Shown piece after piece: positions 1 to 64,000 of a stretch of 64,000 bases of DNA. Made by a program: the position numbers and the translations under genes. Source of the stretch: Halopseudomonas phragmitis (GTDB taxonomy: Bacteria > Pseudomonadota > Gammaproteobacteria > Pseudomonadales > Pseudomonadaceae); contig NZ_CP020100.1 in the NCBI RefSeq assembly GCF_002056295.1, positions 2,131,501 to 2,195,500 of the forward strand, read 5' to 3'. The notes below the pieces were generated by a model. It did not search any database. It worked only from the letters and a program-made list of their open reading frames with translations, and was not told the DNA's origin. Every line of letters starts with the position of its first letter. The first letter of the stretch is position 1.

Positions 1-38
1 GCCTTGAGCATCTGCTCAAGGCCGGTGTTGCAGGGTAG
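1..38 (+). other. Possible 3' end of an upstream gene, containing a perfect palindrome
   Basis: In the frame starting at base 3 the sequence reads LEHLLKAGVAG followed by TAG at 36-38, which could be the C-terminus of a gene that begins before the window. The same bases form a perfect hairpin with 10-bp arms (1-10 and 13-22) around a 2-base loop. The product cannot be identified from eleven residues, and the reading frame may be chance. Confidence 0.25.
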
Positions 39-43
39 TTCGT

Positions 44-63
44 GCGGGAGCGGATGCTCCCGC
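44..63. terminator. Hairpin between convergent gene ends (terminator-like)
   Basis: GCGGGAGC at 44-51 pairs perfectly with GCTCCCGC at 56-63 around the loop GGAT. It lies just past the stop of the minus-strand RhlG-like gene and after the possible end of a plus-strand gene, which suits a bidirectional terminator. There is no clear T-run. The GC-rich form would also fit a REP-type element. Confidence 0.4.
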
Positions 64-76
64 CTCACGGGTGGCT

Positions 77-847
77 TTAGAGGGTAAAACCGCCGTCGAT
101 CGGGATGATGTTGCCGGTCATGTAGGCGCCGGCGCTGCTGGCCAGCATGATGGCCAGGGCGGACATTTCTTCCGGGCGGCCCCAGCGGCGCATCGGAATG
201 TCTTCGCAGTCCTTGGCCAGGGCCTCGGGGTCGAGATGAATATGCCGGGTCATCTTGCTCGGGAAGCGTCCGGGGGCGATGACGTTGACATTGATATGCT
301 GATCAACCAGTTCCCGGGCCAATTGCCGTGAGAGCTGATGAACAGCGGCCTTGCTCGGGCCATAGGACCAGGCGTTTTCGTTCATGGTGGTAATGCCGGC
401 CACCGAGCCGATATTGATCACCCTTGAAGGATTGTCACCGCTGGCACCCTTGCGCAGTAGTGGCAACAACTGCTGGGTGGTGCTGAATACGGCAGTGACG
501 TTGAGCTGCATGACCTTGTGCCAGCCGTCGGCGGGGAAGCTTTCCAGTGGTGCGCCCCAGGCCGTGCCGGCGTTGTTGACCAGAATGTCCAGTTGCTCGA
601 TATGCTGGCTCAGTTCGTTGGCCAGGGCCTTAGCCCCATCCTCGCTGGACAGGTCGGCGGCCAGGGCCCGGCATTGGCCGTACTGGCTCAGTTCGCTGGC
701 GGTAGCCTGGCCTTCTTCCAGTTTGCGACTGCAGATGATGACGTTAGCGCCGGCCTGGACGAAGCCCTTGGCGATCATCTTGCCGATTCCCCGGCTGCCG
801 CCGGTGACCAGGGCTGTGCGTCCGGCCAGACTGAAATATTCCTGCAT
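77..847 (-). CDS. rhlG: SDR-family oxidoreductase, RhlG-like (NADPH-dependent 3-oxoacyl reductase)
   Basis: A 256-residue classical short-chain dehydrogenase. It has the cofactor motif TGGSRGIG near the N-terminus, NNAG in the middle, the catalytic Ser in INIGSVAG, and YGPSK (Tyr-x3-Lys). From memory, the whole protein, including EYFSLAGR at the start and MTGNIIPIDGGF at the end, follows P. aeruginosa RhlG closely. RhlG reduces 3-oxoacyl thioesters and has been linked, with debate, to rhamnolipid and polyhydroxyalkanoate precursors. I chose the ATG at 847 because GGAG lies 6 bases upstream; an in-frame ATG at 859 has no ribosome site. It is transcribed divergently from speA. No rhlA or rhlB is visible here, so the physiological substrate remains open. 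Confidence 0.8.
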   Translation of the reverse strand: MQEYFSLAGRTALVTGGSRGIGKMIAKGFVQAGANVIICSRKLEEGQATASELSQYGQCRALAADLSSEDGAKALANELSQHIEQLDILVNNAGTAWGAPLESFPADGWHKVMQLNVTAVFSTTQQLLPLLRKGASGDNPSRVINIGSVAGITTMNENAWSYGPSKAAVHQLSRQLARELVDQHINVNVIAPGRFPSKMTRHIHLDPEALAKDCEDIPMRRWGRPEEMSALAIMLASSAGAYMTGNIIPIDGGFTL

Positions 848-1083
848 GAGATGCTCCATAGGATAGGTTGTGAATATAGATAACCTAGTGGACCCTAGTG
901 CTATCGGGGCTTCCGGCCAAGTTCTGGCAGGTCTTATCAGAGCCTGGAATGGCCCGCCATAGCGCTGGCAGAGTCACCGATGTGTCGCTAAAACGACCGT
1001 CCCGGGCCGTTGCTCGTTCGGCAGTCAGCGTTGTTTTGCTTTATCCTGTGGACACTATCGAGTTGCTGAGAAGGGGTATCCGG

Positions 1084-3003
1084 ATGGGGTCACAACGACG
1101 TTCGCGCAAGGAAGACGCTTCGGCCTGGACGGTCGCCGACAGCCGTAGTGTCTATGGCATACGTCATTGGGGTGCGGGCTTCTTCAATGTCAATGACAAG
1201 GGCCATGTCCAGGTTACCCCCAGGGGCGAGCAGGGGGCGGCTATCGATCTGCATGAGCTGGTTGGCCAGTTGCGTGACAGCGGTCTGGATCTACCCTTGC
1301 TGGTGCGCTTCCCGGACATTTTGCAGGATCGGGTGCGGCAGTTGACCGGGGCCTTTGACCATAATATTGCCGAACTGGAGTACACCAGCGGCTATACCGC
1401 GCTGTATCCGATCAAGGTCAATCAGCAGGAGGCGGTGGTTGAAAATATTATTGCCACTGAAAATGTCTCCATTGGCCTGGAGGCCGGCTCCAAACCTGAA
1501 CTGATGGCTGTGCTGGCATTGGCACCTAAGGGCGGGACCATTGTTTGCAACGGTTACAAGGATCGCGAATTCATTCACCTGGCATTGATCGGCCAGAAGC
1601 TCGGTCACCGGGTGTTTATCGTGATCGAGAAGGAATCCGAGGTCGAGCTGGTTATTGAAGAGGCTGCCCGGCTTGGGCTGGTGCCGCAGATTGGTCTACG
1701 GGTCCGGCTGTCGTCCCTGGCTTCGAGCAAATGGGCTGATACTGGCGGAGAAAAATCCAAGTTCGGCCTGTCGGCCGCGCAGTTGCTGCGGGTGGTCGAG
1801 CGTTTCCGTGAGGCCGGGCTGCAGGATGGGGTGCGTCTGCTGCATTTCCACATGGGCTCGCAGATTGCCAATCTGGCCGACTACCAGCATGGGTTCCGCG
1901 AGGCGATCCGCTATTTCGGCGAGCTGCGTGGGTTGGGATTGCCGGTTGACCATATCGACGTTGGCGGTGGCCTGGGGGTCGATTACGACGGTACCCACTC
2001 GCGCAACGCCAGCTCGATCAACTATGACGTCAATGAGTATGCCCACACTGTGGTGGCGATGCTCAAGGACTTCTGCGATCAGCAGGGCCTGCCGCATCCG
2101 CACATCTTCTCCGAAAGTGGCCGGGCCCTGACTGCCCATCATGCTGTACTGGTCGTGCAGGTGACTGATGTCGAGCGGCAAAATGCCGAAATTCCGCCAC
2201 TGGAAGATCTCGACAGCCAGCCGCAGGTAGTGCGCAACCTGGTGGGTCTGCTGGATCGCAATGATATTGAGCTGGTGACCGAGACCTACTGGCGGGCGAC
2301 CCACTACATGGCCGATGTGGCGGCCCAGTATGCCGAGGGGCGTCTGACCCTGGCCCAGAAGGCATTGGCTGAGCAGTGCTATTTTGCTCTGTGCAATCGC
2401 CTGCATACCCTGCTCAAGGCGCGCCAGCGCTCGCATCGTCAGGTGCTGGATGAGCTTAACGACAAGCTGGCCGACAAGTACATCTGCAACTTTTCGGTGT
2501 TCCAGAGTCTGCCCGACACCTGGGCGATCGATCAGGTGCTGCCGATCATGCCGCTCAACCGGCTGGAGGAAGAGCCGCTGCGTCGGGCGGTGCTGCAGGA
2601 TCTGACCTGTGATTCGGACGGCAAGATCCGTCACTATGTCGATGAGCAGAGCATCGAAAGCAGCCTGCCGGTACATGAGCTCAGAGAGGGAGAGGATTAC
2701 CTGTTGGGCATCTTCCTGGTTGGGGCCTATCAGGAAATTTTAGGTGACATGCACAACCTGTTCGGTGATACCGACTCGGTCAACGTCTACCTGCGCGAGG
2801 ATGGTCGGGTGGTGCATGGTGGCATCGAAACCCATGACACCATCGAGGACATGCTGCGCTATGTCCATTTTGCCCCGGATGAGCTGGTCACCCTCTACCG
2901 CGACAAGGTGGCCGGTGCGCGTCTTAGTCAGGCTGAGCGCACCCGTATTCTCGATACCCTGCGGTTGGGCCTGACTCGCTCTTCGTACCTGGCAGCCGAG
3001 TAA
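1084..3003 (+). CDS. speA: Biosynthetic arginine decarboxylase (SpeA)
   Basis: A 639-residue PLP enzyme that decarboxylates arginine to agmatine, the first step of the agmatine route to putrescine. Alanine-racemase-type PLP barrel features are visible: the Lys of LYPIKVNQQ binds PLP, HFHMGSQ and the glycine-rich [12 protein letters not shown] contact the cofactor, and [13 protein letters not shown] lies in the second half. The length matches the usual 630-660 residues of SpeA. The open frame extends upstream to 898, but the start at 1084 has AAGGGG about 9 bases upstream and begins with the family-typical N-terminal stretch ([20 protein letters not shown]). It stands alone, divergent from the RhlG-like gene and convergent with the autotransporter. 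Bases 848-1083 hold no other gene I can support. Confidence 0.95.
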
Positions 3004-3019
3004 GGCTCGGCCGCCAGTA

Positions 3020-5404
3020 TCAAAAACGTTGCTGCCACTGCCCCATGACCACCTGCATGGGCGCTGCGTCAGCCTGATGGCCGGGTTGGTGGATGCCAAG
3101 CCAGGACAGTTTCAGGTCGCTGTTAGCCCACAGCGGGCGCTGCCAGGACAGTTCCAGATTGAGCTGGCGGCCGCTGGGCGCCAGATCCAGCTTGACCGGC
3201 TGCCAGGCGAACTGATTGCCACTGTAGCCGGTGGCTAGCCAGACCTGGGTATCGGCGCGCTCAACGCGCAGCGGTTGCTGCAAGGCCAGGCCCCAGCTGT
3301 TGAGCTGCTGCTGGTAGTGGCCGTTGAGCTGCCAACTGCTGGTGGTGACGCGGCCCAGATCGCGTAACAGCCCCTGGCCTGAGACCTGGCTGTGGCCAAT
3401 CCAGGCAGCGTGTCCCAGTAGCCAGGGGCCGTTCTGGTAGTGACCGTAGAGACCACTGAACCAGGTGTCGCTACGATCATCCAGGCCAAACAGGCCCAGT
3501 CCGCGACTGTTGAACAGGCCGTCACGGCTGCGCAGGTAACCCAGCTCCCAAGTAGTCTGATAGTTCTCGCCGATGTGGCGCTGGTAGCCCAGAGCGCCAC
3601 CCTGACGTATCGAGCTGGCGCTGCTGGTCAGCTCCAGGTGGCCGTTGCCCAACGGCAGGCGCTGGCGGAGCCCCAAACTGCTTTCACCTGGTTGCTGCAG
3701 CCAGAAAGGGGCGGCCAGGCTGATATTGAGCAGGCCTTGCCCATGGCTGACGGGATGAGGGCTTAGCAGTGCAAAGTCCTCGACCAGACCCAGATGCAGC
3801 GAGCGGCCCAGCTCTTGCTGAATGTGCAGTACCCGGCTGCCTGCGCCGTTAGGGCTGCTATGCCAGGTCAGCTGGTAGTCGCCTTGCTGTTCGGACTGCT
3901 GATGGCGGCCAAGCCGATTGAGCGCGTCGCTGGCCGCAAAGCGGTAAGCCTGGTGATGTACTGCACTGCCCAGATCAATGCTGAACCCAGCCCCGAGGCT
4001 GTCGGTCGCCATGGCCGATTGGCCAGCCAAAGGATTGATGTTGCCGAAGGGCGTGCCCAGGCTCAGAACGGCACTTTCCAGACTCAGATGCTGTCCGTCG
4101 CTAGCCAGCAGTTGCAGGCTGCCGACCGGCCGGGTAGCACGTTCCAGGTCTAGTAGTCCCTGGCCGTACAAGGTCTGATTGGCGTAGTCGCCGGTTTTCT
4201 CGGCGGTACTGAGTAGGCGTTCGACCACCTGGGCCCCGCCCAAGGTCGGGAACGCCTCGCTGATTACGGCTAGTGCCCCGGTTACTGCCGGTGCGGACAC
4301 CGAGGTGCCGGTCGCGGTGGCATAGCCAGTGTCGCTGTTGTTGTAGCTGGAGTTGATATTGGTCCCGGGCGCCGCCAGGCACCAGGCTGCCGCGTTGCCG
4401 CAACGGCTGGAGCTGGCATGCAGTTGCCCGGTTTGCGGATCGACATTGACCACAGCCAACCAGTGACTTTGCAGCTCCGGATAGTGGATTGGCAGGGCGG
4501 CGAACAGTAGTGGTTGACCGCCATTGTTGTTACCGGCGGCCCAGACATACACATGCCCCTGACTGACACCGTGCTGCCACTCGGCTAGCAGTGTTGGGTA
4601 GCTGTTGGCCACCTGGGTGCGGCTGAACTGACTGGCGTCAACACTGATGCTCCAGCTGTTGTTGAACCAGCGGGCGCCTTGTTGCCGCGCCCAGGCGAAA
4701 CCATTGGCCAGTTGCTGCTCGGTGGCGGAAATCTGGTTGATATCATCGGTAAAGCGCACGTTGAGCAGTTGTGCGCCATGGGCATAGCCGACATTGCCGA
4801 ATCCGTCGAGCTTGGCGGCGATTACGCCGGCGACCAGGGTGCCATGACCGTCACTGTCCTGGGCATCGGCAGGGGCATTGCTGGCGCTGAATACGTTGTA
4901 GTGAGCGGCGATCTGTCCATCCAGCTCGGTGTGGCTGCTGCGTATGCCGCTGTCGATCAAGGCTATCCGCTGGCCTGCGCCGGTAAAGTCGCGATCATGG
5001 GCTACATGGCCATAGCTGATGTTGTAACCATTGGTGAACAGGTATTCGGCACCCAGAGGCAACAGCTTGGCGGAGTTGTCTTCCTCTGGCGGTGGTGCGC
5101 TTGGCGGGCTGCTGGTATTGCCGCCACCGCCGCCGCCGCCGCCACCGCCACCACCGCCAGCAGCTGCGGCCAGCCCCGCTACGGCAGCCCCGCCAGCGAT
5201 CCAGCCGAGATTGCCAGTTTTGCGTGCTGCTTGCGTAGATTGGGGCGCAGGAGCGCTCTGGGTGCCCGCTGCAGAATCCGCCTGGCTTTGGCTGAGTTGC
5301 TCTTCTTCTGCGGTTTCTGGTTGATCGGCGGTGCTCTGTGCCTGGGTGAGCGAGCTGCAAGCCAGCAGCGCCCCTAGACAGAGGTTGCGGTGAAAACTGC
5401 GCAT
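3020..5404 (-). CDS. Autotransporter serine protease (subtilisin family S8)
   Basis: A 794-residue secreted protease. Residues 1-22 look like a signal peptide ending TQAQ. They are followed by an acidic low-complexity segment, a hydrophobic Gly/Ala patch and a run of 13 glycines (83-95). The S8 domain spans roughly residues 120-420, with Asp151 in ALIDSG, His187 in DSDGHGT and Ser368 in ATGTSVSAP as the triad. The remainder is rich in aromatic and alternating residues and ends in Phe (QQRF), as expected of an autotransporter beta-barrel that inserts in the outer membrane via BAM. The poly-Gly segment after a hydrophobic patch resembles P. aeruginosa autotransporter proteases such as EprS (from memory). 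The gene ends 16 bases from the speA stop, convergent. Substrate unknown. Confidence 0.85.
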   Translation of the reverse strand: MRSFHRNLCLGALLACSSLTQAQSTADQPETAEEEQLSQSQADSAAGTQSAPAPQSTQAARKTGNLGWIAGGAAVAGLAAAAGGGGGGGGGGGGGNTSSPPSAPPPEEDNSAKLLPLGAEYLFTNGYNISYGHVAHDRDFTGAGQRIALIDSGIRSSHTELDGQIAAHYNVFSASNAPADAQDSDGHGTLVAGVIAAKLDGFGNVGYAHGAQLLNVRFTDDINQISATEQQLANGFAWARQQGARWFNNSWSISVDASQFSRTQVANSYPTLLAEWQHGVSQGHVYVWAAGNNNGGQPLLFAALPIHYPELQSHWLAVVNVDPQTGQLHASSSRCGNAAAWCLAAPGTNINSSYNNSDTGYATATGTSVSAPAVTGALAVISEAFPTLGGAQVVERLLSTAEKTGDYANQTLYGQGLLDLERATRPVGSLQLLASDGQHLSLESAVLSLGTPFGNINPLAGQSAMATDSLGAGFSIDLGSAVHHQAYRFAASDALNRLGRHQQSEQQGDYQLTWHSSPNGAGSRVLHIQQELGRSLHLGLVEDFALLSPHPVSHGQGLLNISLAAPFWLQQPGESSLGLRQRLPLGNGHLELTSSASSIRQGGALGYQRHIGENYQTTWELGYLRSRDGLFNSRGLGLFGLDDRSDTWFSGLYGHYQNGPWLLGHAAWIGHSQVSGQGLLRDLGRVTTSSWQLNGHYQQQLNSWGLALQQPLRVERADTQVWLATGYSGNQFAWQPVKLDLAPSGRQLNLELSWQRPLWANSDLKLSWLGIHQPGHQADAAPMQVVMGQWQQRF
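5121..5159. repeat. Trinucleotide repeat encoding 13 consecutive glycines
   Basis: Thirteen consecutive GGC/GGT codons (on the minus strand) lie between the signal-peptide region and the protease domain of the autotransporter. Nine of the thirteen are GGC (five in one run), so replication slippage in steps of three could vary the linker length without breaking the frame. Confidence 0.85.
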
Positions 5405-5501
5405 GACTAATCACCCTGATTCTTGTTGTACCTGGCTGAACTCTAGCAGGCTCGGATGATGCTGCCATGACAGCATGGTGTGGTTGTGCGCAATCGCACA
5501 G

Positions 5502-6206
5502 CTAGACCGCTTGACGGCCCCGTTGGGTCGCCAGCGGCAGTTCGCTGAGACAGCCCAGCGTGCGATTGCGGCCCTCGCGTTTGGCTTGGGACAGGGCCAT
5601 TTCTGCGCGCTGGAACAGGGTTTCCAGGGCTTCATCCGGTTGCAGGCTGGCCGCACCTATGCTGACGGCCACTGGCGAATCGACCAGCAGGTTGCTGCTG
5701 GCAATCCTTCGGCGCAGTTTCTCGGCCAGTTCCAGTGCCTGCTCGAGAGGAGTATGCGGTAGCAACAGCATGAAGCTGCCGCCGGACCAGCGCCCCAGGG
5801 CATCGGACTGTCGAATCGCGCTTTGCAGCAGGCGGGCCACGCCGTTGAGTACTTCATCACCGATGCTATGGCCATAACTGTTGTTGATCTCGTTGAAGTG
5901 ATCCAGGTCAATGCATAGCACGCTGAGTGGGTGGGTATAGCGTTGGCAGCGTTTGAGCTCGGCTTCGGCGTTTTCACCAAAGCGCTGGCGGTTCCAGACG
6001 CCGGTCAGGGCATCGGTACGGGTCAGTTTGTGCAGTTGCTGCTGGATATGGAGCTGGGCTTCACAGGCTTGTTCTTTCTGCACCCCCAGGCGGCGTATGC
6101 GGGCCATGAGTTTCAGACAATAGCCCAGCGTGAGCACCCAGAGCAGGAAGCAAATCAGTGCCGCCATACTGGCGACGGGTGATGAAGGCAGCCAGGACGC
6201 ATCCAT
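5502..6206 (-). CDS. Membrane GGDEF-like protein with degenerate active site
   Basis: A 234-residue protein with one N-terminal membrane helix (about residues 13-35), a short coiled segment, then a GGDEF fold from about 62 to 220. The fold is recognisable from RTDALTGVWNR, IDLDHFNEINNSYGH and SIGDEVL, but the signature itself reads SGGSF at 141-145 instead of GGDEF or GGEEF, so both acidic residues needed for metal and catalysis are gone. I infer that it cannot make c-di-GMP and may act as a binding or regulatory partner. The domain otherwise looks intact. No strong ribosome site is seen at the ATG at 6206, so the start is less sure. Ninety-seven bases separate it from the downstream autotransporter gene. 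Confidence 0.8.
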   Translation of the reverse strand: MDASWLPSSPVASMAALICFLLWVLTLGYCLKLMARIRRLGVQKEQACEAQLHIQQQLHKLTRTDALTGVWNRQRFGENAEAELKRCQRYTHPLSVLCIDLDHFNEINNSYGHSIGDEVLNGVARLLQSAIRQSDALGRWSGGSFMLLLPHTPLEQALELAEKLRRRIASSNLLVDSPVAVSIGAASLQPDEALETLFQRAEMALSQAKREGRNRTLGCLSELPLATQRGRQAV

Positions 6207-6529
6207 AAAAGCGAGTGACTCATCAGTGAAATGGCATAAGTCAAAAGGCTATTAATGCCTGTAATGAACATGGCCAGTACAGGCTGATAAGTCAAGCCGA
6301 GGCCTCTGTAAGCCGACGGTTGGTCAGGCGGGCTGCTTTTGTTGATGCTGTGTCGGTGTGGGGCTTTTTTGACGTGACCCCATTCAAATTTCTCAATACG
6401 GGCCACGGTTGCCAGGTTTATTGTTGCTAAAGGCCTGGGCGTATAACACGGATATGCATAGGAAGGCGTTCCCTGGGTGGCTATTCCGGTTGTTGAAGTG
6501 GGCGGCGATTATTACTGGGGTGGTTATGC
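6207..6529. other. Intergenic stretch with no identifiable gene
   Basis: About 320 bases between the degenerate GGDEF gene and a candidate small ORF. I see two copies of ATAAGTCAA (6236-6244 and 6287-6295) and a TATAAC hexamer at 6441-6446 ahead of a 41-codon open frame starting at 6454, but nothing that can be named. Upstream elements of the minus-strand GGDEF gene must lie here. Confidence 0.4.
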
Positions 6530-6694
6530 ATGGCAAGACTCCGCATGGATTGCTTCAGGCCTGCGGCCATTCGCAATGACGCTGGGGTGGATTTTGGGCA
6601 TCTGTTGTATATGCCTGGGCTGCGTATCTATCCGGGTCATTACGAGCGCGCTGCGCTGGAGTGCCTGCGAATCACCTCTCGTTCATGGCGCTGA
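6530..6694 (+). CDS. Candidate small ORF, 54 residues, unknown function
   Basis: ATG at 6530 is preceded by GGGGTGG with about 6 bases of spacing and opens a frame to TGA at 6692-6694. The middle of the frame (GHLLYMPGLRIYPGHYERAA) has codon choice like the neighbouring genes. The peptide is basic and has no signal sequence or clear membrane helix. It ends 8 bases from the convergent SDR gene. I recognise no family. It could be a small gene, the remnant of a larger one, or chance. Confidence 0.25.
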   Translation: MARLRMDCFRPAAIRNDAGVDFGHLLYMPGLRIYPGHYERAALECLRITSRSWR

Positions 6695-6702
6695 AAGTGG
6701 TA

Positions 6703-7386
6703 TCAACTTCCCACCCAGCCACCGCAAACAGGAAAAACCTGGCCTACAAAGCAGTTGGCGGCGTCGCTGCACAGGTAGGCGGCGAACAAGGCATCCTCTT
6801 CGGCAGTTACCAGTCGCCCCAGTGGTACTTCACGGTTCAGGCGTGCCTGGAATGCTGGGTTGGCCTGCACTTGCGCTGGGAAGTAGGTGGGGTTGTCGAC
6901 AAAGTTCTGGGCAATCGCATTGACCTGAATATTGTGTTGGGCCATTTCCGCACCCACTGCGCGAACCCAGGCCAGTTGGGCGCCGCGAGCGGCACTGTAG
7001 CTGGAGGCGCGCTTCATGCCGCGTAGCGCTGAGGCGCTTCCCATCAACAGAATTTTTCCCGCGCCGCGCTCAATCATGCGTGGCAGACAGTGGCGTGCCA
7101 GTCTTGGCAACGGCTCAACCAAATGCTTGAACAAGTGGCTCCACTCGGCGTCATCGACGTCAGTAGCTGCTGTACTGGGGGCGGGTACACCGAGATTGAG
7201 TAGTAGCACGTCGATGTCACCAGCCGCTGACAGCAGTTCTGTCACGGCTTTGGCAGTGTCGAGCGCCCGTGTGTCGGGGATGACAACGGCTCCACATTGG
7301 TCCAGGGTCTGGTGCAGGGCGGGGCCCATGAATGCGTCGGCCTGGGTCAAGAGAATACGTTTTCCGGAGAGATTGCACAGAGTCAT
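6703..7386 (-). CDS. Halohydrin dehalogenase-like SDR protein
   Basis: A 227-residue SDR-fold protein that lacks the classical TGxxxGxG NAD(P) site. In its place is T14-QADA-F19-x-G21, and the active-site residues are S117, Y130 and R134. These fit the two published hallmarks of halohydrin dehalogenases, T-x4-[FY]-x-G and S-x12-Y-x3-R, in which a halide/epoxide pocket replaces the dinucleotide and Arg replaces the SDR Lys. The stretch QNFVDNPTYFP (160-170) resembles the halide-binding loop of HheC. The predicted reaction is vicinal haloalcohol to epoxide plus halide, and the reverse ring opening with nucleophiles. The start at 7386 has GGGAG 5 bases upstream; the frame remains open further upstream without a ribosome site. 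It is divergent from a chemoreceptor gene, with an epoxide hydrolase gene 2.1 kb away. Confidence 0.72.
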   Translation of the reverse strand: MTLCNLSGKRILLTQADAFMGPALHQTLDQCGAVVIPDTRALDTAKAVTELLSAAGDIDVLLLNLGVPAPSTAATDVDDAEWSHLFKHLVEPLPRLARHCLPRMIERGAGKILLMGSASALRGMKRASSYSAARGAQLAWVRAVGAEMAQHNIQVNAIAQNFVDNPTYFPAQVQANPAFQARLNREVPLGRLVTAEEDALFAAYLCSDAANCFVGQVFPVCGGWVGS

Positions 7387-7428
7387 GATAGCTCCCGATG
7401 GGCAAATGTGTTTTTTTGTATGTGTTGC

Positions 7429-7456
7429 TAAAGTCGGAACGCTTTTGGGTCGATAA
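7429..7456 (+). promoter_or_regulatory. Candidate FliA (sigma-28) promoter of the chemoreceptor gene
   Basis: TAAAGTCG at 7429-7436 and GTCGATAA at 7449-7456 match the flagellar sigma consensus TAAAGTTT / GCCGATAA in 6 of 8 and 7 of 8 positions. The spacing of 12 is one more than the usual 11. Its position, 118 bases upstream of a chemoreceptor start, fits known FliA control of such genes. Confidence 0.45.
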
Positions 7457-7573
7457 CACAACTATGGAATAGATTCTATTGCCCGGAAGGTGTAGACGCT
7501 CGGTCATACCTGCGGCGGGTATTACGTTGACATAGTGAGTGGCGGCCTGCGTGGTACGTCAAGGAGTTTCTGG

Positions 7574-9502
7574 ATGGGTGGTGTGTTGCGGTCAATGGGG
7601 TTTGGCGCACGGCTGACGGTGATGATGGTTGGCCTGGTGTTGGCGGCGGTACTGGCGGTCAGCACCCTGGTGTTTGTGTCCTTCCGCGAATCCTTTACCC
7701 AGGCGACGCTCGATGAGCTGGAGGCGACTGGTCGGCTCAATGCCGAGTCGTTTGTCGACTGGGCGCTGGCCCGTCAGGATGAAATGCGTTACCTGGCCAG
7801 CCTGGATGCCGCTATCGGCATTGATGAGCTAGGACTTGAGCATTTGCTGGAGCGGATTGCCGCGGCGCAGGGGTTCTACGACACGATTTTCTTTGTCGCA
7901 CCCAATGGCCGTGGAGTGGTCGGGGTGGCCTACGATGGACGTGCACGGGTGCTGAGCCGTGATGAAGCGCAGGCCTTCGATGTGGCCGACCGGGACTGGT
8001 TCCGTCAGGCTATCAGCGGCCAGGACTCTTTCTCTCAGCCGGTACTGTCGCGGGCGACTGGTAATCGGGTCAGCACTGTGGCGATCCCGGTCCGGCGTGA
8101 TGGGCGGATAATCGGGGTGGTACGCGGTGCTGTACGAGTCGACACCATTCTGAAGCGGGTCAGTGAGCTGAACCGTGGTCCGGGTAGTGAGATTTTCCTG
8201 CTCGATAACCAGGGGACACCGGTTACTCCGGCCAATTCGTTACGCAACATGGACCAGCCGGTCAACAGCGAAGCCGGACGGGCGATGGCGGCTGGCCGCA
8301 GTGGCGTTGGGATTTACCCCAATGCCGCCGGGGTTCCGGTAGTGGGTAGCTATACTTTCATTCCGCTGCTGGGCTGGGGGCTGGTGCAGGAAACCGAACG
8401 TGCGGTGGCACTGGCCGAGGTCAACGCCGTGCTTTGGATACTGGTGCTGGTAACTGCCGGGATCCTGGTAGTGGCGGTACTGGCCTGTCTGTCGCTGGTG
8501 CGTTCGGTGGTCAAGACCTTGGGCGGTGACCCCGAGTATGCCGCGGCCATGGTGCATCAAGTATCCGAAGGAGACCTGACCGCGACCATCCAGCTCAAAT
8601 CCGGTGACAAGAACAGCCTGCTGGCGTCAATCCATACTATGCAGAACAGTCTGCGGACCATGCTTGGTGAAGTTAGTCAGTATTCTGAGCAGGTGGCTGC
8701 AGCGGCGACTGAGCTGACTCAGATCAACGAGGAAACCGAAGCCGGGATGCAGCAGCAGAACACCCAGATCAACAGCGCAGCGGCCGCCATGAATGAAATG
8801 ACCGCTACTGTTGAAGAGGTAGCGCGTAACACGCTCAATGCTGCCGATGGCGCCAAAAAGGCCAGCCAGGATGCCGGACAGGGTCGTCAGGTGGTGGCCA
8901 GCACTGTGCAGGCGATTGATCAACTGGCCCAGGAGATCAATAACGCGGCGACGGCTGTGAGCGACCTCAAGAGCGATAGCGACCGGATTGGCTCGGTATT
9001 GCAGGTGATCGAAACCATCGCCGAACAGACCAACTTGCTGGCGCTCAATGCGGCCATTGAAGCGGCGCGAGCCGGTGAGAGCGGGCGCGGTTTTGCGGTG
9101 GTGGCCGATGAGGTTCGCTCCCTGGCCAGCCGGACCAAGGATTCGACCACCGAAATTCAGGCGACCATCGAGAAACTCCAGAGTGGCGCCCTGAAAGCCG
9201 AGAACCAGATGCACAATAGCCGTGAAGGTATGCATAACGCGGTTGGCCGGATTGCCGAGACTGGAGAGTCGCTGGAGCGGATCGCCGAAGGGGTGCTGAT
9301 GATCGACGAGATGATGCAGCAAATCGCCAGTGCCGCCGAGGAACAGAGTGCTACGGCCCGGGAGATCAACCAGAATATCCACGGCATCAATGATGTGGCC
9401 GAACAGACCGGGCGTAGCGTTGAACAGTCGACCCAGGCCAGCGAATCGCTGGCCCGGTTGGCGGAGCAACTGCGTTCGCTGGTATCGCAGTTCAGGGTGT
9501 GA
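7574..9502 (+). CDS. Methyl-accepting chemotaxis protein with dCache sensor domain
   Basis: A 642-residue transmembrane chemoreceptor. TM1 is at about residues 10-33. The periplasmic dCache-type ligand domain (about 35-283) includes DRDWFRQA and repeated G-rich strands such as [12 protein letters not shown]2 lies at about 285-309 and is followed by HAMP and the long coiled cytoplasmic signalling domain. The conserved hairpin tip [19 protein letters not shown] lies near residue 485. There is no C-terminal CheR-tether pentapeptide. The start at 7574 has AAGGAG 7 bases upstream; an in-frame GTG at 7535 lacks a ribosome site. It is divergent from the halohydrin dehalogenase-like gene, and its last 11 bases overlap the convergent epoxide hydrolase gene. 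The ligand cannot be read from the sequence. Confidence 0.93.
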
Positions 9503-10454
9503 AGTGACGTTCGAGAAAGCTCAGCAGTAGCAGGTTGACGGTCTTGGGTTGTTCCGCCTGAATCCAGTGCCCGCAGTGGGGCAGAACATGCTGCTCCACT
9601 GCCGGTACCACGCTGGGCATTTTCTCGATGGTGTAGGCCTCAAGCTGGCCTACCGGGTCGCGATCACCGATCAGGAACAGGGCTGGCTGGTGGATCAGGT
9701 GGCCAGCCAGATCGGCGGTGCGTTCCCAGCTGCGCTCGAAGTTGCGATACCAGTTGAGCGGGCCACGAAAGCCGTTTTTGCTGAAGGTATCGACATAGAC
9801 CTGGAAGGCTTCATCGGGACACCAGGCTGGCGGTTTGCCTGGGTCTTCCAGGTCGTCGAGCCAGCGTCCGTCGGCGGGCTTGTCCTGGGCCAGATTGTTC
9901 TTGCCATTGGACAGGCCGTGCATCAGCAGGCGCAGGGTGCGCGGGACGTTTTCCTCCAGCTCGGCCTCGGCCAGACCGGGCGTCTGGAAGTACAGAATAT
10001 AGTGAAAGCGGTCCTGGTAGTGTTTGCGCATGGTGTCGATGGCCGGGCGCTTGGGGCGTCCACCAAAAGGTACCGACAGGCCGCCGACGACCTGGACTCG
10101 CTCGGGCTCGAGCAGAGCCAGGTGCCAGGCGACCGGAGCGCCCCAGTCGTGCCCGATCATGGCGACCCGGCGATGGCCGAGCAGGTCCATGGCCTGACGG
10201 ATGTCGTCGCACAGGGTGATCAGGTCGTAGGCGGCGGGGTCTTGTGGTGCGCTGCTCAGGCCATAGCCACGCATTTCCGGGGCGTGTACCCGGTAGCCGG
10301 CTTCGGCCAGGGCGTGGATCTGGTGACGCCAGGAGTACCAGCATTCGGGGAATCCGTGCAGCAGCCAGACCGGCTGGCCGTCGACCGGGCCGCTGATGTG
10401 CAGGCTGAGCTGGATGCCGTTGACGTCCAGCAGATGCGGTTCTATGGCGTTCAT
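9492..10454 (-). CDS. Alpha/beta-hydrolase, soluble epoxide hydrolase family
   Basis: A 320-residue hydrolase predicted to open epoxides to vicinal diols. It shows the oxyanion motif HGFPE (33-37), the nucleophile elbow GHDWG with Asp103 rather than Ser, the acid Asp266 in GDRDPV, and the base His296 in HCGHW. Candidate ring-polarising tyrosines of the cap domain are Tyr152 or Tyr155 and Tyr236 in NWYRN. An Asp nucleophile together with the paired tyrosines separates epoxide hydrolases from esterases and, with HDWG, from most other family members; haloalkane dehalogenases share the Asp but lack the tyrosines. The start at 10454 has GGAG 6 bases upstream. It overlaps the chemoreceptor 3' end tail-to-tail. 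The nearby halohydrin dehalogenase-like protein would make epoxides. Confidence 0.85.
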
Positions 10455-10651
10455 GATGCTCTCCATGGGCATTGAAAACACCCACTATGGCAAATCCGGC
10501 CGCTTTGCGCCGGGCTATTCAGCGGACGAAGCGACCATCATGCATTGATGCTATGGACACTCCGGATTTATCGCGGCCTGGGCGCATGCGAGGATTCGGG
10601 GCTTTACTGGGATGTGTGGCAATCATAACGAGTATAGCGAGGCACCTACTC

Positions 10652-12286
10652 ATGAGTTGGCTTAGATCCCTGAACATCAGCGCCCGTCTGTGGCTTATCC
10701 TTGGCGCATCCGTGCTCATGCTGTTCGCCCTGGGCAGCCTGATGCTGCAGCAGCTCAATAACCAGTTGTACGCCGGCAAGGCGGAAAAGACCCAGCATGT
10801 GGTTGAAAGTACGCTGGGGATTTTGCAGCACTTTCATCAGCGTCAGCAGAGTGGTGAGCTGGATCGTGAACAAGCCCAGCAACAGGCCATGGCGCTGATT
10901 CGCCAGCTCCGTTACGACGGCCAGGAATACTACTGGATCAACGACCTGCACCCGCGCATGGTCATGCACCCGACCAACCCAGCGTTGGAGGGCGAAGACC
11001 TGTCCGGCTACCGAGATCCGGATGGCAAGGCGCTGTTCAATGAGATGGTTGCAGTGGCTCGTGGCCCTGGTGCCGGTGTGGTCGACTACCGCTGGCCCAA
11101 GCCGGGTTCGGCCCAGCCGGTGGAAAAGGTCTCCTATGTGCAGTTGTTCGAGCCGTGGGGCTGGATTCTCGGCTCGGGAGTGTATATCGACGACATTCGG
11201 GCGCTGTTTTGGCAGCAGGTGCTGCGGGCGGCCTTGCTGGCGGGTGTGATTGCGCTGTTGCTGGGGCTGTTGATCATGTTCATCGCCCAGAGTATCAGCC
11301 GTCCGTTGCGGGCTTCGGTCGCGGCTATGGCCGATATAGCCACTGGCGAGGGCGATTTGACCCGGCGTCTGGATGAGCAGGGTGCTGACGAGCTGACGGC
11401 CCTGGCCCGGCATTTCAATGCCTTCACTGGCAAGCTTGCTGGAGTGGTGCGGCAACTGCTCAGTTCGGCTGGGGCGCTGGATCAGTCGGCACTGCGTCTG
11501 GGCGATGTGGCTGGCAGCACACAGGACAAGAGCGGCAAGCAGTCACAGCAGATGGAAATGATCGCCACAGCGGTCAACGAAGTCAGCTATGCGGTGCAGG
11601 ATGTGGCCAAGAATGCTGAGCATGCTGCAGCCGAGGTGCGTCAGGCTGACGATTATGCCCGTGCCGGGCAAGCCAGTATTGAACAGAGCCTGACCCAGGT
11701 GGACCAATTAGCTGTGACCATGAGCCGGGCGGTGGTAACCATGGAGTCTCTGGCCCAGGACTCGAACCAGATTGGTCGGGTGCTGGAGGTGATCGAGGCC
11801 ATTGCCGAGCAGACCAATTTGCTAGCGCTCAATGCTGCGATTGAGGCTGCGCGGGCTGGCGAGCAGGGCCGGGGTTTCGCTGTGGTGGCTGATGAAGTGC
11901 GGCTGCTGGCTCAGCGCACGCAAAAGTCCACGGCCGAGATTCAGCAAATGATCAGCACCCTGCAGAGCAATGCCCAGGCGGCGGTCAAGGTAATCCATGA
12001 TGGCAGTGAAGCTACTCAGGTAACGGTGCAGCGGACCACGGAGGCGGGTAGCCAACTGGCCCAGATTGTTACCGCCCTGCAGACCGTCAATGGCCTGAAC
12101 GAGTCGATTGCCAGTGCTACCTTGCAGCAGTCGCATGTGGTGGACGATATCAACCGCAATGTCACCGAAGTGGCCGGTTTGGCCCGCGACAATGCCGAGT
12201 CGGCGGACGAGTCAAGTCGTGCCAGCCAGCAGTTGACCGCGCTGGCGCGGGAGTTGAATCAGGTGTTGGGGCAGTTCCGGGTGTGA
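10652..12286 (+). CDS. Methyl-accepting chemotaxis protein with single-Cache (sCache) domain
   Basis: A 544-residue chemoreceptor. TM1 is at about residues 8-28. The periplasmic Cache_2-type domain (about 35-185) has the family-typical stretch [17 protein letters not shown] and [14 protein letters not shown]2 (188-212) is followed by HAMP with SISRPLRA, and the signalling domain carries the conserved tip [20 protein letters not shown] near residue 390. Such sCache receptors often bind small organic acids, but the ligand here is not predictable. I took the ATG at 10652 because the protein then begins directly before TM1; an upstream open frame back to 10472 adds a segment that does not look like protein. 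It is convergent with the TonB receptor gene and divergent from the epoxide hydrolase gene. Confidence 0.9.
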
Positions 12287-12299
12287 TTGGGAGAAAGGG

Positions 12300-12326
12300 G
12301 CCGGGCAGAGCGTCAGGCTGCCCGGC
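12300..12326. terminator. Bidirectional terminator-like hairpin
   Basis: GCCGGGCAG at 12300-12308 pairs with CTGCCCGGC at 12318-12326 around a 9-base loop. It lies between the convergent ends of the sCache receptor and the TonB receptor. The T-rich flank (TTTCT) is on the side read by the minus-strand gene. Confidence 0.5.
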
Positions 12327-12331
12327 AATCC

Positions 12332-14524
12332 TCAGAAACTTACCGCATAACTCAGGCTCCAGGTTCGCCCTCGGCCGCGATAGTCAAAGGTTGAGGCTGG
12401 CGCATAGGCGCTGTAGAACAGAATCGCACGCTGCCCCCAGACGCTGGTGTAGTCCTTGTTCAGCAGGTTCTGAATGCCAAAGCCGAGCTGGCCTACCGGC
12501 AGTTGACGTTCGACCAGCAGATCCCAGGTGGTATAGCCGTCGATGCGATTACCATCGTCGTCTTTCAGATTGAGGCTGTGGATGCCCTGCAAGCGTACGT
12601 TGGTCAGGTCATCAGCCCAGCCGCCCCAGGCCGTGACCTTGGACGGACTGGCCTGGGTCACGTTCTGTTTTTTCCAGTCACCGTCGGCCCGCAGTTCCGC
12701 ACGCGTCAGGTGGGTGCTGGTGCCCAGTTGCCAGTGGGTGGTCGGCCGCCAGTTGAGCTGGGCTTCCAGCCCGTAGTTGCGTTTCTTCTCGTCGTTGACC
12801 TGGACTGCCAGGGTATTGCGGTCATAGCTCAGGCTTTCATCCGACCAGGCGTAATAGGCTGCCAGCTGGGCGTCCAGGTCGCCACGGTACAGACGCCAGC
12901 CCAGTTCGGCCTGATTGGTCTTGATCGCCTTGAGCGGCTGGTCGGCCACACTGACCCCGGCGATCAGCTCGCGGTGGCTGCCGTTGTAGGCATACTGCCC
13001 CTGACCGTAGTACTTGCCTGGGTCGGGGACTTCGTAACCTTGCGACAGGTTGCCCCAGAGCTGCTGGCCCTGATCGATGCTGAAAACCGCTCCAAGGTTG
13101 ACCAGGGTGGTGTTGTAGCGGTTCTTGCCTCCAGGTACCGGGTCGGCACCTGAAGCCAGGCCGAGTGCGACCCGGACCTGTTCTGCGGCGGCAATGAAGT
13201 CATCGACCTTGACCCGGTAGCGCTGCTGACGAATGCCTGCGGTGGCCAGCCAGCGCTGGCTGAGTTGCCATTCGGCCTGGGCGAAGGCGGCCAGACTGTC
13301 CACCTCATAGCCTGGATAGCGACCGACCTTGTCGAATTTGGCAAGGTCGAGACCGCCGCTGGCCTGTGCCCTGGAGAAGTCGAACAGGGTCTGGTCGGCT
13401 TCGAAACTTTCGTGCTCCAGATCCAGTCCGTAATTGAAGCGCCAGGCTCCCTGCTGACGGCTGAAGACCGCCTTGAGTCCGCTCAGCTCGGTATCCTGCT
13501 CGGAGGCGGCGAAATAACCGGAGGCTACGTAGGGAAAGGGGTGAAAGTTGAGCTTTTCCCGGCGATGGTAGGCCTGGAGGTTGACGTTGTGCCCCAGCAG
13601 TTCGCTGAGCCGGTAATCGGCGCTTAGTTGCAGGCGCTCGGTGCGCGGTTCCAGATCCGAGGACAGGCCGCTGCGAATCTCCACCTGTTCCGGGTAGGGT
13701 GGGTACAGCGCCGCCAGGTTGGGGCCGAAATACAAGCCCTTGTTGCCCTCATAACCGGAGTCGTAGACCTGGGCGTTCAGGCTCAGGCTCTGCCTGTCGG
13801 TCAGCGCCAGATCGAGGTTGCCCAGCAAGTCGATGCTGCGGTTGTACTGCATGTCGGTCTGGGCGATGTCAAAGATCACCTGATCGCCGTTGGCATCCCA
13901 GGCGCCGCCATTGTCCTGGCCGGCCAGTGCCAGGCGTCCGACCCAGTGCTGGTTGCCGCCGCTGATCGCGGCGCCGGCCCGCAGGTCACGGTCGTCGCTG
14001 GCTTCAAAGCCGCTGCGTACTCCGGCCTCAAGCTCATAGCGGGGACCGCCAATCTGACCACGCTTGGTGACGATGTTGATGACTCCGCCTGTAGCCCCGC
14101 CGCCGTAAACTGCACTGGCGCCGGACAGCACTTCAATGCGTTCTATGTTGAACGGGTCGATGCTGTCGAACTGACGGCTGACATTACGTGAGCTGTTCAG
14201 CGAGACTCCGTCGATCATCACCAGGACTCCGCGACCGCGCATGTTCTGACCGTAGTTAGTGCGTCCCTGGGAAGCAATGTCGAGGCTGGGGACCAGATGA
14301 GCGAGTGCCTCCTTGAGGGGTACGCCAGCACTGAACTGGGCCCTGAGCTGTTCGGCATCAATGATCCAGGCATTGCCGGGAATATCGCTGATGCGAGTGG
14401 CAACCCGTGAGCCGACCACGACTTCGCTATCCAGTCGGGTGCTGCTGGCGTGGGCGAAAGGCAGAGGCAAAAGGCTGGTGATGGTAGCGCCAAACAGAGT
14501 CCAGCGTAGGGCGGGGGACAACAT
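12332..14524 (-). CDS. iutA: TonB-dependent siderophore receptor, IutA (aerobactin receptor)-like
   Basis: A 730-residue outer-membrane receptor for a ferric siderophore. It has a signal peptide to about residue 25, a short TonB-box region (EVVVGSR), and a plug domain with QGRTNYGQNMRGRG, LVMIDGVSLNSSRN and VYGGGATGGVINIVTKRG. The 22-strand barrel ends with the typical terminal Phe (SYAVSF). From memory, the order of motifs, including DPFNIERIEVLSGA and YEVPDPGKYYGQGQY, matches E. coli IutA strongly. No iucABCD synthesis genes are nearby, so it probably imports a siderophore made by others. The ATG at 14524 has GGAG 11 bases upstream; a TTG at 14533 is the alternative. A Fur site covers its promoter. 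Confidence 0.85.
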   Translation of the reverse strand: MLSPALRWTLFGATITSLLPLPFAHASSTRLDSEVVVGSRVATRISDIPGNAWIIDAEQLRAQFSAGVPLKEALAHLVPSLDIASQGRTNYGQNMRGRGVLVMIDGVSLNSSRNVSRQFDSIDPFNIERIEVLSGASAVYGGGATGGVINIVTKRGQIGGPRYELEAGVRSGFEASDDRDLRAGAAISGGNQHWVGRLALAGQDNGGAWDANGDQVIFDIAQTDMQYNRSIDLLGNLDLALTDRQSLSLNAQVYDSGYEGNKGLYFGPNLAALYPPYPEQVEIRSGLSSDLEPRTERLQLSADYRLSELLGHNVNLQAYHRREKLNFHPFPYVASGYFAASEQDTELSGLKAVFSRQQGAWRFNYGLDLEHESFEADQTLFDFSRAQASGGLDLAKFDKVGRYPGYEVDSLAAFAQAEWQLSQRWLATAGIRQQRYRVKVDDFIAAAEQVRVALGLASGADPVPGGKNRYNTTLVNLGAVFSIDQGQQLWGNLSQGYEVPDPGKYYGQGQYAYNGSHRELIAGVSVADQPLKAIKTNQAELGWRLYRGDLDAQLAAYYAWSDESLSYDRNTLAVQVNDEKKRNYGLEAQLNWRPTTHWQLGTSTHLTRAELRADGDWKKQNVTQASPSKVTAWGGWADDLTNVRLQGIHSLNLKDDDGNRIDGYTTWDLLVERQLPVGQLGFGIQNLLNKDYTSVWGQRAILFYSAYAPASTFDYRGRGRTWSLSYAVSF

Positions 14525-14562
14525 CTCGGGCAAGGCTCCATGTGCATGAATTGAGGGTGTTA

Positions 14563-14591
14563 TTTATATCAAATGATAATCATTATCTGAA
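14563..14591 (-). promoter_or_regulatory. Fur-controlled promoter of the IutA-like receptor
   Basis: Reading the minus strand, TTCAGA (14591-14586) and TATAAA (14568-14563) form -35 and -10 hexamers with a 17-base spacer. The spacer, 14569-14587 on the plus strand, matches the Fur consensus GATAATGATAATCATTATC in 16 of 19 positions. Fur with iron would sit exactly between the promoter hexamers and block transcription when iron is sufficient. Confidence 0.85.
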
Positions 14592-14744
14592 ATATTTTGT
14601 TTATCTTTTGATTTTGTTGAGATTGGCTTTGCGGCTCTGAAAAGACCGTGCCAGACGGCAGAACTGGCAGAACTGGGCTATCTTGAAGTCACCTTGAAAT
14701 CACCTTGAAACCGCTGCCGTATCTGCCCTTTTCCAGAGGCCCGC

Positions 14745-17612
14745 ATGAACTCATTGGGACGACGTATTTCGCTGCAAGGGTTGCTGGCCAGCTCAATCGT
14801 GCTCTGCCTGTTGGTCATGCTGGTGGTGGTGGTGGTACAGGGGTATCGCGGTGCGGAGGCGGCAATGCTGGCGGCGGCCAATGACTCGGCTCGGCAGTTG
14901 GGCAGCACCCTTAACGAACGGGCCGGGCGGCTGATCAATCCGGCTGAAAGTGCTATTCGCCTGCTGGCCCATGATCCTATTGCCGCTGCCACCGATCTTG
15001 AAACACGGCTGCAGCGCATCCCCGTGCTGGTTGAAACCCTGAATGCCAATGCGACGCTAAGTGCGGTGTATATCGGTTATGCCAATGGTGAGTTTGTTCT
15101 GGTTCGGCGCCTGGAAAACCCCGAGTTCAAGGCCCGCATCGAAGCGCCAGAGATGAGCGACTATCTGGTACAGACCATCAGTCTCGATGAGCAGGGGCTG
15201 ACGCAGGGCAACTGGCTGTTCTACGACCTGGCGTTTCGTTTGCATGATCGTCGGGAAATGCCGGATTACCGGTTCGATCCTCGTACCCGGCCCTGGTACA
15301 AGCAGGCGGAGGCGTCCGGCAGTCTGGTGCTGACGCGACCATATGTGTTCTTCACCACCGGCGAGGTTGGCCTGACCATGGCCATGTATAGCCTGACCGG
15401 GGATGCGGTGATCGGTATGGATGCTTCGGTCAGCGATCTGGCTGGTGAGGTCGAGGATATGCGCCTGACACCAGGGACTGAAATGGCTGTGGTCGGGCAT
15501 GATCTGGAGGTGATCGCCTATCCTGAGCTGGAGCGGGTTATTCGCAGCGATACGCAGGGGCCGCGTTTGGCCAGTCTGAGTGAATTGAACATTCCGGCGC
15601 TGAACCGGCTGGCGACCTTTGACCGCGCCATGACCAGCCCTCAGGCGTTTGAGGTGAATGGTGCGGCCTGGTACGGATTAAGCTTGCCGCTGGCCAGTTT
15701 CAATCAGGCTGATGCCCGGATTCTGATTGCCATTCCGGCCTGGGAGCTGCTCAGCGGTGCTCGGCGGATCCTGATCAATCAGGCGCTCTGGGCGCTGGCG
15801 CTCATGGGGGTATTGATTCTGGCCGGTTGGGCGCTGGGCCACCGTCTTGGGCAGCCGCTGAAGACTCTGGCCGATCAGGTCAAGGCACTGGCGGATTTCG
15901 ATTTCAGTCGCCCGCCTGGAGTGCGCTCGCAGATTCGTGAGGTAGACAATCTCAGCCAGGTGATCGGCAACATGGCCAAGGCCATCGACAACTTCCAGGC
16001 CATCAGTCTGAATCTGAGCAGCGAGCCCCGGCTGGATCGGATGCTGGATACCCTGCTGGTCAATCTGGTCGACATTGCCGGAGCCGAGGCCGGGGCGGTG
16101 TATCTGGGCAGTGAGGATGAAACCCGGTTGCAGCGTGCGGCCGCCTTCAAGGGTGAGCACTACCCGGACAGCTTCGAGCTGGATGCCGCGCTGCGTCAAC
16201 AGCCGGCGCTGGAGCTGGCCCGGCGCCTGGACCGTGAGCAGTATGACCTGACCCTGGTACTGCATGATCGCAAGGGCGAGCTGCTGGGGGTGGTGGCGCT
16301 GCAGATGCCCGGCGCCACAGCCCCCCAGCATAGCCTGCGCCGGTTCATGCAGGAATTGTCCGGGGTGCTGGCCGTGGCGATCGAGACAAGGCAGTTGTTC
16401 GAAGGTCAGCAACGCCTGCTGGAGGCGATCATCAAGCTGCTGGCCGATGCCATCGATGCCAAGTCGCCCTACACCGGTGGCCATTGCGAGCGGGTGCCGC
16501 AATTGGCCCAGATGCTGGTGGACAAGGCAGTGGCAATGGAGCAGGGGCCGTTTGCCGCTTTCAGCCTGGATGATGAGCAGCGCTATGCCTTCCGGATCGC
16601 AGCCTGGCTGCATGATTGCGGCAAGATCACCAGTCCGGAATATGTGGTCGACAAGGCGACCAAGCTGGAGACCCTGTATAACCGCATTCACGAGGTTCGT
16701 ACCCGGTTCGAGGTGTTGTGGCGCGATGCCGAGCTGGATTACTGGAAAGCGCTGGCCAGTGGTGAATCGCAAGAGCAGTTGGCTGAGCAATTGGCGGCGC
16801 GGCAGCGGCAATTGCAGAAGGACTTTGCCTTGCTGGCCGAGGCCAATATCGGCGGCGAGTTCATGTCCGATCAGGTCCTGGAAGAGCTGCAGCGAATTGC
16901 CGGGCAAACCTGGTTGCGGCATTTTGATAACCGGATTGGCCTGTCTTTTGAGGAGCGTGAGCGGCTGGCCAGGGTGCCGCAGCAGTCATTGCCTGTCGTT
17001 GAACCTCTTCTGGCTGACCGGCCGGAGCACCTGGTTCATTGGGGCGAGCGCAAACCACCGGTACAGCGCGATGATCCGCGTAATCGCTGGGGGTTTGACA
17101 TGCGTTTGCCCGAACATGCCTACAACCTTGGGGAACTGCACAATCTGAGCATTCGACGTGGCACGCTGACCGATGAAGAGCGCTTCAAGATCAATGAGCA
17201 TATCGTTCAGACCCTGATCATGCTCAGCACCCTGCCATTTCCCAAAGCGCTGCGTGAAGTGCCTGACATCGCCGCTAACCACCACGAAAAACTCGACGGC
17301 CAAGGCTACCCGCGGCGGTTGGATGCCAGTCGCCTGGATGTTCCGGCGCGGATTATGGCAATTGCCGATATTTTCGAGGCGCTCACTGCCGCAGACCGGC
17401 CCTACAAACCGGCCAAGACCCTGTCGGAGTCGTTGGCGATCATGACCCGCATGGCCGCTGAACGGCATATCGATGCCGAGCTTTATGCGTTGTTTCTGCG
17501 CTCCGGGGTGTACCGCGAGTATGCCGAAGGTTTTCTGCAGCCTGGGCAGATCGATGCAGTGGATGTCGAGGCCATGCTGGCGCCTTTGCGTGAACAGGGC
17601 GTACTCGACTAA
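14745..17612 (+). CDS. Cache-HAMP-GAF-HD-GYP signalling protein (putative c-di-GMP phosphodiesterase)
   Basis: A 955-residue membrane sensor. TM1 is at about residues 13-33, followed by a periplasmic dCache-type region to about 340 with the RPWYKQA motif. TM2 is at about 345-366, then HAMP, a GAF domain (about 425-560) and a C-terminal HD-GYP domain. The metal-binding HD is in LHDCGK (His623), and the signature HHEKLDGQGYP starts at 846. The two are about 220 residues apart instead of roughly 65, so the domain carries an insertion of about 150 residues rich in Glu/Gln helices. With HD and GYP motifs intact, hydrolysis of c-di-GMP to GMP is likely. Its last 4 bases overlap the convergent BLUF gene. 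Confidence 0.9.
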   Translation: MNSLGRRISLQGLLASSIVLCLLVMLVVVVVQGYRGAEAAMLAAANDSARQLGSTLNERAGRLINPAESAIRLLAHDPIAAATDLETRLQRIPVLVETLNANATLSAVYIGYANGEFVLVRRLENPEFKARIEAPEMSDYLVQTISLDEQGLTQGNWLFYDLAFRLHDRREMPDYRFDPRTRPWYKQAEASGSLVLTRPYVFFTTGEVGLTMAMYSLTGDAVIGMDASVSDLAGEVEDMRLTPGTEMAVVGHDLEVIAYPELERVIRSDTQGPRLASLSELNIPALNRLATFDRAMTSPQAFEVNGAAWYGLSLPLASFNQADARILIAIPAWELLSGARRILINQALWALALMGVLILAGWALGHRLGQPLKTLADQVKALADFDFSRPPGVRSQIREVDNLSQVIGNMAKAIDNFQAISLNLSSEPRLDRMLDTLLVNLVDIAGAEAGAVYLGSEDETRLQRAAAFKGEHYPDSFELDAALRQQPALELARRLDREQYDLTLVLHDRKGELLGVVALQMPGATAPQHSLRRFMQELSGVLAVAIETRQLFEGQQRLLEAIIKLLADAIDAKSPYTGGHCERVPQLAQMLVDKAVAMEQGPFAAFSLDDEQRYAFRIAAWLHDCGKITSPEYVVDKATKLETLYNRIHEVRTRFEVLWRDAELDYWKALASGESQEQLAEQLAARQRQLQKDFALLAEANIGGEFMSDQVLEELQRIAGQTWLRHFDNRIGLSFEERERLARVPQQSLPVVEPLLADRPEHLVHWGERKPPVQRDDPRNRWGFDMRLPEHAYNLGELHNLSIRRGTLTDEERFKINEHIVQTLIMLSTLPFPKALREVPDIAANHHEKLDGQGYPRRLDASRLDVPARIMAIADIFEALTAADRPYKPAKTLSESLAIMTRMAAERHIDAELYALFLRSGVYREYAEGFLQPGQIDAVDVEAMLAPLREQGVLD

Positions 17613-18229
17613 AGCCAGCCCAGCTCCATGGCCAGTACCAGCAAGCTGACCAGCAGGGCGGTCATGCTCATTATCAGCGCCAAGCCGGAGTTGCCGCGCG
17701 TAGGGCCACTGGCGCTGAAGCCTTGCATGGGAAGCACTCCGCCCAATTGCAGACCGCGGGCTGGTGCTGAGGCGTTGCGTTCATGGCCGTTATCGGTTGG
17801 ATCGGGCAGGCCCTGGAGCAGTTGCAGGGCCCGCTCGGTCAGATGGTGGTCAAAACGGTAAGGGTCAAAACGCTCGAACCCGTGCTCCTGCAGCAGGCGC
17901 TGCATATGCTGGTCTGCGGGCGCGTACTTCATGCTCCAATCAGGAAAGGCTAAGCGTGCGATCGGTTCGCTAACCAGCAGTTTGAGCTCGGTGTGGCGCC
18001 GGTCCTTGAGCAGTGTCCGATACAGCGCGTGGACCTTGTCCCGTTCGCCTTCCAGGCACTGGATAAAGCAGCCGTCGGCGTAATACAGCAGGCCAACGAT
18101 TCCCTGGCGGGCATTGTTGAGGCGCGCACTGATCAGAATTCTGGCTACCGTGGGATCGATTCCGTCGATGTTGGGCGCGGGGCTGAAGGTCGCGCGACTG
18201 ATGTAGACGATACGCACCAGTTCGGTCAT
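17609..18229 (-). CDS. BLUF-domain blue-light sensor with C-terminal membrane anchor
   Basis: A 206-residue protein. Residues 1-100 form a BLUF (FAD-binding blue-light) domain with Tyr9 in VYISRA, Asn39, Gln57 in FIQCLEG, Trp98 and Met100 in FPDWSM, the residues that make up the flavin hydrogen-bond switch. After a helical and Pro/Gly-rich linker the protein ends in one strongly hydrophobic helix at about 183-203. This suggests that it is tail-anchored in the inner membrane, unlike soluble short BLUF proteins such as PixD. It has no output enzyme domain, so it must act through partners. The start at 18229 has AAGG 7 bases upstream. It lies tail-to-tail with the HD-GYP gene, overlapping it by 4 bases. 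Confidence 0.88.
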   Translation of the reverse strand: MTELVRIVYISRATFSPAPNIDGIDPTVARILISARLNNARQGIVGLLYYADGCFIQCLEGERDKVHALYRTLLKDRRHTELKLLVSEPIARLAFPDWSMKYAPADQHMQRLLQEHGFERFDPYRFDHHLTERALQLLQGLPDPTDNGHERNASAPARGLQLGGVLPMQGFSASGPTRGNSGLALIMSMTALLVSLLVLAMELGWL

Positions 18230-18346
18230 GAAAAGCCTTGTACAGCGGGTGGTGTTACATGACAGCAGCATAGGCTTTTATGACCGGATTATGGCAATCT
18301 TTGTATTTCAAGAAGCGTCAGTCATAGTCTCCGGGAACATCTGTCC

Positions 18347-19144
18347 ATGCTTAATCTTCAACCCGTCAGTGAATCCGCCACCTTGTTGCGACGTATCGGA
18401 GTAGTCTTGGGTTCGGTACTGGTCACTGCGGGTTATTGCGTCGATGTGTTGGCTCGGGCGGCGGTAGGGCGGTTGGACCGCGCCCGGGTTGATCGCTACA
18501 CCCGCAGTTGGGCCGGCTGGATGTTGCGTCTGGTACGCATGCGTTTGAGCGTGGTCGGGCAAAGTCCTGACTTCAATGATGGCCGTCGTTATCTGGTGCT
18601 GTGCAGTCATGCCAGTCACTATGACATTCCTGCCAGCTTTGCCGCATTGCCCGGTTCGATCCGGATGCTGGCCAAATCCGAGTTGTACCGTATTCCTCTG
18701 TTGGGGGCGACCATGCGGGCGGCAGAGTTTCCGTCGATCAACCGCCACCGTCATGACCGGGCTCTGGCCGATCTGGCCAAGGCCCGGGCTATGATGGAGT
18801 CGGGGATTGTGCTCTGGGCTGCACCGGAGGGCACTCGCTCGCGTAGCGGCGAGTTGCTGCCGTTCAAGAAGGGCTGCTTCCATCTGGCTCTGGATACCGA
18901 GGCGGTTATCATCCCGGTGGCGATCCGGGGGATTCACCAGGTGTTGCCGGCCAAGACCTGGCGCTTCAACCTGGGGTTGCCAGTATCGGTGCATATTGGC
19001 GAGCCGATCGACACGACCAACTACAGTCGTGCCGACATCGAACAACTGATGGCGCAGACCCGTCAGCGGATCGAGGCGCTGCTGGGGCCACAGGTCGAGC
19101 CCGTTGGGCAGCGCCAGGCTCAGCCGCAGCCTGCCCAGCTCTGA
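18347..19144 (+). CDS. 1-acyl-sn-glycerol-3-phosphate acyltransferase family protein (PlsC-like)
   Basis: A 265-residue membrane-associated acyltransferase. The catalytic motif CSHASHYDIP supplies the His-x4-Asp pair, and EGTRSRSGELLPFKKG is the glycerol-phosphate binding block. The N-terminus carries one hydrophobic helix (about residues 14-36). PlsC-type enzymes transfer an acyl group to lysophosphatidate to make phosphatidate. Genomes of this group carry several paralogues, so this one may have another acceptor. It is divergent from the BLUF gene and convergent with the endonuclease gene, with 15 bases between the stops. Confidence 0.88.
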   Translation: MLNLQPVSESATLLRRIGVVLGSVLVTAGYCVDVLARAAVGRLDRARVDRYTRSWAGWMLRLVRMRLSVVGQSPDFNDGRRYLVLCSHASHYDIPASFAALPGSIRMLAKSELYRIPLLGATMRAAEFPSINRHRHDRALADLAKARAMMESGIVLWAAPEGTRSRSGELLPFKKGCFHLALDTEAVIIPVAIRGIHQVLPAKTWRFNLGLPVSVHIGEPIDTTNYSRADIEQLMAQTRQRIEALLGPQVEPVGQRQAQPQPAQL

Positions 19145-19159
19145 CTGCGGCAACAGATC

Positions 19160-20098
19160 CTAACGGCAGTTCCCGGCGCGTCGGTAGCCTTGAGCCAGAG
19201 CTTCGGCTTCGCTGGCAAAATGCACCTGGTTCTGCGGGCTGACCTGCTGATAACCCGGACAGCCCTGGGGCAAATGGTAGACCTGACTGCGGCGGTTGCC
19301 GATCACGGGGCCATTGTTGGCCAATGAGCTGTTCTGGGAAACGGCTTGGTGGGCCTGTAGCCCTTCGGCCAGGTTGCGGTGACCTTTGAGCCATTGGCGT
19401 TGGCCGTCGACGAAGGGGTTGGCATGCCCCATCAGCCGACTAATCCGCTGGTTGCGCTCCAGCTCCCAGCTGCTGGGGGTGTGGCGATTATCCCAGGCCA
19501 TCAATAGCCTCTCCTGCTGGTCTGATAGGCGCAGGTTGTAGCGGTCGTGCATATAGAAATAGGTCCGGGCGATCATGCCCTTGACCTCGTCTCGCGGTTC
19601 GGCTGCGCGTTGGCTGAACTCAACCTTGAACGGGCAGGCTCCATGCCGGTACGGCGTATCGGGGAGCATGGCAAACCGATAGTTGCTACGATCGGCATTG
19701 ACCTCGCCAATAGCCGGAGTCAGGTTGTGCAGGTCTGCTTCCATAATGTTGAACAGCGGGTCGTTGCGGCTGCAATTGCTGCGTCCGCCCTGCTGCCAGC
19801 ACTGGCGCTGCTGACCGAACAGTGAGGCCGGGACTATGTGTTCCCACTCGATCCGCTGGGCGCGCTGGTCCTGGGCGCGAACCTGATAGCCGCAACTATC
19901 CAGGTCGACCCGGCCGCCGGAGCGTCCGGTCCACTGCCAACGACAACCGCAGTAGAAAGTGCCTTGAGTGGTGCGATCATGGTAGACCTGCTGGCGGGCC
20001 ATGACCTTGGCCGCTTCGAAGGAGTTGGGTGCGGCCTGGATGCTGGTGACGGCAAACGCCAGGCAGGCGGCCAGGGTAATACTGCATGATCTGAACAT
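19160..20098 (-). CDS. endA: Periplasmic endonuclease I with extra C-terminal domain
   Basis: A 312-residue secreted nuclease. It has a signal peptide ending SIQA, then the endonuclease I fold with several cysteines (YCGCRW, DSCGYQ, QCWQQ, NCSRN), the His-Me finger RIEWEHIVPASLFG, and the metal-site region DLHNLTPAIGEVNADRSNYR. Such enzymes cut DNA non-specifically in the periplasm or outside the cell. After about residue 250 there is an added segment with GNRRSQVYHLPQGCPGY, FASEAEALAQGYRRAGNC, which resembles the small Ada-type metal-binding fold seen at the C-terminus of other secreted nucleases; that assignment is from pattern memory. The length is about 60-80 residues more than simple EndA. 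Confidence 0.88.
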   Translation of the reverse strand: MFRSCSITLAACLAFAVTSIQAAPNSFEAAKVMARQQVYHDRTTQGTFYCGCRWQWTGRSGGRVDLDSCGYQVRAQDQRAQRIEWEHIVPASLFGQQRQCWQQGGRSNCSRNDPLFNIMEADLHNLTPAIGEVNADRSNYRFAMLPDTPYRHGACPFKVEFSQRAAEPRDEVKGMIARTYFYMHDRYNLRLSDQQERLLMAWDNRHTPSSWELERNQRISRLMGHANPFVDGQRQWLKGHRNLAEGLQAHQAVSQNSSLANNGPVIGNRRSQVYHLPQGCPGYQQVSPQNQVHFASEAEALAQGYRRAGNCR

Positions 20099-20348
20099 TG
20101 AACGACTTGATGCAATGTGGATTCATTACCCTCGCGTGTCTACCCGAGGTGTTACGGACGCGGAGTGTACCTGAGTGACGGAGGCTTGTAGAGCAGTGCT
20201 TGTCGGCCTTAATTCATCATGTGAATGCGGCCCATCAGCGCCAATCGTTTCAAAACGTCGCGACTTTTGCGTAATGTATCGGTCCTCACGAACGGACCGG
20301 CCAGTCATGCCGGGTCCCGCTTTTTTCACTGGCAGGAGGTAGACTGCG

Positions 20349-21572
20349 ATGGCTTCTTTCGAAAGCATCAGGAAAGTTGGCGTAATCGGCGCTGGTACCA
20401 TGGGTCGCGGTATCGTCATGAACTTCATCAACGTGGGTTATCCAGTGGTCTGGCTGGATGTGAATGCTGAGATGCTGGAGAAGGGCGTTGAGGAAATTCG
20501 CAATGTCTACAAGCGTTCGGTTGCACAACAGCGTTTCGATGAGGCCGAGGCTGAAGCTCGCGTAGCGCGCTTGAGCACTACCCAGAACTACGCCGATCTG
20601 GCGGACATGGATCTGGTAATCGAGGCTGTGTACGAGAACATGGACCTCAAGAAGAAGATCTTTGCTGAGCTGGATGCGGCAGTAAAACCTGAAGCCATTC
20701 TGGCTTCAAATACCTCTTACCTTGATATCGACGAGATCGCATCGGCCACCAAGCGCCCTGCTCAGGTCCTGGGTCTGCACTTCTTTAGCCCGGCGCATAT
20801 CATGAAGCTGCTGGAAGTGGTGCGCGGCAAGGCGACCGATCCGAGTGTGCTGGAGGCCTGTCTGGCAGTGGGCCAGAAGATCAAGAAAGAAGCGGTGCTG
20901 GCCGGCAACTGCCATGGCTTCATCGGCAACCGGATGCTGGAGAAGTATTCGCGCCAGTCCCGCGAAGTGGTCCTTGAGGGCGCTACGCCCTGGCAGGTTG
21001 ACCAGGCTCTGCAGGGCTTCGGCATGGCCATGGGGCCGTACCGTATGTATGACGTGGTGGGTGTTGATCTGGGCTGGCGTTCGCGGCAGCTGGCAGGTAT
21101 CGGCCGTGGTGAGCCGATTGTCTGGCTGGACAACAAACTCTGCGAAATGGGCCGTTTCGGCCAGAAGAGTGGCCACGGTTTCTATCAGTACGAGCCGGGC
21201 AGCCGCCAGGCAATCCATGACCCTGAAACCGATCTGATGGCCCGTGAAGTGGCCGAGGAAGCCGGTTATACCCCGCGTGAAGTGGGCGATGAGGAAATTG
21301 TGCGCCGCTGTATTCTGGCTCTGGTCAACGAAGGTGCGCGTATTCTTGATGAGGGGTTTGCCGAGAGCGCCGAGGATATCGATCGGGTCTACCTGTTCGG
21401 TTACGGCTTCCCGGCTGAGCGTGGCGGCCCGATGGCCTATGCCGATAGCCTGGGGCTGGATGTGGTGCTCAAGGAAATTCGTGAGCTGGAAGCTGCCCAG
21501 GGTGAGTTCTGGAAGCCGGCTGCCGGGTTGGTCAAGCTGGCTGAACAGGGCGGAAAGTTCCGCAAGGCCTGA
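20349..21572 (+). CDS. 3-hydroxyacyl-CoA dehydrogenase (stand-alone)
   Basis: A 407-residue NAD-dependent dehydrogenase of the FadB C-terminal type, without the enoyl-CoA hydratase half. GVIGAGTMGRGI is the NAD site, and SNTSYLDIDEIA and LGLHFFSPAHIMKLLEVVRG hold the catalytic His and neighbouring residues. The C-terminal helical domain is duplicated (HGFIGNRMLE; YGFPAERGGPMAYAD). It oxidises 3-hydroxyacyl-CoA to 3-oxoacyl-CoA in beta-oxidation or a related degradation path. AGGAGG lies 9 bases before the ATG. It has no beta-oxidation partner next to it, and the 250 bases upstream hold no other gene. Confidence 0.88.
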   Translation: MASFESIRKVGVIGAGTMGRGIVMNFINVGYPVVWLDVNAEMLEKGVEEIRNVYKRSVAQQRFDEAEAEARVARLSTTQNYADLADMDLVIEAVYENMDLKKKIFAELDAAVKPEAILASNTSYLDIDEIASATKRPAQVLGLHFFSPAHIMKLLEVVRGKATDPSVLEACLAVGQKIKKEAVLAGNCHGFIGNRMLEKYSRQSREVVLEGATPWQVDQALQGFGMAMGPYRMYDVVGVDLGWRSRQLAGIGRGEPIVWLDNKLCEMGRFGQKSGHGFYQYEPGSRQAIHDPETDLMAREVAEEAGYTPREVGDEEIVRRCILALVNEGARILDEGFAESAEDIDRVYLFGYGFPAERGGPMAYADSLGLDVVLKEIRELEAAQGEFWKPAAGLVKLAEQGGKFRKA

Positions 21573-21577
21573 GATAT

Positions 21578-21598
21578 TTCGCGGCCAGTGGCCGCGAA
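21578..21598. terminator. Bidirectional terminator-like hairpin
   Basis: TTCGCGGCC at 21578-21586 pairs perfectly with GGCCGCGAA at 21590-21598 around the loop AGT. It fills the gap between the convergent ends of the hydroxyacyl-CoA dehydrogenase and DUF3108 genes. There is no long T-run. Confidence 0.5.
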
Positions 21599-21609
21599 CC
21601 GGTCATGGA

Positions 21610-22350
21610 TCAATTGGCGCTGCCAACCACTGGCTCGCCATTGATCCGGGCTTCTTCCAGCATGATCTGGTAATGCTGTCCATCGGTTTCAGTCTGGCTC
21701 AGGCGCACCAGCAGATACTGGTAGTCTTTGGCGAACCACAGGGTGGTCTGACGCTTGGCGTCAGGTTCACGTACCCGCTCGACCTCGACCGTGTTGAACC
21801 GACCGGCCTGGGTTGAAACCTGTTTCTCTCCGACTACCCGGAAATGGTAGTCATCAATATCGTCACCCTCAACCACCCGGTAGTGCATCTCCTGCTTGCC
21901 GGCCATCAGGTCGCGTTGCAGCGCCAGTTGGTAGGTGGTTTTGTCCAGCAGACCAGGCTCGGCCTGCAGGGTAAAATCCTTGTCCTTGTGTCGGCCCCGG
22001 ATCTGCCCCTGGCTCCAGTCGAACTCCTGGGTGGTGACCCGGCTGCGCCCCAGGCCGCGCCGTTCGTAGCGATAGCTCAAGGGGAGCAGTTGGTCGCCTT
22101 CCAGGCGCAGGGTACTTTGTTCGGTCAGGCGAGCAACGAACATCCCGGCATTGAAGGTCAGGGTCCAACTGCCGTCGGCGTTGGCGCTGAGGCTGTGGCT
22201 GGCCTCGCCATTGACCGGGATCTTCTTCATGTCGGCCGCATAGCTGGCACTGAACGGCAGCAGCGGTTGGGCCAGAGCCAGGCTGCTGGTGAGCAGCAAG
22301 GCCAGACCCAGCGAGCTTTTTAGTAAGTTGCGACAGTGAGCATCATGCAT
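21610..22350 (-). CDS. DUF3108 family periplasmic protein
   Basis: A 246-residue exported protein with a signal peptide (to about residue 28, ALAQP) and a beta-rich body. Features such as PLSYRYERRGLG and a C-terminal strand region with LWFAKDYQYLLVRL are typical of DUF3108 proteins. The function is not established. The start codon lies inside the end of purN (8-base overlap), so translation is probably coupled. The purM-purN-DUF3108 order is conserved in Pseudomonas as far as I recall. Confidence 0.82.
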   Translation of the reverse strand: MHDAHCRNLLKSSLGLALLLTSSLALAQPLLPFSASYAADMKKIPVNGEASHSLSANADGSWTLTFNAGMFVARLTEQSTLRLEGDQLLPLSYRYERRGLGRSRVTTQEFDWSQGQIRGRHKDKDFTLQAEPGLLDKTTYQLALQRDLMAGKQEMHYRVVEGDDIDDYHFRVVGEKQVSTQAGRFNTVEVERVREPDAKRQTTLWFAKDYQYLLVRLSQTETDGQHYQIMLEEARINGEPVVGSAN

Positions 22351-23020
22351 TGTCGGATTCCCTTTGACTGAATTCGAAGTCTTCTAGTCTGAGTCCGGCG
22401 GCGGCAATCGGTTCCCCATCCAGGCAGGCGCGACCGTCGATCAGGCGCAGTCGGCCTTCGATGAACCAGCGCATGGCCAATGGGTAGAGACGGTGTTCGA
22501 GCCGGTGTACTCGCTCGGCCAGGGATTCGGGCGTATCGCCCGTCTCGACCGGAATGCGGCCCTGAACCACCAAAGGGCCGCCGTCGAGTTCTTCGGTGAC
22601 GAAGTGAATGGTGGCGCCATGCTCATCATCACCGGCCTCCAGCGCGCGCTGGTGGGTATGCAGCCCCTTGTACTTGGGCAGCAGTGACGGGTGGATGTTG
22701 AGCAGCCGACCGGCGTAGTGATTGACAAAATCAGGCGTCAGAATCCGCATGAAGCCGGCCAGCAGTATCAGATCCGGGTTCAGTGCATCAATCTGCCGGA
22801 TCAAGGCCTGGTCGAAACTGTCACGATCCGGGTAGTCCCGATGGCTCAGGCTGAGTGCGGCGATACCGGCCGTGCGTGCGCGTTCCAGGCCGTAGGCCTC
22901 GGCCCGGTTGGACACCACGCCGACGATGGCTCCGTCGGCGGGGTTGGTGCGCAGGTCGTCGATCAGCGCCTGCAGGTTGCTGCCTGATCCGGAGATCAGG
23001 ACGACGATACGACAGCCCAC
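22343..23020 (-). CDS. purN: Phosphoribosylglycinamide formyltransferase (PurN)
   Basis: A 225-residue enzyme that transfers the formyl group of 10-formyl-THF to GAR in purine synthesis. VLISGSGSNLQAL starts the fold. ILAGFMRIL, the catalytic NIHPSLLPKYKGLHTHQ with Asn and His, and the Asp in TEELDGGPLVVQ are all present. Translation starts at a GTG 3 bases after the purM stop, which indicates coupled expression. The C-terminus is about 10-15 residues longer than E. coli PurN. Confidence 0.95.
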   Translation of the reverse strand: MGCRIVVLISGSGSNLQALIDDLRTNPADGAIVGVVSNRAEAYGLERARTAGIAALSLSHRDYPDRDSFDQALIRQIDALNPDLILLAGFMRILTPDFVNHYAGRLLNIHPSLLPKYKGLHTHQRALEAGDDEHGATIHFVTEELDGGPLVVQGRIPVETGDTPESLAERVHRLEHRLYPLAMRWFIEGRLRLIDGRACLDGEPIAAAGLRLEDFEFSQRESDNA

Positions 23021-23023
23021 GGA

Positions 23024-24085
23024 TCAGTGGCCGTTACGCAGAACCACGGGCTCACCGCCGTCGGCGGCCTCGATGTGACCAATCAGCCAGGGCTGTTCGC
23101 CAGCCTGCTCCAGAACCTTGAGGGCAGTGCTGAGCTGGTCTTGGCCGACGCAGATGACCATGCCGACCCCACAGTTGAGCACGCGGTGCATTTCGGTTTC
23201 GTCGACGTTGCCTTGCTGCTGCAGCCAGTTGAATACCTCTGGACGCTGCCAGCTGGCCAGATCGATGACTGCACGGGCATCGGCAGGCAGAACGCGGGGA
23301 ATATTCTCCAGCAGGCCGCCACCAGTGATATGGGCCATGGCCTTGACCGCGCCGGTTTCACGAATCAACTGGAGCAGAGCCTTGACGTAGATGCGGGTCG
23401 GGGCCAGCAGCAGATCGCGCAGAGGCTGACCGTCCAGCTCAACCTGGGCGATGTCGGTGCCGGATACTTCGATGATCTTGCGAATCAGCGAGTAACCGTT
23501 GGAGTGTGGGCCGGATGAGGGCAGGGCGATCAGTGCATCGCCAGTCTGCACCCTGCTGCCGTCGATGATCTCGGCCTTTTCCACCACACCGACGCAGAAG
23601 CCGGCCAGGTCGTAGTCCTCACCCTCGTACATGCCGGGCATTTCAGCCGTTTCGCCACCGACCAGCGCGCAGCCAGCCAGCTCGCAGCCTGCACCGATAC
23701 CAGTGACCACCTGGGCGGCGATGTCGACATTGAGCTTGCCAGTGGCATAGTAATCGAGGAAGAACAGCGGCTCGGCACCACAGACCACCAGGTCGTTGAC
23801 ACACATGGCCACCAGATCGATGCCGATGCTATCGTGCTTGCCCAGGTCCATTGCCAGGCGCAGTTTGGTGCCCACGCCGTCGGTGCCGGAAACCAGTACC
23901 GGATGCTTGTAACCGGCAGGAATCTCGCACAGCGCACCAAAGCCGCCCAGGCCGCCCATGACTTCCGGGCGGGCGGTGCGTTTGGCGACGTGCTTGATGC
24001 GGTCAACCAGAGCGTTACCGGCGTCGATGTCGACTCCGGCGTCCTTGTAGCTGATGGAGGGCTTGGAGGGCGATTGGTTGCTCAT
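23024..24085 (-). CDS. purM: Phosphoribosylformylglycinamidine cyclo-ligase (PurM)
   Basis: A 353-residue AIR synthetase that closes FGAM to AIR with ATP. N-terminal [14 protein letters not shown], the nucleotide-binding [49 protein letters not shown] and [16 protein letters not shown] are all family hallmarks. The length is normal. It is the first gene of the purM-purN-DUF3108 operon and divergent from the DUF2066 gene, with 255 bases between the two starts. Confidence 0.96.
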
Positions 24086-24129
24086 GGGGAGTTCTCTGTA
24101 CTCGAAAGGAATGCGGTGGACCGCCGGCT

Positions 24130-24156
24130 ACTATAAATAGCGCGATAGTGTACCAA
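24130..24156 (-). promoter_or_regulatory. Candidate promoter of purM-purN-DUF3108
   Basis: On the minus strand TTGGTA (24156-24151) and TATAGT (24135-24130) resemble -35 and -10 hexamers but are separated by only 15 bases. Transcription from here would give a leader of about 35-40 bases before purM. Confidence 0.3.
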
Positions 24157-24340
24157 TTCGCAGCCCGCAGAACCATTCCAGCATGCCGAGGGCGTTTCGA
24201 TAATGCGGCTTTGGTTGCCGCAGCTCCGGCGCTTGTTTAATGTATGCCATTTGGCGCGGCCTTTTGGTCGCGTACGCGTGCGCCCTTGAGCCGGCCTGAG
24301 CCGCGCTGGCGTCTGACGAACAGCTTTCTCCCGGAATGGA

Positions 24341-25483
24341 ATGCCCATGCCTGTAATGCGTACCGCCCTGATGATCCTTGCTTTACTGGTGCCGGTTGGT
24401 GTGTCGGCAGCTGTGCTGGACGACCTGTACAAGGTTGAAGTCTCCGGGGAGGAGGGGCAGTCCCGTGAGGACCAGATTCGACTGGCGGCGGCCATCGTAC
24501 TGGAACGGTTGGCTGGCCCTGATCTGAACCTGTCCAGAGCTCCCTTTGCCGAAGCGCTGGCAGAGCCCAGAAACCTCGTTCGCCGGACTGCTGCCGGTGC
24601 TGATGGGGTGGTTGATATCGAATTTGAGCCCTCTGCTCTGCGTGAACTGCTTACCCGAGCCGCTCTGCCAATGCTGGGTCGCAACCGGCCTGGTGTGTTG
24701 CTTTGGGGGGTCGAAGCCGGCGTGTTGGGTGATGAATTGCTGGTGCAGGGGGCGCCCTGGGCCGAGTTGCTGAATCAGGCCGCCCGTCAGCGCGCAGTGG
24801 CGCTGGATTTGCCGTTGGCCGATTTGCAGGATCGCAGCCAAGTGACCGAGAGTATGATTCGTGAGGCCAGTCAGGAGAGTCTGCTGCAGGCCAGCGAGCG
24901 CTACCCCAGTGAGGCAGTGTTGGCGCTGGCTATTGCCCAGCAGGGTGAAACCTGGCAGTTGAACTGGACCCTGTGGCTGAACGAGCAGCGCGACAGTGGC
25001 CGGGTGAGTGATGCCGATCAGGCCCAGGCCGCCGACAGCCTGATGCGGGCGCTGGCAGCGGCGGTGTTCAAGCAATACGCGGTATCAGCTACCCCGGATG
25101 GTGAACTGCAGGGCTGGACTCTGGTGGTCAACGGGATCAATGGTGTCAACGATTACGCCAGTCTGCAGCGGACTTTGCAGCAGTTGGGTGCCCAGGCGGC
25201 GCCGCGCCTGCTGTCTGTGCAGGGCGATCGGGCCGTGTTGGCGTTTGATTTCTCCGGCACTGAGGCTCAACTGGTTCGGCTGCTTGCCCTTGACCAGCGT
25301 TTGTTGCGGGTTTCGGCGCCCATACCTGAGCCGACCCCGCAACTGGTCCCGCAGCCGACATCGCTGGATGAGCTTGAGCCCGTCGTCGAAACAGCCGCTG
25401 ATGAGGTTGGGGAGACTGTTGTTGAAACTACGACTCCGTCAGCGCGCAATGACCTGCGAACACTCTACTATCGCTGGCAATAA
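24341..25483 (+). CDS. DUF2066 family exported protein
   Basis: A 380-residue protein with an N-terminal signal peptide (LILALLVPVGVSAA), followed by YKVEVSG and the repeated-domain layout of DUF2066 proteins; the C-terminus is acidic and Thr-rich and ends YYRWQ. The function is unknown. It is the first gene of a run with the PerM-type permease and hda, 21 bases upstream of the permease. Three nearby ATGs (24341, 24347, 24356) are possible starts, and the upstream GGAATGGA does not decide between them. Confidence 0.8.
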   Translation: MPMPVMRTALMILALLVPVGVSAAVLDDLYKVEVSGEEGQSREDQIRLAAAIVLERLAGPDLNLSRAPFAEALAEPRNLVRRTAAGADGVVDIEFEPSALRELLTRAALPMLGRNRPGVLLWGVEAGVLGDELLVQGAPWAELLNQAARQRAVALDLPLADLQDRSQVTESMIREASQESLLQASERYPSEAVLALAIAQQGETWQLNWTLWLNEQRDSGRVSDADQAQAADSLMRALAAAVFKQYAVSATPDGELQGWTLVVNGINGVNDYASLQRTLQQLGAQAAPRLLSVQGDRAVLAFDFSGTEAQLVRLLALDQRLLRVSAPIPEPTPQLVPQPTSLDELEPVVETAADEVGETVVETTTPSARNDLRTLYYRWQ

Positions 25484-25504
25484 ACGCTGTCAAAGGATCA
25501 TGAC

Positions 25505-26617
25505 ATGAACATCGATTACCGCTGGTACTGGGCGGCAGGGCTGCTGGGGCTGGTACTGCTGGTCTACCTGTTGCAGCCAATTCTGTCGCCCTTTCTGATC
25601 GGTATGCTACTGGCCTATCTGGGTGATCCTCTGGTGGACCGGCTGGAGCGCAAAGGGATATCGCGGGTCTGGGGTGTTAGCTTGGTCTTTGCTCTGGCAA
25701 CCTTCCTGCTTATTCTGATGCTGCTGATTCTGGTGCCCCTGCTGGGCAGTCAGATCGTCACCCTGAAGGATCAGGTGCCGGCGATGATCGACTGGTTCAA
25801 TAATACGGCACTGCCCTGGGTGCAAAGCACGCTGAGAATCTCGTTGAGCGATTTTCAGCTTGCTGATGTACGCGAGACCCTCAAGGACAATCTCGGCCAG
25901 ACCGGTGGCTTGCTGAGTGCGATTCTGGCCCAGGCTACGCGCTCGACCATGGCACTGCTGACCTGGGTGGCCAATCTGGTGATGATTCCTGTGGTCGGTT
26001 TTTATCTGCTGCGTGACTGGGACCAGATTATCGTCCGCTGCCGCGAGCTGCTGCCACGTCATCGTGAGCCTCTGGTGGTGAAACTGGTGGGTGAGTGTGA
26101 CGAGGTGCTGGGCGCCTTTATACGTGGTCAGTTATTGGTGATGCTGGCGCTGGGCGTGATTTATTCGCTGGGGTTGTGGCTGGTTGGTCTGGAGCTGGCG
26201 CTGCTGATTGGAATGCTTGCAGGGTTGGCCAGTATCGTGCCGTACCTGGGGTTCTTCGTTGGCATCAGTGCGGCTCTGATTGCGGCTATTTTCCAGTTCG
26301 GGGACTTGTTCCACCTGGTTGCGGTGGTTGCGGTGTTCGGCATCGGACAGATCATTGAAAGTACTCTGTTGACCCCCTTGCTGGTTGGCGACCGGATCGG
26401 GTTGCATCCGGTTGCGGTGATTTTTGCGATTCTGGCTGGCGGTCAGTTGTTTGGTTTTGTCGGCATCCTGCTGGCTCTGCCGGTGGCTGCAGTGGTGATG
26501 GTCCTGCTGCGCCATGTGTATCAACAGTATAAAGCCTCGGCCGCCTATGATCGGACCCTGCTTGAGTCCGCTCAGGCGGAGACCGATGAGGCGGCGAGTG
26601 AGGCGCGGGAGGAGTGA
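25505..26617 (+). CDS. AI-2E family (PerM-type) inner-membrane permease
   Basis: A 370-residue multi-spanning protein with about eight hydrophobic segments. It has an N-terminal helix pair (LLGLVLLVYLLQPILSPFLI), a soluble middle region, and the family motifs VVGFYLLRDWDQ and GLASIVPYLGFFVGI, followed by HPVAVIFAILAGG near the end. The family includes TqsA, linked to AI-2 export, and uncharacterised permeases; the substrate here is unknown. AAGGA precedes the ATG by 7 bases. The stop overlaps the hda start (TGATG). A second member of the family lies at 51869-52954. Confidence 0.88.
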   Translation: MNIDYRWYWAAGLLGLVLLVYLLQPILSPFLIGMLLAYLGDPLVDRLERKGISRVWGVSLVFALATFLLILMLLILVPLLGSQIVTLKDQVPAMIDWFNNTALPWVQSTLRISLSDFQLADVRETLKDNLGQTGGLLSAILAQATRSTMALLTWVANLVMIPVVGFYLLRDWDQIIVRCRELLPRHREPLVVKLVGECDEVLGAFIRGQLLVMLALGVIYSLGLWLVGLELALLIGMLAGLASIVPYLGFFVGISAALIAAIFQFGDLFHLVAVVAVFGIGQIIESTLLTPLLVGDRIGLHPVAVIFAILAGGQLFGFVGILLALPVAAVVMVLLRHVYQQYKASAAYDRTLLESAQAETDEAASEAREE

Positions 26618-27313
26618 TGGTGGGGCAACCGGTACAGCTGCCACTGGGGATCAAGCTGCGCGATGAGGCGACCTTTGCCAGTTACTATGCCGGTCCTAAT
26701 GCGGGGGTGGTGGCGGCTTTGCAGATGCTGGCCGACCCGCAGCAGGAACTGGCCGAGCCTTGTGTCTATCTCTGGGGCGCTGAGGGTAGCGGGCGCTCAC
26801 ATCTCTTGCAGGCAGCTTGCCATCGCTCAGCCGAAGCCGGAGCCCTGGCCATGTATCTGCCGTTGGCAGATTTGCTTGAGCACGGTCCGAGCTTGCTGGA
26901 GGGGATGGAGCAGGTTGAGCTGCTGTGTCTGGACCAGCTTGACAGCCTGGCTGGTCGAGCGGATTGGGAAGAGGCGCTGTTTCATCTCTACAACCGTTTG
27001 CGGGAAGCTGGCGGGCGCCTGCTGCTGGCGGCCGACGCGGCGCCCAGGGCCGTATCTTTTGGCTTGCCGGATCTGGTCTCGCGGCTAGGTTGGGGGCTGG
27101 TCTATCAGTTGCAGAGCCTGGATGATCAGGACAAGCAGCAGATGCTCAAGCTGCGTGCCGAGCAGCGCGGGCTACAGCTTTCAGATGAGGTCGCGCGCTA
27201 TATTCTCAGCCGCGGCGCTCGTGGCATGAGTGAGCTGTTCGACGCCTTGGAATTGCTGGACCAGGCTTCCCTGCAGGCCCAGCATCGGTTGACCATTCCC
27301 TTTGTCAAACGGG

Positions 27314-27327
<14 letters not shown>
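26617..27327 (+). CDS. hda: DnaA regulatory inactivator Hda
   Basis: A 236-residue AAA+ protein related to DnaA domain III. The N-terminal QPVQLPLGIKL is the clamp-binding segment (QLPLG), followed by the Walker A region GAEGSGRSHLLQAA and Walker B LLCLDQLD. The C-terminal region has RGLQLSDEVARYILSRGARGM, matching the Hda/DnaA sensor II block. Hda, together with the DNA-loaded beta clamp, promotes ATP hydrolysis by DnaA and so prevents re-initiation of replication. It starts at the ATG overlapping the permease stop. The 3' end overlaps the convergent DUF2069 gene by 14 bases. Confidence 0.93.
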
Positions 27328-28690
<1,363 letters not shown>

Positions 28691-28780
28691 GGTGGTCTCC
28701 GTACTCGGTGGCGGTCGGCTGGCTAATGCCGAATATGGGGGGTATTCTAAGCGTTAATGCACGGGCTGTCAGGGAGCGTT

Positions 28781-30031
28781 ATGCCGCGTCAATTCAATCT
28801 GTTACTGCATTTTGGCCGCTATCTGGTCCGGCGTTTCGGTGAAGATAACTGCGCCAAGAATGCCGCTGCACTGACCTACACCACGCTGTTTGCCGTCGTA
28901 CCGGTGATGACCGTGACCTATGCGATGTTGGCGGCTATTCCTGCCTTCAATCAGGTCAGCGGTGAAATCGAAGAGTTCATTTTTCGCAATTTCGTGCCCT
29001 CTACCGGTGAAACTTTGCGCGAGTATCTGGGGGAGTTTTCCCAGCAGGCCCGGCAGCTGACCGGGATCGGGGTAGCACTGCTGATCGTTACGGCCTTTCT
29101 CATGCTGGTCAATATCGAAAAGGCCTTCAATGCCATCTGGCGCATTCGTCAGCCGCGCCGGGGAGTTTCCAGCTTTCTGTTGTACTGGGCGGTCCTGAGC
29201 CTGGGGCCCCTGCTGTTGGGGGCAGGGTTCGTGGTCAGTACCTACCTGACGTCTTTGTCGTTTCTGCGTGGTGAGGCGCCGCTGGCGTTGGCCTGGGGCT
29301 GGCTGCTGGGCTGGATTCCGCTGTTGCTGAGTGTGGCGGCCTTCACGCTGATTTATGTTGCGGTGCCCAATACCCGGGTGCCGCTGCGCCATGGCCTGAT
29401 CGGTGGGGCATTGGTGGCGGTACTGTTCGAGGCGGCCAAGGCCAGCTTTGCCCTGTATGTGGCGATGTTTCCAGGCTATCAGTTGATTTACGGTGCCTTT
29501 GCCGCCTTTCCGCTGTTTCTGCTGTGGATCTATGTGAGCTGGCTGATCATATTGTTTGGCGCTGAGCTGGTATGCAATCTGGGCAATAGCTCGGCTTGGC
29601 AACGCCCGGCGTATCCGCGTCTGGTTAATCTGTTGGGCATGCTGCAGGTATTTATTCAGGCTCAGCGCAACGGGCAGGTAGTTGATCTGGGCAAGGTCAA
29701 TGCCGCCGGTTGGGTAGTGCATGAAGAGCTGTGGCTGCAATTGACCGACTGGCTGGAAAGCGAGCAAATCATCACTAAGGCCCAGCAGGGTGGCTATGTG
29801 TTGTGTCGTGATATGGCCGATATGGACATGGCAGATCTGCTGAGTCGTTTACCCGATGCGTTGCCTAGCGTGGCGCATTTGCCTGAACGGCTGGAGGGCG
29901 ATAACGGCTGGTATCTGGAGTTGCGTCAGGCCTTGCTGGCGCTGGAGGAGCAGCGGGCGGTCATTTTGCGAGGCAGTGTCAAACACTGGTTGGGCCAGCC
30001 TTTGGCACTACCGGCCCGGGAGGATGCGTGA
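28781..30031 (+). CDS. YihY / BrkB family inner-membrane protein
   Basis: A 416-residue protein with six predicted membrane helices in the first 290 residues. Family motifs are CAKNAAALTYTTLFAVVPV, FNAIWRIRQPRRG and FPLFLLWIYVSWLIILFGAEL. A soluble winged-helix-like C-terminal domain follows. The family was once called ribonuclease BN in error; the true function is unknown. The ATG at 28781 has GGGAG about 5 bases upstream, so it is preferred over the ATG at 28757. The stop overlaps the next start (TGATG). Confidence 0.88.
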   Translation: MPRQFNLLLHFGRYLVRRFGEDNCAKNAAALTYTTLFAVVPVMTVTYAMLAAIPAFNQVSGEIEEFIFRNFVPSTGETLREYLGEFSQQARQLTGIGVALLIVTAFLMLVNIEKAFNAIWRIRQPRRGVSSFLLYWAVLSLGPLLLGAGFVVSTYLTSLSFLRGEAPLALAWGWLLGWIPLLLSVAAFTLIYVAVPNTRVPLRHGLIGGALVAVLFEAAKASFALYVAMFPGYQLIYGAFAAFPLFLLWIYVSWLIILFGAELVCNLGNSSAWQRPAYPRLVNLLGMLQVFIQAQRNGQVVDLGKVNAAGWVVHEELWLQLTDWLESEQIITKAQQGGYVLCRDMADMDMADLLSRLPDALPSVAHLPERLEGDNGWYLELRQALLALEEQRAVILRGSVKHWLGQPLALPAREDA

Positions 30032-30474
30032 TGCGGGGATTGCTACTGATCGTGGTGCTGGCGCTGACGGGGTGTGGTGCCGAGTCTTGGCTCGATCACC
30101 GGGGGAATGTCGTTAGTCGGGCCGATATGAATGGGCGTTGGCTGGTGGTCAACTACTGGGCTGAATGGTGTGCGCCTTGCCTGGAAGAGTTGCCGGAGTT
30201 GAACGCGCTGGCTGAAGCTTACCCGCGGGTGATGGTGCTGGGGATTCATTTCGACCGGGCCGAGGGTGAAGCTCTGCGCGAGTTGAGTGAGCGCATGGGG
30301 ATCGAGTTTCCGGTAATGGGGCATGATTTTGCCGAGGCTTACGGCCTGCCGTTGCCGCAGGTGCTGCCGACCACCTACATTCTCAATGGCCGTGGCCAGA
30401 TCGTTCACAGCCTGCAGGGGCCGCAGGATGAAGCCGGTCTGCTGGCGTTGTTGTCTGAGCCTGCCGGGTCTTAG
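30031..30474 (+). CDS. TlpA/ResA-like thioredoxin-fold lipoprotein
   Basis: A 147-residue protein. The N-terminal LLIVVLALTGCG is a lipoprotein signal with lipobox LTGC. The thioredoxin fold follows, with active site WAEWCAPCLEELP and the cis-Pro region LPTTYIL. It is probably a membrane-anchored periplasmic thiol-disulfide reductase. It is translationally coupled to the YihY gene and convergent with the lytic transglycosylase gene. Confidence 0.9.
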   Translation: MRGLLLIVVLALTGCGAESWLDHRGNVVSRADMNGRWLVVNYWAEWCAPCLEELPELNALAEAYPRVMVLGIHFDRAEGEALRELSERMGIEFPVMGHDFAEAYGLPLPQVLPTTYILNGRGQIVHSLQGPQDEAGLLALLSEPAGS

Positions 30475-30528
30475 TAGAAGCCGCCTTGCGGACGCGAAGC
30501 GAGAATGCTGGCGTCGAGGTTGTTTTGC

Positions 30529-31137
30529 TCAGTCCTTGACGTGCCAGTAACGGTACCAGTATTCCAGGACCCGGTCGGGGTAGCGTTGGCTACCCAGGCT
30601 ACCGTTATAGCGGGCCAGCGCCCGGCGCAGGTTGCCGCTTTCCTTGTCCAGATAATATTTGAGAATAGTGCAGCCATAGCGCAGGTTAGTGGCCAGGTCG
30701 ATGAGATTGTCCTCTGGTCTGCCTAACTCGTGTTTCCAGAATGGCATGACCTGCATGACGCCCTGGGCTCCCGCGCGCGACAGAGCAAAGCGATCAAACA
30801 GGCTTTCTACATGAATGACTGCCAGCACCAGATCTGGCTTCAGGCCGGCCTGGCTAGCCTCTCGATGCACCTGACGGAGAAAGTTGAGGCGCTCGCGCTC
30901 GTTGGGTAGGTAGCGGCTCATGCGGGTCGACATGTCGAGCAGCCAGACCTCGGCATCGAAGCGGTCATTGAAGCTGTCGGCCTGGGCCACGGTCTGCAGC
31001 AACAGCGCTTTGAGCTCCTGGTCGACCTGATGTTCAAGGTTGGCCTGGGCGCCGAGTGGCGCCCAACTGCCGAGTAGGATGAGTAGCCCGAAAAACTGGT
31101 GCAGTTTCCGGGCTGACCAGAGCAATGGCCGAAGCAT
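30529..31137 (-). CDS. Lytic transglycosylase (SLT domain)
   Basis: A 202-residue exported protein. A hydrophobic signal (FFGLLILLGSWAPLGAQA) precedes a helical spacer and an SLT domain, with the catalytic Glu in AVIHVESLFD followed by GAQGVMQVMPFW and ARYNGSLG. Such enzymes cleave peptidoglycan to 1,6-anhydro-muropeptides. It starts 5 bases after the proS stop and is probably co-transcribed with it. Confidence 0.88.
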   Translation of the reverse strand: MLRPLLWSARKLHQFFGLLILLGSWAPLGAQANLEHQVDQELKALLLQTVAQADSFNDRFDAEVWLLDMSTRMSRYLPNERERLNFLRQVHREASQAGLKPDLVLAVIHVESLFDRFALSRAGAQGVMQVMPFWKHELGRPEDNLIDLATNLRYGCTILKYYLDKESGNLRRALARYNGSLGSQRYPDRVLEYWYRYWHVKD

Positions 31138-31142
31138 TCGCC

Positions 31143-32876
31143 TCAGGCCTGGTTGATGCGTCCAGTGAGGAAGTCGAGCATCTGCGCGGCTGGCAGCAAC
31201 TGTGCCTCGCTGTCGCGCCGATACTTGTACTCCAACTGCCCGTCGGCCAGACCGCGGTCACTGATGACGACCCGGTGGGGGATGCCGATCAGGTCCATGT
31301 CGGCGAACTTGACCCCAGGGCTGACCTTCTTGTCACGATCATCCAGAAGCACTTCGATGCCCTGCGCCTGAAGTTGCTGGTACAGCTGCTCGGCGGCATT
31401 GCGTACATCTTCAGAGCTTTCCATTTTCATCGGCACGATGACGACCTGGAACGGGGCCAGTGCATCCGGCCAGAGAATCCCGCGCTGATCGTAGTTCTGC
31501 TCGATGGCGGCAGCCACCACGCGCGATACACCGATGCCATAACAGCCCATCAGCAGGGTTTCGGTCTTGCCTTGCTCGTTGAGAACGGTGCAGTTCATCG
31601 CCTCGCTGTATTTGCGCCCGAGCTGGAAAATGTGGCCGACTTCGATGCCGCGCTTGATCACCAGGGTGCCGTTGCCGTCCGGGCTGGGGTCGCCCTCGAC
31701 GACGTTGCGCAAATCGGCAACTTCGTCATAGCGGGCATCACGCTCCCAGTTGACACCGGTAAAGTGTTTGCCGTCCTGGTTGGCGCCGCAAACAAAGTCG
31801 CTCAGGTGGGCGGCGCTGTAATCGGCAATGACTTTGATGGCAAGGCCAACAGGGCCAATCGAGCCAGGCTTGCAGCCCACCGCTTCGAGAATCTGCGACT
31901 CGCTGGCGAAGGTCAGCGGAGCATGAATAGCCGGATGGTTCTCGGCTTTGATCTCATTCAACTCGTGATCTCCACGCAGAATCAGAGCGACCAGCGGGTG
32001 CGGTTTGCCTTCCTCGGCTGCGCCGAGCACGATCAGGGTTTTGACGCTCTGCTTGGCTGGCAGTTTGAGGAAGTTACTGACCGCCTCGATGGTGAGCTGG
32101 TTGGGGGTGTCGACCAGTGTTTTGGTCTGGCCAGGGGCAGGGCGCTCGCCTTGCGGGGGCAGGGTGGTGGCCTTTTCCATGTTTGCGGCATAGCTGCCGG
32201 TATCAGAAAACACGATGGCGTCTTCACCGGAGTCGGCCAGCACATGGAATTCGTGGGAGCCAACACCGCCGATGGAGCCGTTGTCGGCTTCTACCGGACG
32301 GAAGTCCAGGCCCAGTCGGCTGAACACATTGCTGTAGGCCTGATACATCCGGTCGTAGGTGCTCTGCATCGAGGCCTGATCCAGGTGGAAGGAATAGGCG
32401 TCCTTCATGACGAATTCGCGGGCCCGCATCAGGCCGAAGCGTGGTCGGATTTCGTCCCGGAACTTGGTCTGGATCTGGTACAGGTTGATCGGCAACTGCT
32501 TGTAACTGGTGATTTCGTTACGGGCCAGTTCAGTGATCACTTCTTCGTGGGTCGGACCAACACAGAAGTCGCGGTCATGGCGGTCCTTCAGGCGCAGCAG
32601 TTCCGGGCCATACTGTTCCCAGCGCCCTGATTCCTGCCATAGCTCAGCCGGCTGGATGGCAGGCATCAATACTTCAAGAGCGCCAGCGTTGTTCATTTCC
32701 TCGCGTACGACCTGCTCGACCTTGCGCAATACCCGCAGACCCATTGGCAGCCAGGTGTACAGGCCCGAGGCGATCTTGCGGATCATGCCGGCACGGAGCA
32801 TGAGCTGGTGGCTGATGACGCTGGCATCAGCGGGTGTTTCCTTGAGGGTCGAAATCAGGTATTGGCTGGTACGCAT
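31143..32876 (-). CDS. proS: Prolyl-tRNA synthetase
   Basis: A 577-residue class II synthetase of the bacterial type. Motif 2 ([21 protein letters not shown]), an inserted editing domain in the middle, motif 3 ([16 protein letters not shown]) and the C-terminal anticodon domain ([20 protein letters not shown]) are all visible. I chose the ATG at 32876 because [18 protein letters not shown] is the family N-terminus; the frame runs on to 33023 without protein-like sequence. Confidence 0.96.
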
Positions 32877-32985
32877 GGAACAGGCGGTCCTGTAATCTGG
32901 ATCGGGGAATGGCAGTATTGTACGGGCTTGGGCCGGCTGCCGTACAGTCTGTGGTCCGTGGCGTGGTGAGAAGTTGGCGGGCAAG

Positions 32986-33013
32986 AAAAAACCCGGCCGA
33001 GGCCGGGTTTTTT
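32986..33013 (-). terminator. Rho-independent terminator after oprD
   Basis: The 13-base arms AAAAAACCCGGCC (32986-32998) and GGCCGGGTTTTTT (33001-33013) form a GC-rich hairpin flanked by A and T runs. It sits 20 bases beyond the oprD stop and upstream of proS, so it separates the two minus-strand units. It could also work in the plus direction. Confidence 0.85.
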
Positions 33014-33032
33014 CGGTTTCCAACGCTGGTGC

Positions 33033-34301
33033 TTAGAGCAGAGTCCAGGTGTAGGAAACGATCAGGCGGTTTTCGTCAACATCACCGCCATCCAGGCTGG
33101 AGTCCTGACGGACGGTGGCGTTACGCCAGCGAACGTTCAGGCCTTCCAGGGCACCGGCTTGGAAGGTGTACTGCAGCTCGGTGTTGCGCTCCCAGCGCTT
33201 GTCGCTGGTAATCGCCGGTGTACCAACTTCATTGAGACTGCTCTGGTAGTCAGTATCGATGTTGGAGCCGCGGATGTAGCGGGTCATGAAGCTCAGGCCC
33301 GGGATACCCATGCCTTCGAAGTCGTAGTCGTAACGAACCTGGTGGGAACGTTCTTTACGAGCGTTGAAGTCGAGGTATTGAACCGAGTTGGCCAGATAGA
33401 TGCCGCCATCGAAGTACTCGAAGCCGTGCTTGCCGCTCATGCGCTGATAGGCATAGCTGAAACCGTGGTGACCAGCACCCAGGTTCAGGCCCAGGGAGAC
33501 GCCTTTGTTAGCGTAGTTTTCGCCAGCCGGGCTGTCATCAGAGGTGTGGTAGTAAGCCAGATCAGTGCCAACGGTCAGGCCATTGCCCAGATCGGTGCTG
33601 TAGCCCAGGCCAGCAAAGTGGCGCTTCCACAGGTCGTCGGCCTTGGAGGTGTACAGGCTGGCGTTCAGGTTGTCGTTGAAGTCATAGTTACCGCCGAGGT
33701 AAACGACTTTCTCACGCTCGATGAAGGCGCCGCGCGGCTCGGAGGAGTCGTTCATTTCGCTGCGCTTGTTCATACGACCAGCTTCAACGAACAGACCTTC
33801 GATCGACTTGTTGGTGATGCTGTAGCCAGAGTAGTGGCTGGGCAGCAGGCGAGCGTCGTCGTAGGCAATAACCGGGTTGTCGACGAAGTGGATACCGTAG
33901 CGCAGGACGGTGTCGTTCAGGACGTGGGCTTTGACAGCGCCGCGGATCTGCGAGTATTCGTTGGGGGTGCTGCCATCGTTGTCGACAGCCAGCAGGCCAG
34001 TGCCGTTACGGCCGCGGCCGCTGTCCAGCTTGATACCGCTCATGGCGACAACGTCAGCGCCCAGGCCGATCGGGCCTTCAGAGAAGCCAGATTGGAAATT
34101 CAGCAGGAAACCAGTAGCAGTTTCTTCGCGCTTGCCAGGATTGCTGCGGAAATCACGGTTGAAATAAACAGTGCGGTTGCTCAGAGTGGCAGAAGCCCCT
34201 TCGATAAACCCTTCACCCTCTGCGACAGCTTGGGTGGCGACCAGACCATTGCCCATGGCTACTGCCAGAGCGATTGAACTCCATTTGATGGTGCTTTTCA
34301 T
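33033..34301 (-). CDS. oprD: OprD-family outer-membrane porin
   Basis: A 422-residue porin. It has a signal peptide ending VATQAVA, then the family start GFIEGASATLSNRTVYFNRDF, strand patterns such as GFLLNFQSGFSEGPIGLGADV and ARKERSHQVRYDYDFEG, and a C-terminal VSYTWTLL. OprD proteins take up basic amino acids or small carboxylates. Its place between proS and a HIT gene is, as I recall, that of oprD (PA0958) in P. aeruginosa, but its specificity cannot be read from the sequence. AAGGAG precedes the ATG. The 278 bases upstream are AT-rich and hold the regulatory region, but I cannot assign sites. Confidence 0.9.
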   Translation of the reverse strand: MKSTIKWSSIALAVAMGNGLVATQAVAEGEGFIEGASATLSNRTVYFNRDFRSNPGKREETATGFLLNFQSGFSEGPIGLGADVVAMSGIKLDSGRGRNGTGLLAVDNDGSTPNEYSQIRGAVKAHVLNDTVLRYGIHFVDNPVIAYDDARLLPSHYSGYSITNKSIEGLFVEAGRMNKRSEMNDSSEPRGAFIEREKVVYLGGNYDFNDNLNASLYTSKADDLWKRHFAGLGYSTDLGNGLTVGTDLAYYHTSDDSPAGENYANKGVSLGLNLGAGHHGFSYAYQRMSGKHGFEYFDGGIYLANSVQYLDFNARKERSHQVRYDYDFEGMGIPGLSFMTRYIRGSNIDTDYQSSLNEVGTPAITSDKRWERNTELQYTFQAGALEGLNVRWRNATVRQDSSLDGGDVDENRLIVSYTWTLL

Positions 34302-34579
34302 TGTGTGCTCCTTCAGTTTGAAAAAAACTTAGGTTTCAGGGAACCCGTCTTTTTTTTAGTTGTCGCGCTACATTAAAGCATCAAACCTTTGTTTGGCAAA
34401 TAAAGGCTTGAAAGACAGTATCTTGTCGCATTTATCCTAGAAACTGTCGCATCATGATTGCGTAACTCACGATGTGCGTTATTGTGAACGCAACGTTGCA
34501 AAAAAGCAAAATCTACAGCTCCAGTGTCTCGTTATGAGGCACCAACCTTCCAGGGTTATCACATAACAGAGGTATGCGA

Positions 34580-35008
34580 ATGTTCCAGCTTCATCCACAA
34601 CTCGTCAATGATGGCATCTTGGTTGGTCACTTCCCGTTGTGTGCCTTGCTTCTGATAAATGACGCGCAGTACCCCTGGTTCGTCACTGTTCCTCGTAGGG
34701 AAGATGTGACAGAAATTTTCCAATTGGATGACGCGGACCGGGCTCAGCTGCTACGTGAATCCTGCCAGTTGGCCGAGGCCCTGAAAGATGCGTTTAAGGC
34801 GGACAAACTCAATATTGCTGCACTGGGCAACATGGTCAGCCAGTTACATGTGCATCATATTGTGCGTTATCGCGATGATCCGGCCTGGCCGGCTCCGGTG
34901 TGGGGCAAGTTGCCACCGGTGCCGTGCACTGAGCAGTTGATAGCTGAGCGTATTGGCAAACTCAAAGCCGTGCTCAATGCTGATTTCAAGTTTGAGGAGT
35001 TGGGCTGA
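34580..35008 (+). CDS. HIT-family nucleotide-binding protein
   Basis: A 142-residue HIT-superfamily protein with the motif QLHVHHIVRY (His-x-His-x-His type) and NIAALGNMVSQ before it. It probably hydrolyses a nucleotide or dinucleotide substrate. The ATG at 34580 has AGAGG 7 bases upstream; an ATG at 34574 is too close to it. The stop overlaps the slyX start. Confidence 0.88.
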   Translation: MFQLHPQLVNDGILVGHFPLCALLLINDAQYPWFVTVPRREDVTEIFQLDDADRAQLLRESCQLAEALKDAFKADKLNIAALGNMVSQLHVHHIVRYRDDPAWPAPVWGKLPPVPCTEQLIAERIGKLKAVLNADFKFEELG

Positions 35009-35226
35009 TGACGATGCAGGATCTTGAGGCAAGGGTCATCGATCTGGAGGCGCGGCTGGCATTCCAGGATGACACTATTCAGGCTTTGAACGATGTGGTG
35101 AGCCAGCAGCAGCTGACCTTAGACCGGTTGCAGCGTGCGTTGGAAATTCTGGCGCGCCGCCAGGCGGAGCTGGCGGCGTCGGTGCCGGGTGAGGCGGAGG
35201 ATGAGCCTCCACCTCCGCACTATTAA
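35008..35226 (+). CDS. slyX: SlyX family protein
   Basis: A 72-residue coiled-coil protein: [20 protein letters not shown], then heptads, ending EPPPPHY as in other SlyX proteins. The function is unknown. It is translationally coupled to the HIT gene (TGATGA) and its end overlaps the convergent cold-shock-domain gene by 4 bases. Confidence 0.9.
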
Positions 35227-35822
35227 ATAACGGCTACATCCTCTGCCTGCAGGCCTTTTTCACGGTGGCTGACACTGAATTCAACGCGCTGACCTTCCTG
35301 CAAGGTGCGGTGGCCGTCACCACGGATGGCGCGGAAGTGGACGAATACATCCTCGCCGTTGTCCCGGGAGATGAAGCCAAAGCCCTTGCTGCCGTTAAAC
35401 CATTTGACAGTGCCTTGCTCACGGGTATTGCGGTCACCAGGTGCTTTCCTGTTCCTGGTTGGCTGGCGTTGTGCGCTGGCTCGGTTCGGCAGTAGCCCCA
35501 GTACCAGTTCGGTCAGTACTGCGACGCTGGCCAGCAGGGCGGCGGGCAGTAGCAGTAGCCCGGCGGCTGGATTGATCAGCAATGCGCTGGTGGGGATCAG
35601 GCCGGCAATCAACAACAGCAGGCTCGACAGCAGGCCGGACAAGCGGTGCGTGCTTTGGGTGTTGCGGCTGAATTGCTGAAGATTGAGCAGGCCGATCAAT
35701 AGAGCGGCGATGGCTGCTGGATGGGCGATGCCGTGGTGCGGTGCCGGGCTCAGACTGTAGAACAAGCCACTTAACAGGGCGATTGCGCCCAGGATCAGAT
35801 GCAGGTAACGAATGGTGGTCAA
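35223..35822 (-). CDS. Membrane-anchored cold-shock-domain protein
   Basis: A 199-residue fusion. The N-terminal half has three to four hydrophobic helices ([59 protein letters not shown]). After a basic linker there is a complete cold-shock domain, with [15 protein letters not shown] (RNP1) and DVFVHF (RNP2). It would hold an RNA/ssDNA-binding module at the inner membrane. A TTG start at 35822 is chosen because AAGGA lies 8 bases upstream; the open frame extends to 35852 without support. A counterpart exists, as I recall, at this place in P. aeruginosa (PA0961). Confidence 0.85.
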
Positions 35823-35918
35823 GCTGATTATCCTTATGATGCGATTACACAAAACACGGCATTGGCCGGATGCGCACTCTAACCTGAATAGCCAGCTGCA
35901 TCAAAAGGGATAAGTGTT

Positions 35919-35938
35919 GGCGGGCCCGACGGCCCGCC
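35919..35938 (-). terminator. Hairpin after dps (terminator-like)
   Basis: GGCGGGCC (35919-35926) pairs with GGCCCGCC (35931-35938) around the loop CGAC, 12 bases beyond the dps stop. The T-run is weak. Confidence 0.5.
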
Positions 35939-35949
35939 GGTACGGCAGG

Positions 35950-36420
35950 TTAGCCTTCCAGCAGGCTGCGCAGCATCCAGGCGGTTTTTTCGTGAACCTG
36001 CATGCGTTGGGTCAGCAGGTCTGCGGATGGTTCGTCGGCGGCGGCTTCACAGGCTGGGAAGATGCTGCGGGCCGTACGTACGCAGGACTCCTGGGCTTCG
36101 ACCAGCAGCTTTATCATCTCTTTGGCCTCGGGAACACCCTCGGTTTCCTTGATCGAGCTGAGTTCGGCGAATTGCTTGTAAGTGCCGGGGGCGGCAAAGC
36201 CCAGAGCGCGGATCCGTTCGGCAATTTCATCGACGGCAGTGGCCAGTTCGGTGTACTGGGTTTCGAACATCAGATGCAGGGTCTGGAACATTGGGCCTTT
36301 GACGTTCCAGTGAAAGTTGTGGGTTTTGAGGTAAAGGGTGTAGGTGTCGGCCAGCAGGCGTGACAGACCATCAGCGATTTTTGCCCGATCATCCTCTTTG
36401 ATGCCGATATCGATTTGCAT
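35950..36420 (-). CDS. dps: DNA starvation/ferritin-like protein Dps
   Basis: A 156-residue four-helix-bundle protein. KTHNFHWNVKGPMFQTLH and DEIAERIRALG supply the His, Asp and Glu residues of the intersubunit ferroxidase site. Dps dodecamers oxidise Fe(II) with peroxide and protect DNA. It has its own promoter upstream and a hairpin downstream, so it is probably monocistronic. Confidence 0.93.
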   Translation of the reverse strand: MQIDIGIKEDDRAKIADGLSRLLADTYTLYLKTHNFHWNVKGPMFQTLHLMFETQYTELATAVDEIAERIRALGFAAPGTYKQFAELSSIKETEGVPEAKEMIKLLVEAQESCVRTARSIFPACEAAADEPSADLLTQRMQVHEKTAWMLRSLLEG

Positions 36421-36456
36421 GCGATCTCCTTGAGTGCTGTCCTGAATGATTGGATC

Positions 36457-36484
36457 AGTATAGGTATTGAGTAGCCTGACTCAA
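36457..36484 (-). promoter_or_regulatory. Promoter of dps
   Basis: On the minus strand TTGAGT (36484-36479) and TATACT (36462-36457) are separated by 16 bases, giving a leader of about 30 bases to the dps ATG. The remaining bases up to aspS (36485-36742) hold no gene; a TATATT at 36658-36663 may be the -10 element of aspS, without a clear -35. Confidence 0.55.
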
Positions 36485-36742
36485 CCCCCTGCGGCAAGCC
36501 TTGGAGAAAACTTTCTTTGGCTCTGATCCGGGCTTTTAAGCCTGGCGCAGTTGGCGTGGTGTGTCGCGTGGCGATTTGTCGCGCACAGGCTGTTGGTCAT
36601 GTCGGGCCGATTGGCAGGTCGGCGGCGGATGACTCCCCGTGAGCAGCATTTTTCCGGTATATTATGGCGTTTTTATTGAGCCGTTCCGGCGGGCAGTGCA
36701 GCTCCGCCAGACTCACCCGTTGACGACAGGAATTACCAAACC

Positions 36743-38518
36743 ATGATGCGTACCCACTATTGCGGCCAGTTGAACGAAACGCTGGCGGATCAGGAAGTCA
36801 CTCTTTGCGGCTGGGTTCATCGCCGCCGCGATCATGGCGGGGTCATCTTTCTGGATATTCGGGATCGCGAAGGTCTGGCTCAGGTGGTGTTCGATCCGGA
36901 TCGCGAGGCAACCTTCGCCAAGGCCGACAGGGTGCGCAGCGAGTACGTGGTCAAAGTGACTGGCAAGGTACGTCTGCGCCCCGAGGGGGCGCGTAACCCG
37001 AACATGGCCAGTGGTGCCATTGAGGTGCTGGGCTACGAACTGGAAGTACTGAACCAGGCCGAAACACCGCCGTTCCCGCTCGACGATTATTCCGATGTGG
37101 GTGAAGAGACTCGTCTGCGCTATCGCTTCATCGATCTGCGCCGGCCGGAAATGGCCGAGAAGCTCAAGCTGCGCTCGCGCATTACCTCCAGCATTCGCCG
37201 CTATCTGGACGACAACGGCTTCCTTGACGTTGAAACCCCGATCCTGACCCGCGCCACCCCGGAGGGCGCGCGCGACTACTTGGTACCGAGCCGTACCCAC
37301 GCCGGCAGTTTTTTTGCCCTGCCGCAGTCGCCGCAGCTGTTCAAGCAGTTGCTGATGGTCGCCGGCTTCGATCGCTACTATCAGATTGCCAAGTGTTTCC
37401 GCGACGAAGATCTGCGCGCTGACCGTCAGCCGGAGTTCACCCAGATCGACATCGAGACCAGCTTCCTCGATGAGAAAGACATCATGGCTATTACCGAGAC
37501 CATGGTGCGCAACCTGTTCAAGGAAGTGCTGGACGTTGATCTTGGCGAGCTGCCGCATATGCCGCTGGCCGAGGCCATGCGCCGCTTCGGTTCGGACAAG
37601 CCGGACCTGCGTATTCCGCTGGAGCTGGTGGATGTGGAAGATCAGCTCAAGGAGGTCGAATTCAAGGTCTTCGCTGGCCCGGCCAACGATCCGAAATGCC
37701 GCGTTACCGCGCTGCGGGTGCCGGGCGGAGCGAGCATGCCGCGCAAGCAGATCGACGATTACACCAAGTTTGTTGGCATCTACGGCGCCAAGGGCCTGGC
37801 CTATATCAAGGTCAACGAGCGCGCCGCCGGTGTCGAGGGGTTGCAGTCACCGATCGTCAAGAACATCCCGTTGGACAACATCAACGTGATCCTGGATCGC
37901 GTCGGTGCGGTGGATGGCGATATCGTGTTCTTCGGTGCCGACAAGGCCAAGATCGTCTCCGAGGCTTTGGGCGCGCTGCGTGTCAAACTCGGTCATGATC
38001 TGAACCTCCTGACCTGCGAGTGGGCGCCGCTGTGGGTTGTTGATTTCCCTATGTTCGAGGAAAACGACGATGGCAGCCTGACCGCCATGCACCATCCGTT
38101 CACTGCGCCCAGCTGCACTGCCGAGGAGCTGGAGGCCAATCCGGCCGGTGCGTTGTCACGTGCCTACGACATGGTACTCAACGGTACCGAACTGGGCGGC
38201 GGTTCTATTCGTATTCACAACAAGGGTATGCAGCAGGCGGTATTCCGGGTGCTTGGCATCAGTGAAGAGGAGCAGCAGGAGAAGTTCGGTTTCCTGCTCG
38301 ATGCGCTCAAGTACGGTGCGCCGCCGCACGGTGGTCTGGCCTTCGGTTTGGATCGTCTGGTGATGCTGATGACTGGTGCCAGCTCGATTCGCGAAGTGAT
38401 CGCCTTCCCGAAAACCCAGAGCGCTGCCTGTGTCATGACTCAGGCTCCTGGTCTGGTCGACAACAAGGCACTGCGTGAGCTGCACATCCGTCTGCGTGAG
38501 CAACCCAAGGCCGAATAA
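36743..38518 (+). CDS. aspS: Aspartyl-tRNA synthetase (bacterial type)
   Basis: A 591-residue class IIb synthetase. The N-terminal OB-fold anticodon domain begins [20 protein letters not shown] with [20 protein letters not shown]. Motif 2 is [20 protein letters not shown], a GAD insertion domain follows, and motif 3 is [20 protein letters not shown]. Pseudomonas enzymes of this type are known to charge tRNA-Asn as well as tRNA-Asp, with GatCAB correcting the former. An AGGA lies 10 bases before the ATG. It is followed by palindromic repeats and then pmpR. Confidence 0.96.
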
Positions 38519-38562
38519 GGCCGTTCGGCGAGGGATACCACGTCGGCGGATGGCCGCCCCCT

Positions 38563-38603
38563 CTTCTCACAATGACGGGTATGTTCACCGTCATTGTGAG
38601 AAG
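38563..38603. repeat. Perfect 16-bp inverted repeat (palindromic element)
   Basis: CTTCTCACAATGACGG (38563-38578) and CCGTCATTGTGAGAAG (38588-38603) are exact reverse complements around a 9-base loop. The arm contains CGTCATTGTGAG, which resembles the widely dispersed CGTCATTGCGAG palindromic repeats of bacteria. There is no T-run, so it is a poor terminator candidate despite its position after aspS. Confidence 0.75.
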
Positions 38604-38660
38604 GTGTTGATTCAGGTTCCTCCGGCAGGGTCTGGCGGGGGCGTTGCGTGGTGCTTGTGC

Positions 38661-38703
38661 CTGTCATTGTAAAGGCCGCAGGCCTGAGGCAATCCAGACG
38701 GGC
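38661..38703. repeat. Second, degenerate palindromic repeat copy
   Basis: CTGTCATTGT (38661-38670) is followed by AGGCC-GCA-GGCCT (38673-38685) and GAGGCAATCCAGACGGG (38686-38702). The outer parts, GTCATTG and GGCAATC, match the two ends of GTCATTGCGAG...GCAATC-type dispersed repeats. It lies 58 bases after the perfect inverted repeat. Confidence 0.4.
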
Positions 38704-38740
38704 AAGTAGTTGAATACTGATTAATGAACGGAGGATGTCG

Positions 38741-39484
38741 ATGGCCGGTCATTCCAAATGGGCCAACATCAAGCACCGCAAGGCGGCCCAAGACGCCAAG
38801 CGCGGCAAGGTCTTCACCAAACTGATTCGCGAACTGACTGTGGCGGCCAAGCTGGGTGGTCCGGTACCGGCTGACAATCCGCGCCTGCGCTCGGCAGTCG
38901 ACAAGGCACTGACCGCCAACATGACCCGTGACACCATTGATCGGGCCATTGCCCGTGGGGTTGGCAGCAATGATACTGACAACGTCGAGGAGTTGACCTA
39001 CGAAGGTTATGGCTCGGGTGGTGTGGCGGTGCTGGTCGAGGTAATGACTGACAACCGCAACCGTACTGTCAGCGAAGTGCGCCATGCTTTCAACAAGTGC
39101 GGCGGCAATCTGGGTACTGATGGTTCAGTGGCTTACCTGTTCAGTCGACGCGGCCAGATTGGCTATGCCTCAGGCGTTGACGAAGATGCTCTAATGGAAG
39201 CGGCGCTGGAGGCCGGGGCCGAAGATATTGTCAGCAACGATGATGGTTCGGTTGAGGTTTTCACTACTTTTGAAAGCTTCGGTGCGGTCAAAGATGCGCT
39301 GGATGCTGCCGGGTTCTCGGCCGAGAACGCTGAAGTGGCGATGATCCCGTCGACTACCACTCTGCTGGATCTGGAAACGGCAGAAAAGGTTGTGCGTCTG
39401 GTCGATATGCTCGAAGACCTGGATGATGTGCAGAACGTCTACACCAATGCAGATATTCCCGACGAAGTGATGGATCAGCTTTAG
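38741..39484 (+). CDS. pmpR: YebC/PmpR family transcriptional regulator or translation factor
   Basis: A 247-residue protein. The N-terminal [34 protein letters not shown], and C-terminal [17 protein letters not shown] and [15 protein letters not shown] are family hallmarks. In P. aeruginosa PmpR represses pqsR; other YebC proteins relieve ribosome stalling. GGAGG lies 6 bases before the ATG at 38741, so this start is preferred over 38735. It lies upstream of ruvCAB. Confidence 0.93.
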
Positions 39485-39573
39485 GGCAGACTGATTCGTT
39501 GCAAGGAAAGCCAACGCCAATCGAGCTGCAATTAATAAGTGCTTCCCCAAGGCCTCTAAAATAGGACAAGAGC

Positions 39574-40101
39574 ATGCCCCTGATCCTTGGGATCGACCCT
39601 GGTTCGCGCATTACCGGCTTTGGCATCGTTCGCGAGCAGGCAGGGCAGTGTGAGTATGTAACCTCGGGCTGCATCCGCTTGGGTGATGGCCCATTCCCTG
39701 AACGCCTGAAACTTATTTTTGAACATCTGAGCAGTCTGATTGGCGAGTACCAGCCGACCATCCTGAGCATTGAGCAGGTTTTCATGGCCCGCAATGCCGA
39801 TTCTGCGCTCAAGCTGGGGCAGGCGCGTGGTGCGGCTATTGTTGCTGCGGTGCATGCCGGTCTGGAGGTGCGTGAATATACCGCGCGCCAGGTCAAGCAG
39901 GCGGTAGTCGGCACCGGTGCGGCGGACAAGAGTCAGGTTCAGCACATGGTGACCCAGTTGCTCGGGTTGTCCGGCACGCCGCAGGCTGATGCCGCCGATG
40001 CCCTGGCTATTGCTCTGTGTCACGCTCACTCACGAGCCCTGCACGAGCAGCTCGGTGGTGGCTTGCTGGGCTTGCGTGGGGGGCGGGTGCGCCGTCGCTG
40101 A
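39574..40101 (+). CDS. ruvC: Holliday-junction resolvase RuvC
   Basis: A 175-residue RNase H-fold nuclease that cuts Holliday junctions symmetrically. [14 protein letters not shown] holds the first catalytic Asp, [23 protein letters not shown] the Glu, and the C-terminal [16 protein letters not shown] the last Asp pair. It is the first gene of ruvC-ruvA-ruvB, 23 bases before ruvA. Confidence 0.96.
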
Positions 40102-40124
40102 CCAATCAAATTAAGGAATAGCAT

Positions 40125-40736
40125 GTGATCGGACGTCTCAAGGGTACTTTGCTGGAAAAGCAGCCACCACACATACTGCTCGACGTGCAGGGGGTAGGTT
40201 ATGAGCTGGATGCGCCCATGACTACTTTCTATAGCCTGCCGGCAATCGGCGAAATGGTGGTGCTGCATACCCATTTGGTCGTGCGTGAAGATGCCCAGTT
40301 ACTTTATGGCTTTTTGGGCAAGCGAGAGCGTGAGCTGTTCCGTGAGTTGATCCGGCTCAACGGTGTTGGCCCCAAGTTGGCTCTGGCGCTGATGTCGGGG
40401 CTGGATGCCGATGAGTTGATTCGAGCGGTTCAGGTGCAGGACAGCTCTGCTCTGGTGCGGGTACCAGGGGTCGGCAAGAAAACCGCTGAGCGCTTGCTGA
40501 TTGAGCTCAAGGATCGGTTCAAGGCCTGGGACATGTTGCCCGGCTCGCTCAAGCCGCTGGCGGCTGCCGGCGCTGCGCCGTCCCTTGCCAGCCACAGCAG
40601 CGACGCTGTCAGTGCCTTGATTGCGCTGGGTTACAAGCCGCAGGAGGCCAGTCGTGCAGTGGCTGCGGTGGAAGAGGATGGCCTGAGCAGCGAGGAGTTG
40701 ATTCGCCGCGCACTCAAGGGCATGGTGAGCGTGTGA
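40125..40736 (+). CDS. ruvA: Holliday-junction helicase subunit RuvA
   Basis: A 203-residue junction-binding protein that starts at GTG ([12 protein letters not shown]). It has an OB fold, then two helix-hairpin-helix motifs ([14 protein letters not shown] and [18 protein letters not shown]), a flexible linker, and the C-terminal RuvB-binding domain ([17 protein letters not shown]). Confidence 0.96.
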
Positions 40737-40772
40737 ATAGCCGGCAAACGCCGATAGCCCATGGACAACGCT

Positions 40773-41834
40773 ATGATTGAAGAGGATCGCCTGATTGCCG
40801 CCGCCCCTCGGCAGCAGGAAGAAGTGATTGACCGGGCGATACGCCCGCTGAAACTGGCCGACTACATCGGTCAGCCGGTGGTGCGCGAGCAGATGGAGCT
40901 GTTCATCAAAGCCGCCAAGGGGCGGGGTGAGGCACTTGATCACGTACTGATCTTTGGTCCGCCGGGGCTGGGCAAGACTACCCTGGCCAATATCGTTGCC
41001 CAGGAAATGGGGGTGAAAATCAAGAGTACCTCCGGGCCGGTATTGGAGAAAGCCGGCGATCTGGCGGCCATGCTGACCAATCTGGAAGCCGGTGATGTAC
41101 TGTTTGTTGACGAGATTCATCGGCTGTCGCCAGTGGTCGAGGAGATTCTCTATCCGGCGATGGAGGACTACCAGCTCGACATCATGATCGGCGAAGGCCC
41201 GGCAGCGCGCTCAATCAAGCTCGACCTGCCCCCCTTTACCCTGGTGGGCGCTACCACCCGGGCCGGCATGCTGACCAATCCGCTGCGTGATCGTTTCGGC
41301 ATTGTCCAGCGTCTGGAGTTCTATGGTGTGGACGATCTGGCGACTATCGTCAGCCGGTCGGCGGCCATCCTTGGCCTGACTATTGATCCGGCCGGTGCAG
41401 TTGAGGTCGCTCGGCGCTCACGTGGTACGCCACGGATTGCCAACCGGCTGCTGCGTCGGGTACGCGACTTTGCCGAAGTGCGTGGCCAGGCCGTGATCAG
41501 TCGCGACGTGGCCGATCAGGCTCTGAATCTGCTGGATGTTGATGAGCAGGGTTTCGATCACATGGATCGGCGTCTACTGCTGACCATGATCGACAAGTTC
41601 GATGGCGGGCCGGTGGGGGTCGACAGTCTGGCGGCGGCCATCAGTGAAGAGCGGCATACCATTGAGGATGTGCTCGAACCTTATCTGATTCAGCAGGGAT
41701 TCATGATTCGCACGCCACGTGGGCGGGTAGTGACTCGACACGCCTATAGTCATTTTGGTCTGAATCCGCCCAAGGCAAATGCCGATCCGGTTGGGGACCT
41801 TTTTTCCACTAATCAGGGTCAGAGCAATCAATAG
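40773..41834 (+). CDS. ruvB: Holliday-junction helicase subunit RuvB
   Basis: A 353-residue AAA+ motor that drives branch migration with RuvA. Walker A is [12 protein letters not shown], Walker [12 protein letters not shown], sensor 1 LVGATTRAG and the arginine-finger region PLRDRFGI; a winged helix ends the protein. The start at 40773 (MIEEDRL) matches family N-termini; ATG 40761 would add four residues, and neither has a strong ribosome site. Confidence 0.96.
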
Positions 41835-41897
41835 AAAAAATTATTCACCGGGGCAGGGGGTGCCCCACTATGCAAACCATTAACTTGGCTCTACATT

Positions 41898-42365
41898 ATG
41901 CGCGCTGAAATGCAGGGGCTGCCGTTCGCGCTGAAAGCCCGGGTTTATTTTGAAGATACTGATGCCGGCGGCATCGTCTACTACGTCAATTACCTCAAAT
42001 TCATGGAACGTGCGCGAACCGAGTTGGTCCGTTCCCTGGGGTTTGATCAAAGCGTCCTGCAACGCGAAAACATCATTTTTGTCGTGCATTCGGTGGCAGC
42101 GCGTTACCACGCTCCCGCTCGGCTTGATGATGAACTTGTTGTGAGTGCTGAGGTCTTGGAGATCAAGCGCGCAAGCATTCGCTTCAGCCAGCAGGTCAGG
42201 CGCAGTGATGGCGTGTTGTTATGTGAAGGTGAAGTGTTGGTGGCCTGTGTCAGTGCCGACCAGTACAAGCCCAGAATGATTCCGGCCAGTTTGAGTGATG
42301 CTTTCAAGGCCACTCAGATGGCCACAGTTACAGCCGAGCGAGGAGAGGCAGAGCGTGCAAGCTGA
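41898..42365 (+). CDS. ybgC: Tol-Pal-associated acyl-CoA thioesterase YbgC
   Basis: A 155-residue hot-dog thioesterase. [27 protein letters not shown] (as two blocks) includes the catalytic Asp of the 4-hydroxybenzoyl-CoA thioesterase type. It opens the ybgC-tolQRAB-pal-cpoB operon, and its last 11 bases overlap the GTG start of tolQ. It hydrolyses short or fatty acyl-CoA or acyl-ACP and is tied to phospholipid metabolism. Confidence 0.93.
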
Positions 42366-43041
42366 TCAAATGTCGATGTGGCACCTGATTGCCAGTGCCA
42401 GTGTGCTGGTGCAATTGGTGATGCTGACCCTGGTGCTGGCATCGGTCGTGTCATGGGTAATGATTTTTCAGCGCAGCAGCGCAATTCGTTCTGCCAAAAG
42501 TGCTCTGGATGACTTCGAGGACCGCTTCTGGTCCGGAGTGGATTTGTCCAAACTGTACCGCCAGGTAACCGGCAATCCCGACCATAATTCCGGTCTGGAG
42601 CAGATCTTCCGTGCCGGCTTCAAGGAGTTTTCGCGGATGCGCCAACAGTCCGGAGTGGATCCGGATGCGGTTATGGATGCAGTGCAACGCTCCATGCGCG
42701 TGGCGATTTCCCGGGAAGAGGAAAAGCTTGAGCAGCACCTGCCGTTCCTGGCTACCGTAGGTTCTACCAGTCCGTATATCGGTCTGTTCGGCACCGTCTG
42801 GGGGATCATGAACTCGTTTCGTGGTCTGGCCACTGTGCAGCAAGCGACTTTGGCCACCGTTGCTCCTGGTATTGCCGAGGCGCTGATCGCTACTGCGATT
42901 GGTCTGTTTGCCGCGATTCCGGCCGTGGTTGCCTATAACCGGTTCTCTGCACGTTCGGAGATGCTGATTGGCCGTTACTACACTTTTGCCGATGAATTCT
43001 CCAGCATCCTCCACCGCCGTGTGCATGCCAGTGAAGAGTAA
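42355..43041 (+). CDS. tolQ: TolQ, proton-channel subunit of the Tol-Pal system
   Basis: A 228-residue inner-membrane protein with three helices: [20 protein letters not shown] near the N-terminus, and two in the second half around [19 protein letters not shown] and [20 protein letters not shown]. With TolR it uses the proton gradient to energise TolA at the division site. The GTG at 42355 has GAGG 6 bases upstream, and the protein length then matches the family. The open frame further upstream is inside ybgC. Confidence 0.95.
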
Positions 43042-43068
43042 TCGAGAAGAGTATCGAGGGGTTTGACC

Positions 43069-43515
43069 ATGCAGGTTCAAGGCAGACGCCACAAGCGCAA
43101 GCCAGTGTCAGAGATGAACGTCGTGCCTTATATCGACGTCATGCTGGTGCTGCTGGTGATTTTCATGGTGACCGCGCCGATGCTCAATCAGGGCGTCAAG
43201 GTTGACCTGCCGCAGGTGTCCAGTGAGGTGCTGCCTTCCGATACCAATCAACAGGTACTGACCCTGTCGGTATTGGCCGACGGCACTTACTACTGGAACC
43301 TGGGTGAAGCGGTGGATACCGACAATCACACCGACAGTGCGGTCACTCTCGAAGCGATGACCGATGGCGTGGCCAAGATCATGAACGCTCGCCCCGATAC
43401 CCTGGTCTATATCCGTGGAGACCAGAGCGCTAATTATGGCGTGGTGGTAACTGCGATGGCTGCCTTGCAGCAAGCGGGTGTTCCCAACGTCGGATTGATT
43501 ACCGAGGCGCCGTGA
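43069..43515 (+). CDS. tolR: TolR
   Basis: A 148-residue protein with one membrane helix (YIDVMLVLLVIFMVTAPML) that contains the proton-carrying Asp, and a periplasmic domain. It partners TolQ. The ATG at 43069 has GAGGGG 7 bases upstream. The stop overlaps the tolA GTG start. Confidence 0.95.
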   Translation: MQVQGRRHKRKPVSEMNVVPYIDVMLVLLVIFMVTAPMLNQGVKVDLPQVSSEVLPSDTNQQVLTLSVLADGTYYWNLGEAVDTDNHTDSAVTLEAMTDGVAKIMNARPDTLVYIRGDQSANYGVVVTAMAALQQAGVPNVGLITEAP

Positions 43516-44510
43516 ACGATCGCGAGTACCGGTTGGCGCCTGAACCCTCGGCAGGGTACGGAGCGCCACTTATCAAGGCTCTGGCGCTACATGTATTGGT
43601 GGCGATGCTGTTGTTTGTGTCGTTCAGTTCGGCGCCGGAGTTCGAGCCGGCCCGGCCGATCGTGCAGGCGACACTGGTGCAGCTAAACTCCAAGAGCCCG
43701 GCGACCACTCAGACTGATCAGCGGATTGCCGGCGAGGCAGCCCGCACAGCAGCGCAGCGTCACGAAGCAGAAGAGCTGAAACAGCAGCAACAGCAACAAC
43801 AGCGCCAGCAGGAGCAAGAGGCTGCTCGTCGGGCGGCTGAGCAAAAGGCCAGAGAAGAGGCTGCGCGCGCTGAACAGCAGCGGCAACAGGCTGAGACCGA
43901 GGCTCAACGCAAGGCCCAGGAAGAAGCGCGCAAGCAGGCTGAGGCTGAAGCGGCACGTGCCGAAGCTGCACGCAAGAGAGCGGCCGAGGAAGAGGCGCGC
44001 AAACGTGCAGAAGCTGAAGCCGCGCGCAAGAAGGCTGAAGAAGAGGCTCGGCGCAAGGCGGCCGAAGAGGCCCAGCGTCGTGCAGCGGCTGAGGCTGAGG
44101 CGCAGCGCAAGGCTCAGGAGGATGCAAGGGCCAAGGCGTTGGCCGAGCTGCTGGCTAGTGAAACTCAGTACCAGCGGGCTCAGGCCGATCAGATCGGTGA
44201 TGAGGTGGCGGCCAGCTACGATGATTTGATTCGTCGCTATGTCAGTGAACAATGGCGGCGTCCGCCAACCGCCCGCAATGGCATGGTGGTAGAAGTACGT
44301 ATCAGCATGTTACCAACCGGTCAGATTACCGATGCGGTGGTGATACGCTCCAGCGGCGATGGTGGGTTTGACCAGTCTGCAGTGCAGGCGGTCCGTAACG
44401 TTGGGCGCATTCCGGAAATGCAACAGTTGTCACGTGATAATCCAGCGACCTTTGATCGCATGTACCGACAGCGCACCTTGCGCTTCAGACCAGAGGATTT
44501 GGCATTCTGA
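43512..44510 (+). CDS. tolA: TolA, envelope-spanning subunit
   Basis: A 332-residue protein. The N-terminal helix ([19 protein letters not shown]) anchors it. A long charged Ala/Glu/Lys/Arg/Gln-rich coiled coil (about residues 60-215) crosses the periplasm, and the globular C-terminal domain ([20 protein letters not shown] onward) contacts Pal/TolB. The start is GTG overlapping tolR. Confidence 0.94.
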
Positions 44511-45808
44511 TGAAACGCTTCATGCACATGTTGGCTGCCTTTACCGTATTGCTGATGAGTCAGGTAGTGCTGGCTCAGCAGGCTATTGAGATTACCCGTG
44601 GGACCGACAAGGCCACGCCAATTGCGGTGGTGCCTTTCGGTTGGCAGGGCAGTGCGCCGTTGCCGGAGGATTTGGCCCAGATCACCAGCAACAATCTGCG
44701 CAATACCGGTATGTTCGCGCCTCTGGCCCGAGAAAACATGCTGAGTTACCCGACTCAGGCCAGTGAGGTCTTTGCCCGCGACTGGCGGATGCTTGGGGCC
44801 GAATATGTCGTGGTCGGCCGCATCAGTGGTACTGCTGAGCGTTACGAGGCGCAGTACAGCCTCTATAGTGTGATTCGCGAAGAGGTGCTGTTGTCCAAGA
44901 CGGTCAGCGGTACTCAGGCGCAACTGCGTGATATGGCTCATCACCTGAGCGATGAGATTTTCGAACACATTACCGGCATTAAAGGGGCGTTCAGCACCAA
45001 GATTTTGTACGTCGCAGCTGAGCGTTTCTCCGCAGACAATACCCGCTTTACTCTGCAACGGGCCGACTATGATGGCGCTCGCACCGTCACTCTGTTGCAG
45101 TCACGCGAACCCATTTTGACCCCGTCCTACGCACCGGATGGTCAACGGATCTCCTATGTGTCGTTCGAGTCCGGACGTCCGGAGATCTTTGTGCATTATG
45201 TGGCCACCGGGCGGCGTGAACGGATCACCAGTTTCGAAGGTCTCAATGGTGCTCCGGCCTGGTCGCCCGACGGTCAGCGCCTGGCATTCGTACTGTCGCG
45301 TGATGGGAACCCTGAAATTTACACCATGGATCTCAATAGTAAGCAGATGCGTCGGGTGACCAACCATTTTGCTATTGACACCGAGCCGTTCTGGATGGAC
45401 AACAACACCATTGTGTTCACCTCCGATCGTGGTGGCAGGCCCCAGATCTACAAGCAGGATTTGAACTCAGGTGTGACCGAGCGCCTGACCTTTGTTGGCA
45501 ACTATAATGCCAATGCCAAGCTGTCTGCTGATGGGCGCACCATGGTCATGGTGCATCGTCAGGATGGTTACAGAAATTTTCATATTGCTACGCAAGACCT
45601 CAAGCGCGGCAATCTGAGGGTTTTAACAGAAACGTCATTAGACGAGTCGCCTACTGTCGCTCCTAATGGCACTATGTTAATTTATGCCACCCGTCAACAG
45701 GGGCGGGGCGTACTCATGCTGGTTTCAACCAATGGCCGTGTGCGATCGGAAATTCCGACTCAATACACGGACCTGCGCGTACCATCATGGTCCCCATACC
45801 TGCCATAG
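44510..45808 (+). CDS. tolB: TolB
   Basis: A 432-residue periplasmic protein. Signal peptide ([14 protein letters not shown]), N-terminal domain, then a six-bladed beta-propeller built from repeated [10 protein letters not shown], [14 protein letters not shown] blades. It binds Pal and TolA and releases Pal for septal accumulation. The start overlaps the tolA stop (TGATGA). Confidence 0.95.
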
Positions 45809-45852
45809 GGTGCACCAACACAAAACCATATGGGGTTATCTAGGAGTCTATG

Positions 45853-46347
45853 ATGCAAGTAATCAAGTTCGGCAAGTTTGCAGCTCTGGTTGTAGCGTTC
45901 GGCGCGGTAGTCGGTTGTTCTTCCAAGGGTGGTGACGCTGCTGGCACCGGCGCCGTTGACCCGAACGCCGGTTACACCAGTCCTGCTGTTGATAGCGGCG
46001 TAAGCAGTGCTGAAGCTGCTCTGCGCGCTATCACCACTTTCTACTTCGAGTTCGACAGCTCCGAGCTGAAGCCTGAAGCCATGCGTTCCCTGGATGTACA
46101 CGCCAAGGATCTGAAAGCTTCTGGTCAGCGCGTTGTGCTGGAAGGCCACACTGACGAGCGTGGCACCCGTGAGTACAACATGGCTCTGGGTGAGCGTCGT
46201 GCTGCTTCCGTTCAGCGTTACCTGGTGCTGCAAGGCGTTTCTCCGGCCCAGCTGGAACTGGTTTCCTACGGTGAAGAGAAGCCGGCTGCCATGGGTTCCA
46301 GCGAAGAAGCTTGGGCTCAGAACCGTCGCGTAGAACTGCGTAAGTAA
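45853..46347 (+). CDS. pal: Peptidoglycan-associated lipoprotein Pal (OprL)
   Basis: A 164-residue lipoprotein with lipobox VVGCSS near residue 20 and an OmpA-type peptidoglycan-binding domain ([48 protein letters not shown]). AGGAG is 6 bases before ATG 45853 and only 3 before ATG 45850. The codon choice is strongly biased, as expected for an abundant protein. Confidence 0.95.
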
Positions 46348-46355
46348 GAGGTCGC

Positions 46356-47150
46356 ATGAAAGGTTACAGAGGTGTTGTGTTGGGGGCTCTGCTGCTGCCG
46401 CTGGTAGCTCAGGCTCAGGTTCCCGTGGTTGATGGTTCTGGTACGCGTGCCGGGACAGGCCAGACACTTCCCTCTGTGACCTCGCCGGCCGCAGCTGGCC
46501 TCTCCATGGAGGGCCAGCTTATGCAGCAGATGTATCAGTTGCAGCAAGAAGTCTCCATGTTGCGCGGTCTGCTCGAAGAGCAGGAGTATCGTATCCGCCA
46601 GATGGAGCAGGATCAGCTTGAACGTTATCAGGATCTTGACCGGCGTTTGTCCGGCCAGGGCTCTGCTGGTAATGGCGCCTCTGCACCCCTGCCAGCGGCC
46701 AATGAGCCGGTAGCTGGTGGTGCGCTGACGCCTGTACCAACAGCCGAGAGCAATGGTGCTGCGGCCGAGTCTGACCCTGAGCGGGAAAAACTGCTGTATG
46801 ATGCGGCCTTTGACCTGGTCAAGGCGCGCGATTTCGACAAGGCCATCATGGCCTTCAATGCTTTCCTGCGTCGTTACCCAAACAGTGACTACGCTGGTAA
46901 TGCCCAGTACTGGCTAGGTGAGCTGCATTTGGCCCAGTCTGATCTGGAAGAGTCCGGGCGAGCCTTTGCTCAGGTTATAAGCCGTTACTCGGGGCACCGC
47001 AAAGAGGCCGATGCGTTGTACAAGTTGGCCGATGTTGAGCGTCGTCTGGGTAATAGTGACAAGGCACGCCAACTGTATCAGGAAGTACTCAGCAAGCATC
47101 CCAATAGCTCTGCCGCGCAGTTGGCTCGGCGTGACATGGCAACCCTCTGA
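46356..47150 (+). CDS. cpoB: CpoB (YbgF), cell-division coordinator of Tol-Pal
   Basis: A 264-residue periplasmic protein with a signal peptide (LLPLVAQAQ), a trimerising coiled coil (QQMYQLQQEVSMLRGLLEEQ), a Ser/Ala-rich linker, and TPR repeats in the C-terminal 120 residues (DFDKAIMAFNAFLRRYPNSD, GNAQYWLGELHLAQSD). It couples Tol action to peptidoglycan synthesis. It is the last gene of the operon; 153 bases follow before queE. Confidence 0.93.
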   Translation: MKGYRGVVLGALLLPLVAQAQVPVVDGSGTRAGTGQTLPSVTSPAAAGLSMEGQLMQQMYQLQQEVSMLRGLLEEQEYRIRQMEQDQLERYQDLDRRLSGQGSAGNGASAPLPAANEPVAGGALTPVPTAESNGAAAESDPEREKLLYDAAFDLVKARDFDKAIMAFNAFLRRYPNSDYAGNAQYWLGELHLAQSDLEESGRAFAQVISRYSGHRKEADALYKLADVERRLGNSDKARQLYQEVLSKHPNSSAAQLARRDMATL

Positions 47151-47303
47151 GCTTTACCTCTCTTGTATTGACGGGCGTAGATTGATCCGGGGATTGGTCC
47201 GGCCTGATTTTTACCGTCACTTGCGCTAGAATGCCCGCTTTCCTGAACGCGGCTGTATTGCCGCCCAATGGGCCTCTGCCTGTTTAGCAGTCCAGCCCGG
47301 TAC

Positions 47304-47969
47304 ATGAGCATGTCCAACGATCTGTTTCCGACGCTCCGGATAACGGAGATTTTCTATTCTATTCAGGGCGAAAGCCGTACTCTGGGGCTGCCTACCGTAT
47401 TTGTGCGGCTGACCGGTTGTCCGCTGCGCTGTCAGTACTGCGATACGGCCTATGCCTTCAGTGGTGGCGAGCTGCTGAGTCTGGACGCCATTGTTGCACA
47501 AGTAGCCGGTTATGCGCCGCGCCATGTCTGTGTGACTGGTGGTGAGCCGCTGGCGCAACCGAACTGCCTGCCTTTGCTGACCCGGTTATGTGATGCGGGA
47601 TATCAGGTGTCACTTGAGACTAGTGGGGCGCTGGACGTATCTGTGGTGGATGCCAGGGTCAGTCGAGTGGTGGATCTCAAGACTCCGGATTCGCTGGAGG
47701 TCGGACGCAATCGCTATGAAAATATGGCTGTGCTGACCGGTCACGATCAGGTCAAGTTCGTCATTTGCAGTCGGGCGGACTACGACTGGGCGCGTTTCAA
47801 GCTGGATGAGTATGACCTGGCTGGCCAGGTTGGCGAGGTCCTGTTTTCACCGAGTCATGGTCAGTTGGAGCCACGGCAACTAGCAGAGTGGATTGTTGAA
47901 GATAATCTGCCTGTGCGATTTCAGATGCAGTTGCATAAATATCTTTGGAATGACGAGCCGGGACACTGA
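47304..47969 (+). CDS. queE: 7-carboxy-7-deazaguanine synthase (QueE)
   Basis: A 221-residue radical-SAM enzyme that converts 6-carboxytetrahydropterin to 7-carboxy-7-deazaguanine for queuosine. The N-terminal [13 protein letters not shown] and the cluster motif [17 protein letters not shown] (Cys-x3-Cys-x2-Cys) are diagnostic; [10 protein letters not shown] binds SAM. ATG 47304 and 47310 are both possible. It forms a pair with queC, 2 bases apart. Confidence 0.93.
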
Positions 47970-47971
47970 TC

Positions 47972-48646
47972 ATGAACAAGCCAAAAGCAGTAGTGCTGCT
48001 GTCCGGGGGGCTGGATTCGGCGACTGTGCTAGCCATGGCTCAGAATAAGGGCTATGAGTGCTATACCATGAGTTTCGATTATGGGCAGCGCCACCGGGCT
48101 GAGTTGCAAGCCGCTGAGCGGTTGGCCCGGGCGGCTGGTGTGGCCGAGCACAAGGTAATCGGGCTGGACCTCAATGGTATGGGGGGCTCAGCGCTGACCG
48201 ACGCCAATATTGCCGTGCCGGAAACTCCCCAGCAAGGAATCCCGGTCACCTATGTTCCGGCGCGCAATACGGTGTTCCTGGCATTGGCCCTGGGTTGGGC
48301 CGAGGTGCTGCAGGCGAGTGATATTTTTATCGGCGTCAATGCTGTGGACTATTCTGGCTACCCGGATTGCCGGCCGGCCTTTATCCAGGGGTTTGAACAG
48401 TTGGCCAATCTGGCGACCCGGGCGGGGGTTGAGGGACAGGGGTTCCGTATCAGGGCACCGCTGCAGGATATGAGCAAGGCGGATATTGTGCGTGAGGGTA
48501 CCCGGTTGGGTGTGGATTACAGTCTGACTATTTCCTGTTATCAGGCCGATGAGCAGGGGCGGGCTTGCGGGCGTTGTGATAGTTGCCGTCTGCGTGCTGC
48601 AGGCTTTACCAGTGCCGGGCTGCCAGACCCGACGCGCTATGCCTGA
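47972..48646 (+). CDS. queC: 7-cyano-7-deazaguanine synthase (QueC)
   Basis: A 224-residue ATP-dependent enzyme that makes preQ0. The PP-loop is [30 protein letters not shown] follows, and the C-terminal zinc site is [17 protein letters not shown]. It is the last gene before the tRNA-Lys. Confidence 0.95.
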
Positions 48647-48664
48647 AAAAAATCAAAAAACTTC

Positions 48665-48692
48665 TTGAATTTCTGTGATAAATCAGTAATAT
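48665..48692 (+). promoter_or_regulatory. Promoter of tRNA-Lys
   Basis: TTGAAT (48665-48670) and TAATAT (48687-48692) with a 16-base spacer. The following GGCGCGCG discriminator is GC-rich, as in stringently controlled stable-RNA promoters. Confidence 0.7.
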
Positions 48693-48704
48693 GGCGCGCG
48701 TTCC

Positions 48705-48780
48705 GGGTCGTTAGCTCAGTTGGTAGAGCAGTTGGCTTTTAACCAATTGGTCGTAGGTTCGAATCCTACACGACCCACCA
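48705..48780 (+). tRNA. tRNA-Lys (anticodon UUU)
   Basis: A 76-base cloverleaf with acceptor GGGTCGT / ACGACCC, D-loop TAGCTCAGTTGGTAGAGC, anticodon loop CTTTTAA, T-arm GTAGGTTCGAATCCTAC and an encoded CCA. In P. aeruginosa the tRNA-Lys next to queC is a known integration site for islands; here nothing is inserted before nadA. Confidence 0.97.
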
Positions 48781-48893
48781 TTTTCCCCGTTGTTCTGTGT
48801 TTCTCTCCTCATTGCTTCGCACTGTATAGTTAACCAGCCCTTGTATCAGGTTGTGTTAATATAAGGTTCTGTCTCCGTTAGGGATTGAAGTTC

Positions 48894-49931
48894 ATGTCAC
48901 AGATTCCTGAGCGTCTGCTGGTGCAGGCGCACCTGGCGGCCAAGGAGCCGGCTCCATTGAGTGCGGCAGAGCAGGCCGACTACAAATCCCGTATCGCAGC
49001 TGCGCTGAAGGCGCACAACGCGGTATTGGTTGCGCACTATTACACCGATCCGTTGATTCAGGCTCTGGCTGAAGAGACTGGTGGCTGTGTATCCGACTCC
49101 CTGGAGATGGCTCGTTTCGGCAAAGAGCATCCAGCTCAGACCCTGGTGGTCGCTGGCGTGCGGTTCATGGGCGAAACGGCGAAGATCCTCAGTCCGGAGA
49201 AACGCATCCTGATGCCGACTCTGGAAGCGACCTGCTCGCTGGATATCGGCTGTCCGATCGATGAGTTTTCCGCTTTTTGCGATCAGCATCCAGACCGCAC
49301 CGTAGTGGTGTATGCCAATACCTCGGCAGCGGTCAAGGCTCGTGCTGACTGGGTAGTCACATCCAGTTGTGCACTGCAGATTGTTGAACACCTGATGGAT
49401 AAGGGTGAGAAAATTCTCTGGGCACCGGATCAGCACCTGGGTAATTACATTGAGCGTGAAACCGGCGCTGACATGCTGTTGTGGGAAGGCTCCTGCATTG
49501 TTCATGAGGAATTCAAAGCCAAGGCCTTGCTCGACCTCAAGGCTGTGTATCCCGAGGCTGCAGTGCTGGTGCACCCAGAATCACCGGCTTCGGTGGTGGA
49601 GTTGGCTGATGTGGTGGGTTCGACCAGTCAGTTGATCAAGGCTACCCAGACACTGGCTAACCCGACTTTTATCGTCGCGACCGATCGGGGCATTTTTTAC
49701 AAGATGCAGCAGGCAGCTCCTGACCGACAGCTGATCGAAGCGCCAACCGCAGGTAATGGCGCGACATGTCGCAGCTGTGCTCATTGCCCGTGGATGGCCA
49801 TGAATACCTTGCCGCGGGTTCTGCAAAGTCTGGAGCAGGGGACCGATGAGATTCTGGTTGATCCGGCCCTGATCCCGCGTGCGGTCCAGCCGCTGCAGCG
49901 GATGCTTGATTTTACCAACGCCAAGCGCTGA
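48894..49931 (+). CDS. nadA: Quinolinate synthase (NadA)
   Basis: A 345-residue [4Fe-4S] enzyme that condenses iminoaspartate with DHAP to quinolinate for NAD. It has [20 protein letters not shown] near the N-terminus and cluster cysteines in [21 protein letters not shown] and the C-terminal [16 protein letters not shown] 48894 has AGGGA 9 bases upstream. Confidence 0.95.
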
Positions 49932-50053
49932 TCAATCGGGCTTTAAGGGCGCCCCAGGTCGCAATGGGAAACGTATGTTCCTGTTGCAGCTCAAGGGGCA
50001 GCCTGCGCGATTCTGAAACTGGCAGCACCTCGTTGTTTAAAGTGCCGCTCTGC

Positions 50054-51517
50054 TCAGAAGCTTTTTATCATTTCACGTTGGCGCGCCAGGTCTTCCTGGC
50101 GCGCCTTGATCCGTGAACTCATGACGAAATTGTCTCCGGCTCGACGCAGGGCCAGGTCCAACTGCTCGCCAGCCTGGTTGAGATCGCCTGCCAGCATGAA
50201 ATATTCGGCGCGAGCCATATGCACACCGAGAATATCACCGGCCAGGCCGCGAATTTCGGCGGTCAGATACCAGACGTCCGGGTCATCGCTGCGTTGCTGG
50301 ACGAGGCGGTCAATGCTGCGTTGCGCATCCTGATAACGTCGGGCCTTGAGCAACGCTTCGATACGGGCTTGCTGGAGCGGGTAGCTGTTGGGGTGGTTGC
50401 GTGACTGAGTGTCGATCAAGGCCAGCGCGCTTTCAGTCCGGTTGCGCTGAATCTCCATGTCGATCTGTGCCAGGTGTACGGCGAGATTGTCGGCCTGGCT
50501 TTGCAGCAGCGGCGCCAGTGTCTGTTCGGCTTGATCCAGTTGTCCGCTGCGGGCCTGGGCCAGAGCCAGGCCATAACGGGCGGCGGCGTGTTCGCCTTCG
50601 TGCTGGTCGAGCAGGGCGCGGAAGCGTTGGGCGGCCAGTCCGGGGCTTTGTTCGTAGAGCAGTTGTACTCGGGCGCGCATCATCTGGTAATAAATGCTGT
50701 CGCGCCGGCCATTGCTGGTGAGTTGCTCGGCCCGGTTGCGCGAGTCGGCAATACGTGACTGGTTGACCGGGTGAGTCAGCAAGAATTCTGGCGGGGTACG
50801 GTCGAAACGACTGAGTTGGGCCAGGCGCTCAAACATGTCAGGCATGGCGCGTGGGTCGTAGCCGGCCTGCTGCAGGTTCTGGATGCCGATGCGGTCAGCT
50901 TCCTGTTCGTTTTGGCGAGAGAATCGCCGCTGCTCCTGTATTGCTGCCGCTTGGGTCGAGGCCAGGGCGGCAAAGCCGGCATCGCCACCGCCACTGGCGG
51001 CCAGTACCACGCTAGCAAGCATCGCTGTCATCAGCGGTATACGCATGCGCTGTTGCTGTTCCAGATTGCGGGCGAAATGGCGCTGCGACAAGTGCGCCAG
51101 TTCGTGGGCCATAACCGAGGCGAACTCGGCTTCGGTGTGGGCGTGCAGGAACAGTCCGCCATTGACTCCGACAACTCCGCCAGGGGCGGCAAAGGCATTG
51201 AGCTGCGGGCTGTTGACGATTACAAAGGCCAGGCGCCGGTCGGTCAATTGGCTGGTTTCGGCCAGTTGGTAGACATGGGTTTCGACATAGTCCTTAAGGA
51301 GCGGGTCGTCCAGGGTCGGCACGGCGCCGCGCAACATCGTCAGCCAGGCCCGGCCCAGCTGGAACTCTTGGTCTCGGGACATGATCGAGGCACTGGTGTC
51401 ACCCAGTGAAGGCAGGTTGAACTCGGCCTGTGCTACCAATGGGGTGCTCAGGCTGGCGAGTAAACTCAGGGTCAGAACCTTGAGGGCGCCAACAGGGACT
51501 ACTTTGCTGAAATACAT
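50054..51517 (-). CDS. bepA: M48-family periplasmic metalloprotease, BepA-like
   Basis: A 487-residue protein with a signal peptide, a zinc protease domain with MAHELAHLSQRHFAR and the third ligand in QNEQEADRIG, and then TPR repeats to the C-terminus. BepA assists assembly and quality control of outer-membrane LptD and other proteins with BAM. ATG 51517 is chosen because the signal peptide follows it directly; the open frame runs to 51694. It is divergent from tusA. Confidence 0.9.
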   Translation of the reverse strand: MYFSKVVPVGALKVLTLSLLASLSTPLVAQAEFNLPSLGDTSASIMSRDQEFQLGRAWLTMLRGAVPTLDDPLLKDYVETHVYQLAETSQLTDRRLAFVIVNSPQLNAFAAPGGVVGVNGGLFLHAHTEAEFASVMAHELAHLSQRHFARNLEQQQRMRIPLMTAMLASVVLAASGGGDAGFAALASTQAAAIQEQRRFSRQNEQEADRIGIQNLQQAGYDPRAMPDMFERLAQLSRFDRTPPEFLLTHPVNQSRIADSRNRAEQLTSNGRRDSIYYQMMRARVQLLYEQSPGLAAQRFRALLDQHEGEHAAARYGLALAQARSGQLDQAEQTLAPLLQSQADNLAVHLAQIDMEIQRNRTESALALIDTQSRNHPNSYPLQQARIEALLKARRYQDAQRSIDRLVQQRSDDPDVWYLTAEIRGLAGDILGVHMARAEYFMLAGDLNQAGEQLDLALRRAGDNFVMSSRIKARQEDLARQREMIKSF

Positions 51518-51608
51518 GATTACGATTCTAACCGTCCCGTAGTGGTTGTCTGCTCTGTGCAGGGCAAGGCTATACTGGGCGACCTCTCTGCTACAACGGA
51601 GCCTGATC

Positions 51609-51857
51609 ATGGTTGTCGATTCAACGGTGCCCCGCGCCGACCAAACGCTGGATGCCCGTGGGCTGTCCTGCCCGCTGCCTCTGCTCAAGGCCAAGCAGGC
51701 CTTGAATTCTCTGGCGTCAGGGCAGGTGCTGCATGTGTCGGCGACAGATGCCGGATCGCGGCGCGACTTTCAGCGCTTTGCTGAATTGTCAGGCCATGCA
51801 TTGCTACACGCCGATACATTGGACGGCGAATTCCATTATTGGTTGCGTAAATCCTGA
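51609..51857 (+). CDS. tusA: Sulfur-carrier protein TusA family
   Basis: An 82-residue protein with the motif LDARGLSCPLPLLKAKQAL, whose Cys carries persulfide sulfur. TusA passes sulfur to tRNA thiolation or other cofactors. GGAG is 7 bases before ATG 51609; the open frame upstream of that has no support. It lies 11 bases before the permease gene. Confidence 0.88.
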   Translation: MVVDSTVPRADQTLDARGLSCPLPLLKAKQALNSLASGQVLHVSATDAGSRRDFQRFAELSGHALLHADTLDGEFHYWLRKS

Positions 51858-51868
51858 GATCAACCGGC

Positions 51869-52954
51869 ATGCTGAAAGTTTTCCAAGGTTGGGTGCACCG
51901 TTATTTCTCCCAGGAAGAGGCTGTGGTCCTGGCTGTGGTACTGGGACTTGGCTTTAGCATCATCATTTTCTTTGGTGGAATGCTGGCACCGCTGTTGACC
52001 GGCTTGGTGCTGGCTTATTTGCTGCAGGGGATGGTCATGTTGCTCAAGCGCTGGCACATGCCGCATTGGCTGGCGGTGTGGACGGTGTTTTTGCTGTTCC
52101 TCGGTGGGCTGGGTGCCCTGTTCGGTGTTGTGGTGCCATTGGTCTGGAAGCAGATGCTCAATCTGTTCAATGAGCTGCCGCGAATGTCCAACGAATGGCA
52201 GGATCAGTTGATGCACCTGCCGGAACGTTATCCGGCGCTGGTGTCGGAAGAGCAGATCGTGCGCATGATCAATACTGCCAGTGGTGAGCTTGGGCAGTTG
52301 GGGCAGTGGGTGCTGTCCCAGTCATTGGCCAGTCTGCCGATGCTGGTGAATATCCTGGTCTATCTGGTGTTGGTACCGATTCTGGTGTTCTTCTTTCTGA
52401 TGGACAGCAGCAAGATTCGTGACTGGATGGTCAACTACCTGCCGCGTGAACGTCGCTTGATGTCGGAAGTCTGGACCGAGATGAATCAGCAGATTGCCAA
52501 CTACATTCGCGGCAAGGTGGTGGAGATCATCATTGTTGGTGCCGTGACCTATGTTTGCTTTGCCATCCTCAAGGTCAACTATGCCGCTCTTTTGGCCGTG
52601 GTGGTCGGTCTGTCGGTGCTGGTGCCTTATATTGGCGCGGCGGTAGCGACCATTCCGATTGCGTTGATCGGGCTGTTTCAGTGGGGGTTGGGCAACGAGT
52701 TCATGGTGCTGATGATCGTCTATGCGGTGATTCAGGCGCTGGATGGCAATGTGCTGGTGCCGGTGCTGTTTTCCGAGGCGGTCAACCTGCATCCGGTGGC
52801 GATCATTGCCGCTGTGTTGATTTTTGGCGGGTTATGGGGGTTCTGGGGGATCTTCTTCGCCATTCCGCTGGCGACTCTGTTCAAGGCTGTGCTTTATGCC
52901 TGGCCCAAAGGGGTCGAGGCGGTCAGTGAGGGAGCGCCACCTGAAGAAGAGTGA
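51869..52954 (+). CDS. AI-2E family (PerM-type) permease, second copy
   Basis: A 361-residue membrane protein with about eight helices. It has FFGGMLAPLLTGLVLAYLLQ near the N-terminus, LVLVPILVFFFLMDSSKI, and the family block LLAVVVGLSVLVPYIGAAVA followed by HPVAIIAAVLIFGGLWGFWG. It differs clearly from the copy at 25505-26617. The substrate is unknown. It is likely co-transcribed with tusA. Confidence 0.88.
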   Translation: MLKVFQGWVHRYFSQEEAVVLAVVLGLGFSIIIFFGGMLAPLLTGLVLAYLLQGMVMLLKRWHMPHWLAVWTVFLLFLGGLGALFGVVVPLVWKQMLNLFNELPRMSNEWQDQLMHLPERYPALVSEEQIVRMINTASGELGQLGQWVLSQSLASLPMLVNILVYLVLVPILVFFFLMDSSKIRDWMVNYLPRERRLMSEVWTEMNQQIANYIRGKVVEIIIVGAVTYVCFAILKVNYAALLAVVVGLSVLVPYIGAAVATIPIALIGLFQWGLGNEFMVLMIVYAVIQALDGNVLVPVLFSEAVNLHPVAIIAAVLIFGGLWGFWGIFFAIPLATLFKAVLYAWPKGVEAVSEGAPPEEE

Positions 52955-52956
52955 AG

Positions 52957-52981
52957 TGCTGGCCTGACATCCAGGCCAGCA
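52957..52981. terminator. Bidirectional terminator-like hairpin
   Basis: TGCTGGCCTG (52957-52966) pairs with CAGGCCAGCA (52972-52981) around ACATC, exactly between the convergent permease and bcp genes. A T-run is lacking. Confidence 0.55.
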
Positions 52982-52990
52982 GGCTTGTGG

Positions 52991-53455
52991 TTACAGTGAG
53001 CGAACTGCCTCCAGAACCTCAGCCACATGCCCGGCAACCTTGACCTTGCGCCACTCCCGGCGTAGCACGCCCTGGGCGTCGATCAGGAAGGTGCTGCGCT
53101 CAATGCCTTCGTATTGCTTGCCGTACATCTGCTTGAGCTTGATCACGTCGAACAGGCGGCACAGTTGTTCTTCAGGATCGCTGATCAGCTCGAATGGAAA
53201 GCTGTGCTTGGCGCGGAAGTTTTCGTGGGTACGCAGGCTGTCTTTGGATACCCCGAAGATTACCGCTCCGGCCTTTTGGAACTCGGCATGCAGATCTCGA
53301 AAGTCCTGACCCTCGGTAGTGCAGCCGGGAGTGTTGTCCTTGGGGTAGAAGTAGATCACTACCTTCTTGCCGGCCAGGCTTGCCGGGCTGACTTCCTGTT
53401 GGCTGGTGGCTTGAGCGCTGAAGTCGGGAATCTGCTTGTCCAGAGTAATGCTCAT
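52991..53455 (-). CDS. bcp: Peroxiredoxin Bcp
   Basis: A 154-residue thiol peroxidase. YFYPKDNTPGCTTEGQDFRD contains the peroxidatic Cys45. Position 50, where E. coli Bcp has its resolving Cys, is Gln, so the enzyme is probably of the 1-Cys type or uses another thiol (a Cys is present near residue 98). It reduces H2O2 and alkyl peroxides. It lies just downstream of gcvR. Confidence 0.93.
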   Translation of the reverse strand: MSITLDKQIPDFSAQATSQQEVSPASLAGKKVVIYFYPKDNTPGCTTEGQDFRDLHAEFQKAGAVIFGVSKDSLRTHENFRAKHSFPFELISDPEEQLCRLFDVIKLKQMYGKQYEGIERSTFLIDAQGVLRREWRKVKVAGHVAEVLEAVRSL

Positions 53456-53469
53456 CGGTGTGCTGCCTC

Positions 53470-54027
53470 TCAGTGAAGGGGACGCCAGGGTTCTATCACG
53501 GCATCAAGGTTGAGTTCATCACAGAAATCGAGGAACTGTTCGCGCAGCCAGCTCAACTGAGTTTTGGCCGGGATGGCGATGGTCAGGGTCAGATTGAGCA
53601 TCGCGGTGCCAGTATGCTGGGCCTGATAGGTGAAGCTGTAAAATTCTTCGATGTCGATGCCAAGCTGCTGGAAGAAGGCGCAGAGCTCGCCGATCAGCTC
53701 CGGGCGCTGGGCGGCGGTAACGAACACGTTGTAGGGCAGAGCCTGAGGGCGCTCGACCAGGCTTTGGCTACGGCTCATGGATACCGTGAAGTGTTCGCGC
53801 TTGGCCAGTGGCGGCAGTAGGCTTTCGAGTCGGGCTAGGGCGTCCCAGTTACCGCTGACCTGCAGCAGCAGAGCGGTGGTAGTGCCATGGCGGCTCATGC
53901 GGCTGCTGACAATCAGGCAGCGCTGCTCTAGGCACAGCCGGGTCAGGAGGCTGGCCAGGACCGTGGTCTGCTGGCCCATGGCGTTGATGACCAGGTACTG
54001 TTCCCGTTGGCTGGGCGGTGTTGACAT
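53470..54027 (-). CDS. gcvR: Glycine-cleavage-type ACT-domain regulator GcvR
   Basis: A 185-residue protein with two ACT domains (REQYLVINAMGQQTTVLASL and LPYNVFVTAAQRPELIGELC). GcvR binds the activator GcvA and represses the glycine cleavage operon in E. coli. GAGGAA is 4 bases before ATG 54027. It is divergent from dapA. Confidence 0.85.
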   Translation of the reverse strand: MSTPPSQREQYLVINAMGQQTTVLASLLTRLCLEQRCLIVSSRMSRHGTTTALLLQVSGNWDALARLESLLPPLAKREHFTVSMSRSQSLVERPQALPYNVFVTAAQRPELIGELCAFFQQLGIDIEEFYSFTYQAQHTGTAMLNLTLTIAIPAKTQLSWLREQFLDFCDELNLDAVIEPWRPLH

Positions 54028-54218
54028 GCGGTTCCTCGAACAGATGATCGCAGCTTGAGGCTGCGTTGGGTTTAATGCGCTATTGTCCTCGTCCCGGATG
54101 CCGGGTTCAACCATCGGATGAATCGCCCGCCCAGAGGCGCTTTGCCGCTGTCGGCACCTTGTGCTGGATGGATGGCGAAAGTACCATTGCCTATTCACGA
54201 TTTAAGCGGAGCAGTTGC

Positions 54219-55094
54219 ATGATCTCAGGCAGCCTTGTGGCGCTGGTTACCCCCATGGATTCGCGTGGTGAATTGGATTGGCAAGCCTTGGAGCGGCTGA
54301 TCGATTTTCACCTCGACCAAGGGACCGACGGTATCGTAGCGGTGGGTACCACCGGCGAGTCGGCCACCTTGGACATGGACGAGCACAAGGAAGCCATTCG
54401 GCGGGTGGTGGATCAGGTTGCCGGGCGAATTCCGGTAATTGCCGGCACTGGAGCTAACTCCACTCGTGAGGCGGTCGAGCTGACCGAAGCGGCGCGCAGC
54501 GTCCGTGCCGATGCCTGCCTGCTGGTGACCCCTTATTACAACAAGCCGACCCAGGAAGGTTTGTATCAGCATCATCGCTTCATCGCCGAGGCTGTGGCGA
54601 TTCCGCAGATTCTGTATAACGTGCCGGGGCGCACGGCCTGCGACATGTTGCCGGAAACCGTCGAGCGTTTGGCCGATGTGCCGAATATCGTTGGCATCAA
54701 GGAAGCCACGGGTGACCTGCAACGTGCCAGGGAACTGATTGACCGGGTCGGCCAGCGTATTGCGGTCTACTCGGGAGATGATGCCACCGCCGTCGAACTT
54801 ATGCTGATGGGCGGCAAGGGTAATATTTCCGTGACAGCCAACGTCGCACCAAAGGCCATGCATGACCTGTGCATGGCTGCTCTGGCTGGCGACGCCGATA
54901 GCGCACGGCAAATCAATGACAGCCTGATGCCTTTGCATAAGGCTCTGTTTATCGAATCCAACCCGATCCCGGTCAAATGGGTTTTGCATGAAATGGGGCT
55001 GATCAGCGATGGCCTGCGTTTGCCGTTGACGCCGTTGAGTGCACGCTGCCATGAACCGGTACGCGAGGCCATGCGCCAGTGCGGCCTGTTGTAA
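54219..55094 (+). CDS. dapA: 4-hydroxy-tetrahydrodipicolinate synthase (DapA)
   Basis: A 291-residue TIM-barrel enzyme that condenses pyruvate with aspartate semialdehyde in lysine and diaminopimelate synthesis. GTTGESATL, the Tyr in [12 protein letters not shown] and the Schiff-base Lys in [10 protein letters not shown] are present. GGAG is 7 bases before ATG 54219. It lies upstream of bamC. Confidence 0.96.
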
Positions 55095-55128
55095 TACGGG
55101 ATTAATGATGTCGACCAAGGAACTCTCT

Positions 55129-56238
55129 ATGAAGCCTGTGCTGGGTGCACTGACGCTGGTAACGCTGGGCAGCCTGAGCGGCTGTGGTTATTTTTTCGGC
55201 GAAGACGGTTATTTCCGTGACCGTGGTGGCGATTACCAGGCGGCGGTGATCGAACCGCGCATGACTGTCCCCGCCGGGGTTGAGAGCAAACCCATTGGCG
55301 ATCTGTTGCCAGTACCTGGCCGGGTTGAGCCTGGTCCGGGAGGCAAGTTCCAGACTCCACGTCCCCAGGCTCTGATGGTCACGGCGGATACGTCGGATTT
55401 CTCCCTGCAGCAAAATGGCCCTAATCGCTGGTTGCTGGCTCAGCGTACGCCGGTCGAGGCCTGGCCATTGGTGCGCCAGTTCTTCAGTGATTATCAGGTG
55501 CCGCTGAGCGGCGAAAATCCGCGGCTGGGTGAGCTGGAAACATCGGGTCTGGTTTTCGATCAGCAGGCTGAAAACCCGCTGGTGCGGCGCCTGGTGCCGG
55601 CAGTGGGGCCGAACCGCCGGACCGATGGTCAAGAACAGCGTTTCCGTTTGCGCATTGAGCCGGGCGTACAGTCGGGCACCAGTGAAATTCAGGTTGTGCA
55701 CACCAGTCGCAGCCAGGGCAGCACCTTGAACAGTTGGCCTGAGCGCTCGGATAACCCCAACCTTGAGCGGGCTCTGCTGGCCGAGTTGGAAAGCTATCTG
55801 AGCCAGTCGACCGACAGCGATTCGGCTTCTCTGGTAGCCGCTCAGGGCATGGGCCAGAGTGATCGGGTGACCCTGGAGCAGGATGGTGCCGGCAATCCGG
55901 TGCTGAACATGCAGACCGACTTCAACCGGGCCTGGGCTGCTGTGGGTGAAGCACTCAATCGGGCGGACGTACTGGTCAGCGATATCAACCGCAGCGCTGG
56001 CGTCTACTATGTCGACCTCGAACAGCGCGCCAGCCAACAGCAACGCAAGCGCGGCTTTTTCGCCCGTATGTTCGGTCGCGACAAGCCGCAGGAAAGCGCC
56101 AGTGAAGAGCGGATTCAGGTACGTCTGACCCCGGTGGCCAACCGTGTTCAAGTGACCGTTGAGAAGAGTATCGACACCGCTGCAGATGCGGCTGAGGCCC
56201 GTCAACTGCTTGAGCGGATTCGCAACAACCTGACGTGA
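55129..56238 (+). CDS. bamC: BamC (NlpB), outer-membrane assembly lipoprotein
   Basis: A 369-residue lipoprotein with signal and lipobox GSLSGCGYFFGEDGYFRDR. The segment after the Cys is the BamD-binding tail typical of BamC, and two helix-grip domains follow. AAGGAA is 6 bases before ATG 55129. The dapA-bamC order is conserved across gammaproteobacteria. Confidence 0.9.
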   Translation: MKPVLGALTLVTLGSLSGCGYFFGEDGYFRDRGGDYQAAVIEPRMTVPAGVESKPIGDLLPVPGRVEPGPGGKFQTPRPQALMVTADTSDFSLQQNGPNRWLLAQRTPVEAWPLVRQFFSDYQVPLSGENPRLGELETSGLVFDQQAENPLVRRLVPAVGPNRRTDGQEQRFRLRIEPGVQSGTSEIQVVHTSRSQGSTLNSWPERSDNPNLERALLAELESYLSQSTDSDSASLVAAQGMGQSDRVTLEQDGAGNPVLNMQTDFNRAWAAVGEALNRADVLVSDINRSAGVYYVDLEQRASQQQRKRGFFARMFGRDKPQESASEERIQVRLTPVANRVQVTVEKSIDTAADAAEARQLLERIRNNLT

Positions 56239-56254
56239 GGTTAGGAGGCTTGGG

Positions 56255-57052
56255 GTGCGTTATTGTTCACTGGGTAGTGGCAGTCGTGGCAATGCCACCC
56301 TGGTCGAGCAGGGCAACACCCGGCTACTGATAGATTGCGGTTTCAGTCTGCGCAGCACCGAACAGCGATTGGCGGCCGCCGGGCTCAGCCCCCGGCAACT
56401 TACCGCGATTCTGGTAACCCATGAGCACAGTGACCATATTCAGGGCGTTGAGCGACTGGCTCGACGTTATGGGTTGCCAGTGTTCATGACTGCCGGTACG
56501 GCAAGGGCACTGGATGTTGGCAGTCTGGCAGTTGAGCGCATTGCCCTGGACCGTGACCTTGAGATTGGCGAGTTGCGCATCACCCCGGTTGCGGTACCCC
56601 ACGATGCGCGTGAACCCTGTCAGTTTGTTTTCGACAACGGCCAGGCGCGACTCGGGGTACTCAGTGATACCGGCACCATTACGCCTTGGATTACCGAGTG
56701 CTACAGTGGAGTCGATGCGCTGTTTCTGGAAGCCAACTACGACCCGCAGATGCTTGCCGCCGGGCCTTACCCGGCGAGTTTGAAGGCTCGGGTAGGCGGT
56801 GAGCTTGGGCATTTGAGTAACCAGCAGGCCGCCGGCCTGCTGGAGAGTATTGACCGGAGCGCGCTGCGGCATGTGGCCGTTGCGCATATCAGCGAGAAAA
56901 ATAACCGCCCGGAACTGGCCCTTGGTGAATTGTCCCGGGTGCTGGCGGGCTGGCAGGGGCAGTTGCTACTAGCCATGCAGGATCAGGGGCTGCCTTGGCA
57001 GGACCTCAGTCAACTTAATCATCACCATTTTGCGGACAGCGGGAGCCGGTAA
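56255..57052 (+). CDS. MBL-fold metallohydrolase (YycJ-like)
   Basis: A 265-residue metallo-beta-lactamase-fold protein. It starts at GTG with AGGAGG upstream, begins [20 protein letters not shown], and has the metal motif [10 protein letters not shown] and the later ligands in VPHDAREP and GVLSDTG. The exact substrate is unknown. It lies between bamC and purC, whose start overlaps its stop. Confidence 0.88.
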
Positions 57053-57765
57053 TGGAAAAACGCAATGAACTGTATCGCGGCAAGGCCAAATCGGTTTTCA
57101 CCACCGATGATCCGGATCGTCTGATCCTGCTGTTCCGCAATGACACCTCGGCTTTTGACGGCAAGAAGATTGAGCAGCTCGAGCGCAAGGGTATGGTCAA
57201 CAACCGCTTCAATGCCTTCATCATGCAGAAGCTGGAAGAGGCTGGTGTCCCCACCCAGTTTGACCGTCTGCTCTCCGATACCGAATGTCTGGTCAAGAAG
57301 CTCGACATGATTCCGGTTGAGTGTGTAGTGCGCAATTTCGCCGCCGGCAGCCTGGTCAAACGGCTGGGCGTTGAGGAAGGCATGGCGCTGACGCCGCCGA
57401 CCTTCGAGCTGTTCCTCAAGGACGACGCCAAGGGTGACCCTTTCATCAACGCTTCCCACGTCTTCGCCTTTGGCTGGGCGACTCCCGAGCAACTGGCACG
57501 CATGGAAGAGTTGACCCGCAAGGTCAACGAAGTGCTGAACAAACTGTTTGATGACGCCGGCCTGCTGCTGGTTGATTTCAAGCTGGAGTTTGGCCTGTTC
57601 CACGGCGAGATCGTTCTGGGTGACGAGTTCAGTCCGGACGGTTGCCGTCTGTGGGACAAGGAAACCCGCAAGAAGATGGACAAGGATCGCTTCCGTCAAG
57701 GGCTGGGCGGCGTCATCGAGGCTTATGAAGAAGTGGCTCAGCGCTTGGGCGTGCCTCTGGCTTGA
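57052..57765 (+). CDS. purC: SAICAR synthetase (PurC)
   Basis: A 237-residue enzyme that joins aspartate to CAIR in purine synthesis. [50 protein letters not shown] and [20 protein letters not shown] are family blocks. The length is normal. The ATG overlaps the MBL stop. Confidence 0.97.
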
Positions 57766-57771
57766 TCGGGC

Positions 57772-57800
57772 TTCGCAGATGCTGGCAAAGCTGGTATGAT
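57772..57800 (+). promoter_or_regulatory. Promoter of tRNA-Ser
   Basis: TTCGCA (57772-57777) and TATGAT (57795-57800) with a 17-base spacer, followed by a GC-rich GCGCGCC discriminator 12 bases before the tRNA. Confidence 0.6.
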
Positions 57801-57811
57801 GCGCGCCACTT

Positions 57812-57901
57812 GGAGAGGTGCCGGAGTGGCCGAACGGGACGGATTCGAAATCCGTTGTACGGGTAACCGTACCTAGGGTTCAAATCCCTATCTCTCCGCC
57901 A
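57812..57901 (+). tRNA. tRNA-Ser (anticodon CGA)
   Basis: A 90-base class II tRNA with acceptor GGAGAGG / TCTCTCC, a long variable arm (TACGGGTAACCGTA region), anticodon stem-loop ACGGATTCGAAATCCGT and an encoded CCA. It decodes UCG. A terminator follows directly. Confidence 0.97.
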
Positions 57902-57913
57902 AATCAAGAAAAA

Positions 57914-57941
57914 GGGCCCGGCTAATGCCGGGCCCTTTTTT
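57914..57941 (+). terminator. Rho-independent terminator of tRNA-Ser
   Basis: GGGCCCGGC (57914-57922) pairs with GCCGGGCCC (57927-57935) around TAAT and is followed by six T residues. Confidence 0.92.
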
Positions 57942-58084
57942 GTCTCGAAACAGCCTGCATTTCAGTCTGCGCAACGCGTCATTGCTTCTGGTGAAATGCT
58001 ATTAAAATCATTGGGTTGAATTCATATTTCTGTAGTTCGAATGTCACCCAAAACCAGCGAAATATTCATCGTCGTTTGTTCGTT

Positions 58085-58098
58085 CTGTCATCTGTGAT
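58085..58098 (+). promoter_or_regulatory. Tandem CTGTCAT/CTGTGAT upstream of phoX (weak Pho-box candidate)
   Basis: CTGTCAT and CTGTGAT lie end to end, 52 bases before the phoX start. Each resembles the PhoB half-site CTGTCAT, but true Pho boxes space half-sites 11 bases apart, not 7. The remaining bases 57942-58150 are AT-rich and hold no gene. Confidence 0.25.
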
Positions 58099-58150
58099 TC
58101 CCATCCTAGGCGGGTCCTGAAAACCCACAAGCCTGATGAGGAAACAACGG

Positions 58151-60247
58151 ATGTCCACCGAACTTCGCACCAATCTGACCGTAGTCGACCATGGCGAGGG
58201 TGATGAGCCCCAGGTCAACTATTCGCTGAACCCAACCTTCGCTTCCGTGCTGCAAGCCCGTTTGGCCCGCCGTGATCTGCTCAAGGGCAGTCTGGGTGCG
58301 GCTGCCCTGGGTTTCATGGGGGTTGGTTTGGCCGGTTGCAACAGCGGCTCGAGCTCGCGGAATCGCAATGATGATGAAAATCCGGTCAATCCGCCGGCGG
58401 CATTGCTGGGCTTTACCGCAATCCCGACCAGCGAATCGGACGATATCATTGTGCCTGAAGGTTACAGCTATCAGGTTCTAATTCCCTGGGGGACGCCGAT
58501 TGCCGGTAGCTTCCCGTCCTTTTCGATCAACAACAGTGGTGATGATCAGGCAATGCAGATCGGGATGCACCACGACGGCATGCACTTTTTCCCGATTGAG
58601 GGTGAGGAGCCTTTTGAGGGTAGCTCCGAAGATGGCTTGCTGGTACTCAACCACGAGTACGTAGAGCCGCGCTACATGCATGCCTCACATTTGGGCCAGT
58701 CGCTGAGCTCCGGGGCGGTGCTGGTCAACGCTGGGGTGCGTGCCACCGATGAGGTTTTGAAAGAAATGAATGCGCACGGCATCAGCATCGTGCGGGTTCG
58801 CAAGGGCGTCAATAATGAATGGTCGGTTCAGCCCGACAGCCTGAACCGCCGGATCACAGCGCTGACTCCGATGGAAATTCAGGGGCCGGTGCGTGGTTCG
58901 AGCTTTGTACGCACTCTGTACAGTCCCAATGGCACCATGACCCGCGGTACGTTGAATAACTGTGCCCATGGCGTGACTCCGTGGAACACCTACATGTTCT
59001 CTGAGGAGAACTGGGCTGGTTATTTCCGTAATGGTGGCGACAACCCTCGCGAGCACTCACGCTATGGGGTCAACTCATCGCCGACCGGAACCGGCCGTTA
59101 CGCCTGGGAACTGGCCGAGAGCGGTGAAGATCAGTACATCCGCTTTGATGCCAGCATCAAGGGCGCCGATGCTACCGCGGATTATCGTAACGAACCGAAC
59201 TGCTTTGGCTGGATGTGTGAAGTTGATCCTTTCGATCCGACCAGCGTGCCGAAGAAACGTACCGCTTTGGGGCGTTTCGCCCACGAGGGTGTGGTATTCG
59301 CCCCGGCAGTGGAAGGCAAGCCGGTGGTCTGCTACTCCGGTGACGACTCGACTTTCCAGTTCATCTACAAGTTCGTCAGTGCCGAGAACTACAACCGTAA
59401 TACCGCCAGCGGCGCTTTGCTGGATACTGGCACTCTGTATGTAGCCAGGTTCAATGCAGACGGCAGCGGTGAGTGGCTGCCGCTGGTATACGGCCAGAAC
59501 GGTCTGACCAATGCCAACGGTTTCACCAGTCAGGCCGATGTTCTGGTCAATACCCGCCTGGCAGCCACCACCGTTGGGGCTACGCCGATGGACCGTCCGG
59601 AGTGGGGCGCGGTCGATCCGAACAATGGCGACGTATATTTCACCCTGACCAACAACAGCGCTCGTACTGAGGATCAGGCAACTGGCGCCAACCCGAGAGC
59701 GGTCAACCGCCATGGCCATATCATTCGCTGGGCTGAGGCTGACGGTGAGCATGCTTCCAATAGCTTCGAATGGGATATCTTCCTGTTTGCCGGCGATGGT
59801 GGTGAAAGTGGTCAGGATAACCTGACTGGACGTGACCTTAATGGCGATGTGCTGGGTGAAGAGGCCTACATGAGCTCGCCGGACGGCCTGTGGATCGACA
59901 AGGACAGCCGGGTCTGGATTCAGACCGATATCGGCGAAGGGTCGCAGAATAATGGGGTGTTTGAGATCTTCGGCAATAATCAGATGTTTGCCGCCAACCC
60001 GGAGACTGGAGAAATTCGCCGTTTCCTGACTGGGCCGATCGGTCAGGAAATTACCGGGGTGATCACTACGCCGGATCAGCGCACCATGTTCATCAATGTT
60101 CAGCATCCGGGTGCTACCGCTACTCCCGCCGAGTGGGCGGCTGGTGAGACCCGTAGCACCTGGCCGGACCACATGCCGTCGCTGTATCCGCCGCGCTCGG
60201 CCACGGTGGTGATCTGGAAGGATGACGGTGGCGTGATCGGTACCTGA
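58151..60247 (+). CDS. phoX: PhoX-family alkaline phosphatase (Tat substrate, possible lipoprotein)
   Basis: A 698-residue DUF839/PhoX protein. The N-terminal region has the twin-arginine motif ARRDLLKGSLG, a hydrophobic core and then GVGLAGCNSGSSS, which also fits a lipobox. Blocks typical of PhoX include LVLNHEYVEPRYMH, NNCAHGVTPWNTYMFSEENW, EVDPFDP and SPDGLWIDKDSRVWIQTDIG; the enzyme binds calcium and iron and removes phosphate from monoesters outside the cytoplasm. Start ATG 58151 has GAGGAAA upstream; an in-frame ATG at 58136 is less likely. tatA and tatB follow. Confidence 0.92.
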   Translation: MSTELRTNLTVVDHGEGDEPQVNYSLNPTFASVLQARLARRDLLKGSLGAAALGFMGVGLAGCNSGSSSRNRNDDENPVNPPAALLGFTAIPTSESDDIIVPEGYSYQVLIPWGTPIAGSFPSFSINNSGDDQAMQIGMHHDGMHFFPIEGEEPFEGSSEDGLLVLNHEYVEPRYMHASHLGQSLSSGAVLVNAGVRATDEVLKEMNAHGISIVRVRKGVNNEWSVQPDSLNRRITALTPMEIQGPVRGSSFVRTLYSPNGTMTRGTLNNCAHGVTPWNTYMFSEENWAGYFRNGGDNPREHSRYGVNSSPTGTGRYAWELAESGEDQYIRFDASIKGADATADYRNEPNCFGWMCEVDPFDPTSVPKKRTALGRFAHEGVVFAPAVEGKPVVCYSGDDSTFQFIYKFVSAENYNRNTASGALLDTGTLYVARFNADGSGEWLPLVYGQNGLTNANGFTSQADVLVNTRLAATTVGATPMDRPEWGAVDPNNGDVYFTLTNNSARTEDQATGANPRAVNRHGHIIRWAEADGEHASNSFEWDIFLFAGDGGESGQDNLTGRDLNGDVLGEEAYMSSPDGLWIDKDSRVWIQTDIGEGSQNNGVFEIFGNNQMFAANPETGEIRRFLTGPIGQEITGVITTPDQRTMFINVQHPGATATPAEWAAGETRSTWPDHMPSLYPPRSATVVIWKDDGGVIGT

Positions 60248-60253
60248 TCCGGT

Positions 60254-60285
60254 CGACAGGGCCGGCTTCAGCTCCGGCCCTGTCG
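60254..60285 (+). terminator. Strong hairpin between phoX and tatA
   Basis: CGACAGGGCCGG (60254-60265) pairs perfectly with CCGGCCCTGTCG (60274-60285) around an 8-base loop, 7 bases after the phoX stop. There is no T-run, so it may stop transcription partly or protect the phoX message end. Confidence 0.5.
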
Positions 60286-60363
60286 CGGGCAGCAATAACA
60301 ATCCATTTTGTCGAATTTGCGCCGCGCACTACCAGCGTGGCGCCTTGTTTTGGAGAAGCTCTC

Positions 60364-60603
60364 ATGGGTATTGGCGGAGTCAGTGTTGGTTCGTTGTTGA
60401 TTGTATTGGTCATTGTCATGCTGCTGTTCGGCACCAAGCGCCTGCGCACCATTGGCAGTGATCTGGGTGGCGCGCTGAGCGGGTTCCGCAAGGCGGTCAA
60501 GGAGGGTGAGGACACTCAGGAGAGCCTGAGTGCGCTGGAGTCCGCTACGGTACATTCCGTACACAAGGACCGCTCGGTCGGCAGAACAGAGCATGTTCGA
60601 TAG
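60364..60603 (+). CDS. tatA: Twin-arginine translocase subunit TatA
   Basis: A 79-residue protein: one N-terminal membrane helix (VGSLLIVLVIVMLLFGTKRL), the FGTKRL hinge, then the amphipathic helix IGSDLGGALSGFRKAVKEGE and a hydrophilic tail. TatA forms the pore part of the folded-protein export system. GGAGAAG precedes ATG 60364. It overlaps tatB by 11 bases and lies after the Tat substrate gene phoX. Confidence 0.92.
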   Translation: MGIGGVSVGSLLIVLVIVMLLFGTKRLRTIGSDLGGALSGFRKAVKEGEDTQESLSALESATVHSVHKDRSVGRTEHVR

Positions 60604-60880
60604 CGGAATTACCGAACTGCTGCTGGTCGCGCTGGTGGGTTTGCTGGTGCTCGGGCCTCAGCGTCTGCAGCATAGCGCCAGGGTGTTGGGGCGGCTACTG
60701 GGCAAGGCCAAGGGTTGGCTGGCAGAGGTACAGGCTCAGGTGGGGCAGGAGTTGCCCGAGGCTGAGTTGAAGGAACTGCGCCGGGATATGGAGCGGGTGC
60801 GTTCATCCAATGTGCGGCGGAATCTGTTGGAGCAGGTTACGCTGTCCGAAAAGTCAGAAAGGGCTGATATCACAAGGTAA
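60593..60880 (+). CDS. tatB: Twin-arginine translocase subunit TatB
   Basis: A 95-residue protein that begins MFDSGITELLLVALVGLLVL with Glu at position 8 and GPQRL after the helix, as in TatB. A long charged helix follows (about residues 35-80). It is shorter than usual TatB (about 140-170). No tatC follows; the next gene lies on the other strand. Confidence 0.85.
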   Translation: MFDSGITELLLVALVGLLVLGPQRLQHSARVLGRLLGKAKGWLAEVQAQVGQELPEAELKELRRDMERVRSSNVRRNLLEQVTLSEKSERADITR

Positions 60881-60892
60881 CAGCCCTTCTGA
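60854..60892. terminator. Imperfect hairpin at the tatB end
   Basis: TCAGAAAGGGCTG (60854-60866) pairs with CAGCCCTTCTGA (60881-60892) with one bulged A; the tatB stop lies in the loop. It is between convergent genes and may end both transcripts. There is no T-run. Confidence 0.4.
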
Positions 60893-60904
60893 CTTAAATA
60901 CTGC

Positions 60905-62377
60905 TTATGGAGTGCAGGCTGGCATCAGGCTACGCACGACTTCTTGAGGGAAGCCATCGATGGTATAGGTACAGCCAAAATTGCTGTCAGCCATTTGTGC
61001 CTGATCAAGCAGGTCATCGCCGCCCGGTTTGATGCCGTTTTGCTCCCATTGGATCATTGCGTCGAAGGTTGCGGTGAACTCGGCTATAGAGAAATCACAG
61101 TGGCCCGGCGCTCTTATCGCGCGTTGTACTAGCCAGTCCCCGAAACCGTTGGCCTCAAGATTCTGGCGATAAATTTGCTGCATGCTGATTGGGACGAACA
61201 GGTCGCCCAGGGTATGCACGGTGACCACGGGGATCTCGGCGTAAAGCTCACCATTGACCTTGGGTATCCAGCGCAGGCCGTCTTGGCGCAGGGCATTGGC
61301 TCCAGGTACGGCTTCTGCCTGAATTATGCTCTGGTTGAAGGCTTGTTCATTAGCACTCAGTGTCTGTCCGGGTAATGTCTCGAAGCGATAAACAGTGCTG
61401 GTCGTGTCTACTACGCTGTCGTTGAGAATACCGGTGATGGTTCCGTCGGAACCGAGGAAGCCCTGGAGCAGGTCTTGGAAACCGCCAAAAGCCTGTGCGT
61501 AGATGGGCCGTGGACCGCCGGTCAGGTTCTGCAAAATCGGAAAGAGTGGCTGTCCGGCAAGAGTCAGACCCAGTGGTGTCTTGTTTGCGGCGTAGTCGGT
61601 CCATAGTACCTCTCGAGCGATATCTCGCTTCTCGATGGCTTCATCGAGCGGTACCGGGAAACTGTCAGCACCGACACCGGCCAGTTGGTACAAGGCCAAA
61701 CCGTAGGCCGTAAAGTAGTCAAACAAGGCGGTGTCGCCCATGACGCCGCACATGGGGGCTGCGCCGGCATAGGGAACGAAGTTGTTGGCGGTTTGCTGGG
61801 TTTCAAGCTCGATTGCGGCACCAGCAATATGCCCACCCATTGAGACGCCGGTAATGTAGTACTTGTCTGGTTCGGCCAGAGTGCGGCCATTGGCTGCAGC
61901 GATATCGGTGAAGGCCAGGGCAAGCTTGTTGGTATCCTCAACGCCAACCCTGACATCGTAGAAATTGGCGCTGTAGGTTGAGGCCGCCCAGGCGAAGCCA
62001 TTGTCCAGCAAGTACTGGCGCATGGGCGGGCTGTCGACTGTCAGGTCAGGGCCTTCGCCTCTGAATCCGTGTGCATACATCACTAGATGACCGTTCCAGT
62101 TTTCCGGCACTTCGATGCGATAGCCTGCTCCGTCAAGCACTCCCCACCAGCGGCTGGTGTTGTCGTAGGCCGGAACACCGGCAGCCAGTGAGGCGAAGGG
62201 CAACTGAGCTTCATTCACGACAAAGAAGCCGTCATCAATACGTTCCTGTTGGGCGCGAACGGGCTCGTCGGGGGTGGGTGCAGTTCTGTTGCTGCTACTA
62301 CTGCTGCTCAGGCAGCCGCTCAGCGCCAGGGCGCTGACCGCCAGACCAATGTAGGCGGTTTTTTTCAGCTTGTTCAT
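60905..62377 (-). CDS. Lipoprotein alpha/beta-hydrolase of unknown substrate
   Basis: A 490-residue lipoprotein with signal and lipobox SALALSGCLSSSSSSNRT. The body is an alpha/beta-hydrolase: LVMYAHGFRGEGPD holds the oxyanion region, YITGVSMGGHIAGAA the nucleophile Ser, HTLGDLFVPISM the probable Asp, and APGHCDFS the His. A large lid separates the last two parts. The family may be esterase or polyester-depolymerase related; I cannot name it. It is divergent from gspC. The 368 bases upstream (62378-62745) hold no gene, only the gspC promoter/operator. Confidence 0.8.
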   Translation of the reverse strand: MNKLKKTAYIGLAVSALALSGCLSSSSSSNRTAPTPDEPVRAQQERIDDGFFVVNEAQLPFASLAAGVPAYDNTSRWWGVLDGAGYRIEVPENWNGHLVMYAHGFRGEGPDLTVDSPPMRQYLLDNGFAWAASTYSANFYDVRVGVEDTNKLALAFTDIAAANGRTLAEPDKYYITGVSMGGHIAGAAIELETQQTANNFVPYAGAAPMCGVMGDTALFDYFTAYGLALYQLAGVGADSFPVPLDEAIEKRDIAREVLWTDYAANKTPLGLTLAGQPLFPILQNLTGGPRPIYAQAFGGFQDLLQGFLGSDGTITGILNDSVVDTTSTVYRFETLPGQTLSANEQAFNQSIIQAEAVPGANALRQDGLRWIPKVNGELYAEIPVVTVHTLGDLFVPISMQQIYRQNLEANGFGDWLVQRAIRAPGHCDFSIAEFTATFDAMIQWEQNGIKPGGDDLLDQAQMADSNFGCTYTIDGFPQEVVRSLMPACTP

Positions 62378-62666
62378 TATTATTCTCCTGAATGCGCAAG
62401 GCCGTTTTGTTGTGAGGGAGTTGTTGGCGATGCTGTCGCAAGTTAAGTGGCAAACGCGCCGAGGAGCAAGTAGCCGAAGGGGCTTGAACGGTTTTTTGCT
62501 GGACCGGATATGCTGACTTATCAGTCGGTTTGATCACGGTTTCTGAAACTTCACCCGTTTGGGTGATCTGGTCGCGCAATAACCCATTCTAGGGGTTGCT
62601 GGCGTGTGGCAAATTCGTGACAATCGAGACAGTGGTGCAGCCTGTTTCAGGCGTATAACAATAATT

Positions 62667-62704
62667 TTGCAAAGAAAGGTCAGTAGTGTGTAACACCATT
62701 GACC
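62667..62704 (+). promoter_or_regulatory. Promoter and palindromic operator of the gspCD operon
   Basis: TTGCAA (62667-62672) and TGTAAC (62689-62694) with a 16-base spacer form a likely promoter. An imperfect palindrome at 62678-62704, with outer arms GGTCA and TGACC and inner GTGT/ACAC, is symmetric around 62691 with 10 of 13 pairs. It overlaps the -10 element, as expected for a repressor site. The start of gspC lies about 40 bases downstream. Confidence 0.45.
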
Positions 62705-62745
62705 CTCACTACCGGACGTAGTGTGCGCTTTGCCTTGGAGACCCT

Positions 62746-63612
62746 ATGCCGCTGGTTGCCCGAATCCCTCTCGAGCCCCTGCTTAGACTGGCCACGTTCC
62801 TGTTGATATTGGTTGCTGCCGTGTTGTTGGGGCGTCTGACCTGGGCGGTTCTTGAACCCTCGAGTCTGATGCCGGCGGTCGAGCCGGTCAGTCAGGCCGC
62901 AGCGCCTGGTACAGCCTCAAGCACTGTCTCATTGGCCAGTTTCCGAGAACTGGCTGGTAAATCCATTCTTGGCTCTGCCAATGCCCCCGCTCCGGTGCAG
63001 ATCGATGCGCCGGAAACCACTCTGAGCTGGGTGCTCAAAGGTGTGTTTTCCGATCCTGATCCGGCGCGGGGAGCTGCCATCCTCGCGCCTCAAGGTCAGC
63101 CTGAAAAACTCTATCGGGTCGGTGCCAACCTGCCGGGTAATGTACGCCTTGAGCAGGTACTGGCTGACCGGGTGTTGCTGGCCCGCGATGGGAAACTGGA
63201 AACCTTGCGCCTGCGGCGTGCGGAAACGGCCTCGCGTAGCGCTCCCCGGGCTGCGCCCGCGTTGCCGAGTGTCGATCCTGGCGTGACTCTGGCCAGCGAT
63301 GGCGGGGTCGCCCGGATTGATCGTGACGCCTGGGTGAATGATCCGCAGCGTTTCCTCGATGTGATTACGGTCAACCCGGTCATGGTCGAGGGGGCGCTCT
63401 ATGGGCTTGAGGTCAGACCTTCGCGCAATGCCCGTGAGTTCGAGGCAGCTGGCCTCCAGTCTGGTGATGTGATTCTGGAAGTTGAAGGGCGTCCGGTGGC
63501 TGAGATCAATGACTACCGCGAGATTCTTCAGGAGCTTTCAGGTGCCAGTAGCGTGTCCGTTTCGCTGGAGCGTGGTGGCGAGCCCATGAATATAACGATA
63601 ACGATGGATTGA
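62746..63612 (+). CDS. gspC: Type II secretion protein GspC (XcpP-like)
   Basis: A 288-residue inner-membrane protein. One N-terminal helix (LATFLLILVAAVLLGRLTW), an HR domain (TTLSWVLKGVFSDPDPARGA, KLYRVGANLPGNVRLEQVLA), a Pro/Ala linker, and a C-terminal PDZ domain (EFEAAGLQSGDVILEVEGRP). GspC links the inner-membrane platform to the GspD secretin and takes part in substrate choice. GGAG is 5 bases before the ATG. Confidence 0.92.
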   Translation: MPLVARIPLEPLLRLATFLLILVAAVLLGRLTWAVLEPSSLMPAVEPVSQAAAPGTASSTVSLASFRELAGKSILGSANAPAPVQIDAPETTLSWVLKGVFSDPDPARGAAILAPQGQPEKLYRVGANLPGNVRLEQVLADRVLLARDGKLETLRLRRAETASRSAPRAAPALPSVDPGVTLASDGGVARIDRDAWVNDPQRFLDVITVNPVMVEGALYGLEVRPSRNAREFEAAGLQSGDVILEVEGRPVAEINDYREILQELSGASSVSVSLERGGEPMNITITMD

Positions 63613-63618
63613 TACAGA

Positions 63619-64000
63619 ATGCTGAAGCTGTCCCCGTTTTGCCGTCATGCCTTGCCCCTGGCGCTGAGCCTGGTGCTGAGCACGCCCTTGCTGGCGCAAT
63701 CTACCTCGGCCGATCCCAATGAAGAGCTGGTACTCAATCTACGGGATGCGGATATCAATGGGTTGATCGAGATCGTCAGCCAGGAAACCGGGGTGAACTT
63801 CATTGTCGACCCCCGCGTGCGCGGCCAGGTCAATGTGGTCTCCGGACAGCCGATCCGGCGTGGCGAGCTGTATGACCTGTTCCTCAGTGTGCTCAAGTCC
63901 TATGGTTTTGCTGCAGTCACCGGCGCCGAGGGTACGGTACGGATCATTCCCGAAGTGCAGGCCAAGGAGAACGAGATTGCCGGGCTTGAACCGGGAAGTC
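63619..64000 (+). CDS. gspD: Type II secretion secretin GspD (XcpQ-like), cut by the window end
   Basis: The first 127 residues of the outer-membrane secretin. A signal peptide (ALPLALSLVLSTPLLAQ) is followed by the N0 domain with LNLRDADINGLIEIVSQETG, NFIVDPRVRGQVNVVSGQP and LYDLFLSVLKSYGFAAV, which are typical of GspD. The gene starts 6 bases after the gspC stop and continues beyond the window. Confidence 0.93.
   Translation, partial: MLKLSPFCRHALPLALSLVLSTPLLAQSTSADPNEELVLNLRDADINGLIEIVSQETGVNFIVDPRVRGQVNVVSGQPIRRGELYDLFLSVLKSYGFAAVTGAEGTVRIIPEVQAKENEIAGLEPGS

Follow-up and report, generated by a model that had tools for sequence, protein, structure and literature searches.

Does a protein with the SDR fold, encoded on a 64,000-nucleotide stretch of Halopseudomonas phragmitis DNA (the window), belong to the halohydrin dehalogenases (HHDHs), and what would such an enzyme do in this bacterium? 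HHDHs are biocatalysts whose natural role is unsettled. The motif definitions by which they are recognized reportedly go back to a 2014 paper by Schallmey et al. The gene runs on the minus strand in a frame open from ATG to TGA. The longer version starting from a TTG at 7461 is a mechanical ORF call, and the ATG at 7386 was used. The gene and its main elements are as follows.

6703 to 7386, minus strand: D-type HHDH gene, 227 amino acids, ATG at 7386 (assigned by PDB matches, motifs, tree and fold)
7324 to 7347, minus strand: motif 1, T14-x4-F19-x-G21, nucleophile/halide pocket (by alignment; meaning from the accessible text of PMC11976700)
6985 to 7038, minus strand: motif 2, catalytic S117, Y130 and R134 (by alignment; meaning from the accessible text of PMC4989007)
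6877 to 6909, minus strand: loop Q160-P170, QNFVDNPTYFP, same as in HheD2

HHDHs are defined by an N-terminal T-X4-F/Y-X-G motif, which replaces the glycine-rich motif of SDRs (accessible parts of PMC4989007 and PMC11976700), and by an S-X12-Y-X3-R triad replacing S-Y-K. Both are present in the window protein. The original prediction had placed them at T14-x4-F19-x-G21 and S117-x12-Y130-x3-R134, and they are found at these very residues, as T14QADAFMG21 and S117ASALRGMKRASSYSAAR134; the accessible text of the same two papers gives exactly these motifs as what sets HHDHs apart from SDRs, as had been claimed. The loop QNFVDNPTYFP had been likened to that of HheC. It is indeed there, but the resemblance to HheC is loose (PNYLHSEDSPYFYP in 1pwx), the identical loop being that of HheD2. 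Motif 2 occurs in all 93 D-type rows and motif 1 in 91 of them, all but L045 and L072 (the window protein counted in both cases), and neither was seen in the seven SDRs tested from the same genome, out of 28 other matches there. Alignment of 44 sequences showed G21, S117, Y130 and R134 to be invariant, with T14 and F19 at a frequency of at least 90%. The presence of both motifs is not a matter of chance.

The nearest proteins of solved structure are HHDHs. When PDB chains were searched with phmmer, the first rank went to 7b73 (2.4e-91), identified as HheD2 in the accessible text of PMC9629495 and by its PDB title, and the second to 8xxb (2.4e-87), titled as a triple mutant of HheD8; HheB held ranks 3 and 4 (7.2e-50), 6a41 and other HHDHs followed, and the first FabG appeared only after these, at 1.5e-19. 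Subtype D is the nearest, with identities of 64.0% to HheD2 (142/222) and 63.5% to the HheD8 mutant (141/222) versus 43.4% to HheB (4zd6; 96/221) and 30.1% to HheC (65/216). HheD2 also has both motifs and is the top fold match; it differs at 36% of the aligned residues, and the function of the window protein is a predicted one. HheB, the nearest other type, has Tyr in motif 1 where the window protein has Phe. Since the identity to HheC is not above that of the best of seven own-genome SDRs (23.5-31.4%), it is the match to types D and B, together with the motifs and the tree, that carries the assignment.

The original prediction had proposed a tree with classical SDRs as a check. It comprised 54 rows: the 22 HHDHs of the genus, 20 of the 71 D-type rows from outside it, seven own-genome SDRs and five references (HheB, HheC, 6a41, HheD2 and the HheD8 mutant), rows of HheA, E, F and G being left out. 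All 47 HHDH rows, the window protein among them, were split from the seven SDRs at 100/98, with several branches very long, and the window protein joined eight other HHDHs of the genus at 98/94. HheB, itself on a long branch, was placed within the D rows, a D clade not being rejected (p-AU 0.544), and HheC sat on a very long branch. These comparisons support the classification of the window protein as a putative type D HHDH, apart from the host's NAD(P)-type SDRs that were tested.

The predicted membership in the HHDHs was supported by PDB matches, motifs and tree, but the protein is less novel than had been implied, HHDHs of this lineage being already described in the accessible text of PMC6922532. 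This 2018 paper reports HheD12 from P. pelagia CL-AP6, with homologues of 68-91% in the analysed marine species of the lineage except P. litoralis, and also in P. xinjiangensis. The window HHDH adds a new member to a known subtype that had already been published for this genus. Its best named relatives (among the best 80 of 299 kept from the collection scan) are from Halopseudomonas, at 74-77%. HHDH was found in 22 of the 37 genomes of the genus, window counted (E 1e-40), and a profile search covering 58 relatives retrieved it in 22, every one of them within the genus. At 1e-40, this is the only one of 19 genera (298 genomes) of the family with the enzyme.

The gene product very probably dechlorinates or debrominates halohydrins, turning small alcohols into epoxides. 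By analogy with solved HHDHs, Ser117 would hold the substrate hydroxyl while Tyr130, its pKa lowered by Arg134, would take the proton; the alkoxide would then displace the neighbouring halide to give the epoxide, and the halide would exit via the pocket lined by motif 1, the site of NAD(P) in other SDRs. The reverse reaction would open an epoxide with halide, azide, cyanide or nitrite. Such cofactor-free dehalogenation by Ser-Tyr-Arg is described for HheC in the accessible text of PMC4989007.

What the enzyme might be for is suggested by its surroundings. The same strand carries an epoxide hydrolase (EH) gene 2.1 kb upstream, the two genes being separated in the window by 2,105 bp that contain an inverted chemoreceptor gene.

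7387 to 7534, no strand: divergent intergenic region between the HHDH and chemoreceptor genes, kept in the sister genome G022 to window 7400, 13 bases before the HHDH start codon
7535 to 9502, plus strand: inverted chemoreceptor gene between the EH and HHDH genes, dCache_1 and MCPsignal by domain search
9492 to 10481, minus strand: EH gene of the EphA / soluble EH type (by PDB matches, catalytic residues and Pfam)

The EH probably starts slightly downstream of the GTG at 10481. Its best PDB match is EphA (5cw2, 2.6e-75), followed by human EPHX2 (2e-68), and haloalkane dehalogenases match more weakly; among NCBIfam models, each of the 20 matched was below cut-off. The catalytic set is present, with D112 as the Asp nucleophile, H305, D275 and the cap tyrosines Y161 and Y245, all five being kept in 35 of 35 aligned EH sequences of the genus (window counted). 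Mapped via the EPHX2 match, D112, Y161, Y245, D275 and H305 are equivalent to D335, Y383, Y466, D496 and H524 of sEH. The window EH is a predicted epoxide hydrolase of the alpha/beta fold, which would hydrolyse epoxides to diols. Elsewhere in the same genome (G000:C1:2914591-2915478), there is a second EH-like protein, 39% identical to it.

The arrangement found in the window is a variant of a linkage common in the genus. Besides the window's, 21 genomes of the genus carry HHDH, and in 17 of these the HHDH gene is immediately preceded by the EH gene on the same strand (gap -4 to +69 bp); the 43 loci with both genes count the window as well as multiple loci from a single genome. At L032, from H. 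pelagia CL-AP6, the gene is 76% identical to the window HHDH and is presumed to be HheD12 (WP_022962804.1); this strain belongs to the same genus as the window, and its EH gene runs 4 bp into the start of the HHDH, whereas the chemoreceptor gene intervenes in the window. Four of the 22 HHDH genomes are exceptions (G019, G026, G027 and G031), and in the trees the HHDHs of these four make up a D lineage of their own. The EH is elsewhere than at the HHDH in G019, G027 and G031, and was not found in G026 (81% complete); the contig ends about 857 bp upstream of the HHDH in G026 and about 362 bp in G027. EH is present in 36 of the 37 genomes, the match in G023 being partial (180 residues), versus 22 with HHDH, and the EH therefore has a job that does not involve HHDH. 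Both genes are under selective constraint: in five pairs of genus genomes other than the window's, dN/dS was 0.038-0.073 for HHDH and 0.032-0.087 for EH, dS exceeding 1 in two of the pairs. Pairwise HHDH and EH distances are correlated over 21 genomes (r = 0.84), as common descent alone would also produce.

We consider it probable that the protein is a cofactor-free D-type HHDH that most likely acts, in this genus, with the adjacent EH on the route from haloalcohol to epoxide to diol, for detoxification or salvage. The EH, encoded beside the HHDH in most HHDH-bearing genomes of the genus, would convert the reactive epoxide into the diol, and the HHDH would be the optional part of this two-step module. 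The data show family membership by sequence, the motifs, the linkage and the selective constraint; catalysis, substrate and joint pathway are inferred. A comparable case is HheC of Agrobacterium radiobacter, another subtype only 30% identical to the window HHDH, for which HHDH and EH genes are reported in one operon in the accessible text of PMC11976700. No report of the Halopseudomonas linkage was seen among the literature matches listed.

The protein could also be an HHDH by descent whose natural reaction is a different one of the same chemistry, for instance the opening of an endogenous epoxide by a small anion or the conversion of an unknown beta-substituted alcohol, with dehalogenation as a side activity. 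This possibility is a tentative one, which we rate as unlikely. The 2016 review, in its accessible text (PMC4989007), counts only two known HHDH genes in an operon with an EH and therefore does not exclude other physiological functions, and EH genes do occur without HHDH in genomes of the genus. The picture outside the genus points the same way: no EH relative was found near the D-type HHDH in any of 71 loci, for which at most 10 kb of flank per side was stored, many loci being short. Together with the four exceptions among the 22 genus genomes, this means that pairing with an EH does not hold for D-type enzymes in general. Gene neighbourhoods there were obtained by mechanical gene calls, which recovered the HHDH in 65 of 81 loci (window counted); 55 outside loci gave 60 adjacent genes on the same strand, 54 of them with at least 100 amino acids. 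Alignment and scanning covered 49 of the 54 and omitted five. The neighbours are varied, no Pfam family being found in more than three of these 49 (HMGL-like in three, DUF2288 in three). The loci with an HMGL-like neighbour include, by sequence reading, L104 (Dechloromonas sp.), L077 and L082, and the HHDH may lie there within a cluster for acyl-CoA or leucine breakdown. Against a different natural reaction stand the usual position of the HHDH directly after the EH in Halopseudomonas and the statement, in the accessible text of PMC11536340, that HHDHs presumably detoxify haloalcohols. The linkage supports haloalcohol detoxification in the genus, short of proof.

It is decidedly improbable that the HHDH gene is decaying or recently captured and without function in the window species, an idea to which the split locus gives some substance. 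The inverted chemoreceptor gene separates the HHDH from the EH that is usually its partner in an operon, and no other locus in the comparison combines chemoreceptor and HHDH at this site. A homologue of the chemoreceptor gene follows the EH in G022, G036, G019, G027 and G031. G022, the nearest relative among the genomes compared (EH 98%), has the locus without HHDH: its sequence is 95.6% identical to the window over 12.6 kb on one flank of the gene and 94.6% identical over 6.3 kb on the other, and window 7399-6330, comprising the HHDH with the 13 bases that precede it and the 373 that follow, is swapped for 153 unrelated bases. These had no match past the shared flank among the compared loci, and neither a search at E 1e-40 nor a profile search found an HHDH elsewhere in G022. 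Ten of 11 HHDH-less genomes inspected have the order EH, YhhQ-like, ligase-like and SpeA (names by sequence reading), and the eleventh, G036, has the chemoreceptor after the EH.

The history of the gene was followed in single-gene trees. The SpeA tree (30 rows) contains the window, G022, G036, G019 and G031 as one starred set (98), so that the EH-chemoreceptor order would be a shared trait; this set is absent from the EH tree (35 rows). HHDH presence requires at least four changes on the SpeA tree and three on the EH tree. The window HHDH and EH have different nearest relatives: the HHDH sits closest to that of G001-G018 (98/94), while the EH groups with genomes outside this group (84 SH-aLRT, not starred) and SpeA goes with G036, G019 and G031. 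This discordance would fit a gain by transfer within the genus, and the upstream stretch retained in G022 points to a loss there. Decay or capture is countered by the intact reading frame, by the retention of the family-conserved residues and by the grouping of the window HHDH, at 98/94, with operon-borne HHDHs of the genus. A mobile origin was considered and rejected on a search of viral contigs and plasmids; the viral contigs contained no relative, and the plasmids gave a single match (E 1e-30, 42.5% identical), from Novosphingobium and annotated as SDR family oxidoreductase.

Several other elements of the locus were recorded. A second chemoreceptor gene (10472-12286, plus strand; sCache_2/dCache_2, HAMP and MCPsignal) starts inside the 5' end of the opposite-strand EH gene, which is therefore flanked by two chemoreceptor genes. 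Next comes a TonB-dependent receptor gene (12332-14533, minus strand), found among the compared loci of the genus only here and in G022. Downstream of the HHDH, a scan for promoters and terminators gave one promoter-like site (6536-6508, minus strand; shuffle mean 1.7). The 35-bp sequence at 6546-6580, also downstream, recurs at window 38663-38696 (88.6%) and twice more elsewhere in the genome, in L007 and L152, with 85-86% identity; it is possibly a REP-like repeat. Further along, at 3020-5404 on the minus strand, there is a subtilase-family serine peptidase gene with a long glycine run, the C-terminal part of whose product appears autotransporter-like by sequence reading.

Domain and fold comparisons draw the boundary with other SDRs less sharply. 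Pfam assigns adh_short_C2 and adh_short to the window protein, and NCBIfam gave nothing above cut-off among the 25 of 187 matches listed; as these curated libraries yield no HHDH name, a plain SDR label is to be expected from automatic annotation, just as the original prediction had anticipated. The single-chain structure model, built from 44 sequences, has a mean pLDDT of 86.5, residues 223-227 being below 50. Of its top ten Foldseek matches in the PDB, nine are HHDH chains belonging to types D and B, and the other is 6a41, which bears the title 'Dehalogenation enzyme'; starting with rank 11, HheG and HheC are intermixed with NAD(P)-dependent SDRs. The modelled fold would accordingly speak for HHDH membership less sharply than sequence, motifs and tree. 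That the protein is a conventional NAD(P)-dependent SDR which matches the motifs by coincidence, as the general family labels and the common fold might suggest, is exceedingly improbable and, as far as sequence goes, refuted by the loss of the glycine-rich motif, the change of Lys to Arg in the triad, and the tree and identities that place it with HheD2 and HheD8.

Taken singly, the predicted D-type HHDH of the window is one more enzyme of its type, and it is the EH linkage across the genus that is worth following. The stronger proposal, a dedicated two-gene module for haloalcohol detoxification in which the EH is the near-fixed resident and the HHDH has been gained or lost several times beside it, is one on which we remain evenly divided. 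As for a feeding step, the models for haloalkane dehalogenase (NF002043) and 2-haloacid dehalogenase (TIGR01428) stayed below their cut-offs in the genome. With adjacent HHDH and EH genes in 17 genomes, other genomes that have EH alone, and two near-sisters of which only one has the HHDH, the genus offers a direct way to test the role of the enzyme. If true, the two-gene module would settle the natural role of D-type HHDHs for one lineage, its targets perhaps being halohydrins encountered in the sea or near algae.
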